A stretch of 48,872 nucleotides of DNA from Eubacteriales bacterium (GCA_028693155.1 JAQUVY010000006.1:1-48872), one strand, 5' to 3'; counted from the stretch's first letter, positions 1 through 48,872 are shown. Made by a program: numbers and translations. Notes: generated by a model not told the origin, from the sequence alone.

Positions 1-1
1 T

Positions 2-91
2 CTTAATTACTACAACAACCGCCGTAGCAAGGCAAAGCTAAAGGGCTTGCCACCTGCAATTCACAGACAACAAGCCCTCTCGGTTGCTTAA
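2..91 (+). mobile_element. 3' end of IS3-family (IS150-like) transposase OrfB, truncated by window edge
   Basis: Frame from nt 2 reads LNYYNNRRSKAKLKGLPPAIHRQQALSVA*, the typical C-terminus of IS3-family OrfB (YYN..R...KLKG..P). Confidence 0.85.
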
Positions 92-99
92 TAAAAATA

Positions 100-121
100 T
101 TTGTCTAACTTTTTGGGGTCA
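100..121 (+). repeat. Terminal inverted repeat (right end) of the IS3-family element
   Basis: TTTGTCTAACTTTTTGGGGTCA; its complement TGACCCCAAAAAGTTAGACAAA resembles IS150-group ends and lies 8 nt after the orfB stop. Confidence 0.75.
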
Positions 122-154
122 CTTCACATACGCGAGGGTCTCTTTCTTTTTCAT
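122..154 (-). pseudogene. 5' fragment of an ORF (MKKKETLAYVK) truncated by the IS element
   Basis: Minus strand AACGGAGGTGAGAAGT-ATG AAA AAG AAA GAG ACC CTC GCG TAT GTG AAG, then TGA supplied by the IS end. SD GGAGG with 8-nt spacing. Confidence 0.6.
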
Positions 155-214
155 ACTTCTCACCTCCGTTGCTGGCAAAAGTATGAACGGAGGCGCAAAA
201 AGCTATACCTTTTT

Positions 215-1687
215 TCAGCTTTCTTCGGTGATTTGCGGCTGCGCCGCGGGTGCCTCCTGCGGGCAAATCACCGTCACAGCAAAGGTCACCGCGACTCCCA
301 GCACCATGGCAATCACGCCAGCCGTGGGAGAATCCACAAAGGTGAACACGCCCCAGCGCGGCAGCAAATTCAGCAGCACCGCAGCGCCAAAGCCCGTCAG
401 CATTCCCGCCCAGGCGGCGGCCTTGCCGGTGCGCCGGTTCCACAGCCCCAGCAGGAACGGCCCCAGGAACGCGCCTGACAGCGTGCCCCAGGAGATGGAC
501 ATCAGCGTCACGATCGTCTCAATCTTAAACACCGCCAGCAGCACCGACACGGCAACAAACGCGCCGCACAGCACACGCATCAGCAACTTTACCTTCTTCT
601 CCGGCATCGCGGGGCAAAAGACTCCCTTGATCAGATCCATCGACAAAGCCGAGCTGGCCGTCAGCACCACCGAGGACAGCGTGGACATGCTGGCCGACAG
701 CACCAGGATCACCACCACCCCCAGCAGGATCTCTCCGCCCACGCTGCCCAACAGCGCCGTGTTGAGCATGGTCGGCACGATGGAATCCACATTTGCCGGC
801 ATTTCCTGCATATACAGCCGACCAAACACGCCCAGAAAATAAGCGCCGCCGCCCACCACCAGCGCAAACAGCGTGGAAATGACCGTGGCTTTATTGATGG
901 ACTTCTCATCCCTTATGGCATAAAATTTGTGAATCATCTGCGGCAGACCCCAGCTGCCCAAAGAGGTGAGCAGAACCAGGGAAATCAGCTTCCACACATC
1001 GGTGGTGCGAAACAGGGAGGTCAGGTCCGGGTCGACGGCAAAGAGCTTGTCCATGCCCGCCGCGAAGCCGCCCACCGCAGGGTTGGAGACCACCTTGACG
1101 ATCACCAGCGCCACACCCACGATCATAATGATGCCCTGGAAAAAATCGGAAAGCGCGGTGGCGAAATAGCCGCCCATGACCAGATAAATCGCCGTAAGCA
1201 CGGCCATGCCCAAAATGCAATAAATAAACGGGATGCCAAAAGCCGCTTCAAAAAGGTAACTCAAGCCCTGATAGACCGAAGCCGAATACGGAACCATGAA
1301 AACGAAAATGAGCAGCGCCGAAAAGATCTTCAGGTTTCGGCTGCCGAAGCGCGCCTCAAAGAACTCCGGCATGGTGCTGACCCCCAGCTCGTGGGTCATA
1401 CGGCGGGTTTTCTTGGCCAGCACCAACCACGCCAGCAAGCTGCCGATCAACGCGTTTCCGATGCCGATCCATACGGCAGACAGGCCAAAGTTCCATCCGA
1501 AACGCCCGGCATAGCCAATAAAAATGACAGCCGAAAAATACGTTGTGCCATAGGCAAACGCACTCATCCACGGGCCCACGTTGCGCCCGCCGAGAAAGAA
1601 GTCTTTTAGGCTGCTGGTTCGTTTGGAGGAGTAGATCGCGATGGCGATCAAAATTGCGGCGTACACGCCAAAGAGCAAAAATTGCAT
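215..1687 (-). CDS. Sodium:solute symporter (SSS family)
   Basis: Start MQFLLFGVYAAILIAIAIYSSKRTSSLKDFFLGGRNVGPW; multi-TM; SSS motifs. ORF-track start at 1822 is probably too early. Confidence 0.9.
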   Translation of the reverse strand: MQFLLFGVYAAILIAIAIYSSKRTSSLKDFFLGGRNVGPWMSAFAYGTTYFSAVIFIGYAGRFGWNFGLSAVWIGIGNALIGSLLAWLVLAKKTRRMTHELGVSTMPEFFEARFGSRNLKIFSALLIFVFMVPYSASVYQGLSYLFEAAFGIPFIYCILGMAVLTAIYLVMGGYFATALSDFFQGIIMIVGVALVIVKVVSNPAVGGFAAGMDKLFAVDPDLTSLFRTTDVWKLISLVLLTSLGSWGLPQMIHKFYAIRDEKSINKATVISTLFALVVGGGAYFLGVFGRLYMQEMPANVDSIVPTMLNTALLGSVGGEILLGVVVILVLSASMSTLSSVVLTASSALSMDLIKGVFCPAMPEKKVKLLMRVLCGAFVAVSVLLAVFKIETIVTLMSISWGTLSGAFLGPFLLGLWNRRTGKAAAWAGMLTGFGAAVLLNLLPRWGVFTFVDSPTAGVIAMVLGVAVTFAVTVICPQEAPAAQPQITEES

Positions 1688-1759
1688 AGGGGTATCCTGC
1701 CTTTCTTCCATGCTGCTGAAAATACCCGGTAAAAATCCGGCTACCATACTACGTTTTCG

Positions 1760-1788
1760 ATTATACCTTGCCCGAAGAAGTGATGCAA
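1760..1788 (-). promoter_or_regulatory. Sigma-A-like promoter for the symporter
   Basis: Minus strand TTGCAT-17 nt-TATAAT upstream of the start at 1687. Confidence 0.65.
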
Positions 1789-1860
1789 CCCCGGATTCGG
1801 CGGCATCTTTTCTTTTTTGCAAATTATTGCTATACTTAAAAAAAGCAAGGAGGCTCTCCC

Positions 1861-2136
1861 ATGTCCAATGCCGCTGCTTATCCCGTTTCCAAGCTTACCC
1901 GCCCGGGTGTTTCCATTGCCGCGTTGGTCTGCGGTCTGGTGGGGTTTTTGCTCAATCCGCTCTAGCTGGTTTTCGTCGCGGCGGTCGTGCTGGGCATCGT
2001 GGAGCTTTGCCAGCGGGCACCGGGCAAGGGCATGGCCACGGCCGGCCTTTTGCCGGGCATCGCTTCGGGCACCGTGCAATTGATCGTTGATCTTGTCCTG
2101 AGCGTATTTACGATGGGTCTGTGCTTTTTCATTTAA
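1861..2136 (+). pseudogene. DUF4190-like small membrane protein interrupted by an in-frame TAG
   Basis: RBS AAGGAGG then MSNAAAYPVSKLTRPGVSIAALVCGLVGFLLNPL*LVFVAAVVLGIVELCQRAPGKGMATAGLLPGIASGTVQLIVDLVLSVFTMGLCFFI; TAG at 1963-1965, same frame open to TAA at 2134-2136. Confidence 0.7.
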
Positions 2137-2150
2137 CCCATACACAGAAC

Positions 2151-2187
2151 AACCCCGCCTAAGTGCGAAGTGCACTTCGACGGGGTT
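2151..2187. terminator. Probable bidirectional terminator between the DUF4190-like gene and thrS
   Basis: AACCCCG cct AAGTGC gaagt GCACTT cga CGGGGTT followed by T-rich sequence; convergent genes on both sides. Confidence 0.55.
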
Positions 2188-2214
2188 ACCTTTTATTGCG
2201 TTATATTTTATCGG

Positions 2215-4122
2215 TTAAAAAATCACTTTATCCGCGATCTCCTTGCCGGCGGCGGCAAGGAAGTCGTCCACGGACATGGAGACCGTATCCTCCGCGCCGC
2301 GCTTGCGCACCGCCAAAGTGCCTTCCTCCACCTCTTTATCGCCCAGCACCAGCAAATAAGGCACCTTCTCCAGACGGGCCTCGCGAATCTTGAAGCCGAT
2401 CTTCTCGTTGCGGGCATCTACCTCCGCACGCACGCCCGCCGCATCCAACCGCTTGGCAACGTCAGCCGCATATTCCTGCGCGCGGTCGGTGATGGTGAGC
2501 AGCTTGACCTGCACCGGTGCCAGCCACAGCGGGAACGCGCCGGCAAAATGCTCGGTGAGAATGCCGATGAAGCGCTCGATAGAACCGAAAACCACGCGGT
2601 GGATCATGATGGGACGATGCTTTTCGCCGTCTGCGCCCACGTACTCCAGCTCGAAACGCTCAGGCAGCTGGCTGTCCAGCTGCACGGTGCCGCACTGCCA
2701 GGTACGACCCAGGCAGTCCTCCAGATGGAAGTCCAGCTTGGGGCCGTAAAACGCGCCGTCGCCCTCGTTGATGGTGAAGCTCTTGCCCATCTCGGTGATG
2801 GCTTCCTTCAGCGTGTTTTGATTTTCCTCCCACTCCTCTTCGCTGCCGATGTGATCCTTGGGCATGGTGGACAGCTCAATGTCATATTTTAAACCAAAGA
2901 GGGAATATACCTCGTCAAAAAGGCGAACCACACCCTTGATCTCGTCCTTCATCTGATCGCGCGTCATAAAGATATGCGCATCGTCCTGGGTGAAGCAGCG
3001 CACGCGGAACAGCCCATGCAGGGTACCCGAGGCCTCATGGCGATGCACCAGACCCAGCTCGCCGCAGCGCAAGGGCAGGTCGCGGTAGGAATGCGGCTCT
3101 GCCTTGTACACCAGCATTCCGCCGGGGCAGTTCATGGGCTTGACCGCGAACTCCGTCTCGTCGATGACGGTGGTGTACATATTTTCTTTGTAGTGATCCC
3201 AGTGGCCGCTTCTCTCCCACAGTTGGCGGTTCAGGATGATGGGCGTGGAGATCTCCGTATAGCCATAGCGCTTATGCACCTGACGCCAATAATCGATGAG
3301 GGTGTTTTTCAGGGTCATGCCCTTGGGCAAAAAGAACGGGAAGCCGGGGCCCTCGTCCATCAGCAAAAACAGACCCAGCTCCTTGCCGAGCTTGCGGTGG
3401 TCGCGCCGCTTGGCCTCTTCAATGCGGGTAATATAGGCGTCCAGATCGGCCTTCTTGTCAAACGCGGTGGCGTAAATGCGCTGAAGCATCTTGTTCTTCT
3501 CATTGCCGCGCCAGTACGCGCCCGCCAGCGACATGAGCTTATAGGCCTTGATGCCGCCGGTGCTTTTCAAGTGCGGCCCGGCGCACAGGTCGGTATAATC
3601 CCCTTGTTTATAGAAGGAGATCACGGCGTCCTCAGGCAAGTCGCGGATGAGCTCCACCTTGTAGGGCTCTCCCTTTTCCTGCATAAAGGCGATGGCCTCT
3701 TCGCGGGGCAGTTCAAAGCGCTCCAGGGGCAGATCTTCCTTGATGATCTTCTTCATCTCCGCCTCGATGGCCTCCATGTCGGCGGGGGTAAATGCGCGCT
3801 CGGTGTCAAAATCGTAGTAAAAGCCGTTCTCAATGGCCGGGCCAATGGCCAGCTTCGCCTCGGGGAACAGGCGCTTTACCGCCTGCGCCATCACGTGGGA
3901 CGCCGTATGGCGATAAACCGCGCGCCCTGCCTCATCGGCAAAGGTCAGCGCGTTCAAAACGCAGTCCTTCTCTAATACGGTTGAGCTCTCATGCATCTGT
4001 CCGTCGATCTCCACGGCCAGCGTGTGGCGCGCCAGCCCCTGGCTGATCTGAGCGATTACGTCAATGGCACGGCTTCCGGCCGCAAATTCCCTTTTTGATC
4101 CATCCTTCAGGGTTGCAAACAT
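2215..4122 (-). CDS. thrS: Threonyl-tRNA synthetase
   Basis: TGS domain start MFATLKDGSKREFAAGS; TASHVMAQAVKRLFPEAKLAIGP; class II motifs; T-box leader upstream. Confidence 0.97.
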   Translation of the reverse strand: MFATLKDGSKREFAAGSRAIDVIAQISQGLARHTLAVEIDGQMHESSTVLEKDCVLNALTFADEAGRAVYRHTASHVMAQAVKRLFPEAKLAIGPAIENGFYYDFDTERAFTPADMEAIEAEMKKIIKEDLPLERFELPREEAIAFMQEKGEPYKVELIRDLPEDAVISFYKQGDYTDLCAGPHLKSTGGIKAYKLMSLAGAYWRGNEKNKMLQRIYATAFDKKADLDAYITRIEEAKRRDHRKLGKELGLFLLMDEGPGFPFFLPKGMTLKNTLIDYWRQVHKRYGYTEISTPIILNRQLWERSGHWDHYKENMYTTVIDETEFAVKPMNCPGGMLVYKAEPHSYRDLPLRCGELGLVHRHEASGTLHGLFRVRCFTQDDAHIFMTRDQMKDEIKGVVRLFDEVYSLFGLKYDIELSTMPKDHIGSEEEWEENQNTLKEAITEMGKSFTINEGDGAFYGPKLDFHLEDCLGRTWQCGTVQLDSQLPERFELEYVGADGEKHRPIMIHRVVFGSIERFIGILTEHFAGAFPLWLAPVQVKLLTITDRAQEYAADVAKRLDAAGVRAEVDARNEKIGFKIREARLEKVPYLLVLGDKEVEEGTLAVRKRGAEDTVSMSVDDFLAAAGKEIADKVIF

Positions 4123-4147
4123 GATCCCTTTCTCCTTTTCCTTGAAA

Positions 4148-4368
4148 TAAAAAAACCGCCCCTTCTGCTGCATATCACAGCAAAAGGGGCGGTCAAAGTT
4201 CCGCGGTTCCACCCTTCATTTCGGCTCTTATGCGCTGTAGAGGGCGCACCCATGCCGCTGTGGAGGTGGTCTTGGGCATCTCCGCGGCCAGATGCTTGCA
4301 GCTTGGTGCATCTGTCTCTGTTAGCCGGGTAAAATGCTTACTCTTCTCCGTCCTTGCGGGAATTATTG
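4148..4368 (-). promoter_or_regulatory. T-box leader of thrS
   Basis: Minus strand carries AGGGTGGAACCGCGG (T-box), a GAGTA motif, an AGATGC...GCATCT stem-I arm and ACC triplets usable as a Thr specifier; terminator hairpin ACCGCCCC...GGGGCGGT plus a U-rich tail at 4142-4193. Confidence 0.92.
4155..4193 (-). terminator. T-box intrinsic terminator
   Basis: ACCGCCCCTTTTGCTGTG..CAGCAGAAGGGGCGGT followed by TTTTTTTT on the minus strand. Confidence 0.9.
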
Positions 4369-4374
4369 TCTGTC

Positions 4375-4403
4375 ATGATACCCCACGCGCGGGGGATTGT
4401 CAA
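4375..4403 (-). promoter_or_regulatory. thrS promoter
   Basis: TTGACA-17 nt-TATCAT on the minus strand, just upstream of the T-box leader. Confidence 0.75.
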
Positions 4404-4411
4404 GGGGCTTT

Positions 4412-5347
4412 TTATCTTGCTTCGCGGTCATAGGGCACCGACAGGGATGCCGGCGCGCCGTCGCTGCGCTTTCCTCCGACCTTGCCCGTGCCAAAGATCA
4501 TCACTGCCAGCGTAAGCAGGTAAGGCAGCATATTGAAGAGCTGTGTGGGAATGCTGATCCCCACCGCCTGCAGGCGCAGACCTAAAATGGCAACCAACCC
4601 GAACAAATACGACCCCAGCAGCGCCTTCCACGGATTCCAGCGGGCGAAAATGACCAGCGCCACGGCGATCCAGCCCTGACCGGCCGAAATGTTCTCCATC
4701 CAGGTGTTGTTGTAAGCCAGCGTGAGAAACACGCCCGCCAGCCCCGCCATCATGCCGCCGAAAATGGTGCAGCCATATTGCACGGCAAACACGTTGACAC
4801 CGGCTGCGTCCGTCGCTGCCGGGTTTTCCCCCGCGCTGCGGATCTTCATGCCCAGGGAGGTTTTGGAAAGCACAAACCACAGCACCGGAACCATCAATAT
4901 GGCCACATAGACCAAGGGTGTCTGGTTAAACAAGGCTTCCCCCACCACGGGGATGGAACGCAGGCCCGGAATGGGCGCGTTATGAAAGAGCGTATCGGTG
5001 ACCACGCCCACCACGTCTTTTCCCAAAAAGGCCGAAAGGCCCGTTCCGAAAATGGTCAGCGCCAGTCCGCTCACCACCTGGTTGGCTTTGAGCGTGATGC
5101 ACAAAAAGGCATGGATGGCGGCCATCAGCCCGCCGGCCAACACGCCCACCAGAATTGCCAGCAGCAAGCTGTTGCTTTTTACCGCGGTAATGTAACCCGC
5201 TACGGCGCCTACCAGCATCATGCCTTCCACGCCCAGGTTCAGGATGCCGCCCTTTTCGGTGACGATCTCGCCCAAAGAAGCCAGCAAATACGGCGTTCCG
5301 GCGGCCACCATGGCGGTCATAAGACCAGTAATCATACTAAGATCCAT
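4412..5347 (-). CDS. ABC transporter permease (BMP/nucleoside-type, BPD_transp_2)
   Basis: GTPYLLASLGEIVTEKGGILNLGVEGMMLVGAV motif; follows a second permease and a dual-ABC ATPase. Confidence 0.9.
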   Translation of the reverse strand: MDLSMITGLMTAMVAAGTPYLLASLGEIVTEKGGILNLGVEGMMLVGAVAGYITAVKSNSLLLAILVGVLAGGLMAAIHAFLCITLKANQVVSGLALTIFGTGLSAFLGKDVVGVVTDTLFHNAPIPGLRSIPVVGEALFNQTPLVYVAILMVPVLWFVLSKTSLGMKIRSAGENPAATDAAGVNVFAVQYGCTIFGGMMAGLAGVFLTLAYNNTWMENISAGQGWIAVALVIFARWNPWKALLGSYLFGLVAILGLRLQAVGISIPTQLFNMLPYLLTLAVMIFGTGKVGGKRSDGAPASLSVPYDREAR

Positions 5348-6488
5348 GCTTCTTGCCCCCCTTGAACAGCTTGCTTACCCCTTGCTTCACGCTGATCCCC
5401 ATGGCTTCCAGGTCGATCACCTTGCCGCCGATGTAGATCTTATAGCGCGTGAGAATATCAAACCCCAGCACGGAAAACAGCAGAATGCCCTGAATCATGG
5501 TAGCGATGGCGCCGGGGATGCCCTCGGTCTGCGCATAGCCGCCGCCGTTGGTCAGCCCGGCCATAAACAGCGACATGACCACAATGCCAAAGGGATTCAG
5601 CTTGGACAGCCAGGCGATGATCACGGCGGTAAAACCCATTCCGTTGGTCAGGTTGGCGTCCAGCCGATGGGCGCGGCCGGTCAGCTCCACCATGCCACCC
5701 AAGCCGCAAATGGCGCCGGAGATCAGGAGCACCAGCACCATGTTGCGCTTTACGTTGATGCCCGCATACTGCGCCGCCTTGGCGCTTTCTCCCGTTACGC
5801 GGATCTCATAACCCCAGCGGTTGCGAGACATGACAAACCAATAGATCACGACCAGCGCCAGCGCCAGCAAAATGCCCAGATGGATGCCGGAGGAGCCAAA
5901 CGTGGCCAGCCAGCCCTGCTTGGGCAGCAGCGGTGCCACGGGAAAGCCCTTTCCGTTGGGATCGCGCCAGGGCCCCAGCACCAGCGCCTGCACCAGCTTG
6001 AGCGCCACATAGTTGAGCATGAGCGTGGTTATGGTTTCGTTCGCCCCCAAATAGGCCTTGGGAATGCCCGCAATGGCACCCCACACCATGCCTGCCACGA
6101 TGGAGACCGTGGCCATCAACAGGATCATGGGCACACCCGACATATTGGGAAAATAGATCGGGATGGCCGCCGCCGCCATGGCACCCACCGCCATTTGCCC
6201 CTCAGCGCCGATGTTCCACAGCTTCACCTTAAACGCCAGCCCCACGCCGATGGAAAGAATGATCAGCGGGATGGCCGATTTAAACGTGTCGGCAATGCCG
6301 TAATCCGAAAAGAAGGGCTGGATAAACAAACAGTACAGAATGCTCCCGGTCTTTGCCGGCGTTTTGCCCACTGCCAGCAGCAGCAGCGCCGTAATCAGCA
6401 CCGCAAAGGCGATGGCCAGCACGCGCATCACAAACACGCCGGCCGAAGTGCCTGCGGAGCGTTTTTCAAACGTGAGAAACCGCTTCAA
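5337..6488 (-). CDS. ABC transporter permease (BMP/nucleoside-type)
   Basis: FKVKLWNIGAEGQMAVGAM, multi-TM; overlaps neighbouring ORFs, operon-like. Confidence 0.9.
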   Translation of the reverse strand: MKRFLTFEKRSAGTSAGVFVMRVLAIAFAVLITALLLLAVGKTPAKTGSILYCLFIQPFFSDYGIADTFKSAIPLIILSIGVGLAFKVKLWNIGAEGQMAVGAMAAAAIPIYFPNMSGVPMILLMATVSIVAGMVWGAIAGIPKAYLGANETITTLMLNYVALKLVQALVLGPWRDPNGKGFPVAPLLPKQGWLATFGSSGIHLGILLALALVVIYWFVMSRNRWGYEIRVTGESAKAAQYAGINVKRNMVLVLLISGAICGLGGMVELTGRAHRLDANLTNGMGFTAVIIAWLSKLNPFGIVVMSLFMAGLTNGGGYAQTEGIPGAIATMIQGILLFSVLGFDILTRYKIYIGGKVIDLEAMGISVKQGVSKLFKGGKKHGS

Positions 6489-8010
6489 TCTTCGCTACCT
6501 CCTCGGGAGTCGTCCCCATCATCATCATGCCGATGCGGCCGATCCGCGCCTCGGCTTTGTCCATAATCCCCATTACGCGCCCACGGTACAGCACCATAAT
6601 GCGGTCGCTGTATTTAAGCAGTGCGTCCAGATCCTCTGAAAGCATCAGCACGCCTGCGCCCCGATCCCGCTCGCTGACCAAAAGGTTGTAGATCATCTCC
6701 ATGGCGCCGATGTCCAACCCGCGCACGGGATAAGCCGCCACAATGGCCTTGGGTTCCAGCGACAGCTCCCTCGCCAGCACGACCTTTTGCAGGTTGCCCC
6801 CCGACATCAGCCGCACCGGCGCTTTTTTGTTGCCCACGGCGATGTCATACTCGGCAATGGCCTCGTCAACCTTGGCGTTGACCTTGGAATAATCAATATT
6901 CATGCCTTTGCCGGCCTCTTTGCTCCAATAAGTGCGCAAGAGGAGGTTATCCGCCATGTTCATGTTGCCCACCAGGCCTGTGCCCAGGCGATCCTCCGGA
7001 ACAAAAGCCAGCCCCTCATCAATGCGCCGACGCACACTTTCCCGGGTCATGTCCCGGCCGTTGAAGGTGAGCGTTCCCTGCTCCGCGGGGCGCAGCCCGC
7101 AAATGGCCTCGGTCAGTTCGCGCTGCCCGTTGCCCGCCACGCCTGCCACACCCAGGATCTCTCCGGCGCGCAGGGAAAAGCTGATTTCATCCACCGCCAC
7201 GGTGCCCTTTACGCCCAGAACCCTCAGATCCTTCACGCAAAGCACGTCTTCGCCCGGGGTTCCCCGGGGAACATTGGCGTCGATCTTGATATTTTCGTTC
7301 ATCATCATGGAGGTCAGGTTCTGATAATTGATCTCCTCCCCCTGCGCAGCGCCTGAAAGTTTTCCTCGGCGCATCACCGTGACGCGATCCGCCACGTCGC
7401 AAACCTCCGCCAGCTTATGGGTAATGATGATAATGGTGCATCCGTTGCGGGCCATCTCTCGCAGGGTATCGAAAAGCCGGGTGCTCTCCTGCGGGGTCAG
7501 CACGGCGGTGGGTTCGTCCAAAACCAGGATACGCGCGTTGCGATAAAGCATCTTCAGGATCTCCACCCGCTGCTGCTCACCCACGGACAACTGCCAAACA
7601 TACGCGTTCATGTCCAGCTCCAGCGCGTTGGCCGTCGCAACGGCGGCAATATCCTGAGCCATTTTCTTCTTGTTCACCAAAAAGCCGGTTTTTTCATGAC
7701 CCAAAGCAACATTTTCCGCAACGGTAAAATTATCCACCAGCTTAAAATGTTGATGGATCATGCCGATCCCGGCAGAAATCGCATCGGCCGGGCGGTGAAA
7801 GTCCTGCTTTTTTCCTTCAATCAGGATGTCGCCGCTGTCCGGGCGGTATAAACCGGCCAAAATGTTCATCAATGTGGATTTTCCTGCGCCGTTTTCCCCC
7901 AGCAGCGCATGGATCTCGCCGCGATATGCGGTAAAGTCCACATTTTCGTTGGCCATGACTCCCGGGAACCCTTTGGTGATTCCCCGCAATTCAACTGTCG
8001 CTTCGGGCAT
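6466..8010 (-). CDS. ABC transporter ATP-binding protein with two NBDs (nucleoside/sugar type)
   Basis: MPEATVELRGITKGFPGVMANENVDFTAYRGEIHALLGENGAGKSTLMNILAG; second, degenerate NBD. Start at 8010 preferred over 8172. Confidence 0.93.
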   Translation of the reverse strand: MPEATVELRGITKGFPGVMANENVDFTAYRGEIHALLGENGAGKSTLMNILAGLYRPDSGDILIEGKKQDFHRPADAISAGIGMIHQHFKLVDNFTVAENVALGHEKTGFLVNKKKMAQDIAAVATANALELDMNAYVWQLSVGEQQRVEILKMLYRNARILVLDEPTAVLTPQESTRLFDTLREMARNGCTIIIITHKLAEVCDVADRVTVMRRGKLSGAAQGEEINYQNLTSMMMNENIKIDANVPRGTPGEDVLCVKDLRVLGVKGTVAVDEISFSLRAGEILGVAGVAGNGQRELTEAICGLRPAEQGTLTFNGRDMTRESVRRRIDEGLAFVPEDRLGTGLVGNMNMADNLLLRTYWSKEAGKGMNIDYSKVNAKVDEAIAEYDIAVGNKKAPVRLMSGGNLQKVVLARELSLEPKAIVAAYPVRGLDIGAMEMIYNLLVSERDRGAGVLMLSEDLDALLKYSDRIMVLYRGRVMGIMDKAEARIGRIGMMMMGTTPEEVAKIEAVSHV

Positions 8011-8161
8011 GGTATACGCTTCCCTCCGTGTTTTTTGAAAACAGGACGGCGGCGCTCCGCAAGGAAGTGTCGCCGGCAGATTCCGAATTTCTTTTTTATC
8101 ATAGCGGATGGAACACGGCGCGGCAAGAGCCTTTCGCCATTTTTCCATCCTGCTGAACAGC

Positions 8162-8199
8162 TTTTCTCGCAATCGCCCGCAAGAGCGATTGTGAGAAAA
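8162..8199 (-). promoter_or_regulatory. Intercistronic hairpin 1
   Basis: TTTTCTCGCAATCGC-8 nt-GCGATTGTGAGAAAA, 14 of 15 complementary. Confidence 0.65.
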
Positions 8200-8223
8200 A
8201 ATGTACAGTGAAAAAATAAAATA

Positions 8224-8255
8224 CCGGCTGCCGCGCTACGCGGCACGACAGCCGG
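8224..8255 (-). terminator. Intercistronic hairpin 2 / attenuating terminator after the BMP lipoprotein gene
   Basis: CCGGCTGTCGTGCCGCGTAGCGCGGCAGCCGG followed by TATTTTATTTTTT on the minus strand. Confidence 0.7.
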
Positions 8256-8276
8256 AAGATCTACAGATTGGAACGC

Positions 8277-9362
8277 TTACTTGGCCTCAACGCTGCCAAC
8301 AACGCCTTCCACGAACCACATCATGTTTTCCATCTCGTCATCGGTCATCTTCTGGCCTTCGGCGATCTTGACGTTGCCGTCCTGATCCTTGATGGGGCCG
8401 GTGAAGACATCCCAATCACCGCTCTTGATCAGCGCTTCCTTCTCGGAAATCAGCGTCTTGGTCTCATCGGTGACCGAGGGGCCGAACTGGTCCAGCAGCA
8501 CCAGGCCATTGTCCAGGCCGTACCAAACGCGCTCATTGGAGAACTTGCCCTCCATGGCGTCCTTGATCACGGTGCGATAGTAATCGGTGAAGTTCCAGAT
8601 GGGGCTGGTCAGGTAACCCTTGGGGGCCTTGGCGATCATGGAGCTGTGATAGCCGGTGGAGTACGCTCCGGCGGCCTCAGCGGCGATGACGCCCGCGGCG
8701 GAATCCTGATGCTGGGCGACCACGTCGCAGCCGGCAGCCAGCAAGGATTCGGTTCCCTGCTTCTCAATGGCAGCGTCTACCCAGGTGTTGGTCCACACCA
8801 CGTTGACGGTGGCTTCGGGGTTGACCGAGCGCACACCCAGCGTGAAGGCGTCGATACCACGAACGGTCTCGGGGATGGGCATGGCGGCGGTATAGCCGAT
8901 CTTGTTGGTCTTGGTGGCCTTGCCCGCGGCAATGCCGGCCAGGTAACGAGCCTGATACATACGGCCCATGTAGGTGCCCAGGTTGGCGGCCGTCTTATAA
9001 CCAGAGAAATGCATGAAGTTTACATCGGGGTACTTCTCAGCCATTTCCACGGTGTAATCCATGAAGCCATAGCTGGTGGTGAAGATGAGCTTGCAGCCCT
9101 TCTTGACCAGGTTCTCGATCTGGGTGGCGCACTCAGCACCCTCAGGTACGCTCTCAACATAGTAGGTGGTGATGCCCAGCTCTTTTTCCACAGCCTGACG
9201 AGCCAGGTCGTGCATATAGGTGAAGCCCTCATCGCCCACGGGTCCGACATAGATAAAGCCGACCTTAAAGTTCTTGGGGCTGTCGCTCTGGCAGCCCGAC
9301 ATGGTCAGGCCGAAGCTCGCCAGCAGCGCCACGCACAGCAGCACGGACAGAATCTTTTTCAT
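8277..9362 (-). CDS. BMP-family substrate-binding lipoprotein
   Basis: Signal peptide with lipobox MKKILSVLLCVALLASFGLTMSGCQSD; BMP family motifs; upstream of the ABC genes. Confidence 0.92.
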   Translation of the reverse strand: MKKILSVLLCVALLASFGLTMSGCQSDSPKNFKVGFIYVGPVGDEGFTYMHDLARQAVEKELGITTYYVESVPEGAECATQIENLVKKGCKLIFTTSYGFMDYTVEMAEKYPDVNFMHFSGYKTAANLGTYMGRMYQARYLAGIAAGKATKTNKIGYTAAMPIPETVRGIDAFTLGVRSVNPEATVNVVWTNTWVDAAIEKQGTESLLAAGCDVVAQHQDSAAGVIAAEAAGAYSTGYHSSMIAKAPKGYLTSPIWNFTDYYRTVIKDAMEGKFSNERVWYGLDNGLVLLDQFGPSVTDETKTLISEKEALIKSGDWDVFTGPIKDQDGNVKIAEGQKMTDDEMENMMWFVEGVVGSVEAK

Positions 9363-9391
9363 GATATTCCTCCTCCAAATATTGGTCACAT

Positions 9392-9970
9392 TTATTCGTC
9401 GGCGAAAGTAATGCTTTCACCGTCGATGCTGGAAATACGGGCGAGGGATTCCACCCTCACGCCCTGAGCGCGCAGCCTCTCTCCGCCGGGCTCATAGGCC
9501 TTCTCAATGACAATGCCCACGCCGCTCACCTGCGCACCGGCTTGTGCCACGATGTGCATCAGGCCCTGCGCCGCCGCGCCCAGCGCCAAAAAATCATCCA
9601 CAATGAGCACATGATCTTCCGGGCAGATATACTTTTTGGATACGGTAACGGCGTAATCCGTGTTTTTCGTGTAGGAATGCACCTGCGCCTGATAATAATC
9701 ATCGCCGGCGCTGTTGGTTCCCCGGTTTTTCTTGGCAAACACCAGCGGCACGCCAAAGCGCAGCGCCGTCAGCACGCCAAAGGCAATGCCCGAGGCTTCC
9801 ACCGTAAGCACCTTGGTCACCGGCACCCCGTCAAAGCGGCGCACGAACTCCGCAGCGATTTTGTCGGCCAGCTTGGCATCGATCATATGGTTGAGGAAAT
9901 CCCCCACCTTGATGACACCGCCGGGCAGCACCTGCCCCTGCTCCACAATGCGCTGTTTCAGTTCTTCCAC
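9392..9970 (-). CDS. xpt: Xanthine phosphoribosyltransferase
   Basis: GTG start: VEELKQRIVEQGQVLPGGVIKVGDFLNHMIDAKL...; PRPP motif VLIVDDFLALGAAAQGL; RBS AGGAGA. The ATG at 10033 would overlap the promoter. Confidence 0.92.
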   Translation of the reverse strand: MEELKQRIVEQGQVLPGGVIKVGDFLNHMIDAKLADKIAAEFVRRFDGVPVTKVLTVEASGIAFGVLTALRFGVPLVFAKKNRGTNSAGDDYYQAQVHSYTKNTDYAVTVSKKYICPEDHVLIVDDFLALGAAAQGLMHIVAQAGAQVSGVGIVIEKAYEPGGERLRAQGVRVESLARISSIDGESITFADE

Positions 9971-10004
9971 AAATCGTTCTCCTTTATCGCCGGAATATGC
10001 TGAT

Positions 10005-10033
10005 ATCATAATGCAAGCGCCCATAAAAATCAA
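10005..10033 (-). promoter_or_regulatory. Promoter of xpt / BMP-ABC operon
   Basis: TTGATT-17 nt-TATGAT on the minus strand, about 35 nt upstream of the GTG start. Confidence 0.65.
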
Positions 10034-10087
10034 TAGGAATTCCGAACGTTTTTACCGATTTACGCCGCAACGTTTAGCAAAGTGTCA

Positions 10088-10717
10088 CTATAAAATACGC
10101 GCAGCCACTTGTTTCCAGATTCTCTCCTGGGTATGGGCGATGGGCTGGGCTGCGTCTATCATGACCAGGCGTTCGGGCTCACGATGCGCCAGCAGTGCGT
10201 ATGCCCGGGCTACCTTCTCCTGCAGGGAAACACCGGCCATCTCCAGCCGATCGGGCTGTTCTCCCCGGCTGCGGCTGCGCTGCACCGACGCCTCGGCGTC
10301 CAGCGCAAGATAGACCGTAAGATCCGGAACAAGGCCGTCTACCGCCGGGGCGTTGATGGCACGGACCAAGTCCTCCCCCATGCCTCGGCCATAGGCCTGA
10401 TACGCCAGGCTGGAGTCCAGAAAGCGATCGCACAGCACAACCTCGCCCCGGGCAAGTGCAGGGCGGATCACCTGGCGCACATGCTGCGCGCGGGCGGCGG
10501 CATAAAGATAGGCTTCGGTGACCGCGTCCATTTCGGCATTATCCCGATCCAGCAAAATGGCGCGGATCTTTTCGGAAATGGGGCAGCCGCCCGGTTCACG
10601 CGAAAGCAGTACGGTGCGCCCTTCTTGGCGCAGACGCTGCGCCAGCAAATTCATCTGCGTGGTTTTACCCGATCCGTCGGTTCCCTCAAAGGTAATAAAC
10701 AGCCCCTTCATGCTCAT
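10088..10717 (-). CDS. tmk: Thymidylate kinase
   Basis: MKGLFITFEGTDGSGKTTQMNLLAQRL P-loop; LCDRFLDSSLAYQAYGRG. Confidence 0.96.
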   Translation of the reverse strand: MSMKGLFITFEGTDGSGKTTQMNLLAQRLRQEGRTVLLSREPGGCPISEKIRAILLDRDNAEMDAVTEAYLYAAARAQHVRQVIRPALARGEVVLCDRFLDSSLAYQAYGRGMGEDLVRAINAPAVDGLVPDLTVYLALDAEASVQRSRSRGEQPDRLEMAGVSLQEKVARAYALLAHREPERLVMIDAAQPIAHTQERIWKQVAARIL

Positions 10718-11367
10718 TTCTCCCCTAAAATAAATGCAGTCAGCTCCTGCGCGTTGTCCGCCACAAAAACCAGATTATCTCCCGAAAAGGCTTCCCGCGG
10801 GTTTCCGCCCCAGGTGACGCCCGCCGCATCCAAAGCATTGGCAGCGCCGCCCAAAATATCATGCTGCGTGTCCCCCACCATCAGCGCCGGCACATACCCC
10901 CGGCACAGCGCCAGTGCTTCGCCCACGATGGCGTCTTTTCCCGCCTTGCGCGTGTCCTTGCCCTGGGTGGATAGACTGTCCACCCAGGGCGCCAGATTGT
11001 AACGCTCCAAAAACAGCCGGGCAAACCGCTCTGGTTTGGAGGTGGCGACGCGGCGGGAAATGCCGGCCGCGTGCAGCGCACGCAGCATTTCGGGTATCCC
11101 GGGGAAAACATGGCTGATATACACGCCTCGCGCCGCGTAATCCTGCCGGTAAAGGCGCACACCTTCTTCGGCCGCCTCCAGCGGCAGCCCTAAAATCGTC
11201 TCGAACGAATACAGCAGCGGCGGCCCGAAAAAAGCGTGCAGCGTGGCGCTGTCCGGGTCGGGCAGGCCGAGCTTGCGGGTCGCATATAAAATGGATTCAT
11301 GGATCCCCGGCTCAGAATCCACAAGGGTTCCGTCCAGATCAAACAGGACGCTGCCGTACTTTTTCAT
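10714..11367 (-). CDS. HAD-superfamily hydrolase (phosphoglycolate phosphatase-like)
   Basis: MKKYGSVLFDLDGTLVDSEPGI; VGDTQHDILGG. Confidence 0.9.
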   Translation of the reverse strand: MKKYGSVLFDLDGTLVDSEPGIHESILYATRKLGLPDPDSATLHAFFGPPLLYSFETILGLPLEAAEEGVRLYRQDYAARGVYISHVFPGIPEMLRALHAAGISRRVATSKPERFARLFLERYNLAPWVDSLSTQGKDTRKAGKDAIVGEALALCRGYVPALMVGDTQHDILGGAANALDAAGVTWGGNPREAFSGDNLVFVADNAQELTAFILGEK

Positions 11368-11378
11368 GCTTTCCTCCC

Positions 11379-12734
11379 TTACTTTACCACGCAGATTTTA
11401 TCTTCCGCCATGCCAAACACATGCCCGCCCATCCATTGCGCCATGTTCAGCGCATCCACCGCAGCAGGTGCAATGCGCTCCCCGCCCACGCAAACCGGCC
11501 ATCCCGGCGGGTAGGCTCCCAGCGGGCGGGCCGCAATGCGCCCAGCCGCCTGCTCTACCCCCACCCATTGGCAGGGTGCCAGCAGCGCCTGGTGCGGCGT
11601 CATGACCTTCTCCGGTTTGTCCGCCCCCAGCGTGGGCAGCCGGCGCGGCTGTCCCTTGGGCAGGGCGACCAGCGCGCTCAGTAGCGCCTCGTAATCTGCT
11701 GTCTCATCCAGCGGAGATGTGATGCACACCACGCGGCGGGCATCGGCCATTTCCGCATAAATATCCGCCTCTTCCAGCAAATTTGAGACCTGCCACCCGG
11801 TAAGCCCCGTGTCGGATACATCCAGCACCAGACGCAGAGGATCCTTGCGGGCAAAGCCCGCCGCCTTCGCCCAGTCTTCCCCCAGGCAGCGCACCGACGT
11901 TTCCCGCAGGCATTTTTGCGCGAAATCGAAGCACCGCTGTGCCTGACGTTCCAGCTCGCAGGGATGGGTCTGCATATAATCCCTGGCATCATCCAGCCCC
12001 GCCATCAGCAAATAGGACGGGCTGGTGGTGGTGATCAGGGGCACGATGCGCTCCATATCCGCGGCCATTTCGGAGCGGTTGACCAGCAGATAAGCGCTTT
12101 GGGTGGGCGCGGGCAAGGTTTTGTGCGCCCCCACCGTCCAGGCATCCGCCCCCGCCGCCCCGGCGTCAAGCGGAAGCCTTTGCGGGTCAAAAACAAAATG
12201 CGCCCCGTGCGCGGCATCGCACAGCACCGCCGCGCCGGGGTTTTCCCGCCGCACCGCCTCAAGATCGCAGCACCGCCCGTAATAATCCGGATAAACGGTC
12301 AAAATGGCATCTTCCCCGCCAAAGTCCTGAAAAGACGGGCAGCGGGGCAGCAGTTCCTCGGCGTCATATTCCGGCCAGACCCAAAGCGGATCCACGTCGT
12401 ACAGTGCGCAGGCATTGACCGCGCTGATGTGCATTTCCCGGGGCAGCACCAGGCGCTTGCCCGCCAAGCGGCTCCACAGCACCATCGCATGGACGCCCGC
12501 GCTGGAGCCGCCCACCAAAATGCGCGCCGCCTGAGCCTTCCAGGCGGCGGCAGCCAACTCCTGCGCCTCCTGCAGCGCCGCCTGCGGCGTCAGCAGATTG
12601 TCCGTAGGGGTCAGCTCGGTCACGTCCTGCGCCGCGCCCGGCCACTGCGCCCTGCCCTTATGCCCCGGCATATGGAAACGAACCGGCGAGCGCCCGGAAT
12701 AGGCCTGCAGCATGGCGCGGATGGGGCCGCTCAC
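11379..12734 (-). CDS. Orn/Lys/Arg decarboxylase family protein
   Basis: VRFHMPGHKGR; GGSSAGVHAMV; DAWTVGAHKTLPAPTQSAYL (PLP Lys). GTG start at 12734 proposed. Next to tmk as in other Firmicutes. Confidence 0.88.
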   Translation of the reverse strand: MSGPIRAMLQAYSGRSPVRFHMPGHKGRAQWPGAAQDVTELTPTDNLLTPQAALQEAQELAAAAWKAQAARILVGGSSAGVHAMVLWSRLAGKRLVLPREMHISAVNACALYDVDPLWVWPEYDAEELLPRCPSFQDFGGEDAILTVYPDYYGRCCDLEAVRRENPGAAVLCDAAHGAHFVFDPQRLPLDAGAAGADAWTVGAHKTLPAPTQSAYLLVNRSEMAADMERIVPLITTTSPSYLLMAGLDDARDYMQTHPCELERQAQRCFDFAQKCLRETSVRCLGEDWAKAAGFARKDPLRLVLDVSDTGLTGWQVSNLLEEADIYAEMADARRVVCITSPLDETADYEALLSALVALPKGQPRRLPTLGADKPEKVMTPHQALLAPCQWVGVEQAAGRIAARPLGAYPPGWPVCVGGERIAPAAVDALNMAQWMGGHVFGMAEDKICVVK

Positions 12735-13240
12735 AGCGCTCCGCCCTCCCGATGCTGCTTTTCTACCGACTGACGAAACTGCTCCAGAAAATGCTCGCTG
12801 GGGGAAAACGCAATGATGACGCGGCCGGTATCTCCCGGCATGGCAACATAGCAAGCCTTCTGGTGGGGTGCCACATAGCGCTTCAACGCCCGCCGCTCCT
12901 CCCGGCTCAGGGGGCCGACCGCCTTCCGGGTGCCATAGGCCACAATGTTAAACGTGCGAATAATCCGCCTGTCTACCCGCCGGCTCAGGCGCATTTTCTC
13001 GATGATCAGCTCGTCATCGATCAGCGTATAATGGTATTCCGTGCTGTAAAAGAAAAAAGCCCATACGCCCAGCGCCAAAAGGCCGACGTAAATGACGTAT
13101 TCCGGATGGGCAATGCCCCACCTGACCCGCACGACGCCCGCCAGCGCGGACAGCGCAACCACCACCGACGCCAGCAGCAGCGCCGCCACCACATAACGAA
13201 ACGGGGCGGCAAATTTTGCCTTTGATATTTCCTTAATCAT
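12731..13240 (-). CDS. Small membrane protein with PH-like C-terminal domain (YcxB-like)
   Basis: Two TM segments then EYHYTLIDDELIIEKMRLSRRVDRRIIRTFNIV. Confidence 0.6.
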   Translation of the reverse strand: MIKEISKAKFAAPFRYVVAALLLASVVVALSALAGVVRVRWGIAHPEYVIYVGLLALGVWAFFFYSTEYHYTLIDDELIIEKMRLSRRVDRRIIRTFNIVAYGTRKAVGPLSREERRALKRYVAPHQKACYVAMPGDTGRVIIAFSPSEHFLEQFRQSVEKQHREGGAL

Positions 13241-13366
13241 GGTTCCTCCCGCAGGGAAGCTTTCCCTATGTGTGATGTATTATAAGGCATAACCGCAGCG
13301 GATGCAAAGGGGGGCAGGCACAGGTGTAAAATTCTTGTTCCACCCGTCATTCCCGGCGTGGGCGAA

Positions 13367-13394
13367 TTGACTTTTATGTGGTTTTTCATATAAT
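13367..13394 (+). promoter_or_regulatory. Promoter of the CotH-VTC-DUF4956 operon
   Basis: TTGACT-16 nt-TATAAT. Confidence 0.75.
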
Positions 13395-13464
13395 AGATAG
13401 ATACGCCGCGCCGCGCGGCGATTTTGATACGAATGACGCCGGCAACACCGGCTTTGAGGAAAAA

Positions 13465-16400
13465 ATGCAGGATCATAACTCTCCATCTCGCCGCCAGCAG
13501 GCTGCGGAACGTCAGGCTGACCGCGCATCCCGCCGGGGGATTCGTTTCTTTCCGGACATTTTGGTCATTCTGTTGGCCATAGCCGTTTTGGTGATCACGC
13601 TGCGCCCCGGCCACGTCAGCACCTCGGCAAAAGGGGATGAAACGGTGGATCTGGGCACTTCGTCCGTATCGGGCGATGGCTTGATGCTCAGTGAGGTGAT
13701 GGCGCTGAACAAGGGCGCTTACGCCTCGGCCGACGGCAATTATTATGACTGGATCGAGCTGTATAACCCCACCTCCGACGCCATCAATCTGGAAGGCTAC
13801 GCGCTGAGCGACAACATGGAAAAGCTCTCCAAGTATGTGCTCCCCTCCCATGTGATCGAAGCGGGCGGCTACGCCATCATTTTTGCCTCGGGCTTAAGCG
13901 GCGACGCCATACCCGCCGGGGAACTTCACGCCGGCTTTAAGCTCAGCTCCATGGGTGAAACGGTTTATTTAAGCGACGCCCAGGGACACATTATGGATCA
14001 AACCACCTACGACGCGCTGGGCATTGACCAAACCTACGCCCGCACCGCCAAGGACGAATGGGAAAAGCTTGACTACTTTACCCCGCTTTGTCCCAACACC
14101 AAGGAGGGCTACTCCAAGTTTTTGAGCACCCGCGTGGCGCCCGAGTCCCCCGTGAAGGTCAACGAAATCATGAGCAGCAACTCCATCACCACGGCCGATG
14201 AAGATGGAGATTATGTGGATTGGATGGAGCTGCACAACACCTCCGATCAGCCGGTGAGCCTGTATAACTACGGGCTGTCCGACGACTCCGCCCGCACAAA
14301 GCGCTGGGTATTCCCGGATGTGACCCTGCAGCCCGGGGAATATTTGGTCATTTATCTTTCGGGCAAAAACAAGGTGGATCCGGCCGGGAAGCTGCATGCC
14401 AACTTCCGCATGAGCTCCTATCAGGGCACGTTGTATTTTTCCGATCCCAAGGGTGCGATCATTGAAGAAGTGCACATTGACGAGTTGGAGACCGACGCCT
14501 CCTATGGCCGCATAGAGGGCACGGATCAATGGCAGGTGTACAGCCACCCCACCCCGGGCTTCGCCAATACCGAGGCGGGATTCAACGCGCTGCAGCCCGC
14601 CATGTATGCCGACATGACCTCCCCCGTCATCATCAGCGAAGTGATGAACAACAACAAAAGCTTTCTCAAGGAGAGTTCCAGCGCCGAGGCCTACAGCTGG
14701 GTGGAGCTCTATAACCGCTCGGACGCCAGCGTGTCTCTGGCGGGCTGGAGCCTGAGCGACAACACCGGCAACTACGGGAAATGGCATTTTCCGGACGACG
14801 CTTCCATTGCGCCCGGCCAATACATGACCGTTTTCACCTCGGGGCTCGATAAAACCGATTCGGCCGAGGGGTCAAAAAAAAAATATCATACGAACTTTAG
14901 CATCAGCGCCATGGGCGAAGCTCTGATCCTGGCAAACGCCGACGGCGCTTTGGCCGACCGGTGCATGGTGCCGTGGACCGAGCAGGATATGTCCTACGGC
15001 CGGGCGCCGGACACGGTGATCTTTAAGTACATCACCTCCCCCACGCCAGGCGAAAAAAATAACGACGGCTATCTGGGGTTTGCGCCGCAGCCCGTGTTCA
15101 GCCAAGTGGCGGGGTTATATGACGGCGCGCAAAATGTAGAGCTGCAGTCGGGCGGCGTGGACGGGTGCACCATTTATTATACGTTGGACTGCTCCGACCC
15201 CACCAACGCCTCCTCCCAATATACAGGCAGCGCCATCAGCTTTGACAAGACCACGGTGGTGCGCGCCCGCGCCTACGCCGAGGGCTATCTGCCAAGCAGA
15301 GTGGCCACGGCTACCTACCTGGTGGATGAGGTACATACCCTGCCCGTCATCAGTCTGGTGACCGATCCGAAAAATCTGTTTGACGAAACCACCGGCATTC
15401 TGGTAAAAGGGCCCAACGCCGAAGAAAAATACCCTTATAAGGGTGCCAACTTCTGGCAAAAATGGGAAGTGGAATCCCAGCTGCAGATGTTCGACGAGGG
15501 CGGCGCTCTGGTTCTGAATCAGCCTTCCGGTCTGCGCCTGTTCGGCGCCTATTCCCGGACGAACGATATGAAAAACTATGCACTGTTCGCCCGCGGGCGT
15601 TACGGCAGCACCTCCTTTGATTACCCGCTATTTTCCGAGCTGCCCTACACCAGCTACAAATCCTTTGTGCTGCGCAACGGGGCTTCGGAATGGAACGTTT
15701 CCAAGATCCGCGATGTGGTGCTGGCCTCTTTGGTGCGCGACACCACCGATTTGGATACGCAAGCCTCCCAACCCTGCGTTGTTTTTCAAAACGGCGAGTT
15801 TTGGGGCGTGTACTTTATTCAGGAAAAGCTGAACGAAGCCTATTTCGAGCAGCATCACAACGTGCGCGCGGAGTCGCTGAACCTGCTGGTGGGCAACGGC
15901 AACAGCCGCTCCACCACCCAGGCGGGCTCCAACCAAGACTATCAGGAGCTGATTTCCTGGGTAAAAGAGCACGACCTGAGCGTGCAGGAGAACTATGATT
16001 ACGTAGCCGGCAAGGTGGACATCCAAAACTATATGGATTACGTCATCTGCGAGATGTATGTATATAACACCGATACGGGCAACATCAAGTACTGGATGAG
16101 CAACGACAAAGACGGCAAATGGCGATGGATCTTTTATGATGTGGACTGGGCGTTCTGGCCCACGCGAGAAAACCGCGACGGCATCTCCCGATACCTCAAC
16201 GAAAAGGGACACGGCGTCAACAGCATGTTTGACAACAGCCTGATCCGCGGGCTGCTCAATAACGCCGCCTTCCGCCAGCAGTTTATCGAGCGCTTCGCCT
16301 ATCACGTCAACGTGACCTTTGAGCCTGAGCGCGTGGTACAGCGCATCACAACCTACGCCTCGGCCATCGACGGCGAAATGGCGCGGGAAAAGGAAAAATG

Positions 16401-16545
16401 GAAGTACGGCAACTACGACGCCTGGGTTGCGGCGGTAGACCGCGTGAAGAACTACGCCCGCAAGCGACCCGAATATGTAAAGGCACAGCTGAAAAGCTAT
16501 TTCAACATCAGCGATGAGGAAATGGCGCGGCTATTCCCCCAATAG
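13465..16545 (+). CDS. Membrane-anchored CotH kinase family protein with three lamin-tail domains and a chitobiase/FN3-like domain
   Basis: TM near N-terminus (FPDILVILLAIAVLVITL); three MLSEVMALN/KVNEIMSSN/VIISEVMNN...WIELYN repeats; CotH core KSFVLRNGASEWNVSKIRDVV...YDVDWAFW. Confidence 0.9.
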   Translation: MQDHNSPSRRQQAAERQADRASRRGIRFFPDILVILLAIAVLVITLRPGHVSTSAKGDETVDLGTSSVSGDGLMLSEVMALNKGAYASADGNYYDWIELYNPTSDAINLEGYALSDNMEKLSKYVLPSHVIEAGGYAIIFASGLSGDAIPAGELHAGFKLSSMGETVYLSDAQGHIMDQTTYDALGIDQTYARTAKDEWEKLDYFTPLCPNTKEGYSKFLSTRVAPESPVKVNEIMSSNSITTADEDGDYVDWMELHNTSDQPVSLYNYGLSDDSARTKRWVFPDVTLQPGEYLVIYLSGKNKVDPAGKLHANFRMSSYQGTLYFSDPKGAIIEEVHIDELETDASYGRIEGTDQWQVYSHPTPGFANTEAGFNALQPAMYADMTSPVIISEVMNNNKSFLKESSSAEAYSWVELYNRSDASVSLAGWSLSDNTGNYGKWHFPDDASIAPGQYMTVFTSGLDKTDSAEGSKKKYHTNFSISAMGEALILANADGALADRCMVPWTEQDMSYGRAPDTVIFKYITSPTPGEKNNDGYLGFAPQPVFSQVAGLYDGAQNVELQSGGVDGCTIYYTLDCSDPTNASSQYTGSAISFDKTTVVRARAYAEGYLPSRVATATYLVDEVHTLPVISLVTDPKNLFDETTGILVKGPNAEEKYPYKGANFWQKWEVESQLQMFDEGGALVLNQPSGLRLFGAYSRTNDMKNYALFARGRYGSTSFDYPLFSELPYTSYKSFVLRNGASEWNVSKIRDVVLASLVRDTTDLDTQASQPCVVFQNGEFWGVYFIQEKLNEAYFEQHHNVRAESLNLLVGNGNSRSTTQAGSNQDYQELISWVKEHDLSVQENYDYVAGKVDIQNYMDYVICEMYVYNTDTGNIKYWMSNDKDGKWRWIFYDVDWAFWPTRENRDGISRYLNEKGHGVNSMFDNSLIRGLLNNAAFRQQFIERFAYHVNVTFEPERVVQRITTYASAIDGEMAREKEKWKYGNYDAWVAAVDRVKNYARKRPEYVKAQLKSYFNISDEEMARLFPQ

Positions 16546-16554
16546 GAGTACAAT

Positions 16555-17253
16555 ATGGCAAAATACAAGGGGCGCAGTTTGCGCTATGAGCTCAAGTACA
16601 TGATCAACGAAGCCGAGTATCTGTGGGTACGCGACCGTTTGGCCGCGCTGATGCCCACGGACAATCACGCCGACCCCACCACCCGGGAATACCACCTGCG
16701 CAGTCTTTATTTTGACGACATCAACAACAGCGCCATGTGGGAAAAACAGGACGGCGTGGAGTTTCGCGATAAATACCGCATTCGAACCTATAAAATGGGC
16801 AAGGGCGACATCGTGCTGGAGAAAAAATCCAAGCTGGGCATGATGACGGCAAAGGATTCCGCACCCATGACCCGGAATCAGTACGAGGATCTGGTGTTCG
16901 GCGACTATAATTTTCTCATGCCCTCCAAGGAACCGCTGTTTGAGGAGTTTTACGGCAAAATCCGCACGCAGCTGCTCAAGCCCGTGGTCATCGTGGACTA
17001 CGACCGTGAGCCCTACATCTACCCCATCGGCAATGTGCGCATCACCTTTGACCGCAATCTGCACTCCGGGCAGTTTTCCACCGATATTCTTTCGGGCGAA
17101 GTGACCAGCGTGCCGGTGTTTGACGCGGGCGCGCTCATCATGGAGGTCAAGTATGACGACATTCTGCCGCCGCAGGTGCGGGCTTTGCTGGGAGGCATGA
17201 CCGCCCAGCGCATGGCAATCTCAAAATATACGCTTTGCAGAAGATATCATTGA
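16555..17253 (+). CDS. VTC-domain protein (polyphosphate polymerase-like)
   Basis: LRYELKYMI; YHLRSLYFDD; FRDKYRIRTY; VLEKKSK; RITFDRNL; LIMEVKYD, characteristic VTC tunnel basic/acidic motifs. Confidence 0.9.
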   Translation: MAKYKGRSLRYELKYMINEAEYLWVRDRLAALMPTDNHADPTTREYHLRSLYFDDINNSAMWEKQDGVEFRDKYRIRTYKMGKGDIVLEKKSKLGMMTAKDSAPMTRNQYEDLVFGDYNFLMPSKEPLFEEFYGKIRTQLLKPVVIVDYDREPYIYPIGNVRITFDRNLHSGQFSTDILSGEVTSVPVFDAGALIMEVKYDDILPPQVRALLGGMTAQRMAISKYTLCRRYH

Positions 17254-17296
17254 CAAACAATGATTTTGGATCACCAACAGGAGGAAAGGAACCACT

Positions 17297-17992
17297 ATGA
17301 ACAACGGTGCATTAAGCGCAACTGACGTCATCAAAAACTCGGTGCTGGAGGCCTTTACCAGCAGCGGCTCCATGAGCGTGGGGCAGCTGCTGCTGGGGCT
17401 GGCGCTGTCGCTGGCCTGCGGCCTGTACATCTTTTTTATCTACAAGCGCACGTTCAACGGCGTGCTGTACAGCCGCAACTTCAATATTTCCCTGCTCATG
17501 CTCACGCTGGTCACGGCGCTGATCATCCGCACCATTTCGTCCAGCATCTCGTTGTCGCTGGGCATGGTGGGCGCGCTGTCCATCGTCCGCTTCCGCACGG
17601 CGGTCAAGGATCCGCTGGACACCACGTTCATGTTCTGGGCTGTGGCGGCAGGCATCACCATCGGCGCCGGGTTCTATGTGATCGGGTTGGTGGGATCGGT
17701 CATTATCGGCCTGTTCCTCTACTTCTTCAACATGATCAAATGGCGCTCCAGCTACCCCTACCTGCTCATCGTGCGCCATGATTTCTCCTGCGCCAACGAA
17801 GTGAGCTATGCCATGCGCAAGCTGCCCCGCGGCAGCCGCCTGAAGTCCAAGACTGTCACCCGCAACGGCGTGGAGATCACCATGGAGGTGCGCCTGCCCG
17901 GCGAAAACACCCACATTGTCAACGACTTCCTGGCCATCGGCGGCGTGTTCGACGCCACGCTCATCTCCTATCAGGGCGATTACGGTGCATAA
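17297..17992 (+). CDS. DUF4956 membrane protein
   Basis: SLSLGMVGALSIVRFRTAVKDPLDTTFMFWAVAAGITIGAGFY, characteristic of DUF4956. Confidence 0.88.
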   Translation: MNNGALSATDVIKNSVLEAFTSSGSMSVGQLLLGLALSLACGLYIFFIYKRTFNGVLYSRNFNISLLMLTLVTALIIRTISSSISLSLGMVGALSIVRFRTAVKDPLDTTFMFWAVAAGITIGAGFYVIGLVGSVIIGLFLYFFNMIKWRSSYPYLLIVRHDFSCANEVSYAMRKLPRGSRLKSKTVTRNGVEITMEVRLPGENTHIVNDFLAIGGVFDATLISYQGDYGA

Positions 17993-17995
17993 AAA

Positions 17996-18205
17996 ATGAG
18001 CGACAAAGAGAACGAGCGTTTTGTGCGTACTTATAAGCAGGGCGGCGGGTTTTGCGCGGCGATGGAGATCTGGGTGGATCGCCAGACCGGCGTCAACTAT
18101 CTTTACCGGGAATCAGGTTACAGCGGCGGTCTTTCTCCCCTGCTGGACACTGAGGGGAAACCGGTCGTAACGCCCCTGTCAGATCACTGGGATCAACAAT
18201 GGTAG
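17996..18205 (+). CDS. DUF6440-like small protein
   Basis: ERFVRTYKQGGGFCAAMEIWVDRQTGVNYLYRESGYSGGLSPLLDTEGKPV; starts 3 nt after the DUF4956 stop. Confidence 0.75.
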   Translation: MSDKENERFVRTYKQGGGFCAAMEIWVDRQTGVNYLYRESGYSGGLSPLLDTEGKPVVTPLSDHWDQQW

Positions 18206-18210
18206 AAAAA

Positions 18211-18242
18211 AGAGGCGGTGTCACAGGACACCGCCTCTTTTT
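18211..18242 (+). terminator. Intrinsic terminator
   Basis: AGAGGCGGTGTCACAGGACACCGCCTCT followed by TTTTTCT. Confidence 0.9.
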
Positions 18243-18263
18243 CTGTTATGTGCCGTTTTATGC

Positions 18264-19202
18264 TCAGTACACGAGCTGATGACGGAAATAAAAGAAGCTG
18301 TCGCTATGGCTGTGAATGGACAGCACCCGGCTGTGGGGGTGCGCGGTGGAGGAAAAGCCTCTTCCATTTTGTCCCAGGGTCAGCGCTTTTCCGCCGATAT
18401 ACAAGCAGGAATAATCCAGAAACAGTTCATCCATCATGCCCAAAGATAACAGATGGTGCATATATCCCGGGGTTTCCACCAGCATGGTATCCACGCCCAT
18501 CCGCTTCAAAATGGCCATGCTTTGCGCGGAATCTGGGGTGTCTTTTCCTGTGACGATCACGGGAATTGCCTGGGAATCGGCCGCCGTCTCCCTCGCCTGA
18601 ACTTCCCAGTCGCCGTCTGCGTTGATCAACCGGCAGGGCGACGTCATGTGCTGGCGCACATACTCCGCCCCCGCATGGGAGGTGCAGATCATAACGGGCA
18701 CTTCCGGGGTGTGAAACAGGACATGGTCATACGGTACATCCGTGCCGTCCAGCGTCATCACCACGTTCCACGGAACGGCAGACTTGCCCATGGCAAGCCG
18801 CGCGTCCTCCAGATCTTGGTCAAAGATGTGCCCCGTAAAGTCACTTTCCGCATTGATGGTCCCCGTGCCCACGGCGATGGCATCCGCCGCGCCGCGCAGC
18901 AAATTTAGGATCCACCAGTCGCTCATGGCGCCATCGGGATCCAGGCGGTTCTGGCGAGCAATCAGCGGCCCCTGCGGCGCGTCCTGAAAGGCGATCCGCC
19001 CGTCGATGGAAGTCACAAAAGAGGCGTACAGATACGGCCGGTCGGCCCGCAGGCTTTCAAAGGTCAGCTCGCCGTATACCTTTTTGATCTTGTCGCAGCT
19101 GATGGGATGATATTCAAAGGCAGACAAGCGGTCGCTTTGATAGATCTGCCGCAGGCCCACCTGCTCCACGGTCAAGGGCATTTTGGGTAATGATGTCGCC
19201 AT
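18264..19202 (-). CDS. RibD C-terminal / dihydrofolate reductase-like family protein
   Basis: RPYLYASFVTSIDGRIAFQDAPQGPLIA; DAIAVGTGTINAESDF; VDTMLVETPGYMHHLLSLGMMDELFLDYSCLYIGG. Confidence 0.8.
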   Translation of the reverse strand: MATSLPKMPLTVEQVGLRQIYQSDRLSAFEYHPISCDKIKKVYGELTFESLRADRPYLYASFVTSIDGRIAFQDAPQGPLIARQNRLDPDGAMSDWWILNLLRGAADAIAVGTGTINAESDFTGHIFDQDLEDARLAMGKSAVPWNVVMTLDGTDVPYDHVLFHTPEVPVMICTSHAGAEYVRQHMTSPCRLINADGDWEVQARETAADSQAIPVIVTGKDTPDSAQSMAILKRMGVDTMLVETPGYMHHLLSLGMMDELFLDYSCLYIGGKALTLGQNGRGFSSTAHPHSRVLSIHSHSDSFFYFRHQLVY

Positions 19203-19216
19203 GGTGCTCTCCTCCC

Positions 19217-19948
19217 TCAAATCAGGCTGCCGCCGCAGGCCCCAATGCATTCTCCGGTAACATAGCCGCTTTCGTCGCTGGCCAGGTACAGGGCCGCGGC
19301 CGCCATGTCATCCACCGTTCCCAGCTTCTGCAGGGGGTATATGGAGGCCATTTCGCGGACAAACGCTTCCTTCTCCTGGGGAGAGGACAAGCGCGCCTCC
19401 ACCATGGGGGTCATCACCAGCCCGGGATTGATGCAGTTCGCCCGGATGGCCGGTGCCTGCTCCGCGGCAATGCATTTGGTGAGCATGATAACCGCCGCCT
19501 TGCTTGGGCAATAGCTGATGCGCTCGGGAATGGGACGTACGCCCAAGTCGGAACCGAGGTTCACGATCGCCGCGCCGGGATGCATCTTCAGCGCGGGCAG
19601 CGCTGCCTTGCACATATGAAATACGCCGCCCACGTTAATGCGGAACTGACGCTCAAACTCTTCGGTGGTGGTGTGCTCCATATCGCCGATCCCCGTTACG
19701 CCGGCGCAGTTGACCAGGATATTGACCTTTCCAAACCGCTTAACCGCGGCCTCCACCACCGCCTGCGCGCTCTCATAGCACGTCAGGTCGGCCTGCAAAT
19801 AATCCGCCTGCGGGTGTTCCAGGCGCATTTTCGCCTCGATGCCGCAGCCGAATACCTGCGCACCCTCCTGCAAAAACCGCCGGGCGATGCCCTCGCCTAT
19901 GCCCGAGCTTGCCCCGGTAATGATCGCCGTTTTTCCTTCTAAACGCAT
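19217..19948 (-). CDS. SDR-family oxidoreductase
   Basis: GKTAIITGASSGIGEGIARRF; NCAGVTG; SYCPSKAAVIML (YxxxK); INPGLVMTPM. Confidence 0.93.
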   Translation of the reverse strand: MRLEGKTAIITGASSGIGEGIARRFLQEGAQVFGCGIEAKMRLEHPQADYLQADLTCYESAQAVVEAAVKRFGKVNILVNCAGVTGIGDMEHTTTEEFERQFRINVGGVFHMCKAALPALKMHPGAAIVNLGSDLGVRPIPERISYCPSKAAVIMLTKCIAAEQAPAIRANCINPGLVMTPMVEARLSSPQEKEAFVREMASIYPLQKLGTVDDMAAAALYLASDESGYVTGECIGACGGSLI

Positions 19949-19950
19949 AT

Positions 19951-20646
19951 TCAATCCTCCTTATCCAAAGCCACGCCCACGCGAGACACGCATACGCGCT
20001 GATTTTCTTTATAGTCTGCCGTCATGGTCACGCTGCCCGCGCCCATCGCCTGTTCAAACAGCTGTGCCCGCTCAATAAGCTTTTGCACCGGCACGCCCTC
20101 CCAATCCTGCATGCTGCGCCAGTAAGTGACGGTGGTCACTTCCCCGGGAACATCCTGGCTGAGCCAGACTTCCTTTGCAACAAAGCCCGGTTGACGCCGC
20201 AAAAAATCCGTCCAGATGGCGGCATCCTGCTCCACAAAGCGCTGGGTCAAAGCCGGATCCACGCGGAATACCCGCTGCTCCACCGGTCGGCTCTGCGCCT
20301 GGCACGGGCCGCAGCGCAGAATGCTCTGCAGAGGCGGCTCTTCGGCAAAGGTATGGGGCACATCGCCCAGCGCCAGCTCAAAGCGCTGCTGAATGGCTTC
20401 CAGATCCTTCCCGGGAATGCTCTTCCACTCCTCCCAGCTGTTCCAATAAATAATGGAAACGAGCAGCGCCGGGTCCTCCCGTCCCTGCAGGATCTCCTTG
20501 CCCAAAAAGCCGGGATACGCGCTCAGTGCTTTTGTCCAAACCTCATAATCCGCCTCGATGTAGTGCTGCGCCTGCTGGGGATCGGCAAGACGGACATACA
20601 GTCGTTCCACCACCGCGGCACGGGCGGTTTCCTCAAAACTCATCAT
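19951..20646 (-). CDS. TIGR03792-like protein with two tandem ABM-like domains
   Basis: Two similar halves: VERLYVRLADPQQAQHYIEADYEVWTKALSAYPGFLGKEI...IIYWNSWEEWKSIP and EQRVFRVDPALTQRFVEQDAAIWTDFLRRQPGFVAKEVW...VTYWRSMQDWEGVP. Confidence 0.7.
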   Translation of the reverse strand: MMSFEETARAAVVERLYVRLADPQQAQHYIEADYEVWTKALSAYPGFLGKEILQGREDPALLVSIIYWNSWEEWKSIPGKDLEAIQQRFELALGDVPHTFAEEPPLQSILRCGPCQAQSRPVEQRVFRVDPALTQRFVEQDAAIWTDFLRRQPGFVAKEVWLSQDVPGEVTTVTYWRSMQDWEGVPVQKLIERAQLFEQAMGAGSVTMTADYKENQRVCVSRVGVALDKED

Positions 20647-21209
20647 GTCCAGCTCTCCTGTGCATTGATTTTTTCCGCCAAAGCGGCAATTTCCTGTTGT
20701 ACATCCGGACGCTGATCCAGACCCGCGGCGTCCGAATTGCTCAGGGTAACCACGCCCAGACAGCGCGCGTTCAGATCCGTAAGCAGGCCCTTCATGGGAA
20801 TCTCCGCGGCGGTAAACTGGTTTTCAAAGGAAGGGGCGCCGCCCACCAGCATGATGCCGCCGATCTTTTCTCTGCCGCCATCGTCCTTGCGCACGTTCCG
20901 GGCCCAGTAAATCTGGCAGCGATCCATCACCAGCTTCATGGGCGCGGGAACCGTATAAAAATAGACCGGTGCGGCGAGAATGATGCACTGCGCCTCATCG
21001 ATCTTCTGATAAATTTCCTGCATGCCGTCCCGCACTGCACAGCCCCGGGTTTTCCAGCAATAGCGGCAGTCCAGGCAGGGTGAAATATTCTTCAGCCTGT
21101 AGCAATCAATCACTTCAGCCGGCGTGTCCAGCCGACGGTTCAGCTCCTCCACCATTTGCCGGGTACGCCCGTTTTTACGCGCGGCGCCCAGAAAAATCAA
21201 GGTCTTCAT
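20643..21209 (-). CDS. Flavodoxin family protein / NADPH-dependent FMN reductase
   Basis: MKTLIFLGAARKNGRTRQMVEEL; CLDCRYCWKTRGCAVRDGMQEIYQKIDEAQCIILAAPVYFYTVPAPMKLVMDR. Confidence 0.9.
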   Translation of the reverse strand: MKTLIFLGAARKNGRTRQMVEELNRRLDTPAEVIDCYRLKNISPCLDCRYCWKTRGCAVRDGMQEIYQKIDEAQCIILAAPVYFYTVPAPMKLVMDRCQIYWARNVRKDDGGREKIGGIMLVGGAPSFENQFTAAEIPMKGLLTDLNARCLGVVTLSNSDAAGLDQRPDVQQEIAALAEKINAQESWT

Positions 21210-21283
21210 TGTTGCATCCTCCCTAAAAAAAGTTGACGCAACAGTGCTCACTTTCGTTTGCCCTAAGTGCAGCGTTTAAAATG

Positions 21284-21312
21284 ATTGTACATTTTTCATG
21301 AGCGCTTGTCAC
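21284..21312 (-). promoter_or_regulatory. Promoter of the flavodoxin-ABM-SDR-RibD-like operon
   Basis: GTGACA-17 nt-TACAAT on the minus strand, divergent from the TetR gene. Confidence 0.55.
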
Positions 21313-21395
21313 GGGAGAATTTTGCGGCGCAGCGTTTTTCCTTGTTTGCATTTTTCTGAGATTTATCATAAAATAACCAAAAAGGAGGGTGAGCC

Positions 21396-21980
21396 GTGCC
21401 GCAATTTACCGAAAAAGCCATTGTCGATTCTTTTATCCACCTGCTCAACGAAAAGCCTCTGGAAAAGATCACGGTCAAAGACATTGTGGAGGACTGCGGC
21501 ATCAACCGCAACACCTTCTATTATCATTTTGAAGATATTCCCGCTCTGGTAAAAACCATTTTAGCGGCGGATACACAGCGCGTTTTGGAGGAACACAGCA
21601 TATCGGAAAACTGGGAAGACGGATTCATCGCCGCCACCCGCTTCGCGCGGGAAAACAAGCGGGCTGTTTTTCACATTTACCACTCGGTCAGCCGGGAAGT
21701 TTTCGATACTTACCTCAAGGACATTGCCCGTTCGGTCATCACGCGCGTCATTGACCAGCTTGCGCAAAACAGCTCGGCAGCTCCCCAGGACAAAGCGCTG
21801 ATCGCGAGCTTCTACACCTCCGCGCTGGTCGGCATGGTCATTGACTGGCTGGACGCAGATATGCGCTACGACGCCGAAGCGGTGATTCGCCGCGCGGGGC
21901 TTTTGCTGGAAGGGCATCTTGCCGACGCGCTGCGGCACAGCGAGCTGGCGCCTTTGTGGACGGACACGCCCACCCGTTAG
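21396..21980 (+). CDS. TetR/AcrR family transcriptional regulator
   Basis: GTG start after AGGAGG; MPQFTEKAIVDSFIHLLNEKPLEKITVKDIVEDCGINRNTFYYHFEDI. Confidence 0.9.
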   Translation: MPQFTEKAIVDSFIHLLNEKPLEKITVKDIVEDCGINRNTFYYHFEDIPALVKTILAADTQRVLEEHSISENWEDGFIAATRFARENKRAVFHIYHSVSREVFDTYLKDIARSVITRVIDQLAQNSSAAPQDKALIASFYTSALVGMVIDWLDADMRYDAEAVIRRAGLLLEGHLADALRHSELAPLWTDTPTR

Positions 21981-22019
21981 ACGTTTTTCCCACTTTGCCC
22001 AAAAATTGGCCGAACCTGC

Positions 22020-22051
22020 GGCGGTGCACAAAATATGTGCACCGCCTTTTT
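22020..22051 (+). terminator. Intrinsic terminator downstream of the tetR gene
   Basis: GGCGGTGCAC-AAAATAT-GTGCACCGCC followed by TTTTTGTT. Confidence 0.85.
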
Positions 22052-22115
22052 GTTATCCGTTTTTCTTTCTCCTTATTTCTTTACAATAAAAGAAAAAAAG
22101 GAATGGGCAAACCTG

Positions 22116-22709
22116 ATGAAAACCGTAAGAACTGCAAAAATCGGATACATTGTAATCTCGGCATTGTTTTGCCTGGCAGGTGCGCTGCTCATCGCCTTTC
22201 CCGGCACCTCGGTAACCGCCCTGTGCTCGGCCATGGGCGTGCTGCTTCTTATCTACGGTGTCGTAAAGGTGGTGGGTTTTTTCTCCAAAGACTTGTACAG
22301 GCTGGCTTTTCAGTTTGATCTGGCGTTGGGGCTGCTGTCGGCGGCAGTGGGATTGATTCTGCTGCTTCATCCCGTCGCGATCCTGTCCATGGTGCACTTC
22401 ATCGTCGGCATTTTGATTTTGGCCGATGGACTGTTCAAGATACAGATCGCGCTGGACGCTCGCCGTTTCGGGCTGACCCAATGGTGGCTTATCTTTGCCG
22501 GAGCGATCCTGGCAGGCGTGTTTGGACTGCTGCTCATCATAAAGCCCTTCCAGGGCGCCGAAGTCATCATGGTCAGGACCGGCATTTCCCTGCTGGCCGA
22601 GGGCCTGCTGAATTTGTTTGTCGCGGTGTATGCCGTGAAAATTTTAAAACAGGGACAGAACGAAGTCGTCGTGACCGAGTTCTGCGAAAAGGAGGATAAA
22701 CCGCAATGA
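22116..22709 (+). CDS. DUF308 (HdeD-like) membrane protein
   Basis: MKTVRTAKIGYIVISALFCLAGALLIAFPGTS; repeated TM hairpins ILILADGLFKIQ. Confidence 0.8.
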   Translation: MKTVRTAKIGYIVISALFCLAGALLIAFPGTSVTALCSAMGVLLLIYGVVKVVGFFSKDLYRLAFQFDLALGLLSAAVGLILLLHPVAILSMVHFIVGILILADGLFKIQIALDARRFGLTQWWLIFAGAILAGVFGLLLIIKPFQGAEVIMVRTGISLLAEGLLNLFVAVYAVKILKQGQNEVVVTEFCEKEDKPQ

Positions 22710-24811
22710 AGTTTGGGAAAGCGGTGGTCAAATGCCGCATACCAATCCTGATTTTGTGCCTGCTGCTGATCGTACCCTCGGTCTTGGGCATGGTCAAAAC
22801 CCGGATTAACTATGACATGCTCACCTACCTGCCCGAGGATCTGGACACGGTAGCCGGGCAGAACATCCTGATGGATGACTTTGGAAAGGGCGCATTTTCC
22901 TTTCTGATCGTGGAAGATACATCCGATAAGGACATCGCCGCGATGAAAAGCGCCGTTGAACAGGTTGAGCACGTGGACAGCGTGATCTGGTACAATTCCG
23001 TGGCCAACCTCTCCATCCCGGAAGAGATTCTGCCGCAGAAGTATTACGATGCCTTTTACGCAGGCAATGCCCAGCTGCTGGCCGTCTTCTTTGACACCTC
23101 CACCTCGGCGGATGAAACCATGGACGCCATCCGCGGGGTGCGCGCCGCCGCCGGCAAGCAGTGCTTTGTGGCTGGCATGTCCGCTCTGGTCACCGACCTG
23201 AAGGATCTGTGCGAGAAAGAAGAGCCCATCTACGTGGGGCTGGCCGTCGTGCTGGCCTGCGCCGCCATGATGCTGTTTATGGACAGCTGGCTGATCCCCT
23301 TCGTTTTTCTGGCCAGCATCGGCGTTTCCATCCTCACGAATATGGGAACAAACTACTTTTTGGGTGAAATATCCTACCTGACCAAAGCGCTGGCCGCCGT
23401 GCTGCAGCTGGCCGTCACCATGGATTACTCCATCTTCCTGTGGCACAGCTACAACCGCCAGAAGGAGCTTTGCCCCGACAACAATACCGCCATGGCCAAC
23501 GCCATTCATGAAACGCTGACCTCGGTCATCGGCAGCTCTGTTACGACCATTGCGGGCTTCATCGCGCTGTGCTTCATGAGCTTTACGCTGGGCCGCGATC
23601 TGGGCATTGTCATGGCAAAAGGCGTGCTGCTGGGCGTTTTGGGGTGCATTACCCTGCTGCCCACTCTGATCTTGCTGCTGGACAAGCCGCTGGAAAAAAC
23701 GCGTCATCGCTCGCTGCTGCCCCCGATGAATAAGCTTTCGGCGTTCGTGACCAATCGATACTGGATCTTCCTGGTGGTATTTGCGCTGGTCCTAACGCCG
23801 GCTTACATCGGTTATCGCAACACCAACAACAGCGTTTACTACGATTTGGGCGACAGCCTGCCCAAGGATATGGAATATGTCATCGCCAACAGCAAGCTGC
23901 AGGATGAGTTTGACATAGGCTCCACGCACATGCTGCTGGTGGACTCCTCCCTGTCCGCCAAGCAGGTGAAGGCCATGACCGACGAGCTGGAGACCGTTCC
24001 CGGCGTAAAATACGCGCTGGGGCTGGACAGCGTGGTGGGTTCTCTGGTTCCTGAGGATATTTTGCCTGACTCGGTGCGCAGCGTGCTGGAAAGCGACCGC
24101 TGGAAGCTGATGCTCATCAATTCCGAGTATAAAGTCGCCAGCGACCAGGTCAATGATCAAATCGACTCGCTCAACGCGGTGGTAAAAAAATACGATTCCA
24201 GCGCCATGCTCATCGGCGAGGCGCCCTGCACCAAGGACATGATCGAGGTGACCGACACGGACTTCCGCGTTGTCAACACCATTTCCATCGCCGCGATCTT
24301 TGTCATCATCCTGCTGGTGGAAAAGAGCCTTTCCCTGCCCGTTATACTGGTATCGGTCATCGAGCTGGCCATTTTCATCAACCTGGGTCTGCCCGCGTAC
24401 ACCGGCACGTCTCTCCCCTTTATCGCGCCGATCTGCATCAGCACCATCCAGCTGGGCGCTACGGTGGACTACGCCATCCTGATGACCACGACCTATAAGG
24501 GCAACCGACGCGCCGGGCAGGACAAAAAAAGCGCCGTTTCCAACGCGCTTTCCGCATCCATCCCCTCTATCGTGGTCAGCGCCATGGGCTTGTTCGCCGC
24601 CACGTTCGGTGTGGCTGTTTACTCCAACATTGATATCATCAGTTCTCTGTGCAGCCTGATGGCGCGCGGCGCCATCGTGAGCATGTTCTGCGTCATCTTT
24701 ATCCTGCCGGCGCTGTTTATGCTGCTGGATCGCGTGATCTGCGCGACCAGCCTGGGCTTCCGGCCGGGCAAAGGACGTACATCTAAAAATAATTCGGAGG
24801 TCTCATTATGA
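22706..24811 (+). CDS. MMPL/RND-superfamily transporter
   Basis: Two RND halves; ISYLTKALAAVLQLAVTMDYSIFLWHSY; ICISTIQLGATVDYAILMTTTY; ATG overlaps the DUF308 stop. Confidence 0.92.
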   Translation: MKFGKAVVKCRIPILILCLLLIVPSVLGMVKTRINYDMLTYLPEDLDTVAGQNILMDDFGKGAFSFLIVEDTSDKDIAAMKSAVEQVEHVDSVIWYNSVANLSIPEEILPQKYYDAFYAGNAQLLAVFFDTSTSADETMDAIRGVRAAAGKQCFVAGMSALVTDLKDLCEKEEPIYVGLAVVLACAAMMLFMDSWLIPFVFLASIGVSILTNMGTNYFLGEISYLTKALAAVLQLAVTMDYSIFLWHSYNRQKELCPDNNTAMANAIHETLTSVIGSSVTTIAGFIALCFMSFTLGRDLGIVMAKGVLLGVLGCITLLPTLILLLDKPLEKTRHRSLLPPMNKLSAFVTNRYWIFLVVFALVLTPAYIGYRNTNNSVYYDLGDSLPKDMEYVIANSKLQDEFDIGSTHMLLVDSSLSAKQVKAMTDELETVPGVKYALGLDSVVGSLVPEDILPDSVRSVLESDRWKLMLINSEYKVASDQVNDQIDSLNAVVKKYDSSAMLIGEAPCTKDMIEVTDTDFRVVNTISIAAIFVIILLVEKSLSLPVILVSVIELAIFINLGLPAYTGTSLPFIAPICISTIQLGATVDYAILMTTTYKGNRRAGQDKKSAVSNALSASIPSIVVSAMGLFAATFGVAVYSNIDIISSLCSLMARGAIVSMFCVIFILPALFMLLDRVICATSLGFRPGKGRTSKNNSEVSL

Positions 24812-26871
24812 AACATTGCAAGCATACCAACATCGCAAAGGTACTGACCGTGACGTTGGCCGCGCTGGTCGTATGCAGCGGTGTGGGCGTGGCCGCCTAC
24901 GCAACCGGCCTGAAAAGCGGCACAGGCAACGCGAACACCGCGTCTTCCGGCACCGCGGCCGATCAGAACTATAAAGACGAAACCGTCTATGTGATCGCCG
25001 CAGCCGACGGCACCCCGCAAAAAGTGATCGTCAGCGATTGGCTGCGCAACAATACGGGCAGCGCTTCCCTCTCGGACTACAGCGAGCTGGGCGACGTCAC
25101 CAACGTAAACGGCGACGAGACCTACGTCATGAACGGCGAGCATATGCGCGTGTGGGACGCGCAGGGCGGCGACATCTGCTACCAGGGCGAAACCGACAAG
25201 GAACTGCCCGTCAGCCTGTCCGTGCAATACAAGCTGGACGGCGATCCTATTTCTCCTGAAGTGCTGGCCGGCAAAAGCGGCCGCATCACCATGCGCTTCA
25301 ACTACACCAACAACCAATCCGAGGTTGTGGAAATTGACGGCGAAAAGCAGACGGTGGTCGTCCCCTTCGCCATGATAACCGGAATGATTCTGGACAACGA
25401 CCGCTTCTCCAACATCACCGTGACCAACGGCAGAGTCATCAACGACGGCAACCGCACCATTGTGGCCGGATTCGCCATTCCCGGGCTGCAAAAGGACCTG
25501 GGGCTGGACGAGGACACGCTTTCGCTGCCTGAGTACGTGGAAATTTCCGCCGATGTAAAGGATTTTGCCCTGACCACCACGCTGACGCTGGCCAGCAACG
25601 GCGTGTTTGACGCAATGGACGCAGAAAAAACAGATAATTTGGATGAACTGTTCTCCTCCGTCGGTCAGCTTACCGACGCCATGGATCAGCTGATGGACGG
25701 CTCTTCGGCCCTTTACGGCGGCATGAGCACGCTTTTGGAAAAATCCGGTGACCTCATCAGCGGGATTGACCAGCTGGTCAGCGGGGCGAAAAAGCTGGCG
25801 GCCGGCGCAGGCGACGCAGACAACGGCGCTGCGCTGCTGCACACCAAGCTCTCCGAGTTGTCCGCCGGGCTGACCCAGTTGACTTCGAAAAACAGCGATC
25901 TGAACAACGGTGCCCAGCAGGTATTTGCCAGCTTGCTGAGCGCGGCCGACAGCCAAATTGCCGCCAGCGGCCTTACCCTTCCCAAACTGACCATGGAAAA
26001 CTACGCCACCGTGCTAAACGGCGCCATCGCTTCGCTGGATGAATCCTCCGTGCGCCAACAGGCCACCAACACGGCGCGCAGCCAGGTTGAGGCGGGCGTA
26101 CGCGCCCAGGAAGCCACCATTCGCGCCGGCGTGGAAGCCGCAGTGCGTCAAAGCGTTTTGGAGAATGTGCTGGCCGCCCAGCCAACGCCGATGACGGTGG
26201 CGCAGTACACCGCCGCGGTAAACGCGGGCACCATTGACCCCGCCGTGCAGACCCAGGTGGAAACCGCCGTTGATACGCAAATGAGCGGCAAGACCTCCAC
26301 CATCGACACGCAGACCGAAGCCAAAATACAATCCCTGATCTCCCAGCAGATGCAGGACCCCACCATACAAGGCAGAATCGAAGCCGCCGTTGCCGCCGCG
26401 AAAAAAGGTTCGGGCAGCCTGGCACAGCTCAAAGCGCAGCTGGACAATTATGATGTCTTCTATCAGGGCGTGCTTGCCTACACCTCCAATGCTTCCAAGG
26501 CATCCGATGGTGCTTCCCAGCTGCTGGCCGGCTCTAAAACGCTCAGCGACGGCGCGGCGCAGGTATCCGACGGTGCAAGCCAGCTTTATGCCGGGCTGCT
26601 GAAGCTGCAAAGCAGCAGCAGCGCGCTGACCAACGGCGTAACTGAACTGACCGACGGTGCCATGCAGCTCTCCGACGGGATAAAAGAGCTCAACGAAAAA
26701 GGTGTGCAGAAGCTGGTAGACGCCGCCGGCGGCGATCTGAAGGGCTTAACCACCCGCCTGCGCGCCACGCTGGATGTCACCAAGGACTATCGCTCCTTCA
26801 CCGGTGTTTCGGACGACATGAACGGAGACGTTAAGTTTGTCTACCGCACCGAGTCAGTGGGAAATAACTGA
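24808..26871 (+). CDS. Exported heptad-repeat (X-X-X-Leu-X-X-Gly; YhgE/Pip-like) protein
   Basis: N-terminal signal/TM; repeated LxxG heptads (LSAGLTQLTSKNSDLNNGAQQ; ASQLLAGSKTLSDGAAQVSDGASQLYAGLLKL...LTNGVTELTDGAMQLSDGIKEL). Confidence 0.85.
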   Translation: MKHCKHTNIAKVLTVTLAALVVCSGVGVAAYATGLKSGTGNANTASSGTAADQNYKDETVYVIAAADGTPQKVIVSDWLRNNTGSASLSDYSELGDVTNVNGDETYVMNGEHMRVWDAQGGDICYQGETDKELPVSLSVQYKLDGDPISPEVLAGKSGRITMRFNYTNNQSEVVEIDGEKQTVVVPFAMITGMILDNDRFSNITVTNGRVINDGNRTIVAGFAIPGLQKDLGLDEDTLSLPEYVEISADVKDFALTTTLTLASNGVFDAMDAEKTDNLDELFSSVGQLTDAMDQLMDGSSALYGGMSTLLEKSGDLISGIDQLVSGAKKLAAGAGDADNGAALLHTKLSELSAGLTQLTSKNSDLNNGAQQVFASLLSAADSQIAASGLTLPKLTMENYATVLNGAIASLDESSVRQQATNTARSQVEAGVRAQEATIRAGVEAAVRQSVLENVLAAQPTPMTVAQYTAAVNAGTIDPAVQTQVETAVDTQMSGKTSTIDTQTEAKIQSLISQQMQDPTIQGRIEAAVAAAKKGSGSLAQLKAQLDNYDVFYQGVLAYTSNASKASDGASQLLAGSKTLSDGAAQVSDGASQLYAGLLKLQSSSSALTNGVTELTDGAMQLSDGIKELNEKGVQKLVDAAGGDLKGLTTRLRATLDVTKDYRSFTGVSDDMNGDVKFVYRTESVGNN

Positions 26872-26881
26872 TCTTTTCACC

Positions 26882-26919
26882 AAAAAAGGCTTCCCGGCCA
26901 TGGCCGGGAAGCCTTTTTT
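26882..26919. terminator. Bidirectional terminator, perfect 38-nt palindrome
   Basis: AAAAAAGGCTTCCCGGCCATGGCCGGGAAGCCTTTTTT between convergent genes. Confidence 0.92.
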
Positions 26920-26930
26920 ATTTTATGCGA

Positions 26931-28481
26931 TCAATGCTGCGCAGGTTGATCCTGCTCAAAGGGATTGGGCGCTACCTTGACGTGCAGCGCCATGAGGTCG
27001 TTGTCATGGTTGTGGCGAACCTCGCACTTCTCGTCGAAGATCATCGTGGCCTCGTCGCCGGGCTTGCACGCCGGCCACTGGGGCAGCAGCGCGTGGTTGG
27101 GGCTGCCGGTGCGGGCAAAGTTGACCCAAGCGCCGAACACCTGCTCCTCCAGCTGGTCAGACACGCCAACCTTGTTGCACACCGGAACTTTTTCCGCATT
27201 GTGGAACACATACGGGATCTCGGAGCAATGCCAGGCGGGCTTTCCGTTGTCATACGGGAACTCGTAGGCGAACAGATACGAATAGGTGGGCGACTGGGGA
27301 TGCTCGGCCTTGGCCGCAATGAACTTTTTGCTGGGCGCGCGGAAGAGTGAATCCACATCCAACAGATCGGCCAGATCCTTATTCGGATAGGTCTTCACAA
27401 ACAACGCGATCAGCTCCTGGGCATTGGCCGCGCCGAATTTCTCGGCGATCAGCGCCTGGATCTGCTCCTGCGTCATGTTGTGTTTATCCACGCTGCGGGC
27501 AAAGTTGAACTCGCCAAACGCAGTACCTACCATCACAGGAATGGTCTTGGCGTGCTCGGTAAAGCCCACTTCCAGCGGATCACCCACGTAGAAGTCGTTG
27601 GGGATGGGATTGCCGCCGATATACTCGCCCTGCTCCGCCAGAGGACGCGCCACCTTCATGTATGCTTCCACCATTTGGGCATAGGGCACTGTCTCCAGCT
27701 TTTCCGCATCGCCTTGGGCAAAACCCAGCTCCTTGAGCATGGCGTTAACGATCTTCGTGCCGTCGGTGCTGGGCGAATCGGTAAAGCCGTCAATTACGCC
27801 GCTTTGCACCACGCCCTTGTGGAACAGGCCGTCGGCGGAGGGGGTCTGCATGAGGCACCACACCTTCATGCCGCCGCCCGACTGACCAAAAATCGTAACA
27901 TTTTCCGGATCGCCGCCGAAGCTTGCGATGTTGTCGTGAATCCACTGTAGCGCGGCTACCATATCGGCGTTGCCGGCGTTGCCCGAGTTGGCGTATTTCT
28001 CGCCGAAGGATTCCAGATTCATATAGCCCAGGATGTTCAGGCGGTGGTTGAGCGAAACAACGACCACGTCGCCGTATTTGCTCATGTTCTCGCCTTCATA
28101 GGCCGCCTGCTCAATGGAGGAGCCCGCGGCAAAACCGCCGCCGTGCAGCCACACCATGACCGGCTTTTTCGCCCCGGCGTCCAAGGACTGGGTCCAGACG
28201 TTCAGATACTGGCAGTTCTCGTCCATCGGCCAGTAGCGGTGCGGCACCAGGATCTCGCCGTTGGGGGTGTCCTGCTGCATGAGCGGGCAAACGAACCCAT
28301 AGGACAGCGCATCCTTGATGCCCTCCCAGGGTTCCACCTCGGTAGGAGCCTGAAAGCGCTTCGCATCGGCATATTTAATGCCGTGAAAGGTATAAGTACC
28401 GTTGAGCAAATATCCGCGCAGCTTGCCGGCCTTGGTTTGCACCACAGGTTCATCGCGCGTGCACAAAAAACTTTTTGCCAT
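26931..28481 (-). CDS. Type-B carboxylesterase/lipase family protein
   Basis: VMVWLHGGGFAAGSS; NVTIFGQSGGGMKVW (nucleophile elbow GQSGG). Confidence 0.92.
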   Translation of the reverse strand: MAKSFLCTRDEPVVQTKAGKLRGYLLNGTYTFHGIKYADAKRFQAPTEVEPWEGIKDALSYGFVCPLMQQDTPNGEILVPHRYWPMDENCQYLNVWTQSLDAGAKKPVMVWLHGGGFAAGSSIEQAAYEGENMSKYGDVVVVSLNHRLNILGYMNLESFGEKYANSGNAGNADMVAALQWIHDNIASFGGDPENVTIFGQSGGGMKVWCLMQTPSADGLFHKGVVQSGVIDGFTDSPSTDGTKIVNAMLKELGFAQGDAEKLETVPYAQMVEAYMKVARPLAEQGEYIGGNPIPNDFYVGDPLEVGFTEHAKTIPVMVGTAFGEFNFARSVDKHNMTQEQIQALIAEKFGAANAQELIALFVKTYPNKDLADLLDVDSLFRAPSKKFIAAKAEHPQSPTYSYLFAYEFPYDNGKPAWHCSEIPYVFHNAEKVPVCNKVGVSDQLEEQVFGAWVNFARTGSPNHALLPQWPACKPGDEATMIFDEKCEVRHNHDNDLMALHVKVAPNPFEQDQPAQH

Positions 28482-28561
28482 TGGATCTTTTCCCCCTTAT
28501 TGCAAATGGAAACGCGCCGCCTTCGCACGGGCGCAAAAGGTACTACGCATTTCTTTAATTA

Positions 28562-28590
28562 ATTTTATCAAGATACATCACGATTTGCAA
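28562..28590 (-). promoter_or_regulatory. Promoter of the carboxylesterase gene
   Basis: TTGCAA-17 nt-TAAAAT on the minus strand. Confidence 0.6.
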
Positions 28591-28605
28591 GGCGCAAAAA
28601 AAAGT

Positions 28606-28646
28606 TTGACGCCCATTGACAAAAGCAGTAAACTTCAACTGTTGAA
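28606..28646 (+). promoter_or_regulatory. Promoter plus palindromic operator candidate of the marR gene
   Basis: TTGACG-17 nt-TAAACT (28606-28634) followed directly by TTCAAC-T-GTTGAA (28634-28646). Confidence 0.6.
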
Positions 28647-28670
28647 TCTTCATCATTTGGAGTTTTGTTT

Positions 28671-29102
28671 ATGGATTTCCATCAGGTCAATCTTTTATGC
28701 CGTTATGCGCGGGAATACGGGCACAGCCGCATCCGCGACGCGGGCGTTTCCGATACGGAGCATCAGATCTGCGCGTTTCTCTATGCGCATGAGGAGCTTT
28801 CTCAGGACGACGTGGCCGGTGCTCTGCTGCTGGACAAAACCACGGTGGCCAAGGCTCTTCATTCGCTGGAAAGCCGGAGGCTCATCACGCGCCGCCCCAA
28901 CCCGGAAAACCGGCGCAAAAACCTGCTGTACCTCACCGAGGCGGGCAAAACCGCCATCGCCGACGTGGTGCACGTCTATGACGAATGGCTGGCGCGGATC
29001 AGCGCGTGCCTGACGCCGCGCGAGCAGCAGCTTTTCGACGAATACGTTCAGCGCTTGCTGACCGCATCCAAAAATATGATTCAGGAGGATATTCAGCCAT
29101 GA
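28671..29102 (+). CDS. MarR family transcriptional regulator
   Basis: wHTH: LSQDDVAGALLLDKTTVAKALHSLESRRLITRRPNPENRRKNLLYLTEAGK. Confidence 0.92.
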   Translation: MDFHQVNLLCRYAREYGHSRIRDAGVSDTEHQICAFLYAHEELSQDDVAGALLLDKTTVAKALHSLESRRLITRRPNPENRRKNLLYLTEAGKTAIADVVHVYDEWLARISACLTPREQQLFDEYVQRLLTASKNMIQEDIQP

Positions 29103-30019
29103 GTTCGTTTAAAAATCTGCGTATCGTGGACAACTTCTATCAGACCTCCGCCTTTTTCCCCATGCCGACGGTGCTCATCTCCACCCTGGCCGATGACGGC
29201 AGCACCACCATTGGCTCCTACTCGCTGTGCTTCCCCTACTATATCGCGGGCAAGGACTATTACGCCATGCTGCTGGAATGCCGCAACAGCTCCAACACCG
29301 CGCAAAATCTGCTCAAGCGGGGCGTATGCGCGCTGAACTTCATTGAAGACGCGCCCGCCGACTTTAAGGAAGCGGTTCGCCTGGGTTTTCCCGGCGAAAC
29401 CAGCAAGGAAAAAATGAACGCCTGCCCGCTGGTGCTGGAAGACGGACAGGCCGAGGGCACCCGCCCCAAGGTGGTGCAAAAGGCGTATCAGGTGTTTGAA
29501 TGCAGCTGGGACGACACGCTGGAAAACGCTTTTGAGGATCGCGTCCGCGCCGGCCAGCTGGAGGGCATCGATCCGCCCTATCGCAGCTTTAACGGCATCA
29601 CCAGCAAATTCGGCTGTCACTTTATCCTGCGCATCGACCGTATTCTGATGAAGGAAAAATATCACGACGCCATCATCAACGGCGTAAGGGCCTCAGCTTT
29701 TCCCCGCGTGCCGGTGGACTACGGCTATCGCGACAGCACCAACTTTTGGTACACGCGCTTCCGCCGCCCCATTGCGGCAAAGATCCCCGTGGGCAAGGAG
29801 GCGGACATTCAATCCGTCCTGTATGCCGCCAACCGCATGGACGACAAGATCAAGTTTACCGAAGGCGCCTGCAAAATGATGACCCGTGTGCCGCGGGTGT
29901 TCTTGAAAGTGGCGCTGCAGGGCTGCGTGGACTGGGCGCGGGAAAACGGCGTGACGCTCATCAATGAGGAGCACATGAAGATCATCAACGACAAGCGCGC
30001 CAAAGAAAAGAACAAATAA
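29099..30019 (+). CDS. Flavin reductase-like (FMN-binding split barrel) protein with C-terminal PCP_red-like extension
   Basis: FFPMPTVLISTLADDGSTTIGSYSLCFPYYIAG; C-terminus IKFTEGACKMMTRVPRVFLKVALQGCVDWARENGVTLINEEHMKIIND. Confidence 0.7.
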   Translation: MSSFKNLRIVDNFYQTSAFFPMPTVLISTLADDGSTTIGSYSLCFPYYIAGKDYYAMLLECRNSSNTAQNLLKRGVCALNFIEDAPADFKEAVRLGFPGETSKEKMNACPLVLEDGQAEGTRPKVVQKAYQVFECSWDDTLENAFEDRVRAGQLEGIDPPYRSFNGITSKFGCHFILRIDRILMKEKYHDAIINGVRASAFPRVPVDYGYRDSTNFWYTRFRRPIAAKIPVGKEADIQSVLYAANRMDDKIKFTEGACKMMTRVPRVFLKVALQGCVDWARENGVTLINEEHMKIINDKRAKEKNK

Positions 30020-30040
30020 CACAGCGGCCGCAACAAACAA

Positions 30041-30085
30041 AACCCGCCCGGGAGCACCACAGGGTACTCTTGGGCGGGTTTTTAT
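30041..30085. terminator. Intrinsic terminator between convergent genes
   Basis: AACCCGCCC...GGGCGGGTT followed by TTTAT. Confidence 0.85.
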
Positions 30086-30111
30086 CGCTTGCCAAAGCTT
30101 AGGCTCGTCGT

Positions 30112-30525
30112 CTATCTGAACCGCAGTTTCTCATATACCTCTGCAACATCCTCAGCCGCACCGGGAAATAGAGGCCGCTCCCCCCTTGCGCCCAACCCGT
30201 CCTGTTCCCGTCTGGGAATGAGGTGCACAGGGAAATGGGGCAAGGATTGCCCTGCCGCTTCGCCGCTTGCGCTCATCAAATCAACACCCTGGTATCCGCA
30301 ATCGTTGACAAGATGGTTTGACACCTTCTTTACCGTAAGAAAAACCCGGTTTAAAAGCGTCTCATCGCAATCCAATATGCTTGTGACATGCGCCTTCGGG
30401 ATAACCAAAATATGGCCGTCAACATCCATTGCCGTGTCCAGAATCGCCAAGGTCTGGTCATCTTCCTATACCCGAAGGCCCCGAATGTCTCCCCGCGCAA
30501 TTTTGCAAAATACGCAGTCTTCCAT
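30112..30525 (-). pseudogene. HIT family protein, in-frame TAG and altered histidine triad
   Basis: RBS AGGAG then MEDCVFCKIARGDIRGLRV*EDDQTLAILDTAMDVDGHILVIPKAH...GQSLPHFPVHLIPRR; TAG at 30466-30468. Confidence 0.85.
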
Positions 30526-30643
30526 TGGATCTCCTGCTTTTTATTGACCGGTCAGAGCGTTGCAGTCGGCCGAAAAGATTTTTCAATGAGGCGCGCGGCT
30601 GCCTCCCGGCGAAAGCCGCGCCGCGCACATACAAAATTTACCG

Positions 30644-31762
30644 TCAGTCCCCCACCTGCGCCCACTCCTGCGCCGTCATATTCTCCGGCAGCATGGGCGG
30701 GATCTCCGTGGTGCTGCGCAGGCGATATTCGATGCCCTCCCGGCAGCTGTCCTCAAAGGCCTCCATGGCATCCAGCACATGATAAAGCTGGCGGCCATGG
30801 GCACGGGGCGTACGCCCGTTGCGAATGGCGCAGGCCAGGTCGGCCACGCCCATGCCGCGGGTGTTGTCGGAAAAGCCCTCCAGCGGAATCTCCTCAAAGC
30901 TCTCCATCCCCGGGCAAAACACGCGCACCGGGCCGTGGAACGTGTCCGGGTCGGGCACACACAGCGTACCCTGCGTGCCATAGATCTCAATATGCGGCAG
31001 GTTGGCCTTCCACACGTCAAAGGACATCATCATGTTGGCGATGGCTCCGGATTTAAAATTGATGAGCCCGGCCACATGGGTGGACACCTCCACATCAATG
31101 ACCTGACCGTATTTTGTCTTGTTGGTGATGGTGCGCTGGTCAAACCCGCGCCCCACCGAGCCCATCACCGAATCAATGGGTCCCAGCAGATGCGTTAGAG
31201 CCGTGAGATAATACGGCCCCATGTCCATCATGGGACCGGCTCCGGGCTTGTAATAATACTCTGGGTCGGGATGCCAGCTTTCGTGACCATGGCAGGTCAT
31301 GAAAGCCACCGCGGACAACGGTTTGCCGATACGGCCCGACTCCAACACCCGCCGGGCGGTCTGCAGACCCGCGCCCAAAAAGGTATCCGGCGCGCCGGCA
31401 ATGAGCAAATTCTTTTTCTCGGCCAGCCGCAGAAGCTTGGCACCTTCTTCTCGGGCCATGGCCAAAGGTTTCTCGGTGTAAAGGTGCTTGCCGCTCTCCA
31501 GAATTTTGCGATTCAGGCGGGCGTGCTCTGAGGGCTGGGTCAGGTTTACCACAATGGAAACCGCCTCATCGGCCAGCACATCGTCCTCGGTGGGATAGAT
31601 CACCGGAATACCATAGGTATCCTGCGCGTATTTTGCGCGTTGGGGAATGAGATCGCATACCCCCTTGAGCGTCACCAGATTGTTGAGAACGCGCGTCAGG
31701 CTGGGAAAATAAATCCTCGTAATATCCCCGCAGCCAATGACGGCGATGACCGTTTTTTCCAT
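30644..31762 (-). CDS. Gfo/Idh/MocA family oxidoreductase
   Basis: VIAVIGCGDITRIYFPSL; ESGKHLYTEKPLAMAREEGAKLLRLA. Confidence 0.93.
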   Translation of the reverse strand: MEKTVIAVIGCGDITRIYFPSLTRVLNNLVTLKGVCDLIPQRAKYAQDTYGIPVIYPTEDDVLADEAVSIVVNLTQPSEHARLNRKILESGKHLYTEKPLAMAREEGAKLLRLAEKKNLLIAGAPDTFLGAGLQTARRVLESGRIGKPLSAVAFMTCHGHESWHPDPEYYYKPGAGPMMDMGPYYLTALTHLLGPIDSVMGSVGRGFDQRTITNKTKYGQVIDVEVSTHVAGLINFKSGAIANMMMSFDVWKANLPHIEIYGTQGTLCVPDPDTFHGPVRVFCPGMESFEEIPLEGFSDNTRGMGVADLACAIRNGRTPRAHGRQLYHVLDAMEAFEDSCREGIEYRLRSTTEIPPMLPENMTAQEWAQVGD

Positions 31763-31763
31763 T

Positions 31764-33488
31764 TTATTCCCCTCTCTCGGCGCTCTCCTGCGTCGCTGTG
31801 CTTTTATACGCCCGGCACCAGGCCAGCATCTCCCGTGCGTGCTCCAGACCCGTCTGCGTGACTTCGCCGCCCACCAGGCGGCCGATCTCGGCAGCGCGCG
31901 CGTCCCCCTCTACCGGGGTGACCGACGTTGTTGTGCGCACGCCGTCGGTATTTTTTTCGATGTAAAAATGGTGATCTCCCATGGCGGCGATGACCGCCGT
32001 GTGGGTGACGCAGATCACCTGATGGCGCGCGGCGATCTCGCACAGCTTCTGCGCGACCACCCGCGCCATTTTCCCCGATATTCCCGTGTCGATCTCGTCG
32101 AAGATCAACGTGGGAATGGCATCGGCTCCGGCGGTAATATTCTTCAGCGCCAGCATGATGCGGCTCATTTCACCGCCGGAAGCGGTGCGCGCCAAGGGCT
32201 TCAGATCCTCTCCCGGGTTGGGGCTGATGAGAAAGCGCACGTCATCCCGCCCGTGGGCAGTCATGGCGTCCTCCGGCAGCAGGGCAAAGGCCACCGCGAA
32301 CCGCGCGTGCGGCATCCCCAGCTCTTTCAGCTGCTCCAAAATGCGCTTTTCAAAGCGCTCGGCACTTTTTTTGCGCAGGGCGGTCAGCCGCTGGGCACAG
32401 GCAAGCGCGGTCTTCCGGGTTTTGTCAAGCTTTGCGGTCAGTTCCTCCAGTCGGGCGTCGGCGTTTTCAATGTCGTACAGCTCGCCGGCCATTTTCGCCC
32501 GCGCAGCCAGCACCTCTTCCACGCTTTTGCCGTATTTGCGCTCCAGCCTGCGGATCAGCTCACTGCGCGACACCAGCTCGTCCAGCTCGCCCTCGTCATA
32601 TTCCAACGTTTCCGCCAACGCGCGCAGCTCCCCGGTTAAGTCCTCCATCTGATAATAGACCTGATCGGTCTTCTCCTGCAAAGCGGCATATTCCGGCGAC
32701 AGACCGGCGATCCGTCCCAGGGCTTGGCTGGCTTCTCCGGTCAGATCCAACGCACTGGCGCCATCCTTGCGGCCTTGATACAGCTCCCCCAGCGCGGCGC
32801 TCACCGCCTGGGCGATCTCCTCGGCATGGCGCAGAAACTCAATCCGGCTGTTGGTCTCTTCTTCCTCGCCGACCTTCAGGCGCGCCGTATCGATCTCTTC
32901 TATTTGATAGCGCAAAATATCCGCCCGGCGCAGGCGTTCATCCGCGCTGCCATAGAGGCTGTCCATCTCTTTTTTCGCCTGGGAGAAAGCACGGTATGCC
33001 TCCCGCATCTCACCGGCAGGCGAAACCAACGCCGCCCCGGCAAAGCCGTCCAGCATACCGCGGTGCAGCGTTTCATCCAGCAGGGACTGGTGCTCGTGCT
33101 GCCCCAAAATATCAATCAGCCGGGCGGTGATGCCGCGCAGCTGCCCCAGCGGCACAATATAGCCGTTGACCCGGCATACGTTGCGCCCCGCAGCGGTCAG
33201 CCGACGGGTCAAAACCAGTTCATCGCCGTCGTAGATCTCCAGCTCTTCCAGAGCGGCGCGCACCTCGGGCAGGCCGGCGATCTGAAACACCGCCTCCACC
33301 ACCGCCTCGCTGCACCCGGTCTTGATGATATCCCGATCGGCTCGCACGCCCAACGCCAAATTCATCGCGTCGATAATGATGGATTTTCCCGCGCCGGTTT
33401 CTCCGGTCAAAATGTTGAGGCCGGAGTCAAAGTCGATCTCGGCGCGCTCAATCAAGGCAATGTTTTGGATACACAGCTTGCTCAGCAT
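31764..33488 (-). CDS. recN: DNA repair protein RecN
   Basis: MLSKLCIQNIALIERAEIDFDSGLNILTGETGAGKSIIIDAMNLALG; ASGGEMSRIMLALK; LIFDEIDTGISG. Confidence 0.97.
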   Translation of the reverse strand: MLSKLCIQNIALIERAEIDFDSGLNILTGETGAGKSIIIDAMNLALGVRADRDIIKTGCSEAVVEAVFQIAGLPEVRAALEELEIYDGDELVLTRRLTAAGRNVCRVNGYIVPLGQLRGITARLIDILGQHEHQSLLDETLHRGMLDGFAGAALVSPAGEMREAYRAFSQAKKEMDSLYGSADERLRRADILRYQIEEIDTARLKVGEEEETNSRIEFLRHAEEIAQAVSAALGELYQGRKDGASALDLTGEASQALGRIAGLSPEYAALQEKTDQVYYQMEDLTGELRALAETLEYDEGELDELVSRSELIRRLERKYGKSVEEVLAARAKMAGELYDIENADARLEELTAKLDKTRKTALACAQRLTALRKKSAERFEKRILEQLKELGMPHARFAVAFALLPEDAMTAHGRDDVRFLISPNPGEDLKPLARTASGGEMSRIMLALKNITAGADAIPTLIFDEIDTGISGKMARVVAQKLCEIAARHQVICVTHTAVIAAMGDHHFYIEKNTDGVRTTTSVTPVEGDARAAEIGRLVGGEVTQTGLEHAREMLAWCRAYKSTATQESAERGE

Positions 33489-33503
33489 ACCGAAGCTCCT
33501 TTT

Positions 33504-33950
33504 CTATTTGATGATGGCGCGCAGGCGCTGCGCCAGCTCGGCCGCGTTTTCCCCTTCACGCACCACCAGCAGCAGGGTGTTATCCCCCGCCAGCGACCCG
33601 AGGATCTCGGAAAAGCCCATGGCATCCACCGCTTCCCCGGCGGCATTTGCCGAGCCGGAGAGGGTACGGATGAGCACAAGGTTGCCCGAGCTGTCGATGG
33701 ACACCACAGTCTCAATAAAAATACGCATGAGGCGGTTGCTCACATGGCCGCCGTCGGTGGAGGGGGCGTACTTGGCGCGTCCCTCACTGCCCGCCACCTT
33801 GATCAGCCGCAGCTCCTTGATGTCGCGGGATACGGTAGCCTGGGTCACGTCCTCCCCGCTTTCACACAGGCGACGTGCCAGCTCCTCCTGGGTGCCGATC
33901 TCCTCTTTGGCGATAATCTCCAAAATCTTCATCTGCCGTCGGTTCTTCAT
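33504..33950 (-). CDS. argR: ArgR family arginine repressor
   Basis: RRQMKILEIIAKEEIGTQEELARRLCESGEDVTQATVSRDIKELRLIKV. Confidence 0.95.
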   Translation of the reverse strand: MKNRRQMKILEIIAKEEIGTQEELARRLCESGEDVTQATVSRDIKELRLIKVAGSEGRAKYAPSTDGGHVSNRLMRIFIETVVSIDSSGNLVLIRTLSGSANAAGEAVDAMGFSEILGSLAGDNTLLLVVREGENAAELAQRLRAIIK

Positions 33951-33969
33951 GGGTCCCCCCTCTTATTTA

Positions 33970-34815
33970 CTATAAAGTCCACTCAGAGAACTTTTCCTTT
34001 AAAATGCCGTAAAAATCCCGCCGGCCAAAGCGCACAAAGCGGGCGTCCTTTTCGAAGCGCGTGATGGACACGGACTGCCCCGGGTTCAGCGGGCATACCT
34101 CGCTCCCGTCGCAGAAAAGCGCCGCCTCCCCTCGCTGGTCGCCCAAGCGCATGGTTACCCGCGCCGTCCCCGCCAAAACCATGGGGCGCGCGCGCAGCAT
34201 ATGCGCACAAATAGGCGTCAAAGCCATGCACTCCATCTCGGGAGCGATGACCGGCCCCCCCGCAGACAGGGAGTATCCGGTAGAGCCGGTGGGCGTGGCC
34301 ACCAGCATTCCATCGGCGGCATAAGTGCCTGCCGACGCGCCGTCCACCTCCACTGCCAGGGTAAGCATGCGATGGCTGGGTGCACGGGAAAGCAGATAAA
34401 AGTCGTTGAGCGCAAAACCAACGCAGGTTCCATCCATCTCGGCGCGCAGCAAAAAGCGCTTCTCCACCGCGTATTCTCCGCGTGCCGCCTGGCGCAGGCG
34501 TGTGTCCAGTTCTCCGCGCTCCACCTCGGCTAAAAAGCCCTTTCGGCCCATATTGATGCCCAGCATGGGCACCCCGGCGGGAACCGCCAGCTGCGCCGCG
34601 CGCAAAATGGTGCCGTCGCCGCCCAGCACCACCATCAGATCCGCACCGACGCACAGCGCCTTATCCTCGGCGCACACCACACCCTCAGGCCAGGAGGCGG
34701 CCTGCTCCTGCGGCACGCGCACCGCACAGCCTTCCTCGCTGAGTACCGCCGCCGCCGCCGCTGCCGTCAGAAACCCGGGATCGTTATGGGGATTGGCAAA
34801 AATAACCGCAATCAA
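33970..34815 (-). CDS. nadK: NAD kinase
   Basis: VVLGGDGTILRAAQ; ADGMLVATPTGSTGYSLSAGGPVI. Confidence 0.96.
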   Translation of the reverse strand: MIAVIFANPHNDPGFLTAAAAAAVLSEEGCAVRVPQEQAASWPEGVVCAEDKALCVGADLMVVLGGDGTILRAAQLAVPAGVPMLGINMGRKGFLAEVERGELDTRLRQAARGEYAVEKRFLLRAEMDGTCVGFALNDFYLLSRAPSHRMLTLAVEVDGASAGTYAADGMLVATPTGSTGYSLSAGGPVIAPEMECMALTPICAHMLRARPMVLAGTARVTMRLGDQRGEAALFCDGSEVCPLNPGQSVSITRFEKDARFVRFGRRDFYGILKEKFSEWTL

Positions 34816-34941
34816 ACTTCTGCTCCGTCCTGTTTCTTATACACGCCATGAATAAATTCATTATACCCGGTGGAGTGCATAAACACAACAAACAACTGCG
34901 TAAAAATCACCCAGCGCGTCTTCTTCTTACAGTGGGAAAAT

Positions 34942-34972
34942 TTGACTGATGCTCCGCGCACGCGGGTATAAT
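34942..34972 (+). promoter_or_regulatory. Candidate promoter of the ABC exporter operon
   Basis: TTGACT-19 nt-TATAAT; spacer longer than optimal. Confidence 0.45.
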
Positions 34973-35007
34973 GAAAACCGTATCATAATATTTGGAGGTA
35001 CGTGGCC

Positions 35008-35736
35008 ATGGATACCCTGCAGGTCAACGCTTTGGCAAAAAACTACGGCCGGGGCTGCGCGGTGGATCATATTTCGTTTGCCGTGCAAGAAAACGAAATT
35101 TTTTCACTCATCGGTCCCAACGGCGCAGGCAAAACCACAACGATCCGCATGATCGCTACCCTGATCACGCCTACCGAGGGCGACGCCGTGGTGGACGGCC
35201 ACAGCATCCGCACGGATCCCGTTGCTGTGCGGGGCTGCATTTCCTACCTGGCGGATGAAGCGGGTGCCTATCAAAGCATGACAGGACGCGGGTACTTGCT
35301 GTTTATGGCGCAGCTGTGCACTGAAAACGACGCGGATGCGCGCAGGTGCGCCGATTATGCCGCCGAAGTCTGCGCCCTGGGCGATCGTCTGAAGGATCGC
35401 ATCGGTACATACTCCCGCGGCATGATTCGCAAGCTGCTGCTCGCCCGCGCGGTGATGACCCGCCCCAAGCTGGCCATTTTGGATGAGCCCACCAGCGGGC
35501 TGGACATCATCAACGCTTTGGAGATCCGCCGCCTCATTCAACGCCTTTCCCGGGAGGGCACGTCCTTTCTTCTTTCCAGCCACAACATGCTGGAGATCGA
35601 CACCATCTCCGACCGGGTGGGCATCATCGACCACGGCAAGCTGCTCATGTGCGGCACGCCGGGCGAGCTCAAGGAGCGCCTTGGCGCAGAAAACCTGGAA
35701 GAAGTATTTGAAAAGGCGGTGAAGGGCAATGCGTAA
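35008..35736 (+). CDS. ABC transporter ATP-binding protein (NatA-like)
   Basis: LIGPNGAGKTTTIRMIATLITPTEGDAVVDG; YSRGMIRKLLLARAVMTRPKLAILDEPTSGLD. Confidence 0.94.
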   Translation: MDTLQVNALAKNYGRGCAVDHISFAVQENEIFSLIGPNGAGKTTTIRMIATLITPTEGDAVVDGHSIRTDPVAVRGCISYLADEAGAYQSMTGRGYLLFMAQLCTENDADARRCADYAAEVCALGDRLKDRIGTYSRGMIRKLLLARAVMTRPKLAILDEPTSGLDIINALEIRRLIQRLSREGTSFLLSSHNMLEIDTISDRVGIIDHGKLLMCGTPGELKERLGAENLEEVFEKAVKGNA

Positions 35737-37012
35737 GTTCTGGGTACTGTTCCGCAAAGAGCTGCGGGAAATGCTGACCCTGCAGACCATCATCCCCATG
35801 ATCATCAGCATCCTGCTGTTCTCGTTTATGGGGCAATTCGTCAGCGACCTCAGCGACAGCCAACAGCTGAGCACCTCCACCCTGACCGTGGTGGATGAAG
35901 ACCGAAGCGCGCTGTCCGGCGAGCTGCTCACCTATCTTGCCGGGCAAAACATTCAAACCGAAATGGCCGACGCCGGGGATGAATTGCCGGCGGACTATAT
36001 GCTGATTCCGCAGGGCTTTGAGGCGAGCATTACCGCCGGTGAGCCCGCGCCCATTCAGCTGCACAACAACCTGACCTCTTTGAGCATGACTGCCGGGCTC
36101 AAAGCGCGGCTTTCCGTGCGGGCCTCGGAGGGGATACAGAGCTTTCTCTCCAACAAGCTCTTTGCCCAGAGCGGCTCGGCCTATGACTACGACTTTGTAA
36201 CCCACCCGGTCACGGTGCATGAGATCACCCATCTTAACGGCCGCAGCGCCGAAATCTCCCCGGAGGCTCTCAGCGCCATGACCATGCAGCAATCCATCAT
36301 GGTTCCCATCATCGTGTTCCTGCTGGCCGTGTTCGGCTCCCAGATGGTAGCAGCCGCCACCGCCAATGAAAAGATCAACAAGACGCTGGAAACCCTGCTC
36401 ACCACGCCCATTTCCCGCCTGTCCGTGCTGGCGGCCAAGATGCTCTCAGCCGCCGCGGTCTCTCTGCTCATGGCGGTCATCTATATGGTCGGCTTCTCCA
36501 ACTATATGTCGGGCATGACGGGCAGCGCGGAAATGTCTGCCGAAGCCGTGCAAAGCACCGGCGGCGCCATGCAGGCGCTGGGGCTGCAGATCAGCGGCGG
36601 CGGATACGCGCTGCTGGGGCTGGATCTGTTCATGACGCTGCTCATCTGCCTGTGCGTGGCCACCATGCTAGGCGCGCTGGCCAACGACGTAAAAAGTGCC
36701 CAGACCGTCACCATGCCGCTGATGATCCTGGTGATGATCCCCTATCTGGCCACCATCTTTACCGACATCAGCTCGCTGGGCCCCGTGCCGCGCTGGCTGC
36801 TGTACGCCATTCCCTTCACGCACACCTTTACCGCCATCTCCAACATCATGCTGGGCAAGACCGGTGCGTTGATTGGCGGGCTGATCTATCAGGGCGCCTT
36901 CCTGGCGGTCTGCCTTTATCTGGCCTGCCGCCTCTTCTCCTCGGATAAGCTGTTCACCATGAAGCTGCAGTGGAACCGCCGCAGGCACGGCGCAAACGCC
37001 TCAGAAAACTAA
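35729..37012 (+). CDS. ABC-2 type transporter permease (NatB-like)
   Basis: MRKFWVLFRKELREMLTLQTIIPM; ANEKINKTLETLLTTPISRLSVLAAKM. Confidence 0.9.
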   Translation: MRKFWVLFRKELREMLTLQTIIPMIISILLFSFMGQFVSDLSDSQQLSTSTLTVVDEDRSALSGELLTYLAGQNIQTEMADAGDELPADYMLIPQGFEASITAGEPAPIQLHNNLTSLSMTAGLKARLSVRASEGIQSFLSNKLFAQSGSAYDYDFVTHPVTVHEITHLNGRSAEISPEALSAMTMQQSIMVPIIVFLLAVFGSQMVAAATANEKINKTLETLLTTPISRLSVLAAKMLSAAAVSLLMAVIYMVGFSNYMSGMTGSAEMSAEAVQSTGGAMQALGLQISGGGYALLGLDLFMTLLICLCVATMLGALANDVKSAQTVTMPLMILVMIPYLATIFTDISSLGPVPRWLLYAIPFTHTFTAISNIMLGKTGALIGGLIYQGAFLAVCLYLACRLFSSDKLFTMKLQWNRRRHGANASEN

Positions 37013-37031
37013 ACCCACACCCGGAAAAAAG

Positions 37032-37070
37032 CACAGCCGCAGACAAAACTCGTCTGCGGCTGTGTTATTT
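37032..37070. terminator. Intrinsic terminator
   Basis: CACAGCCGCAGAC-AAAACTC-GTCTGCGGCTGTG then TTATTTTA. Confidence 0.88.
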
Positions 37071-37096
37071 TATGTAGGTCGACCCTTCCTTTGGGT

Positions 37097-37954
37097 TTAT
37101 CCGGCGTAAAGCAGCTCGCCGAACCAATCCTCTGCCGGCGCGCCCTCGATCATCGTCTGGTTGTATTCCCCTGTGGAAATGGCAAAGCGGCAGGCCTGCC
37201 CATCCCCGGTGGTCATATACACCTCGCTGCTGCCGTCGGTGGCCACCATGGTCAGCTGCGTACCCGCGGGCAGCGTAATGGGCTCGTACTGGCAATTGTT
37301 CAGCACCTCGGCCACCAGCTCCTTTTTCAGCACAATGGGCTCAAAATAGCCCTTGGTGCATTCCCAAAGCGCCCCTTCCTCCTGGGTAAAGTTGAAACCG
37401 TCCTTCAGCACATAGCGCATCCGACCCGCCCAGGTGCCCAGCACGTTTACCCAATTGCTCACAAGGAGCTTGCCGTCCTGCACCCGCTCCGCCTTGCCAA
37501 ACAGCTGATTGCTGGCCAGCAGCTGCGTTCCGTCGAAACGGTAAGCCACCGTTTGAAAATCATCCGACGCCGCATCCACGCACAGCAGGATCTCAAGAAC
37601 CCCATCGCCGCTGTCAAAATCCACCACCGCTGCCGAGTCAAACGTGCCCGGCAGCGAGGCCTGCGCCAGCAAACCCTCGGAGCCGGAGATAATCACCTCG
37701 GCCTTTGTTTCCTCATAAGACTCGCTGTCGGTACGGCGAAAGGCGATGGTCTCCTGCGTTCCGTCCCCGTTGAGGTCGGCCTGCACCTCGCCTGTCTGTG
37801 TCAGCCAGGACTGCGCAAACGGGACCGGCGTGGCCGTGGGCGTGGGTGTTTGCGCCACCGCCCGCTGCGTCTTATCCTGCGCTTTTGCCGTGCAGCCTGT
37901 CAACGCCGCACCGATCAACACCACTGCTGCCGCTGTTTTCCATTTCTGCTTCAT
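37097..37954 (-). CDS. Lipoprotein of unknown function
   Basis: MKQKWKTAAAVVLIGAALTGCTAK lipobox; Thr/Pro linker; VQADLNGDGTQETIAF (VCBS/FG-GAP-like calcium loop). Confidence 0.75.
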   Translation of the reverse strand: MKQKWKTAAAVVLIGAALTGCTAKAQDKTQRAVAQTPTPTATPVPFAQSWLTQTGEVQADLNGDGTQETIAFRRTDSESYEETKAEVIISGSEGLLAQASLPGTFDSAAVVDFDSGDGVLEILLCVDAASDDFQTVAYRFDGTQLLASNQLFGKAERVQDGKLLVSNWVNVLGTWAGRMRYVLKDGFNFTQEEGALWECTKGYFEPIVLKKELVAEVLNNCQYEPITLPAGTQLTMVATDGSSEVYMTTGDGQACRFAISTGEYNQTMIEGAPAEDWFGELLYAG

Positions 37955-38139
37955 ACCATGCTTTCCTTCCCGTCATAAACTTTTACGGTGCTATTATAGC
38001 ACCTGAGGCTCTGGGGAATATTGCACGGGTGTAAATTATCCCGCGGGAGAGCGGCATTTCAAAGTTTCTTTTCTGCATATTTATGCTATAATAAAATAAT
38101 AATTTGCGCTTTCGCGCCTCTGCAAGGATGATTTTTCTT

Positions 38140-39147
38140 ATGAGCAACACCATTGTTCCCGCGGGGTATCAGGCCTCGCTCACCCTTTATGAAACCCAGA
38201 ACGCCATTGGTGTCATCAAGCGCGCCTTTGAGGACAATCTCGCCTCGGCGCTGACGCTGAAGCGCGTTTCCGCCCCGCTGTTTGTCGACCCGGCCACGGG
38301 GCTGAACGACAACCTCAACGGCGTGGAAGAGCCGGTTAGCTTCGTTGTGCCGGCTACCCAAAAGCGCGCCGAGGTGGTACACTCTCTGGCAAAGTGGAAG
38401 CGCATGGCACTGTATCGCTATGACTTTCGCCCGGGCAAAGGGTTGTATACCGATATGAACGCCATCCGCAAGGACGAGGAGCTGGACAACCTGCACTCCA
38501 TCTATGTGGATCAATGGGACTGGGAGAAGGTCATTTTGCCTGAGCAGCGCACGCTGGATGAGCTGTGTGCCACCGCGCAGGCCATCGTGGACAGCATCTG
38601 CGCCACGCTGGATACCATACAGACCAAATATCCCCGCATCAACACCACGCTGAGCCGTGAGGTGAGCTTCATTACCACCCAGCAGCTGGAGGATCTCTAT
38701 CCCGCGCTGACGCCTAAGGAACGGGAAAACGCCTATGTGAAGACCCACCCCACCACATTTTTGATGCAGATCGGCGCGCCCCTGCGCTCCGGGAAACCCC
38801 ACGACGGCCGCGCGCCCGATTATGACGACTGGATGCTCAACGGAGACTTGCTGTTTTACAACCCGGTGCTGGACGCGGCGCTGGAGATCTCCTCCATGGG
38901 CATTCGCGTAGACGCGGCGTCGATGGATCGGCAGCTGACAGCCGCCCACTGCGACGATCGCCGGGCGTTGACCTATCACAAGATGCTGCTGGAGGGGCTG
39001 CTGCCCGCCACCATCGGCGGCGGCATCGGCCAGTCCCGCCTGTGCATGCTGCTGCTGGGCAAGGCGCACATCGGCGAGGTGCAATCCTCCATTTGGGACG
39101 AAGAAACGATGGAGATCTGCCGCAAAGCCGGCATCGCCATTTTGTAA
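38140..39147 (+). CDS. asnA: Aspartate-ammonia ligase
   Basis: YQASLTLYETQNAIGVIKRAFEDNLASALTLKRVSAPLFVDPATGLNDNLNGVEEPVSF; GIRVDAASMDRQL; GGGIGQSRLCMLLLGKAHIGEVQ. Confidence 0.96.
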   Translation: MSNTIVPAGYQASLTLYETQNAIGVIKRAFEDNLASALTLKRVSAPLFVDPATGLNDNLNGVEEPVSFVVPATQKRAEVVHSLAKWKRMALYRYDFRPGKGLYTDMNAIRKDEELDNLHSIYVDQWDWEKVILPEQRTLDELCATAQAIVDSICATLDTIQTKYPRINTTLSREVSFITTQQLEDLYPALTPKERENAYVKTHPTTFLMQIGAPLRSGKPHDGRAPDYDDWMLNGDLLFYNPVLDAALEISSMGIRVDAASMDRQLTAAHCDDRRALTYHKMLLEGLLPATIGGGIGQSRLCMLLLGKAHIGEVQSSIWDEETMEICRKAGIAIL

Positions 39148-39153
39148 AAAAGC

Positions 39154-39187
39154 AAGAGCCCGAACCATTGGTTCGGGCTCTTTTTTA
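39154..39187. terminator. Intrinsic terminator
   Basis: AAGAGCCCGAACCATTGGTTCGGGCTCTTTTTT. Confidence 0.9.
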
Positions 39188-40267
39188 TAGGCCGAAGCTT
39201 GCGGGGTCGATGCCGCAATACGCGGCAATGCGGCGAATCTCTTCCAGTGTTTTATCGTTTACCGGAATGCCGTGGGCAAGGTGATACGCCCTGGCCTCCA
39301 GCTCTTTTTCCCCGTGGGTGTAAATGCGGGCGCAGCCCTCGGCCTTGGGGCTGTCGCGCAGCTCCTGCAGCAGCGCCGACATGCGTTGGCGGATCTCGCC
39401 CTTATCGCCGAACAGGCCATAATCCAGCGCACAAAAGAAAAACGAGGTGTCCGCATTTCCGCTGTTGCGAACGTGCGGAGACGTGGTGCCCCCGGCAAAC
39501 ACCGCCGTAAACAGCTCCACGATCACGCCCAGACCGTAGCCCTTATGCGAGCCAGTTTCCTCGGCAAAACCGCCCAGGGGGAAGATCCCTCCGCCGCGCT
39601 TGCCGATGATATTATCCAGCACGCGCTGGGCATCGGCGCAGTCCTGCCCGTTTTCATCGGCCGCCCAGCCGGCAGGCAGCGGCTTGTCAATTTTGTTGTA
39701 GACCTCCAGCTTTCCCCTGGTGACTACGGTCGTCGCCGCGTCATACCAAAAAGGAATTGGGTCAGCCGGCATGGCCACGGCGATGGGGCTGGTGCCCAGC
39801 ATGGCTTTTTTCCCGCCAGTGGGTATGGCGATGGCCTCCGTATTGGTCATACAGATCCCCAGAAGGTCGGCCTCCTGTGCCATGCGGGTGTAATACCCGG
39901 CAATGCCGAAGTGGTTGGAGCCACGCACGCACACCATGCCGATGCCATGCTCCTGCGCCATTGCAACGGCGCTGCTCATGGCCTGCGCCGCCGCCACCTG
40001 ACCCATGGTGCGCGGTGCGTCCAGCACCTGGGAAATGGGCGTTTGATGGGCGATCACTGGCAGCGCCTTGGGGTCGATAGAGCCCTCCTGCAGCGCGCCG
40101 AAGTAGCGAATCAGCCGCTGCACACCGTGCGATTCGATGCCGTACAAGTCGGCACACAGCAGATTATCGGCAATGCGCCAACACGCCTCGGGCGAAAAAC
40201 CGCTCTTCGCAAAAATCGCCTCGGTGATGCCCCGCAGCGCCTCATAAGGAAGGTTATGATAGGACAT
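39185..40267 (-). CDS. Ldh family (malate/L-lactate/ureidoglycolate-type) oxidoreductase
   Basis: ADLYGIESHGVQRLIRY; VRGSNHFGIAGYYTRMA; GHKGYGLGVIVELF-like motif (GSHKGYGLGVIVELF). Confidence 0.92.
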   Translation of the reverse strand: MSYHNLPYEALRGITEAIFAKSGFSPEACWRIADNLLCADLYGIESHGVQRLIRYFGALQEGSIDPKALPVIAHQTPISQVLDAPRTMGQVAAAQAMSSAVAMAQEHGIGMVCVRGSNHFGIAGYYTRMAQEADLLGICMTNTEAIAIPTGGKKAMLGTSPIAVAMPADPIPFWYDAATTVVTRGKLEVYNKIDKPLPAGWAADENGQDCADAQRVLDNIIGKRGGGIFPLGGFAEETGSHKGYGLGVIVELFTAVFAGGTTSPHVRNSGNADTSFFFCALDYGLFGDKGEIRQRMSALLQELRDSPKAEGCARIYTHGEKELEARAYHLAHGIPVNDKTLEEIRRIAAYCGIDPASFGL

Positions 40268-40403
40268 AAACCCCACCCGCTTTCTTTCGTATTTTGTTAT
40301 TATACCGGTCTTCTTACCATCTGAAAAGACCCAGCGCTGTTTTCATGGACTTTTCCTCATCCCTTCGCTATACTGAAAGAACGCTCTTCTTCAAGGAGGA
40401 ACT

Positions 40404-41519
40404 ATGCTCTGGAATCGCGAGGAATATTTGTCACATATGACCTTTCAAGGCAGCCCCGGTGAGTTTTTCTGCGAGCTCTTCGGCCCGCTTGTGGGCTTGG
40501 AAGAAGAATGGCGCGCACAGGGCGCCACCGACGCCGAGTGCGACCTGTCCGCCTTTGGGTGGGACGGCGTGCGGGTGGAGGATGCCGGCTGCGCAACAGG
40601 CGCCATCAGCGGCATTACGCCTCGCGTGCTTCAGGAAGATGACCGAGAGATCCATTCCATTGACACCCTCGGGCGCCATGTCAAGCTGTGCAAGGGCAGC
40701 GCCACCATTCCTCTGCCTCAGGATTATCCCGTGCGCGGCCCCGAGGATTGGGAAAGGATCAAGCCCTGGTTTGCCTTTCGGGAGGAGCGGGTAGACACAG
40801 AGCGGCTGAAAAAGCTGCGCGATGCCCAGCGCGAGGGTACGCTGATCACCGCCTGGATGCCCGGCGGCTTTGACGCGCCCCGGGAGCTGATGGGGGAAGC
40901 TGCGCTGTGCCTAGCCTATTATGATAATCCCGACATGCTTCAGGACATGCTGAACACCATGGCCGATACCTGCCTAAAGGTGTTTGAGCGCGTTTGTGAG
41001 TATGTGACGGTGGATGTGCTGTGTGTACACGAAGACATGGCCGGAAAGTCCGGTCCCCTCATCGGTCAAAAGCAAGTCAAAGCCTTCATCACGCCTTACT
41101 ACAAAAAAATATGGGAACCGTTAAAGGCCCACGGCTCCACCCTTTTTTCGCAGGACAGCGACGGCAATATGGATGCGCTCATCGACGCCTTTCTAGAAGC
41201 CGGCGTCAACGTGATGTATCCGCTGGAGCCTCAGGCAGGCATGGATATGGTGACTGTGCGGCAGAAATACGGCAGCCAGGTGGCCTTTAAGGGCGGCATC
41301 GACAAGTTTGCGTTGCGCGGCACAAAAGAGGACATCCGCCGAGAGCTGGAATACAAAATGAGCGCCGCCATGAAGGGCGGCGGCGTCAACTTCGCGCTGG
41401 ATCACCGCATTCCCAACGGCGTACCCATCGAAAACTACCGTTATTACGTGGCACTGGGCCGCGAGCTGCTGGGCAAGGGCCCGGCCGTTCCCGCCCCGCA
41501 TATCCGCATGGCGTTTTAG
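40404..41519 (+). CDS. Uroporphyrinogen decarboxylase (URO-D) family protein
   Basis: Length and C-terminal barrel motifs VCVHEDMAGKSGPLIG, GSTLFSQDSDGNMDALIDAFLEAGVNVMYPLEPQAGMDM, FKGGIDK. Confidence 0.8.
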   Translation: MLWNREEYLSHMTFQGSPGEFFCELFGPLVGLEEEWRAQGATDAECDLSAFGWDGVRVEDAGCATGAISGITPRVLQEDDREIHSIDTLGRHVKLCKGSATIPLPQDYPVRGPEDWERIKPWFAFREERVDTERLKKLRDAQREGTLITAWMPGGFDAPRELMGEAALCLAYYDNPDMLQDMLNTMADTCLKVFERVCEYVTVDVLCVHEDMAGKSGPLIGQKQVKAFITPYYKKIWEPLKAHGSTLFSQDSDGNMDALIDAFLEAGVNVMYPLEPQAGMDMVTVRQKYGSQVAFKGGIDKFALRGTKEDIRRELEYKMSAAMKGGGVNFALDHRIPNGVPIENYRYYVALGRELLGKGPAVPAPHIRMAF

Positions 41520-41581
41520 GCGCGGCAAGGGATCGCCGTTTTTTCCTGCCACAGACATCGCGGATAGAAAGGATGCTTTTT

Positions 41582-42637
41582 ATGAAAAGGCAAGCACTTG
41601 GCCTGCTGTGTGCCGTCGTGCTGATGAGTGGGTGTTCGGCGCGCGTCCCCGCGCTGCCGACCACCCCTACACCCGAGCAAACCCCGACGGTCACATCAGC
41701 CGCCGCAACGCCCTCACCCGCCGCACCGACACCCACAGCCACAGCCTACGCGTATACCTTCACGCCCTACACCATTTCATCCTTTTATAACGACGCGGTG
41801 GGAACCGAAGCGGTGCAGCTTGCCCAGCGCATTCTGGACGCTTATTTGGCCTACGAAACCAGCGTCCCGTGCACCGACAGCGCCCTGGCGCAGAACGCTC
41901 TTTTGACCGCGGCGCAATGCTGCCCGCCCTTTGCGGCCTTTGCCCGCTACAACGAGCTGCACCCCTGCAAAAACGGGACCCTGTCCTGGAAAATGAAGCA
42001 GACCCGCGCCGAGCACGAAGCCATGCTTCAGGCCTTTCAGGCCAGGGTGAACGAATATTTCTCGGTTTTGCGGCAAAACGACACGGAAGCCGCCCGGGCT
42101 ATGGCGCTTTACCGCGCGCTTGTGGCCGGGAGCCGCTACGATGACTCTTATGACGGCAAAACCTACGATGAAGTGCCCGAAGCGCTGAGCTGCTACCATT
42201 TTTTGATGGATCAATCCGGGGTATGCACGGGGTATGCCGACGCGTATCAATATCTGCTGGGGCAGGCGGGCATTGACGCCGCGTGGATCACGGGGCAGAA
42301 CAGCCCGGGCGCGCTGCACATGTGGGTTTTGATGAAGCTGGACGGCAAGCTTTACTTCTCCGACCCCACCTGGGAAGCCTCGCCCACGCAGCTCACCTAT
42401 TTTGCCTTTTCGCAGGCCTGGCGCTGCGGAAACGGCGGGGGCTTTTCCCCGGATGACATGCGTTTGTGCAACAAGAAGGCCTTGCAGGACTACTCCATTG
42501 CAGACACCCGTTTTGAGGCGCTGCACACCGAATTCGGTGCCGCGTTGGTCGCGGACTGGCGCTTTAACGAAGCCCGCACGGGCATCCTTTACACCAACCC
42601 CGACGGGGAAGAAAAAAGCTTTCCCCTGCTGCCCTAG
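41582..42637 (+). CDS. Transglutaminase-like domain lipoprotein
   Basis: Lipobox LMSGC; DQSGVCTGYADAYQYLLGQAGIDAAWITG...LHMWVLMKLDGKLYFSDPTWE (Cys-His-Asp). Confidence 0.88.
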   Translation: MKRQALGLLCAVVLMSGCSARVPALPTTPTPEQTPTVTSAAATPSPAAPTPTATAYAYTFTPYTISSFYNDAVGTEAVQLAQRILDAYLAYETSVPCTDSALAQNALLTAAQCCPPFAAFARYNELHPCKNGTLSWKMKQTRAEHEAMLQAFQARVNEYFSVLRQNDTEAARAMALYRALVAGSRYDDSYDGKTYDEVPEALSCYHFLMDQSGVCTGYADAYQYLLGQAGIDAAWITGQNSPGALHMWVLMKLDGKLYFSDPTWEASPTQLTYFAFSQAWRCGNGGGFSPDDMRLCNKKALQDYSIADTRFEALHTEFGAALVADWRFNEARTGILYTNPDGEEKSFPLLP

Positions 42638-42650
42638 CGCCGCGTTCCGC

Positions 42651-43145
42651 TTAAGCCAAGGCGAACATTTCCCGGCACAGCTGACGCCCGCCGCGGGTGC
42701 AAAACACCTTTTCATAGGCTGTCTGTATGGCTGCGGGCGTTTCGTTCCCCTCATGCAGGTTTACCAAAAAGTCAGCTTCCAGCAAGATGCGGTGATCCAT
42801 CCCATCCACCGGCGCATAGGTGTGGTGGTGCTCCACCAGATAGACGACGCGGTTCGTCACATTCTCCGGAAAATTCAGCTCCTCCAGCATTGCCCGGGCG
42901 GGCGCTCCGCCTTCGGCCTCCTGCACCGCGCCGGCGCAGTGCCCGTACTTTTTCAGCGCCGGGCGGATGCCGATGTCGTGAACCAGCGCCGCGGCCTCCA
43001 GCACGAACCGGGTTTCCGAGGGCAGTTCCTCCATGCTCGCGATGAGCGCGGCGAAGGCGTGCACCTTGAGCAGATGCTGCACGCGTTGGGGGCATCCGCT
43101 CTCATAGCGTATCATGGACAAAGTCAACTCATCCAGTTTTGTCAT
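42651..43145 (-). CDS. HD domain-containing protein
   Basis: QRVQHLLKVHAFAALIA...LEAAALVHDIGIRPALKKYG; VEHHHTY. Confidence 0.88.
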   Translation of the reverse strand: MTKLDELTLSMIRYESGCPQRVQHLLKVHAFAALIASMEELPSETRFVLEAAALVHDIGIRPALKKYGHCAGAVQEAEGGAPARAMLEELNFPENVTNRVVYLVEHHHTYAPVDGMDHRILLEADFLVNLHEGNETPAAIQTAYEKVFCTRGGRQLCREMFALA

Positions 43146-43156
43146 GCTTCGCCCCC

Positions 43157-43609
43157 TCAGTCGTTTTCCAGAAACTCAAGGATCATCCCGCTTCCCGCGC
43201 GGTCATCCACATAGGCATAGCGCCCGCCGGGGTATTCCCCGCGCTGCAGCAGCGGCATCCCCTTCGCCTGGCAATCCGCCAGCACTTCCGCCATGCCCTT
43301 TACCTGAAAGGCAAGGTGATGCAGCCCGTTGCCCGCCTCATCCAGACACTCCCGCCAAACGCTGGGCATTTCATCCATAGGCTGAATCAGCTCCAGCTGA
43401 ATATTGGGCAGGTCAAAAAAAGACTGATAGATGCGCCCATAGCACGGCGCGCCGCGATACTCGGCCTGCGTTTGTTCATATCCCGCAGTTGTTACGATGG
43501 GCGGAACGGGTTTCCCAAAAAAGGCAGCGGCCTTTTGGGTGGCCTCTTCCATGTTTTCCACCAGCACGCCCAGCTGGCAGGGATGCTCCCGGTCGATGAA
43601 AAAGCTCAT
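43157..43609 (-). CDS. VOC (glyoxalase) family protein
   Basis: QLGVLVENMEEATQKAAAFFGKP; NGLHHLAFQVKGMAEVLADCQAKGMPLLQRGEYPGGRYAYVDDR. Confidence 0.85.
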   Translation of the reverse strand: MSFFIDREHPCQLGVLVENMEEATQKAAAFFGKPVPPIVTTAGYEQTQAEYRGAPCYGRIYQSFFDLPNIQLELIQPMDEMPSVWRECLDEAGNGLHHLAFQVKGMAEVLADCQAKGMPLLQRGEYPGGRYAYVDDRAGSGMILEFLEND

Positions 43610-43726
43610 GGGGTCTTCCTCCTGCTTTTTCTTTTCAGTATATCTGCTTTGCGGCAAATGACAAGTCTCTTGCGCAGGCGAAACGCCTGCATGACACCAA
43701 TCCTAACCGAAAAAGGAGGCCAAACT

Positions 43727-44533
43727 ATGCCAGGAAAAACCTACACGCTCAACAACGGAATCTCCGTGCCCGCCATGGCGCTGGGCACCTACAAATCCCG
43801 CGGAGAAGAGGTCGTCTCAGCCGTGCGCGCCGCGCTGCAATGCGGCTATGTGGCCATCGACACGGCATTTTTTTACGGAAACGAAGCGGAAGTGCGCCGC
43901 GGCATTGAAGAATCCGGCGTGGACAGAAAAAATGTTTTTGTGACCAGCAAGCTGTGGAACGACGATCACGGTTATGACGAAGCGCTGCGTGCCTTTGACC
44001 GCAGCGAACGCGCGCTGGGCGGCATCGACCTGTACCTCATCCATTGGCCGGGCAAGGATCGCTATGTGCAGACCTGGAAGGCGTTGGAGCGCCTTTACGA
44101 CGAAGGTCGGGTGAAGGCCATCGGCGTTTCCAACTTTTTGCCGCATCACCTGGAAACTCTGCTGGCGCAATGCCGCGTTGTGCCGGCGGTAAACCAGGTG
44201 GAGGCGCACCCGTCGTTTCTGGATGATGCGCTGCAGGAATACTGCACGGCGCACGGCATTTTAATGGAAGCCTGGCGCTCCATGTCCTATGATCTGGAAA
44301 CGCCCGCCGTTTTGGCCTGCGCCCAAAAGCATGGCTGCACGCCTGCGCAGGTCATTCTGGCCTATATGCTTGCACGGGGATACCGCGTGCTGCCCAAGTC
44401 CGTAACGCCCGCGCGCATTTGCAGCAATCTGGCAGCGCAGGATCTGCCCCTGGATGAGCCGGATATGACCGCCCTGCGCGCCATGAACACGGGAAAACGG
44501 CGCGGAAACGACCCGGACGTTTTTATCTTTTAG
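43727..44533 (+). CDS. Aldo/keto reductase
   Basis: YVAIDTAFFYGNEAEV; VTSKLWNDDH; DLYLIHWPGKDRY; AIGVSNFLPHHL; PKSVTPARI. RBS AGGAGG. Confidence 0.93.
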   Translation: MPGKTYTLNNGISVPAMALGTYKSRGEEVVSAVRAALQCGYVAIDTAFFYGNEAEVRRGIEESGVDRKNVFVTSKLWNDDHGYDEALRAFDRSERALGGIDLYLIHWPGKDRYVQTWKALERLYDEGRVKAIGVSNFLPHHLETLLAQCRVVPAVNQVEAHPSFLDDALQEYCTAHGILMEAWRSMSYDLETPAVLACAQKHGCTPAQVILAYMLARGYRVLPKSVTPARICSNLAAQDLPLDEPDMTALRAMNTGKRRGNDPDVFIF

Positions 44534-44561
44534 CGTTTGCGCCTTATCGCTTCTATAAAAA

Positions 44562-44600
44562 AGCAAGCACCCGCCAATTATTTGGCGGGTGCTTGCTATA
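44562..44600. terminator. Intrinsic terminator
   Basis: AGCAAGCACCCGCCAA-TTAT-TTGGCGGGTGCTTGCT. Confidence 0.82.
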
Positions 44601-44727
44601 TTCATAATTTCATCGGGCATACCACGCTGCCCTGCGGGCGTCCTGCTTTTTCTGGCCGACTGCAAAACCGAGGGCGTTTTGCGCTTTTCTTGAGCGCCCG
44701 GCCGCAGCCGCCAAGACAAGCAGGTCT

Positions 44728-45618
44728 TTACTGGTGATTTTTCTTTGCGCGCCAAAGGGAGCGCGTGGCAAAGGGGCGGAAGCCCAGGCTGTAATAAAAC
44801 TGCTGATCCGAGCCCACCAGCACCGCCTTGGCACCCAGCGCCGCGCAGCGGCTGATCCCTTCCAGCACGGCTGCTTTTCCCAGCCCCATCCTGCGATATT
44901 GCGGGGCGGTTGCAACAGGCTCCACCGCGGCATAGGGAGCTGTGCCGTCATACCACATGCCGCAATAGGCCGCAAAGTCGCCGTTGGGCGCGACCACAGC
45001 GATCTTCAAGGACAGATCCACATGCGCGCGCAGCATCCCGCGCTCCCCCGCCTCCTTTTCCTCAGGCGCAGGAGAATAGGGGCCCTCGTCCGCTTCATGG
45101 TCAAAGCCCTGCCACAGAACCTTTCCGTAATGATAAAGATCCAGCTCGTCGGCCAGCGTTTGAATGCGGTAGCCCTCGGGCAGGCTGTACGCCATGGAGC
45201 TCTGCGCGGGATAAAACATGGCATCGCGCTCTTGCTCGGGCGTGGCCACATATCCCTGCGCTGCCGCAATGCGCTGGAACGCGTCGTCGCGGTCGTCTAT
45301 CATGACCCCGAACGCGCCGTCGTCAGCGGCCAGATTTTCCCGGGCGTACGCGAGCATCTGCTCCTTTATTCCGGCATAGGCGGCTTGGGCGCACAAAAAC
45401 GCCGTTCCGGGTTGGCAGTCCACCACCGCAATACCAACGATCCGGCCGTCCTCCTCCCAGATTCCCAGCTTATCCATGACGCCGGGCGTCAAGCTCGGAT
45501 GGGTCACCATCCAATCCCAGCGAGAGAAAGTAAAGCCTGCTTCGCTGTGGCTCAGCAAAAATGTCCGCACCTTTTCATAATCGGTGCCCAGCGTATTTCC
45601 GTCGGCATATTGACGCAT
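44728..45618 (-). CDS. GNAT family N-acetyltransferase
   Basis: VEPVATAPQYRRMGLGKAAVLEGISRCAALGAKAVLVGSDQQFYYSLGF (motif A/B). Confidence 0.88.
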   Translation of the reverse strand: MRQYADGNTLGTDYEKVRTFLLSHSEAGFTFSRWDWMVTHPSLTPGVMDKLGIWEEDGRIVGIAVVDCQPGTAFLCAQAAYAGIKEQMLAYARENLAADDGAFGVMIDDRDDAFQRIAAAQGYVATPEQERDAMFYPAQSSMAYSLPEGYRIQTLADELDLYHYGKVLWQGFDHEADEGPYSPAPEEKEAGERGMLRAHVDLSLKIAVVAPNGDFAAYCGMWYDGTAPYAAVEPVATAPQYRRMGLGKAAVLEGISRCAALGAKAVLVGSDQQFYYSLGFRPFATRSLWRAKKNHQ

Positions 45619-45718
45619 CGTTATCATGTCAATCTTCCTTTCTGTTGTGACACATTCCCCAATACAAGTGCCATTTTACTCCATCGCATCCACCGAAGCA
45701 ACCTTCCCCGGGGACGAA

Positions 45719-45752
45719 AAGAGGTGCCGCGCCAACCGGAGCGGCACCTCAT
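45719..45752 (-). terminator. Intrinsic terminator of the surface-repeat protein
   Basis: GAGGTGCCGC-TCCGGTTGGC-GCGGCACCTC followed by TTTTC on the minus strand. Confidence 0.85.
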
Positions 45753-45772
45753 CCTTGCTTTGAACCGCGCGC

Positions 45773-48746
45773 TCAGCGTTTCTTGCCGCTGGCGATGCGC
45801 ATGGTCAGGAACACACCCGCCGCCGCGCTGGCGGCCAGCACGATGAGCCACAGCGCCAGATTGCTGCGATCTCCGGTCTTAACGCGATCAGCCTTGAGAA
45901 TGCCGCCATTTTCCGGGGTGTCATCCTCATGCGCATAGATCCGCTGCGTGCTGAGCTGCAAGTCCTTATCCTGAGGCGTTTTGCCGTCCACGGTTGCGAT
46001 GTTGCCCACATCGATCTCAACCCCCAGCGCGCTGCTGGTCACGAGCGCTTCGAAGGTCAGGGTATATTCCTTGACGCCTTCAACATCGCCTAAGGACACG
46101 GTAACGGTGCGGGTCAAGGGGTTGTAGCAGCTGCTGTCCAGAATCTGCTCGGTTCCGTCGGGCGCAGTCAGCTTTAACGTATCCAGCTTCACCGCAATGC
46201 CCCAAGGCATCGCATCGCGAATGGTCACATTCTTCCACAAAGAGTCGCTCTGCCGGTTGCTCACCCGGATGGTATAGCCCAGAATGTCTCCCACCTGAGT
46301 AGGCATGTCGGGATCGGTAATGTTGACCGCAGTCTTAAGGATCTGGGGATCGGGATCGTCAAACAGCACCTTTCCCCCGGCAAGCTCATCCTTCTCATGG
46401 GCATATATGGCTTGGGTCTGCACCCGAACCTGCTCTTCGCTGGCGCCGGTGCCCTCGGCGGCGGCCATATTGCCGATGTCCTGTTCCATTGCCAGCGGCG
46501 TCACCAACACCTCAAAGGACATCTTGAATCGGCTTACATCCGCCATGTCTGCCACGTTCACCGTGATCGTATTGGTCGCTTCGTCATAGACCGTAGCCGC
46601 CAGAGGGATCTGTGTGCCATCCACCAGAATTTGAACCAGCGTCGTGGGATCCAGCTTCAAGCCCTTGGGCAGCACATCCGTCAGCACCACATCGTGCCAG
46701 ATGGAGTGCAGCTGGCGGTTGTTCACCTCGATGGTGTACTTGAGGACATCGTTTGCCTGAGTGGGCTGGCCGGGATCGGTCAGGTTTTCGGCGGTCTTGG
46801 TAATGGTCGGGTCGGGATCGTCATACAGCTCGCCGCCGTTGGCCGGGGTATCCTCTTCATTGGCGTAGACTATTTCTGTCTCTGCCATGACCTCCTCGCC
46901 CTTGGCACCCGTGCCTGCTGCGCGGGCTATGTTGCCGATGTCCACCGGGCCGTCTATCGCAAGGATTGCCGCGATGTCCACCGTTGCCTCAAAGGTCAGC
47001 GTATACTCCTGCACGCCCAGCTGATCACCCAGAGGCACCGTGATGGTGCGAGTGGCGTCGCTGTAAACGCTTGCGTCCAGCGTCTGCTCCGGGCTGCCCG
47101 TATGGGTCAGCTTCATGCTGGCAGTATCCAGCGTCAAGCCGGCAGGGATCACATCGGTTAAGTTCACATCGCTCCACTTGGAACCGGCCTGCCGGTTGTT
47201 CAGCACGATGGTGTATTTCAGAACATCGTTCACCTGAGAGGGCTGGCCGGGATCGGTCAGGTTTTCCGCGCTCTTGGTGATCGCCGGGTCGGGATCGTCA
47301 TACAGCACGCCGTCGTTGGCCGGGGTATCCGCCGTGTTGGGATAGATAGCCTGCGACTGCACCGCGACTGCCTCGCCCTTTTCACCGGTTCCGGCCGCGC
47401 GAGCGACATTGCCGATGTCGGCATTCGCCTCCATGGCGTCCAGGTTTACCTTAGCTTCAAAGGTCAGCGTGTACTCCTGCACGCCGAACTGATCGCCCAG
47501 GGGCACTGTGATGGAGCGAGTAGCATCGCTGTAAGCGCTTGCGTCCAGCGTCTGCTCCGGGCTGCCCGTATGGGTCAGCTTCATGCTGGCGGTATCCAGC
47601 GTCAGGCCGACAGGAATCACATCGGTTAAGTTCACACTGCTCCACTTGGAGCCGTCCTGACGGTTGTTCAGCACGATGGTGTATTTGAGGACGTCGTTCA
47701 CCTGAGAGGGCTGGCCGGGATCGGTCAGGTTTTCCGCGCTCTTGGCAATCGCCGGGTCGGGATCGTCATACAGCACGCCGCCGTTGGCCGGGGTGTCCGC
47801 CGTGTTGGCGTAGGTCGCCTGCGTCTGCACGGCAATTGCCTCACCCTTTTCACCGGTTCCGGCCGCGCGGGCAATGTTACCGATGTCGGCATTCGCCTCC
47901 ATGGCGTCCAGGTTCACCTTGGCTTCAAAGGTCAGCGTGTACTGCTGCACGCCCAGCTGATCACCCAGAGGCACCGTGACGGTGCGGGTGGCGGCGCTGT
48001 AAGCGCTTGCGTCCAGCGTTTGCTCCGGGCTGCCCGCATGGGTCAGCTTTATGCTGGCGGTATCCAGCGTCAAACCGGCCGGCAAAACATCGGTGATGCT
48101 CACGCTGCTCCACTTGGAACCAGCCTGCCGGTTGTTCACCACAATGGTGTATTTCAACACGTCGTTCACCTGAGAGGGCTGGCCGGGATCGGTCAGGTTC
48201 TCCGCGCTCTTGGTGATCGCCGGGTCGGGATCGTCATACAGCACGCCGCCGTTGGCCGGGGTGTCCGCCGCGTTGGCATAAGTAGCCAGGCTTTGAACCG
48301 CGGCCTGGGTGCCACTGGGGTTGTTGCCCGCCGCGCGAGCCACATTGCCGATGTCGGCGTCTGCCTCCATGGCGTCCAGGTTTACCTTAGCTTCAAAGGT
48401 CAGGGTATACTCCTGCGCGCCCAGCTGATCACCCAGAGGCGCCGTGATGGTGCGGGTGGCGCTGTTATACGCACTTGCGTCCAGCGTCTGCTCCGGGCTG
48501 CCCGTATGGGTCAGCTTCATGCTGGCGGTATCCAGCGTCAAGCCGGCAGGGATCACATCGGTTAAGTTCACACTGCTCCACTTGGAACCGGCCTGCCGGT
48601 TGTTCAGCACGATGGTGTATTTTAACACGTCGTTCACCTGAGAGGGCTGGCCGGGATCGGTCAGGTTCTCCGCGCTCTTGGTGATCGCCGGGTCGGGATC
48701 GTCATACAGCACGCCGTCGTTGGCCGGGGTATCCGCCGTGTTGGCC
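45773..48746 (-). CDS. Large surface protein of DUF11-like repeats with C-terminal TM anchor; 5' end missing
   Basis: Six repeats starting (V/L)LYDDPDPxITKSAENLTDPGQPSQVNDVLKYTI; C-terminus VKTGDRSNLALWLIVLAASAAAGVFLTMRIASGKKR. No start codon or signal peptide before homology ends near 48746. Confidence 0.85.
46346..48746 (-). repeat. Tandem repeat array, unit 468 bp (156 aa) in the 5' copies
   Basis: The GGTCGGGATCGTCATACAGC block recurs at 48691, 48223, 47755, 47287 (spacing exactly 468), then 46810 (477) and a diverged copy near 46350. Confidence 0.9.
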
Positions 48747-48872
48747 CTAGATTCTACGTCAGTACTTCAAAAAGCATAATCAAAGCCTTGATAAATATGC
48801 GTTCCTTCGAAATTCAGCTTTCACCCATTGGGTGAAAGAAAAGTGCTCAAAAATATGTTAAATTATCAGCTT
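48747..48872. other. AT-rich sequence unrelated to the adjacent repeat gene; possible mobile-element end or assembly junction
   Basis: Repeat homology stops within GTGTTGGC|CCTAGATTCTACG; composition changes abruptly; contains CTTTCACCCA-T-TGGGTGAAAG (48818-48838). Confidence 0.6.

What the first reader, a model, noticed from the sequence alone, without database searches (positions are those of the whole stretch)
13367..18242. CotH kinase - VTC polyphosphate-polymerase-like - DUF4956 - DUF6440 operon
Four ORFs sit between a clear promoter and a clear terminator with short gaps. CotH proteins are secretory-pathway-type kinases; VTC domains polymerise polyphosphate from ATP; DUF4956 is an uncharacterised membrane protein. 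I recall VTC, DUF4956 and CotH co-occurring in other bacteria, but the joint function is, to my knowledge, undescribed. Hypothesis: the cytosolic VTC enzyme makes a phosphate polymer, DUF4956 couples it to the membrane, and the outward-facing CotH protein (TM, then three lamin-tail domains and a kinase domain) modifies surface partners. Key VTC residues (RYELKY, KYRIRTY, EKKSK, MEVKY) and CotH DVD motif are intact.
Basis: partly seen in the sequence, partly recalled or inferred. Interest (0 to 1): 0.62.

Follow-up and report, generated by a model that had tools for sequence, protein, structure and literature searches.

The report
Exported CotH kinase with polyphosphate machine
A gut-type bacterium carries a three-gene unit, widespread in Firmicutes, that probably makes polyphosphate inside the cell, passes it through a dedicated membrane protein and supplies it to a kinase-like protein on the cell surface; the grouping was known beside one type of sugar-polymer gene cluster, but its function has not been worked out.

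Summary
The operon is real: promoter, exported CotH (ATG 13465; three lamin-tail domains, one chitobiase-C-like domain, CotH kinase fold), VTC polymerase, DUF4956, terminator. DUF6440 is a passenger: 5 of 200 phylum genomes carry it and only the window links it to VTC.

The linkage goes far beyond this genome. In 200 Firmicutes-level genomes VTC and DUF4956 occur in exactly the same 27, with equal copy numbers (34 and 34) and effectively always adjacent. Fifty of 52 genomes with an exported CotH also have VTC. CotH without a membrane segment was not seen beside VTC, apart from one frameshifted locus. Where CotH is not the neighbour, a secreted Cthe_2159 protein often is, as in this genome's second VTC locus.

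VTC keeps every yeast VTC4 active-site residue compared and models onto VTC4. DUF4956 is an MgtC-like membrane protein with an ACT-like tail and an invariant basic motif. CotH keeps its phosphotransfer residues, but its subfamily has lost the adenine-sandwich tyrosine.

Best reading: a split VTC machine that makes and exports polyphosphate for a surface client. The gene set was reported in 2020 as Pel accessory genes, but Pel is present in only 3 of 55 VTC-positive genomes here. No function has been tested.

The parts
13367..13394 (+). sigma-70-type promoter TTGACT-16-TATAAT
   Evidence: 11/12 match, only + strand hit of that quality in the window; 2/1000 shuffled intergenic sequences reach it
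13465..16545 (+). exported CotH-family protein, 1026 aa, N-in/C-out single TM
   Evidence: Pfam CotH, LTD x3, CHB_HEX_C_1; RBS GAGG before ATG
13549..13602 (+). transmembrane segment (residues 29-46) after a basic N-terminus
   Evidence: hydrophobicity KD17 = 2.94
14617..14964 (+). best-scoring of three lamin-tail domains (residues 385-500)
   Evidence: Pfam PF00932, three stretches
15109..15309 (+). CHB_HEX_C_1 / Fn3_assoc-like domain (residues 549-615)
15532..16479 (+). CotH kinase domain; K703, D870, N873, D892 kept
   Evidence: PF08757; residues mapped on Bacillus CotH 5jd9
16555..17253 (+). VTC polyphosphate-polymerase-type triphosphate tunnel enzyme, 232 aa, no TM or SPX
   Evidence: PF09359; profile hit to VTC4 E 3.7e-15; model best match VTC4 3g3r
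17297..17992 (+). DUF4956 membrane protein, 231 aa: membrane helices plus C-terminal ACT-like domain; invariant GMVGALSI-x-R98-F-R100 / K104-P106-D108
   Evidence: PF16316, alignment A3, AF2 model pLDDT 83, fold search
17996..18205 (+). DUF6440 protein, 69 aa; in the transcription unit but not part of the conserved system
   Evidence: PF20037; 5 of 200 genomes, linked to VTC only here
18207..18242 (.). bidirectional terminator shared with the convergent gene at 18264-19250
   Evidence: 16-pair stem with T-run

Best explanation
A bacterial split version of the VTC machine. The cytosolic VTC enzyme polymerises phosphate from ATP into polyphosphate. The DUF4956 membrane protein receives the chain at an invariant basic mouth and passes it to the cell surface. 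There an exported client protein uses it: here an LTD-CotH kinase-like protein, elsewhere a short CotH or a Cthe_2159 beta-helix protein. Shown computationally: VTC family, fold and active site; obligate VTC-DUF4956 pairing; outward topology of CotH; association of exported CotH with VTC. Inferred: polyphosphate as product, DUF4956 as conduit, and CotH using the product as phosphoryl donor, ligand or substrate.
For: VTC matches yeast VTC4 (E 3.7e-15, best PDB hits 3g3r/3g3q, TM about 0.69). VTC4 K200, R264, R266, K281, K294, R361, R373, E426 and K458 correspond to window K14, R75, R77, K91, K100, R151, R162, E197 and K224, invariant in the 37-row alignment A4. VTC and DUF4956: same 27 of 200 genomes, 34 copies each, 32 within 500 bases on the same strand, the other two explained by an intervening CotH or contig ends. 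Both also ring in the same three of 14 control genomes. Among 80 named loci 79 have DUF4956 and 73 CotH, in several gene orders. Exported CotH: 50 of 52 genomes have VTC, against 0 of 4 genomes that have only short spore-type CotHs without a TM and neither G122 nor the frameshifted G370 counted. VTC sequence tracks partner type: 5 label changes on the tree over 100 labelled rows. Yeast VTC couples synthesis to translocation through a basic channel mouth (PMC9911596), and DUF4956 has invariant R98, R100 and K104.
Against: No activity measured; related tunnel enzymes are triphosphatases. DUF4956 has no resemblance to the VTC membrane domain, and its basic segment is modelled at low confidence. 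Short exported CotHs keep the tyrosine-tryptophan adenine sandwich, so at least they look like nucleotide users. Two genomes have an exported CotH without VTC (G128; G437 with a broken CotH). Genomes are related, so counts are not independent.
Confidence: 0.5

Rival explanations
1. The set is a regulatory or decorating module for exopolysaccharide synthesis (Pel and others): CotH phosphorylates a synthase, glycan or matrix protein, and VTC-DUF4956 is an energy or phosphate supply for it.
For: Published beside pelDEADAFG in streptococci, clostridia and bifidobacteria, with regulation by phosphorylation suggested. Adjacent to glycosyltransferase clusters on plasmids and in C. perfringens NELoc-2.
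Against: PelG over the family cut-off is in only 3 of 55 VTC-positive genomes, not including this one. No polysaccharide genes flank this operon.
Confidence: 0.25
2. The VTC protein is a triphosphatase or makes a different phosphorylated product; DUF4956 is an MgtC-like sensor or regulator through its ACT-like domain, not a conduit, and CotH is an ordinary ATP-using surface kinase.
For: Triphosphate tunnel folds include triphosphatases. DUF4956 carries an ACT-like domain typical of ligand sensing and a weak MgtC match. The genome already has PPK1.
Against: VTC-type lysines and arginines of the polymer tunnel are all kept and the best structural match is VTC4, not triphosphatases. Obligate pairing with exported proteins is not explained.
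Confidence: 0.2
3. The LTD-CotH protein is a pseudokinase: a surface adhesin or scaffold, with the kinase fold binding polyphosphate or another ligand without catalysis.
For: LTD-type proteins replace the adenine tryptophan by F/Y and the tyrosine by V/E/D/N. LTD-only proteins sit beside VTC-DUF4956 at several loci.
Against: The catalytic aspartate, asparagine and metal aspartate are invariant in the LTD type.
Confidence: 0.2

Closest known systems
Yeast VTC complex (Vtc4/Vtc3/Vtc1)
   Same: homologous tunnel polymerase with all compared active-site residues; fixed partnership with a membrane component
   Different: bacterial enzyme is a stand-alone domain without SPX or TM; membrane partner is DUF4956 (MgtC-like, ACT-like tail), not the three-helix VTC membrane domain; outlet would be the cell surface, not the vacuole
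CotH-PPP-DUF4956(-DUF4832) accessory genes of Gram-positive Pel loci (PMC7112168)
   Same: same three core families, contiguous
   Different: here no Pel genes, CotH carries three lamin-tail domains, gene order CotH-VTC-DUF4956, and no DUF4832
Bacillus CotH spore-coat kinase (5jd9/5jda; PMC7821199)
   Same: kinase fold and phosphotransfer residues
   Different: Bacillus type is short, has no TM and is not next to VTC; window type is membrane-anchored, outward, with LTDs and without the adenine-sandwich tyrosine
MgtC/SapB family
   Same: weak sequence match over the membrane core; MgtC is also reported to end in an ACT-like domain (own knowledge)
   Different: below the MgtC gathering score; DUF4956 is tied to VTC

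Membership tests
VTC polyphosphate polymerase (PF09359) | sequence family above curated cut-off | tested here: met
   126.6 bits against 23
VTC polyphosphate polymerase (PF09359) | active-site basic tunnel residues and E426 of VTC4 | tested here: met
   nine residues matched, invariant in relatives
VTC polyphosphate polymerase (PF09359) | tunnel fold | tested here: met
   AF2 pLDDT 91.7, best match 3g3r E 5.6e-14
VTC polyphosphate polymerase (PF09359) | synthesis of polyphosphate from ATP | not testable with these tools
   needs enzyme assay
Eukaryotic VTC complex | SPX domain and VTC three-helix membrane domain | tested here: not met
   232-aa protein with the VTC domain only
CotH kinase (PF08757) | family match and PKA D166/N171/D184 equivalents | tested here: met
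   145.8 bits; D870, N873, D892
CotH kinase (PF08757) | Tyr/Trp adenine sandwich of Bacillus CotH | tested here: not met
   Trp replaced by Tyr, Tyr replaced by Asn (alignment-dependent); equivalent losses in all LTD-type relatives. A feature of ATP binding in the solved member, not of the family as curated
Pel accessory set (PMC7112168) | contiguous with pelDEADAFG | tested here: not met
   no PelG over cut-off in the genome; neighbours are housekeeping genes
DUF4956 (PF16316) | family match above cut-off | tested here: met
   37.8 bits against 30.6
MgtC (PF02308) | score above curated cut-off | tested here: not met
   20.7 bits against 31.4

The most novel reading that the evidence does not exclude
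Exported polyphosphate is the phosphoryl donor for kinases outside the cell, solving the problem of kinase chemistry where there is no ATP. VTC and DUF4956 make and export the donor, and LTD-type CotH has shed its adenine site while keeping its phosphotransfer residues.
Probability: 0.17. Interest if true: 0.92.

Novelty: new variant of a known kind. Interest (0 to 1): 0.6.

Why it matters
If right, bacteria have a vectorial polyphosphate synthase built from a VTC enzyme and an uncharacterised membrane family, dedicated to surface proteins. That would give DUF4956 a function, explain why exported CotH proteins travel with VTC, and make testable how a kinase can work outside the cell. The gene set also occurs in a C. 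perfringens enteritis-associated locus and in streptococcal, bifidobacterial and gut-commensal genomes.

Tried and rejected
Single-sequence search of the PDB with VTC found nothing; a profile was needed. DUF6440 as part of the system: rejected. A Pel-only explanation: rejected as general. VTC as a PPK1 replacement: not supported, since 10 of 27 VTC genomes have PPK1 and 17 do not. PolyP replacing ATP for all exported CotHs: weakened by the conserved adenine sandwich in short exported CotHs. Gene fusions linking VTC to DUF4956: none found; the one long frame (L060) reads VTC joined to the C-terminal half of CotH and looks like a decayed operon. DUF4956 membrane part: no PDB relative. My first home-made CotH profile missed true CotHs and was replaced.

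Full report
What is there. The interval 13367-18242 holds one transcription unit: a strong consensus promoter, four co-directional ORFs with gaps of 9, 43 and 3 bases, and a 16-pair terminator hairpin shared with the convergent gene on the other strand. Pfam gives LTD x3, a CHB_HEX_C_1/Fn3_assoc domain and CotH for the first protein, VTC for the second, DUF4956 (plus a sub-threshold MgtC match) for the third and DUF6440 for the fourth. CotH starts at ATG 13465. Its basic N-terminus, a hydrophobic segment at residues 29-46 and a long C-terminal part predict N-in/C-out anchoring. The genes directly on either side are on the other strand, and the scanned neighbours are housekeeping or metabolic.

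Is the grouping more than chance? In 200 genomes of the phylum at least 90% complete, VTC is in 27, DUF4956 in exactly the same 27, with the same copy number in each (34 and 34). If independent, that overlap has probability about 10^-33, a figure that ignores relatedness. Thirty-two of the 34 pairs lie within 500 bases on the same strand; of the other two, one has CotH between and one has both genes at contig ends. In 14 named control genomes both families ring in the same three (Bacteroides ihuae, Corynebacterium glutamicum, Methanosarcina acetivorans). CotH is in 24 of the 27 and over the cut-off in 3 of the other 173 genomes. All three VTC genomes without CotH (G081, G125, G251) have Cthe_2159, which is over the cut-off in 16 of 27 VTC genomes against 2 of 173. 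Among 80 VTC loci from named records (mostly Clostridia and Paenibacillaceae), 79 have DUF4956 beside VTC, the other ending at a contig end, and 73 have CotH; gene order varies among CotH-VTC-DUF4956, CotH-DUF4956-VTC and VTC-DUF4956-CotH. Linkage kept through such reshuffling argues for function. DUF6440 is not part of it.

Exported versus non-exported CotH. A wider scan found CotH in 59 of 399 genomes. The first 200 had already been scanned for VTC; the newly found CotH genomes were scanned for it. Sixty-five CotH genes have an N-terminal hydrophobic segment; they lie in 52 genomes, of which 50 have VTC, and 44 of the 65 genes are within 3 kb of VTC on the same strand. Short spore-type CotHs (364-414 aa, no segment) are never beside VTC. 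Six genomes have only CotHs scored as lacking the segment: four have no VTC (G175, G189, G348, G379), G122 has an unlinked VTC with a Cthe_2159 neighbour, and G370 is a frameshifted locus beside VTC. Of the twelve genes scored as lacking the segment, four cannot be judged (G370; G117, broken; G000 C107, cut by the contig end; G369, start uncertain). Exceptions among exported CotHs: G128 (93% complete) and G437 (91% complete, broken CotH). I infer that exported CotH depends on what VTC-DUF4956 provides. This was sampled in one phylum plus controls.

VTC. A profile of relatives hits only VTC structures convincingly (3g3q E 3.7e-15). The AF2 model (pLDDT 91.7) best matches VTC4 with AppNHp-Mn or polyphosphate, ahead of triphosphatases. 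VTC4 K200, R264, R266, K281, K294, R361, R373, E426 and K458 are all present and invariant in alignment A4; R264, R266 and E426 are the residues replaced to inactivate yeast VTC (PMC9911596). That the other six matter is established knowledge of the VTC4 structure, not tested here.

DUF4956. The alignment shows an invariant block GMVGALSI-x-R-F-R followed by K104, P106 and D108. The model (pLDDT 83) has membrane helices and a beta-alpha-beta-beta-alpha-beta tail; fold search finds ACT and other ferredoxin-like domains for the tail and nothing for the membrane part, with no hit below E 0.001. That the basic block forms a cytosolic mouth for polyphosphate is inference by analogy with the basic belt in the yeast complex, and the block is modelled at low confidence.

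CotH. The profile hits Bacillus CotH 5jd9 (E 5e-78). The equivalents of PKA D166, N171 and D184 (as described in PMC12189002) are kept as D870, N873 and D892. The adenine sandwich is kept in spore-type and nearly all short exported CotHs (Trp in all 32, Tyr in 31), but in the LTD type Trp becomes Phe/Tyr and Tyr becomes V/E/D/N; the Tyr column depends on the alignment. So a non-adenylate donor is conceivable for the window type but is not indicated for exported CotHs in general.

Partner choice. On a VTC tree of 112 loci, partner classes (LTD-CotH, short CotH, Cthe_2159) need 5 changes over the 100 labelled rows. The same genome has a second VTC-DUF4956 pair followed by a Cthe_2159 protein.

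Prior art. Whitfield et al. (PMC7112168) described CotH, poly-phosphate polymerase, DUF4956 and DUF4832 as contiguous accessory genes of Pel loci and suggested regulation by phosphorylation. Lepp et al. (PMC2879425) list two VTC genes, each followed by a membrane protein of DUF4956 size called tubulin/FtsZ-like, and CotH in C. perfringens NELoc-2; reading those as DUF4956 is my inference. No functional study of the set was found in the held library. Pel is a minority context here: 3 of 55 VTC genomes.

Verdict. A widespread, unassayed module: a bacterial VTC polymerase with an obligate DUF4956 membrane partner and an exported client. The polyphosphate synthesis-and-export reading is the best supported (about 0.5). 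What the client does with the product is open.

Noticed in passing
L001/L051 (G000 contig C140, about 1650-4902): Second VTC-DUF4956 pair in the same genome, followed by a secreted Cthe_2159-type protein instead of CotH.
   Followed up: partly
L168 (G000 contig C107, 6266-7195): Another CotH gene in the same genome, cut by the contig end, so any VTC neighbour cannot be seen.
   Followed up: no
L060: 8519-9859: An ORF that reads VTC joined in frame to the C-terminal half of CotH, with no DUF4956 beside it; looks like a deletion inside a VTC-DUF4956-CotH operon.
   Followed up: partly
window 13404-13420: Perfect 7-pair all-GC inverted repeat CGCCGCG-CCG-CGCGGCG in the 5' leader between promoter and CotH start.
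   Followed up: no
L124 (record titled Candidatus Methanomethylicus mesodigestus), 8556-10717: Archaeal VTC-DUF4956 pair with a lamin-tail protein between them and no CotH found in the locus.
   Followed up: no
L091, L092, L100, L108, L112 and others: LTD-only membrane-anchored proteins directly after DUF4956, a possible further exported client of unknown role.
   Followed up: partly
   Followed up: no
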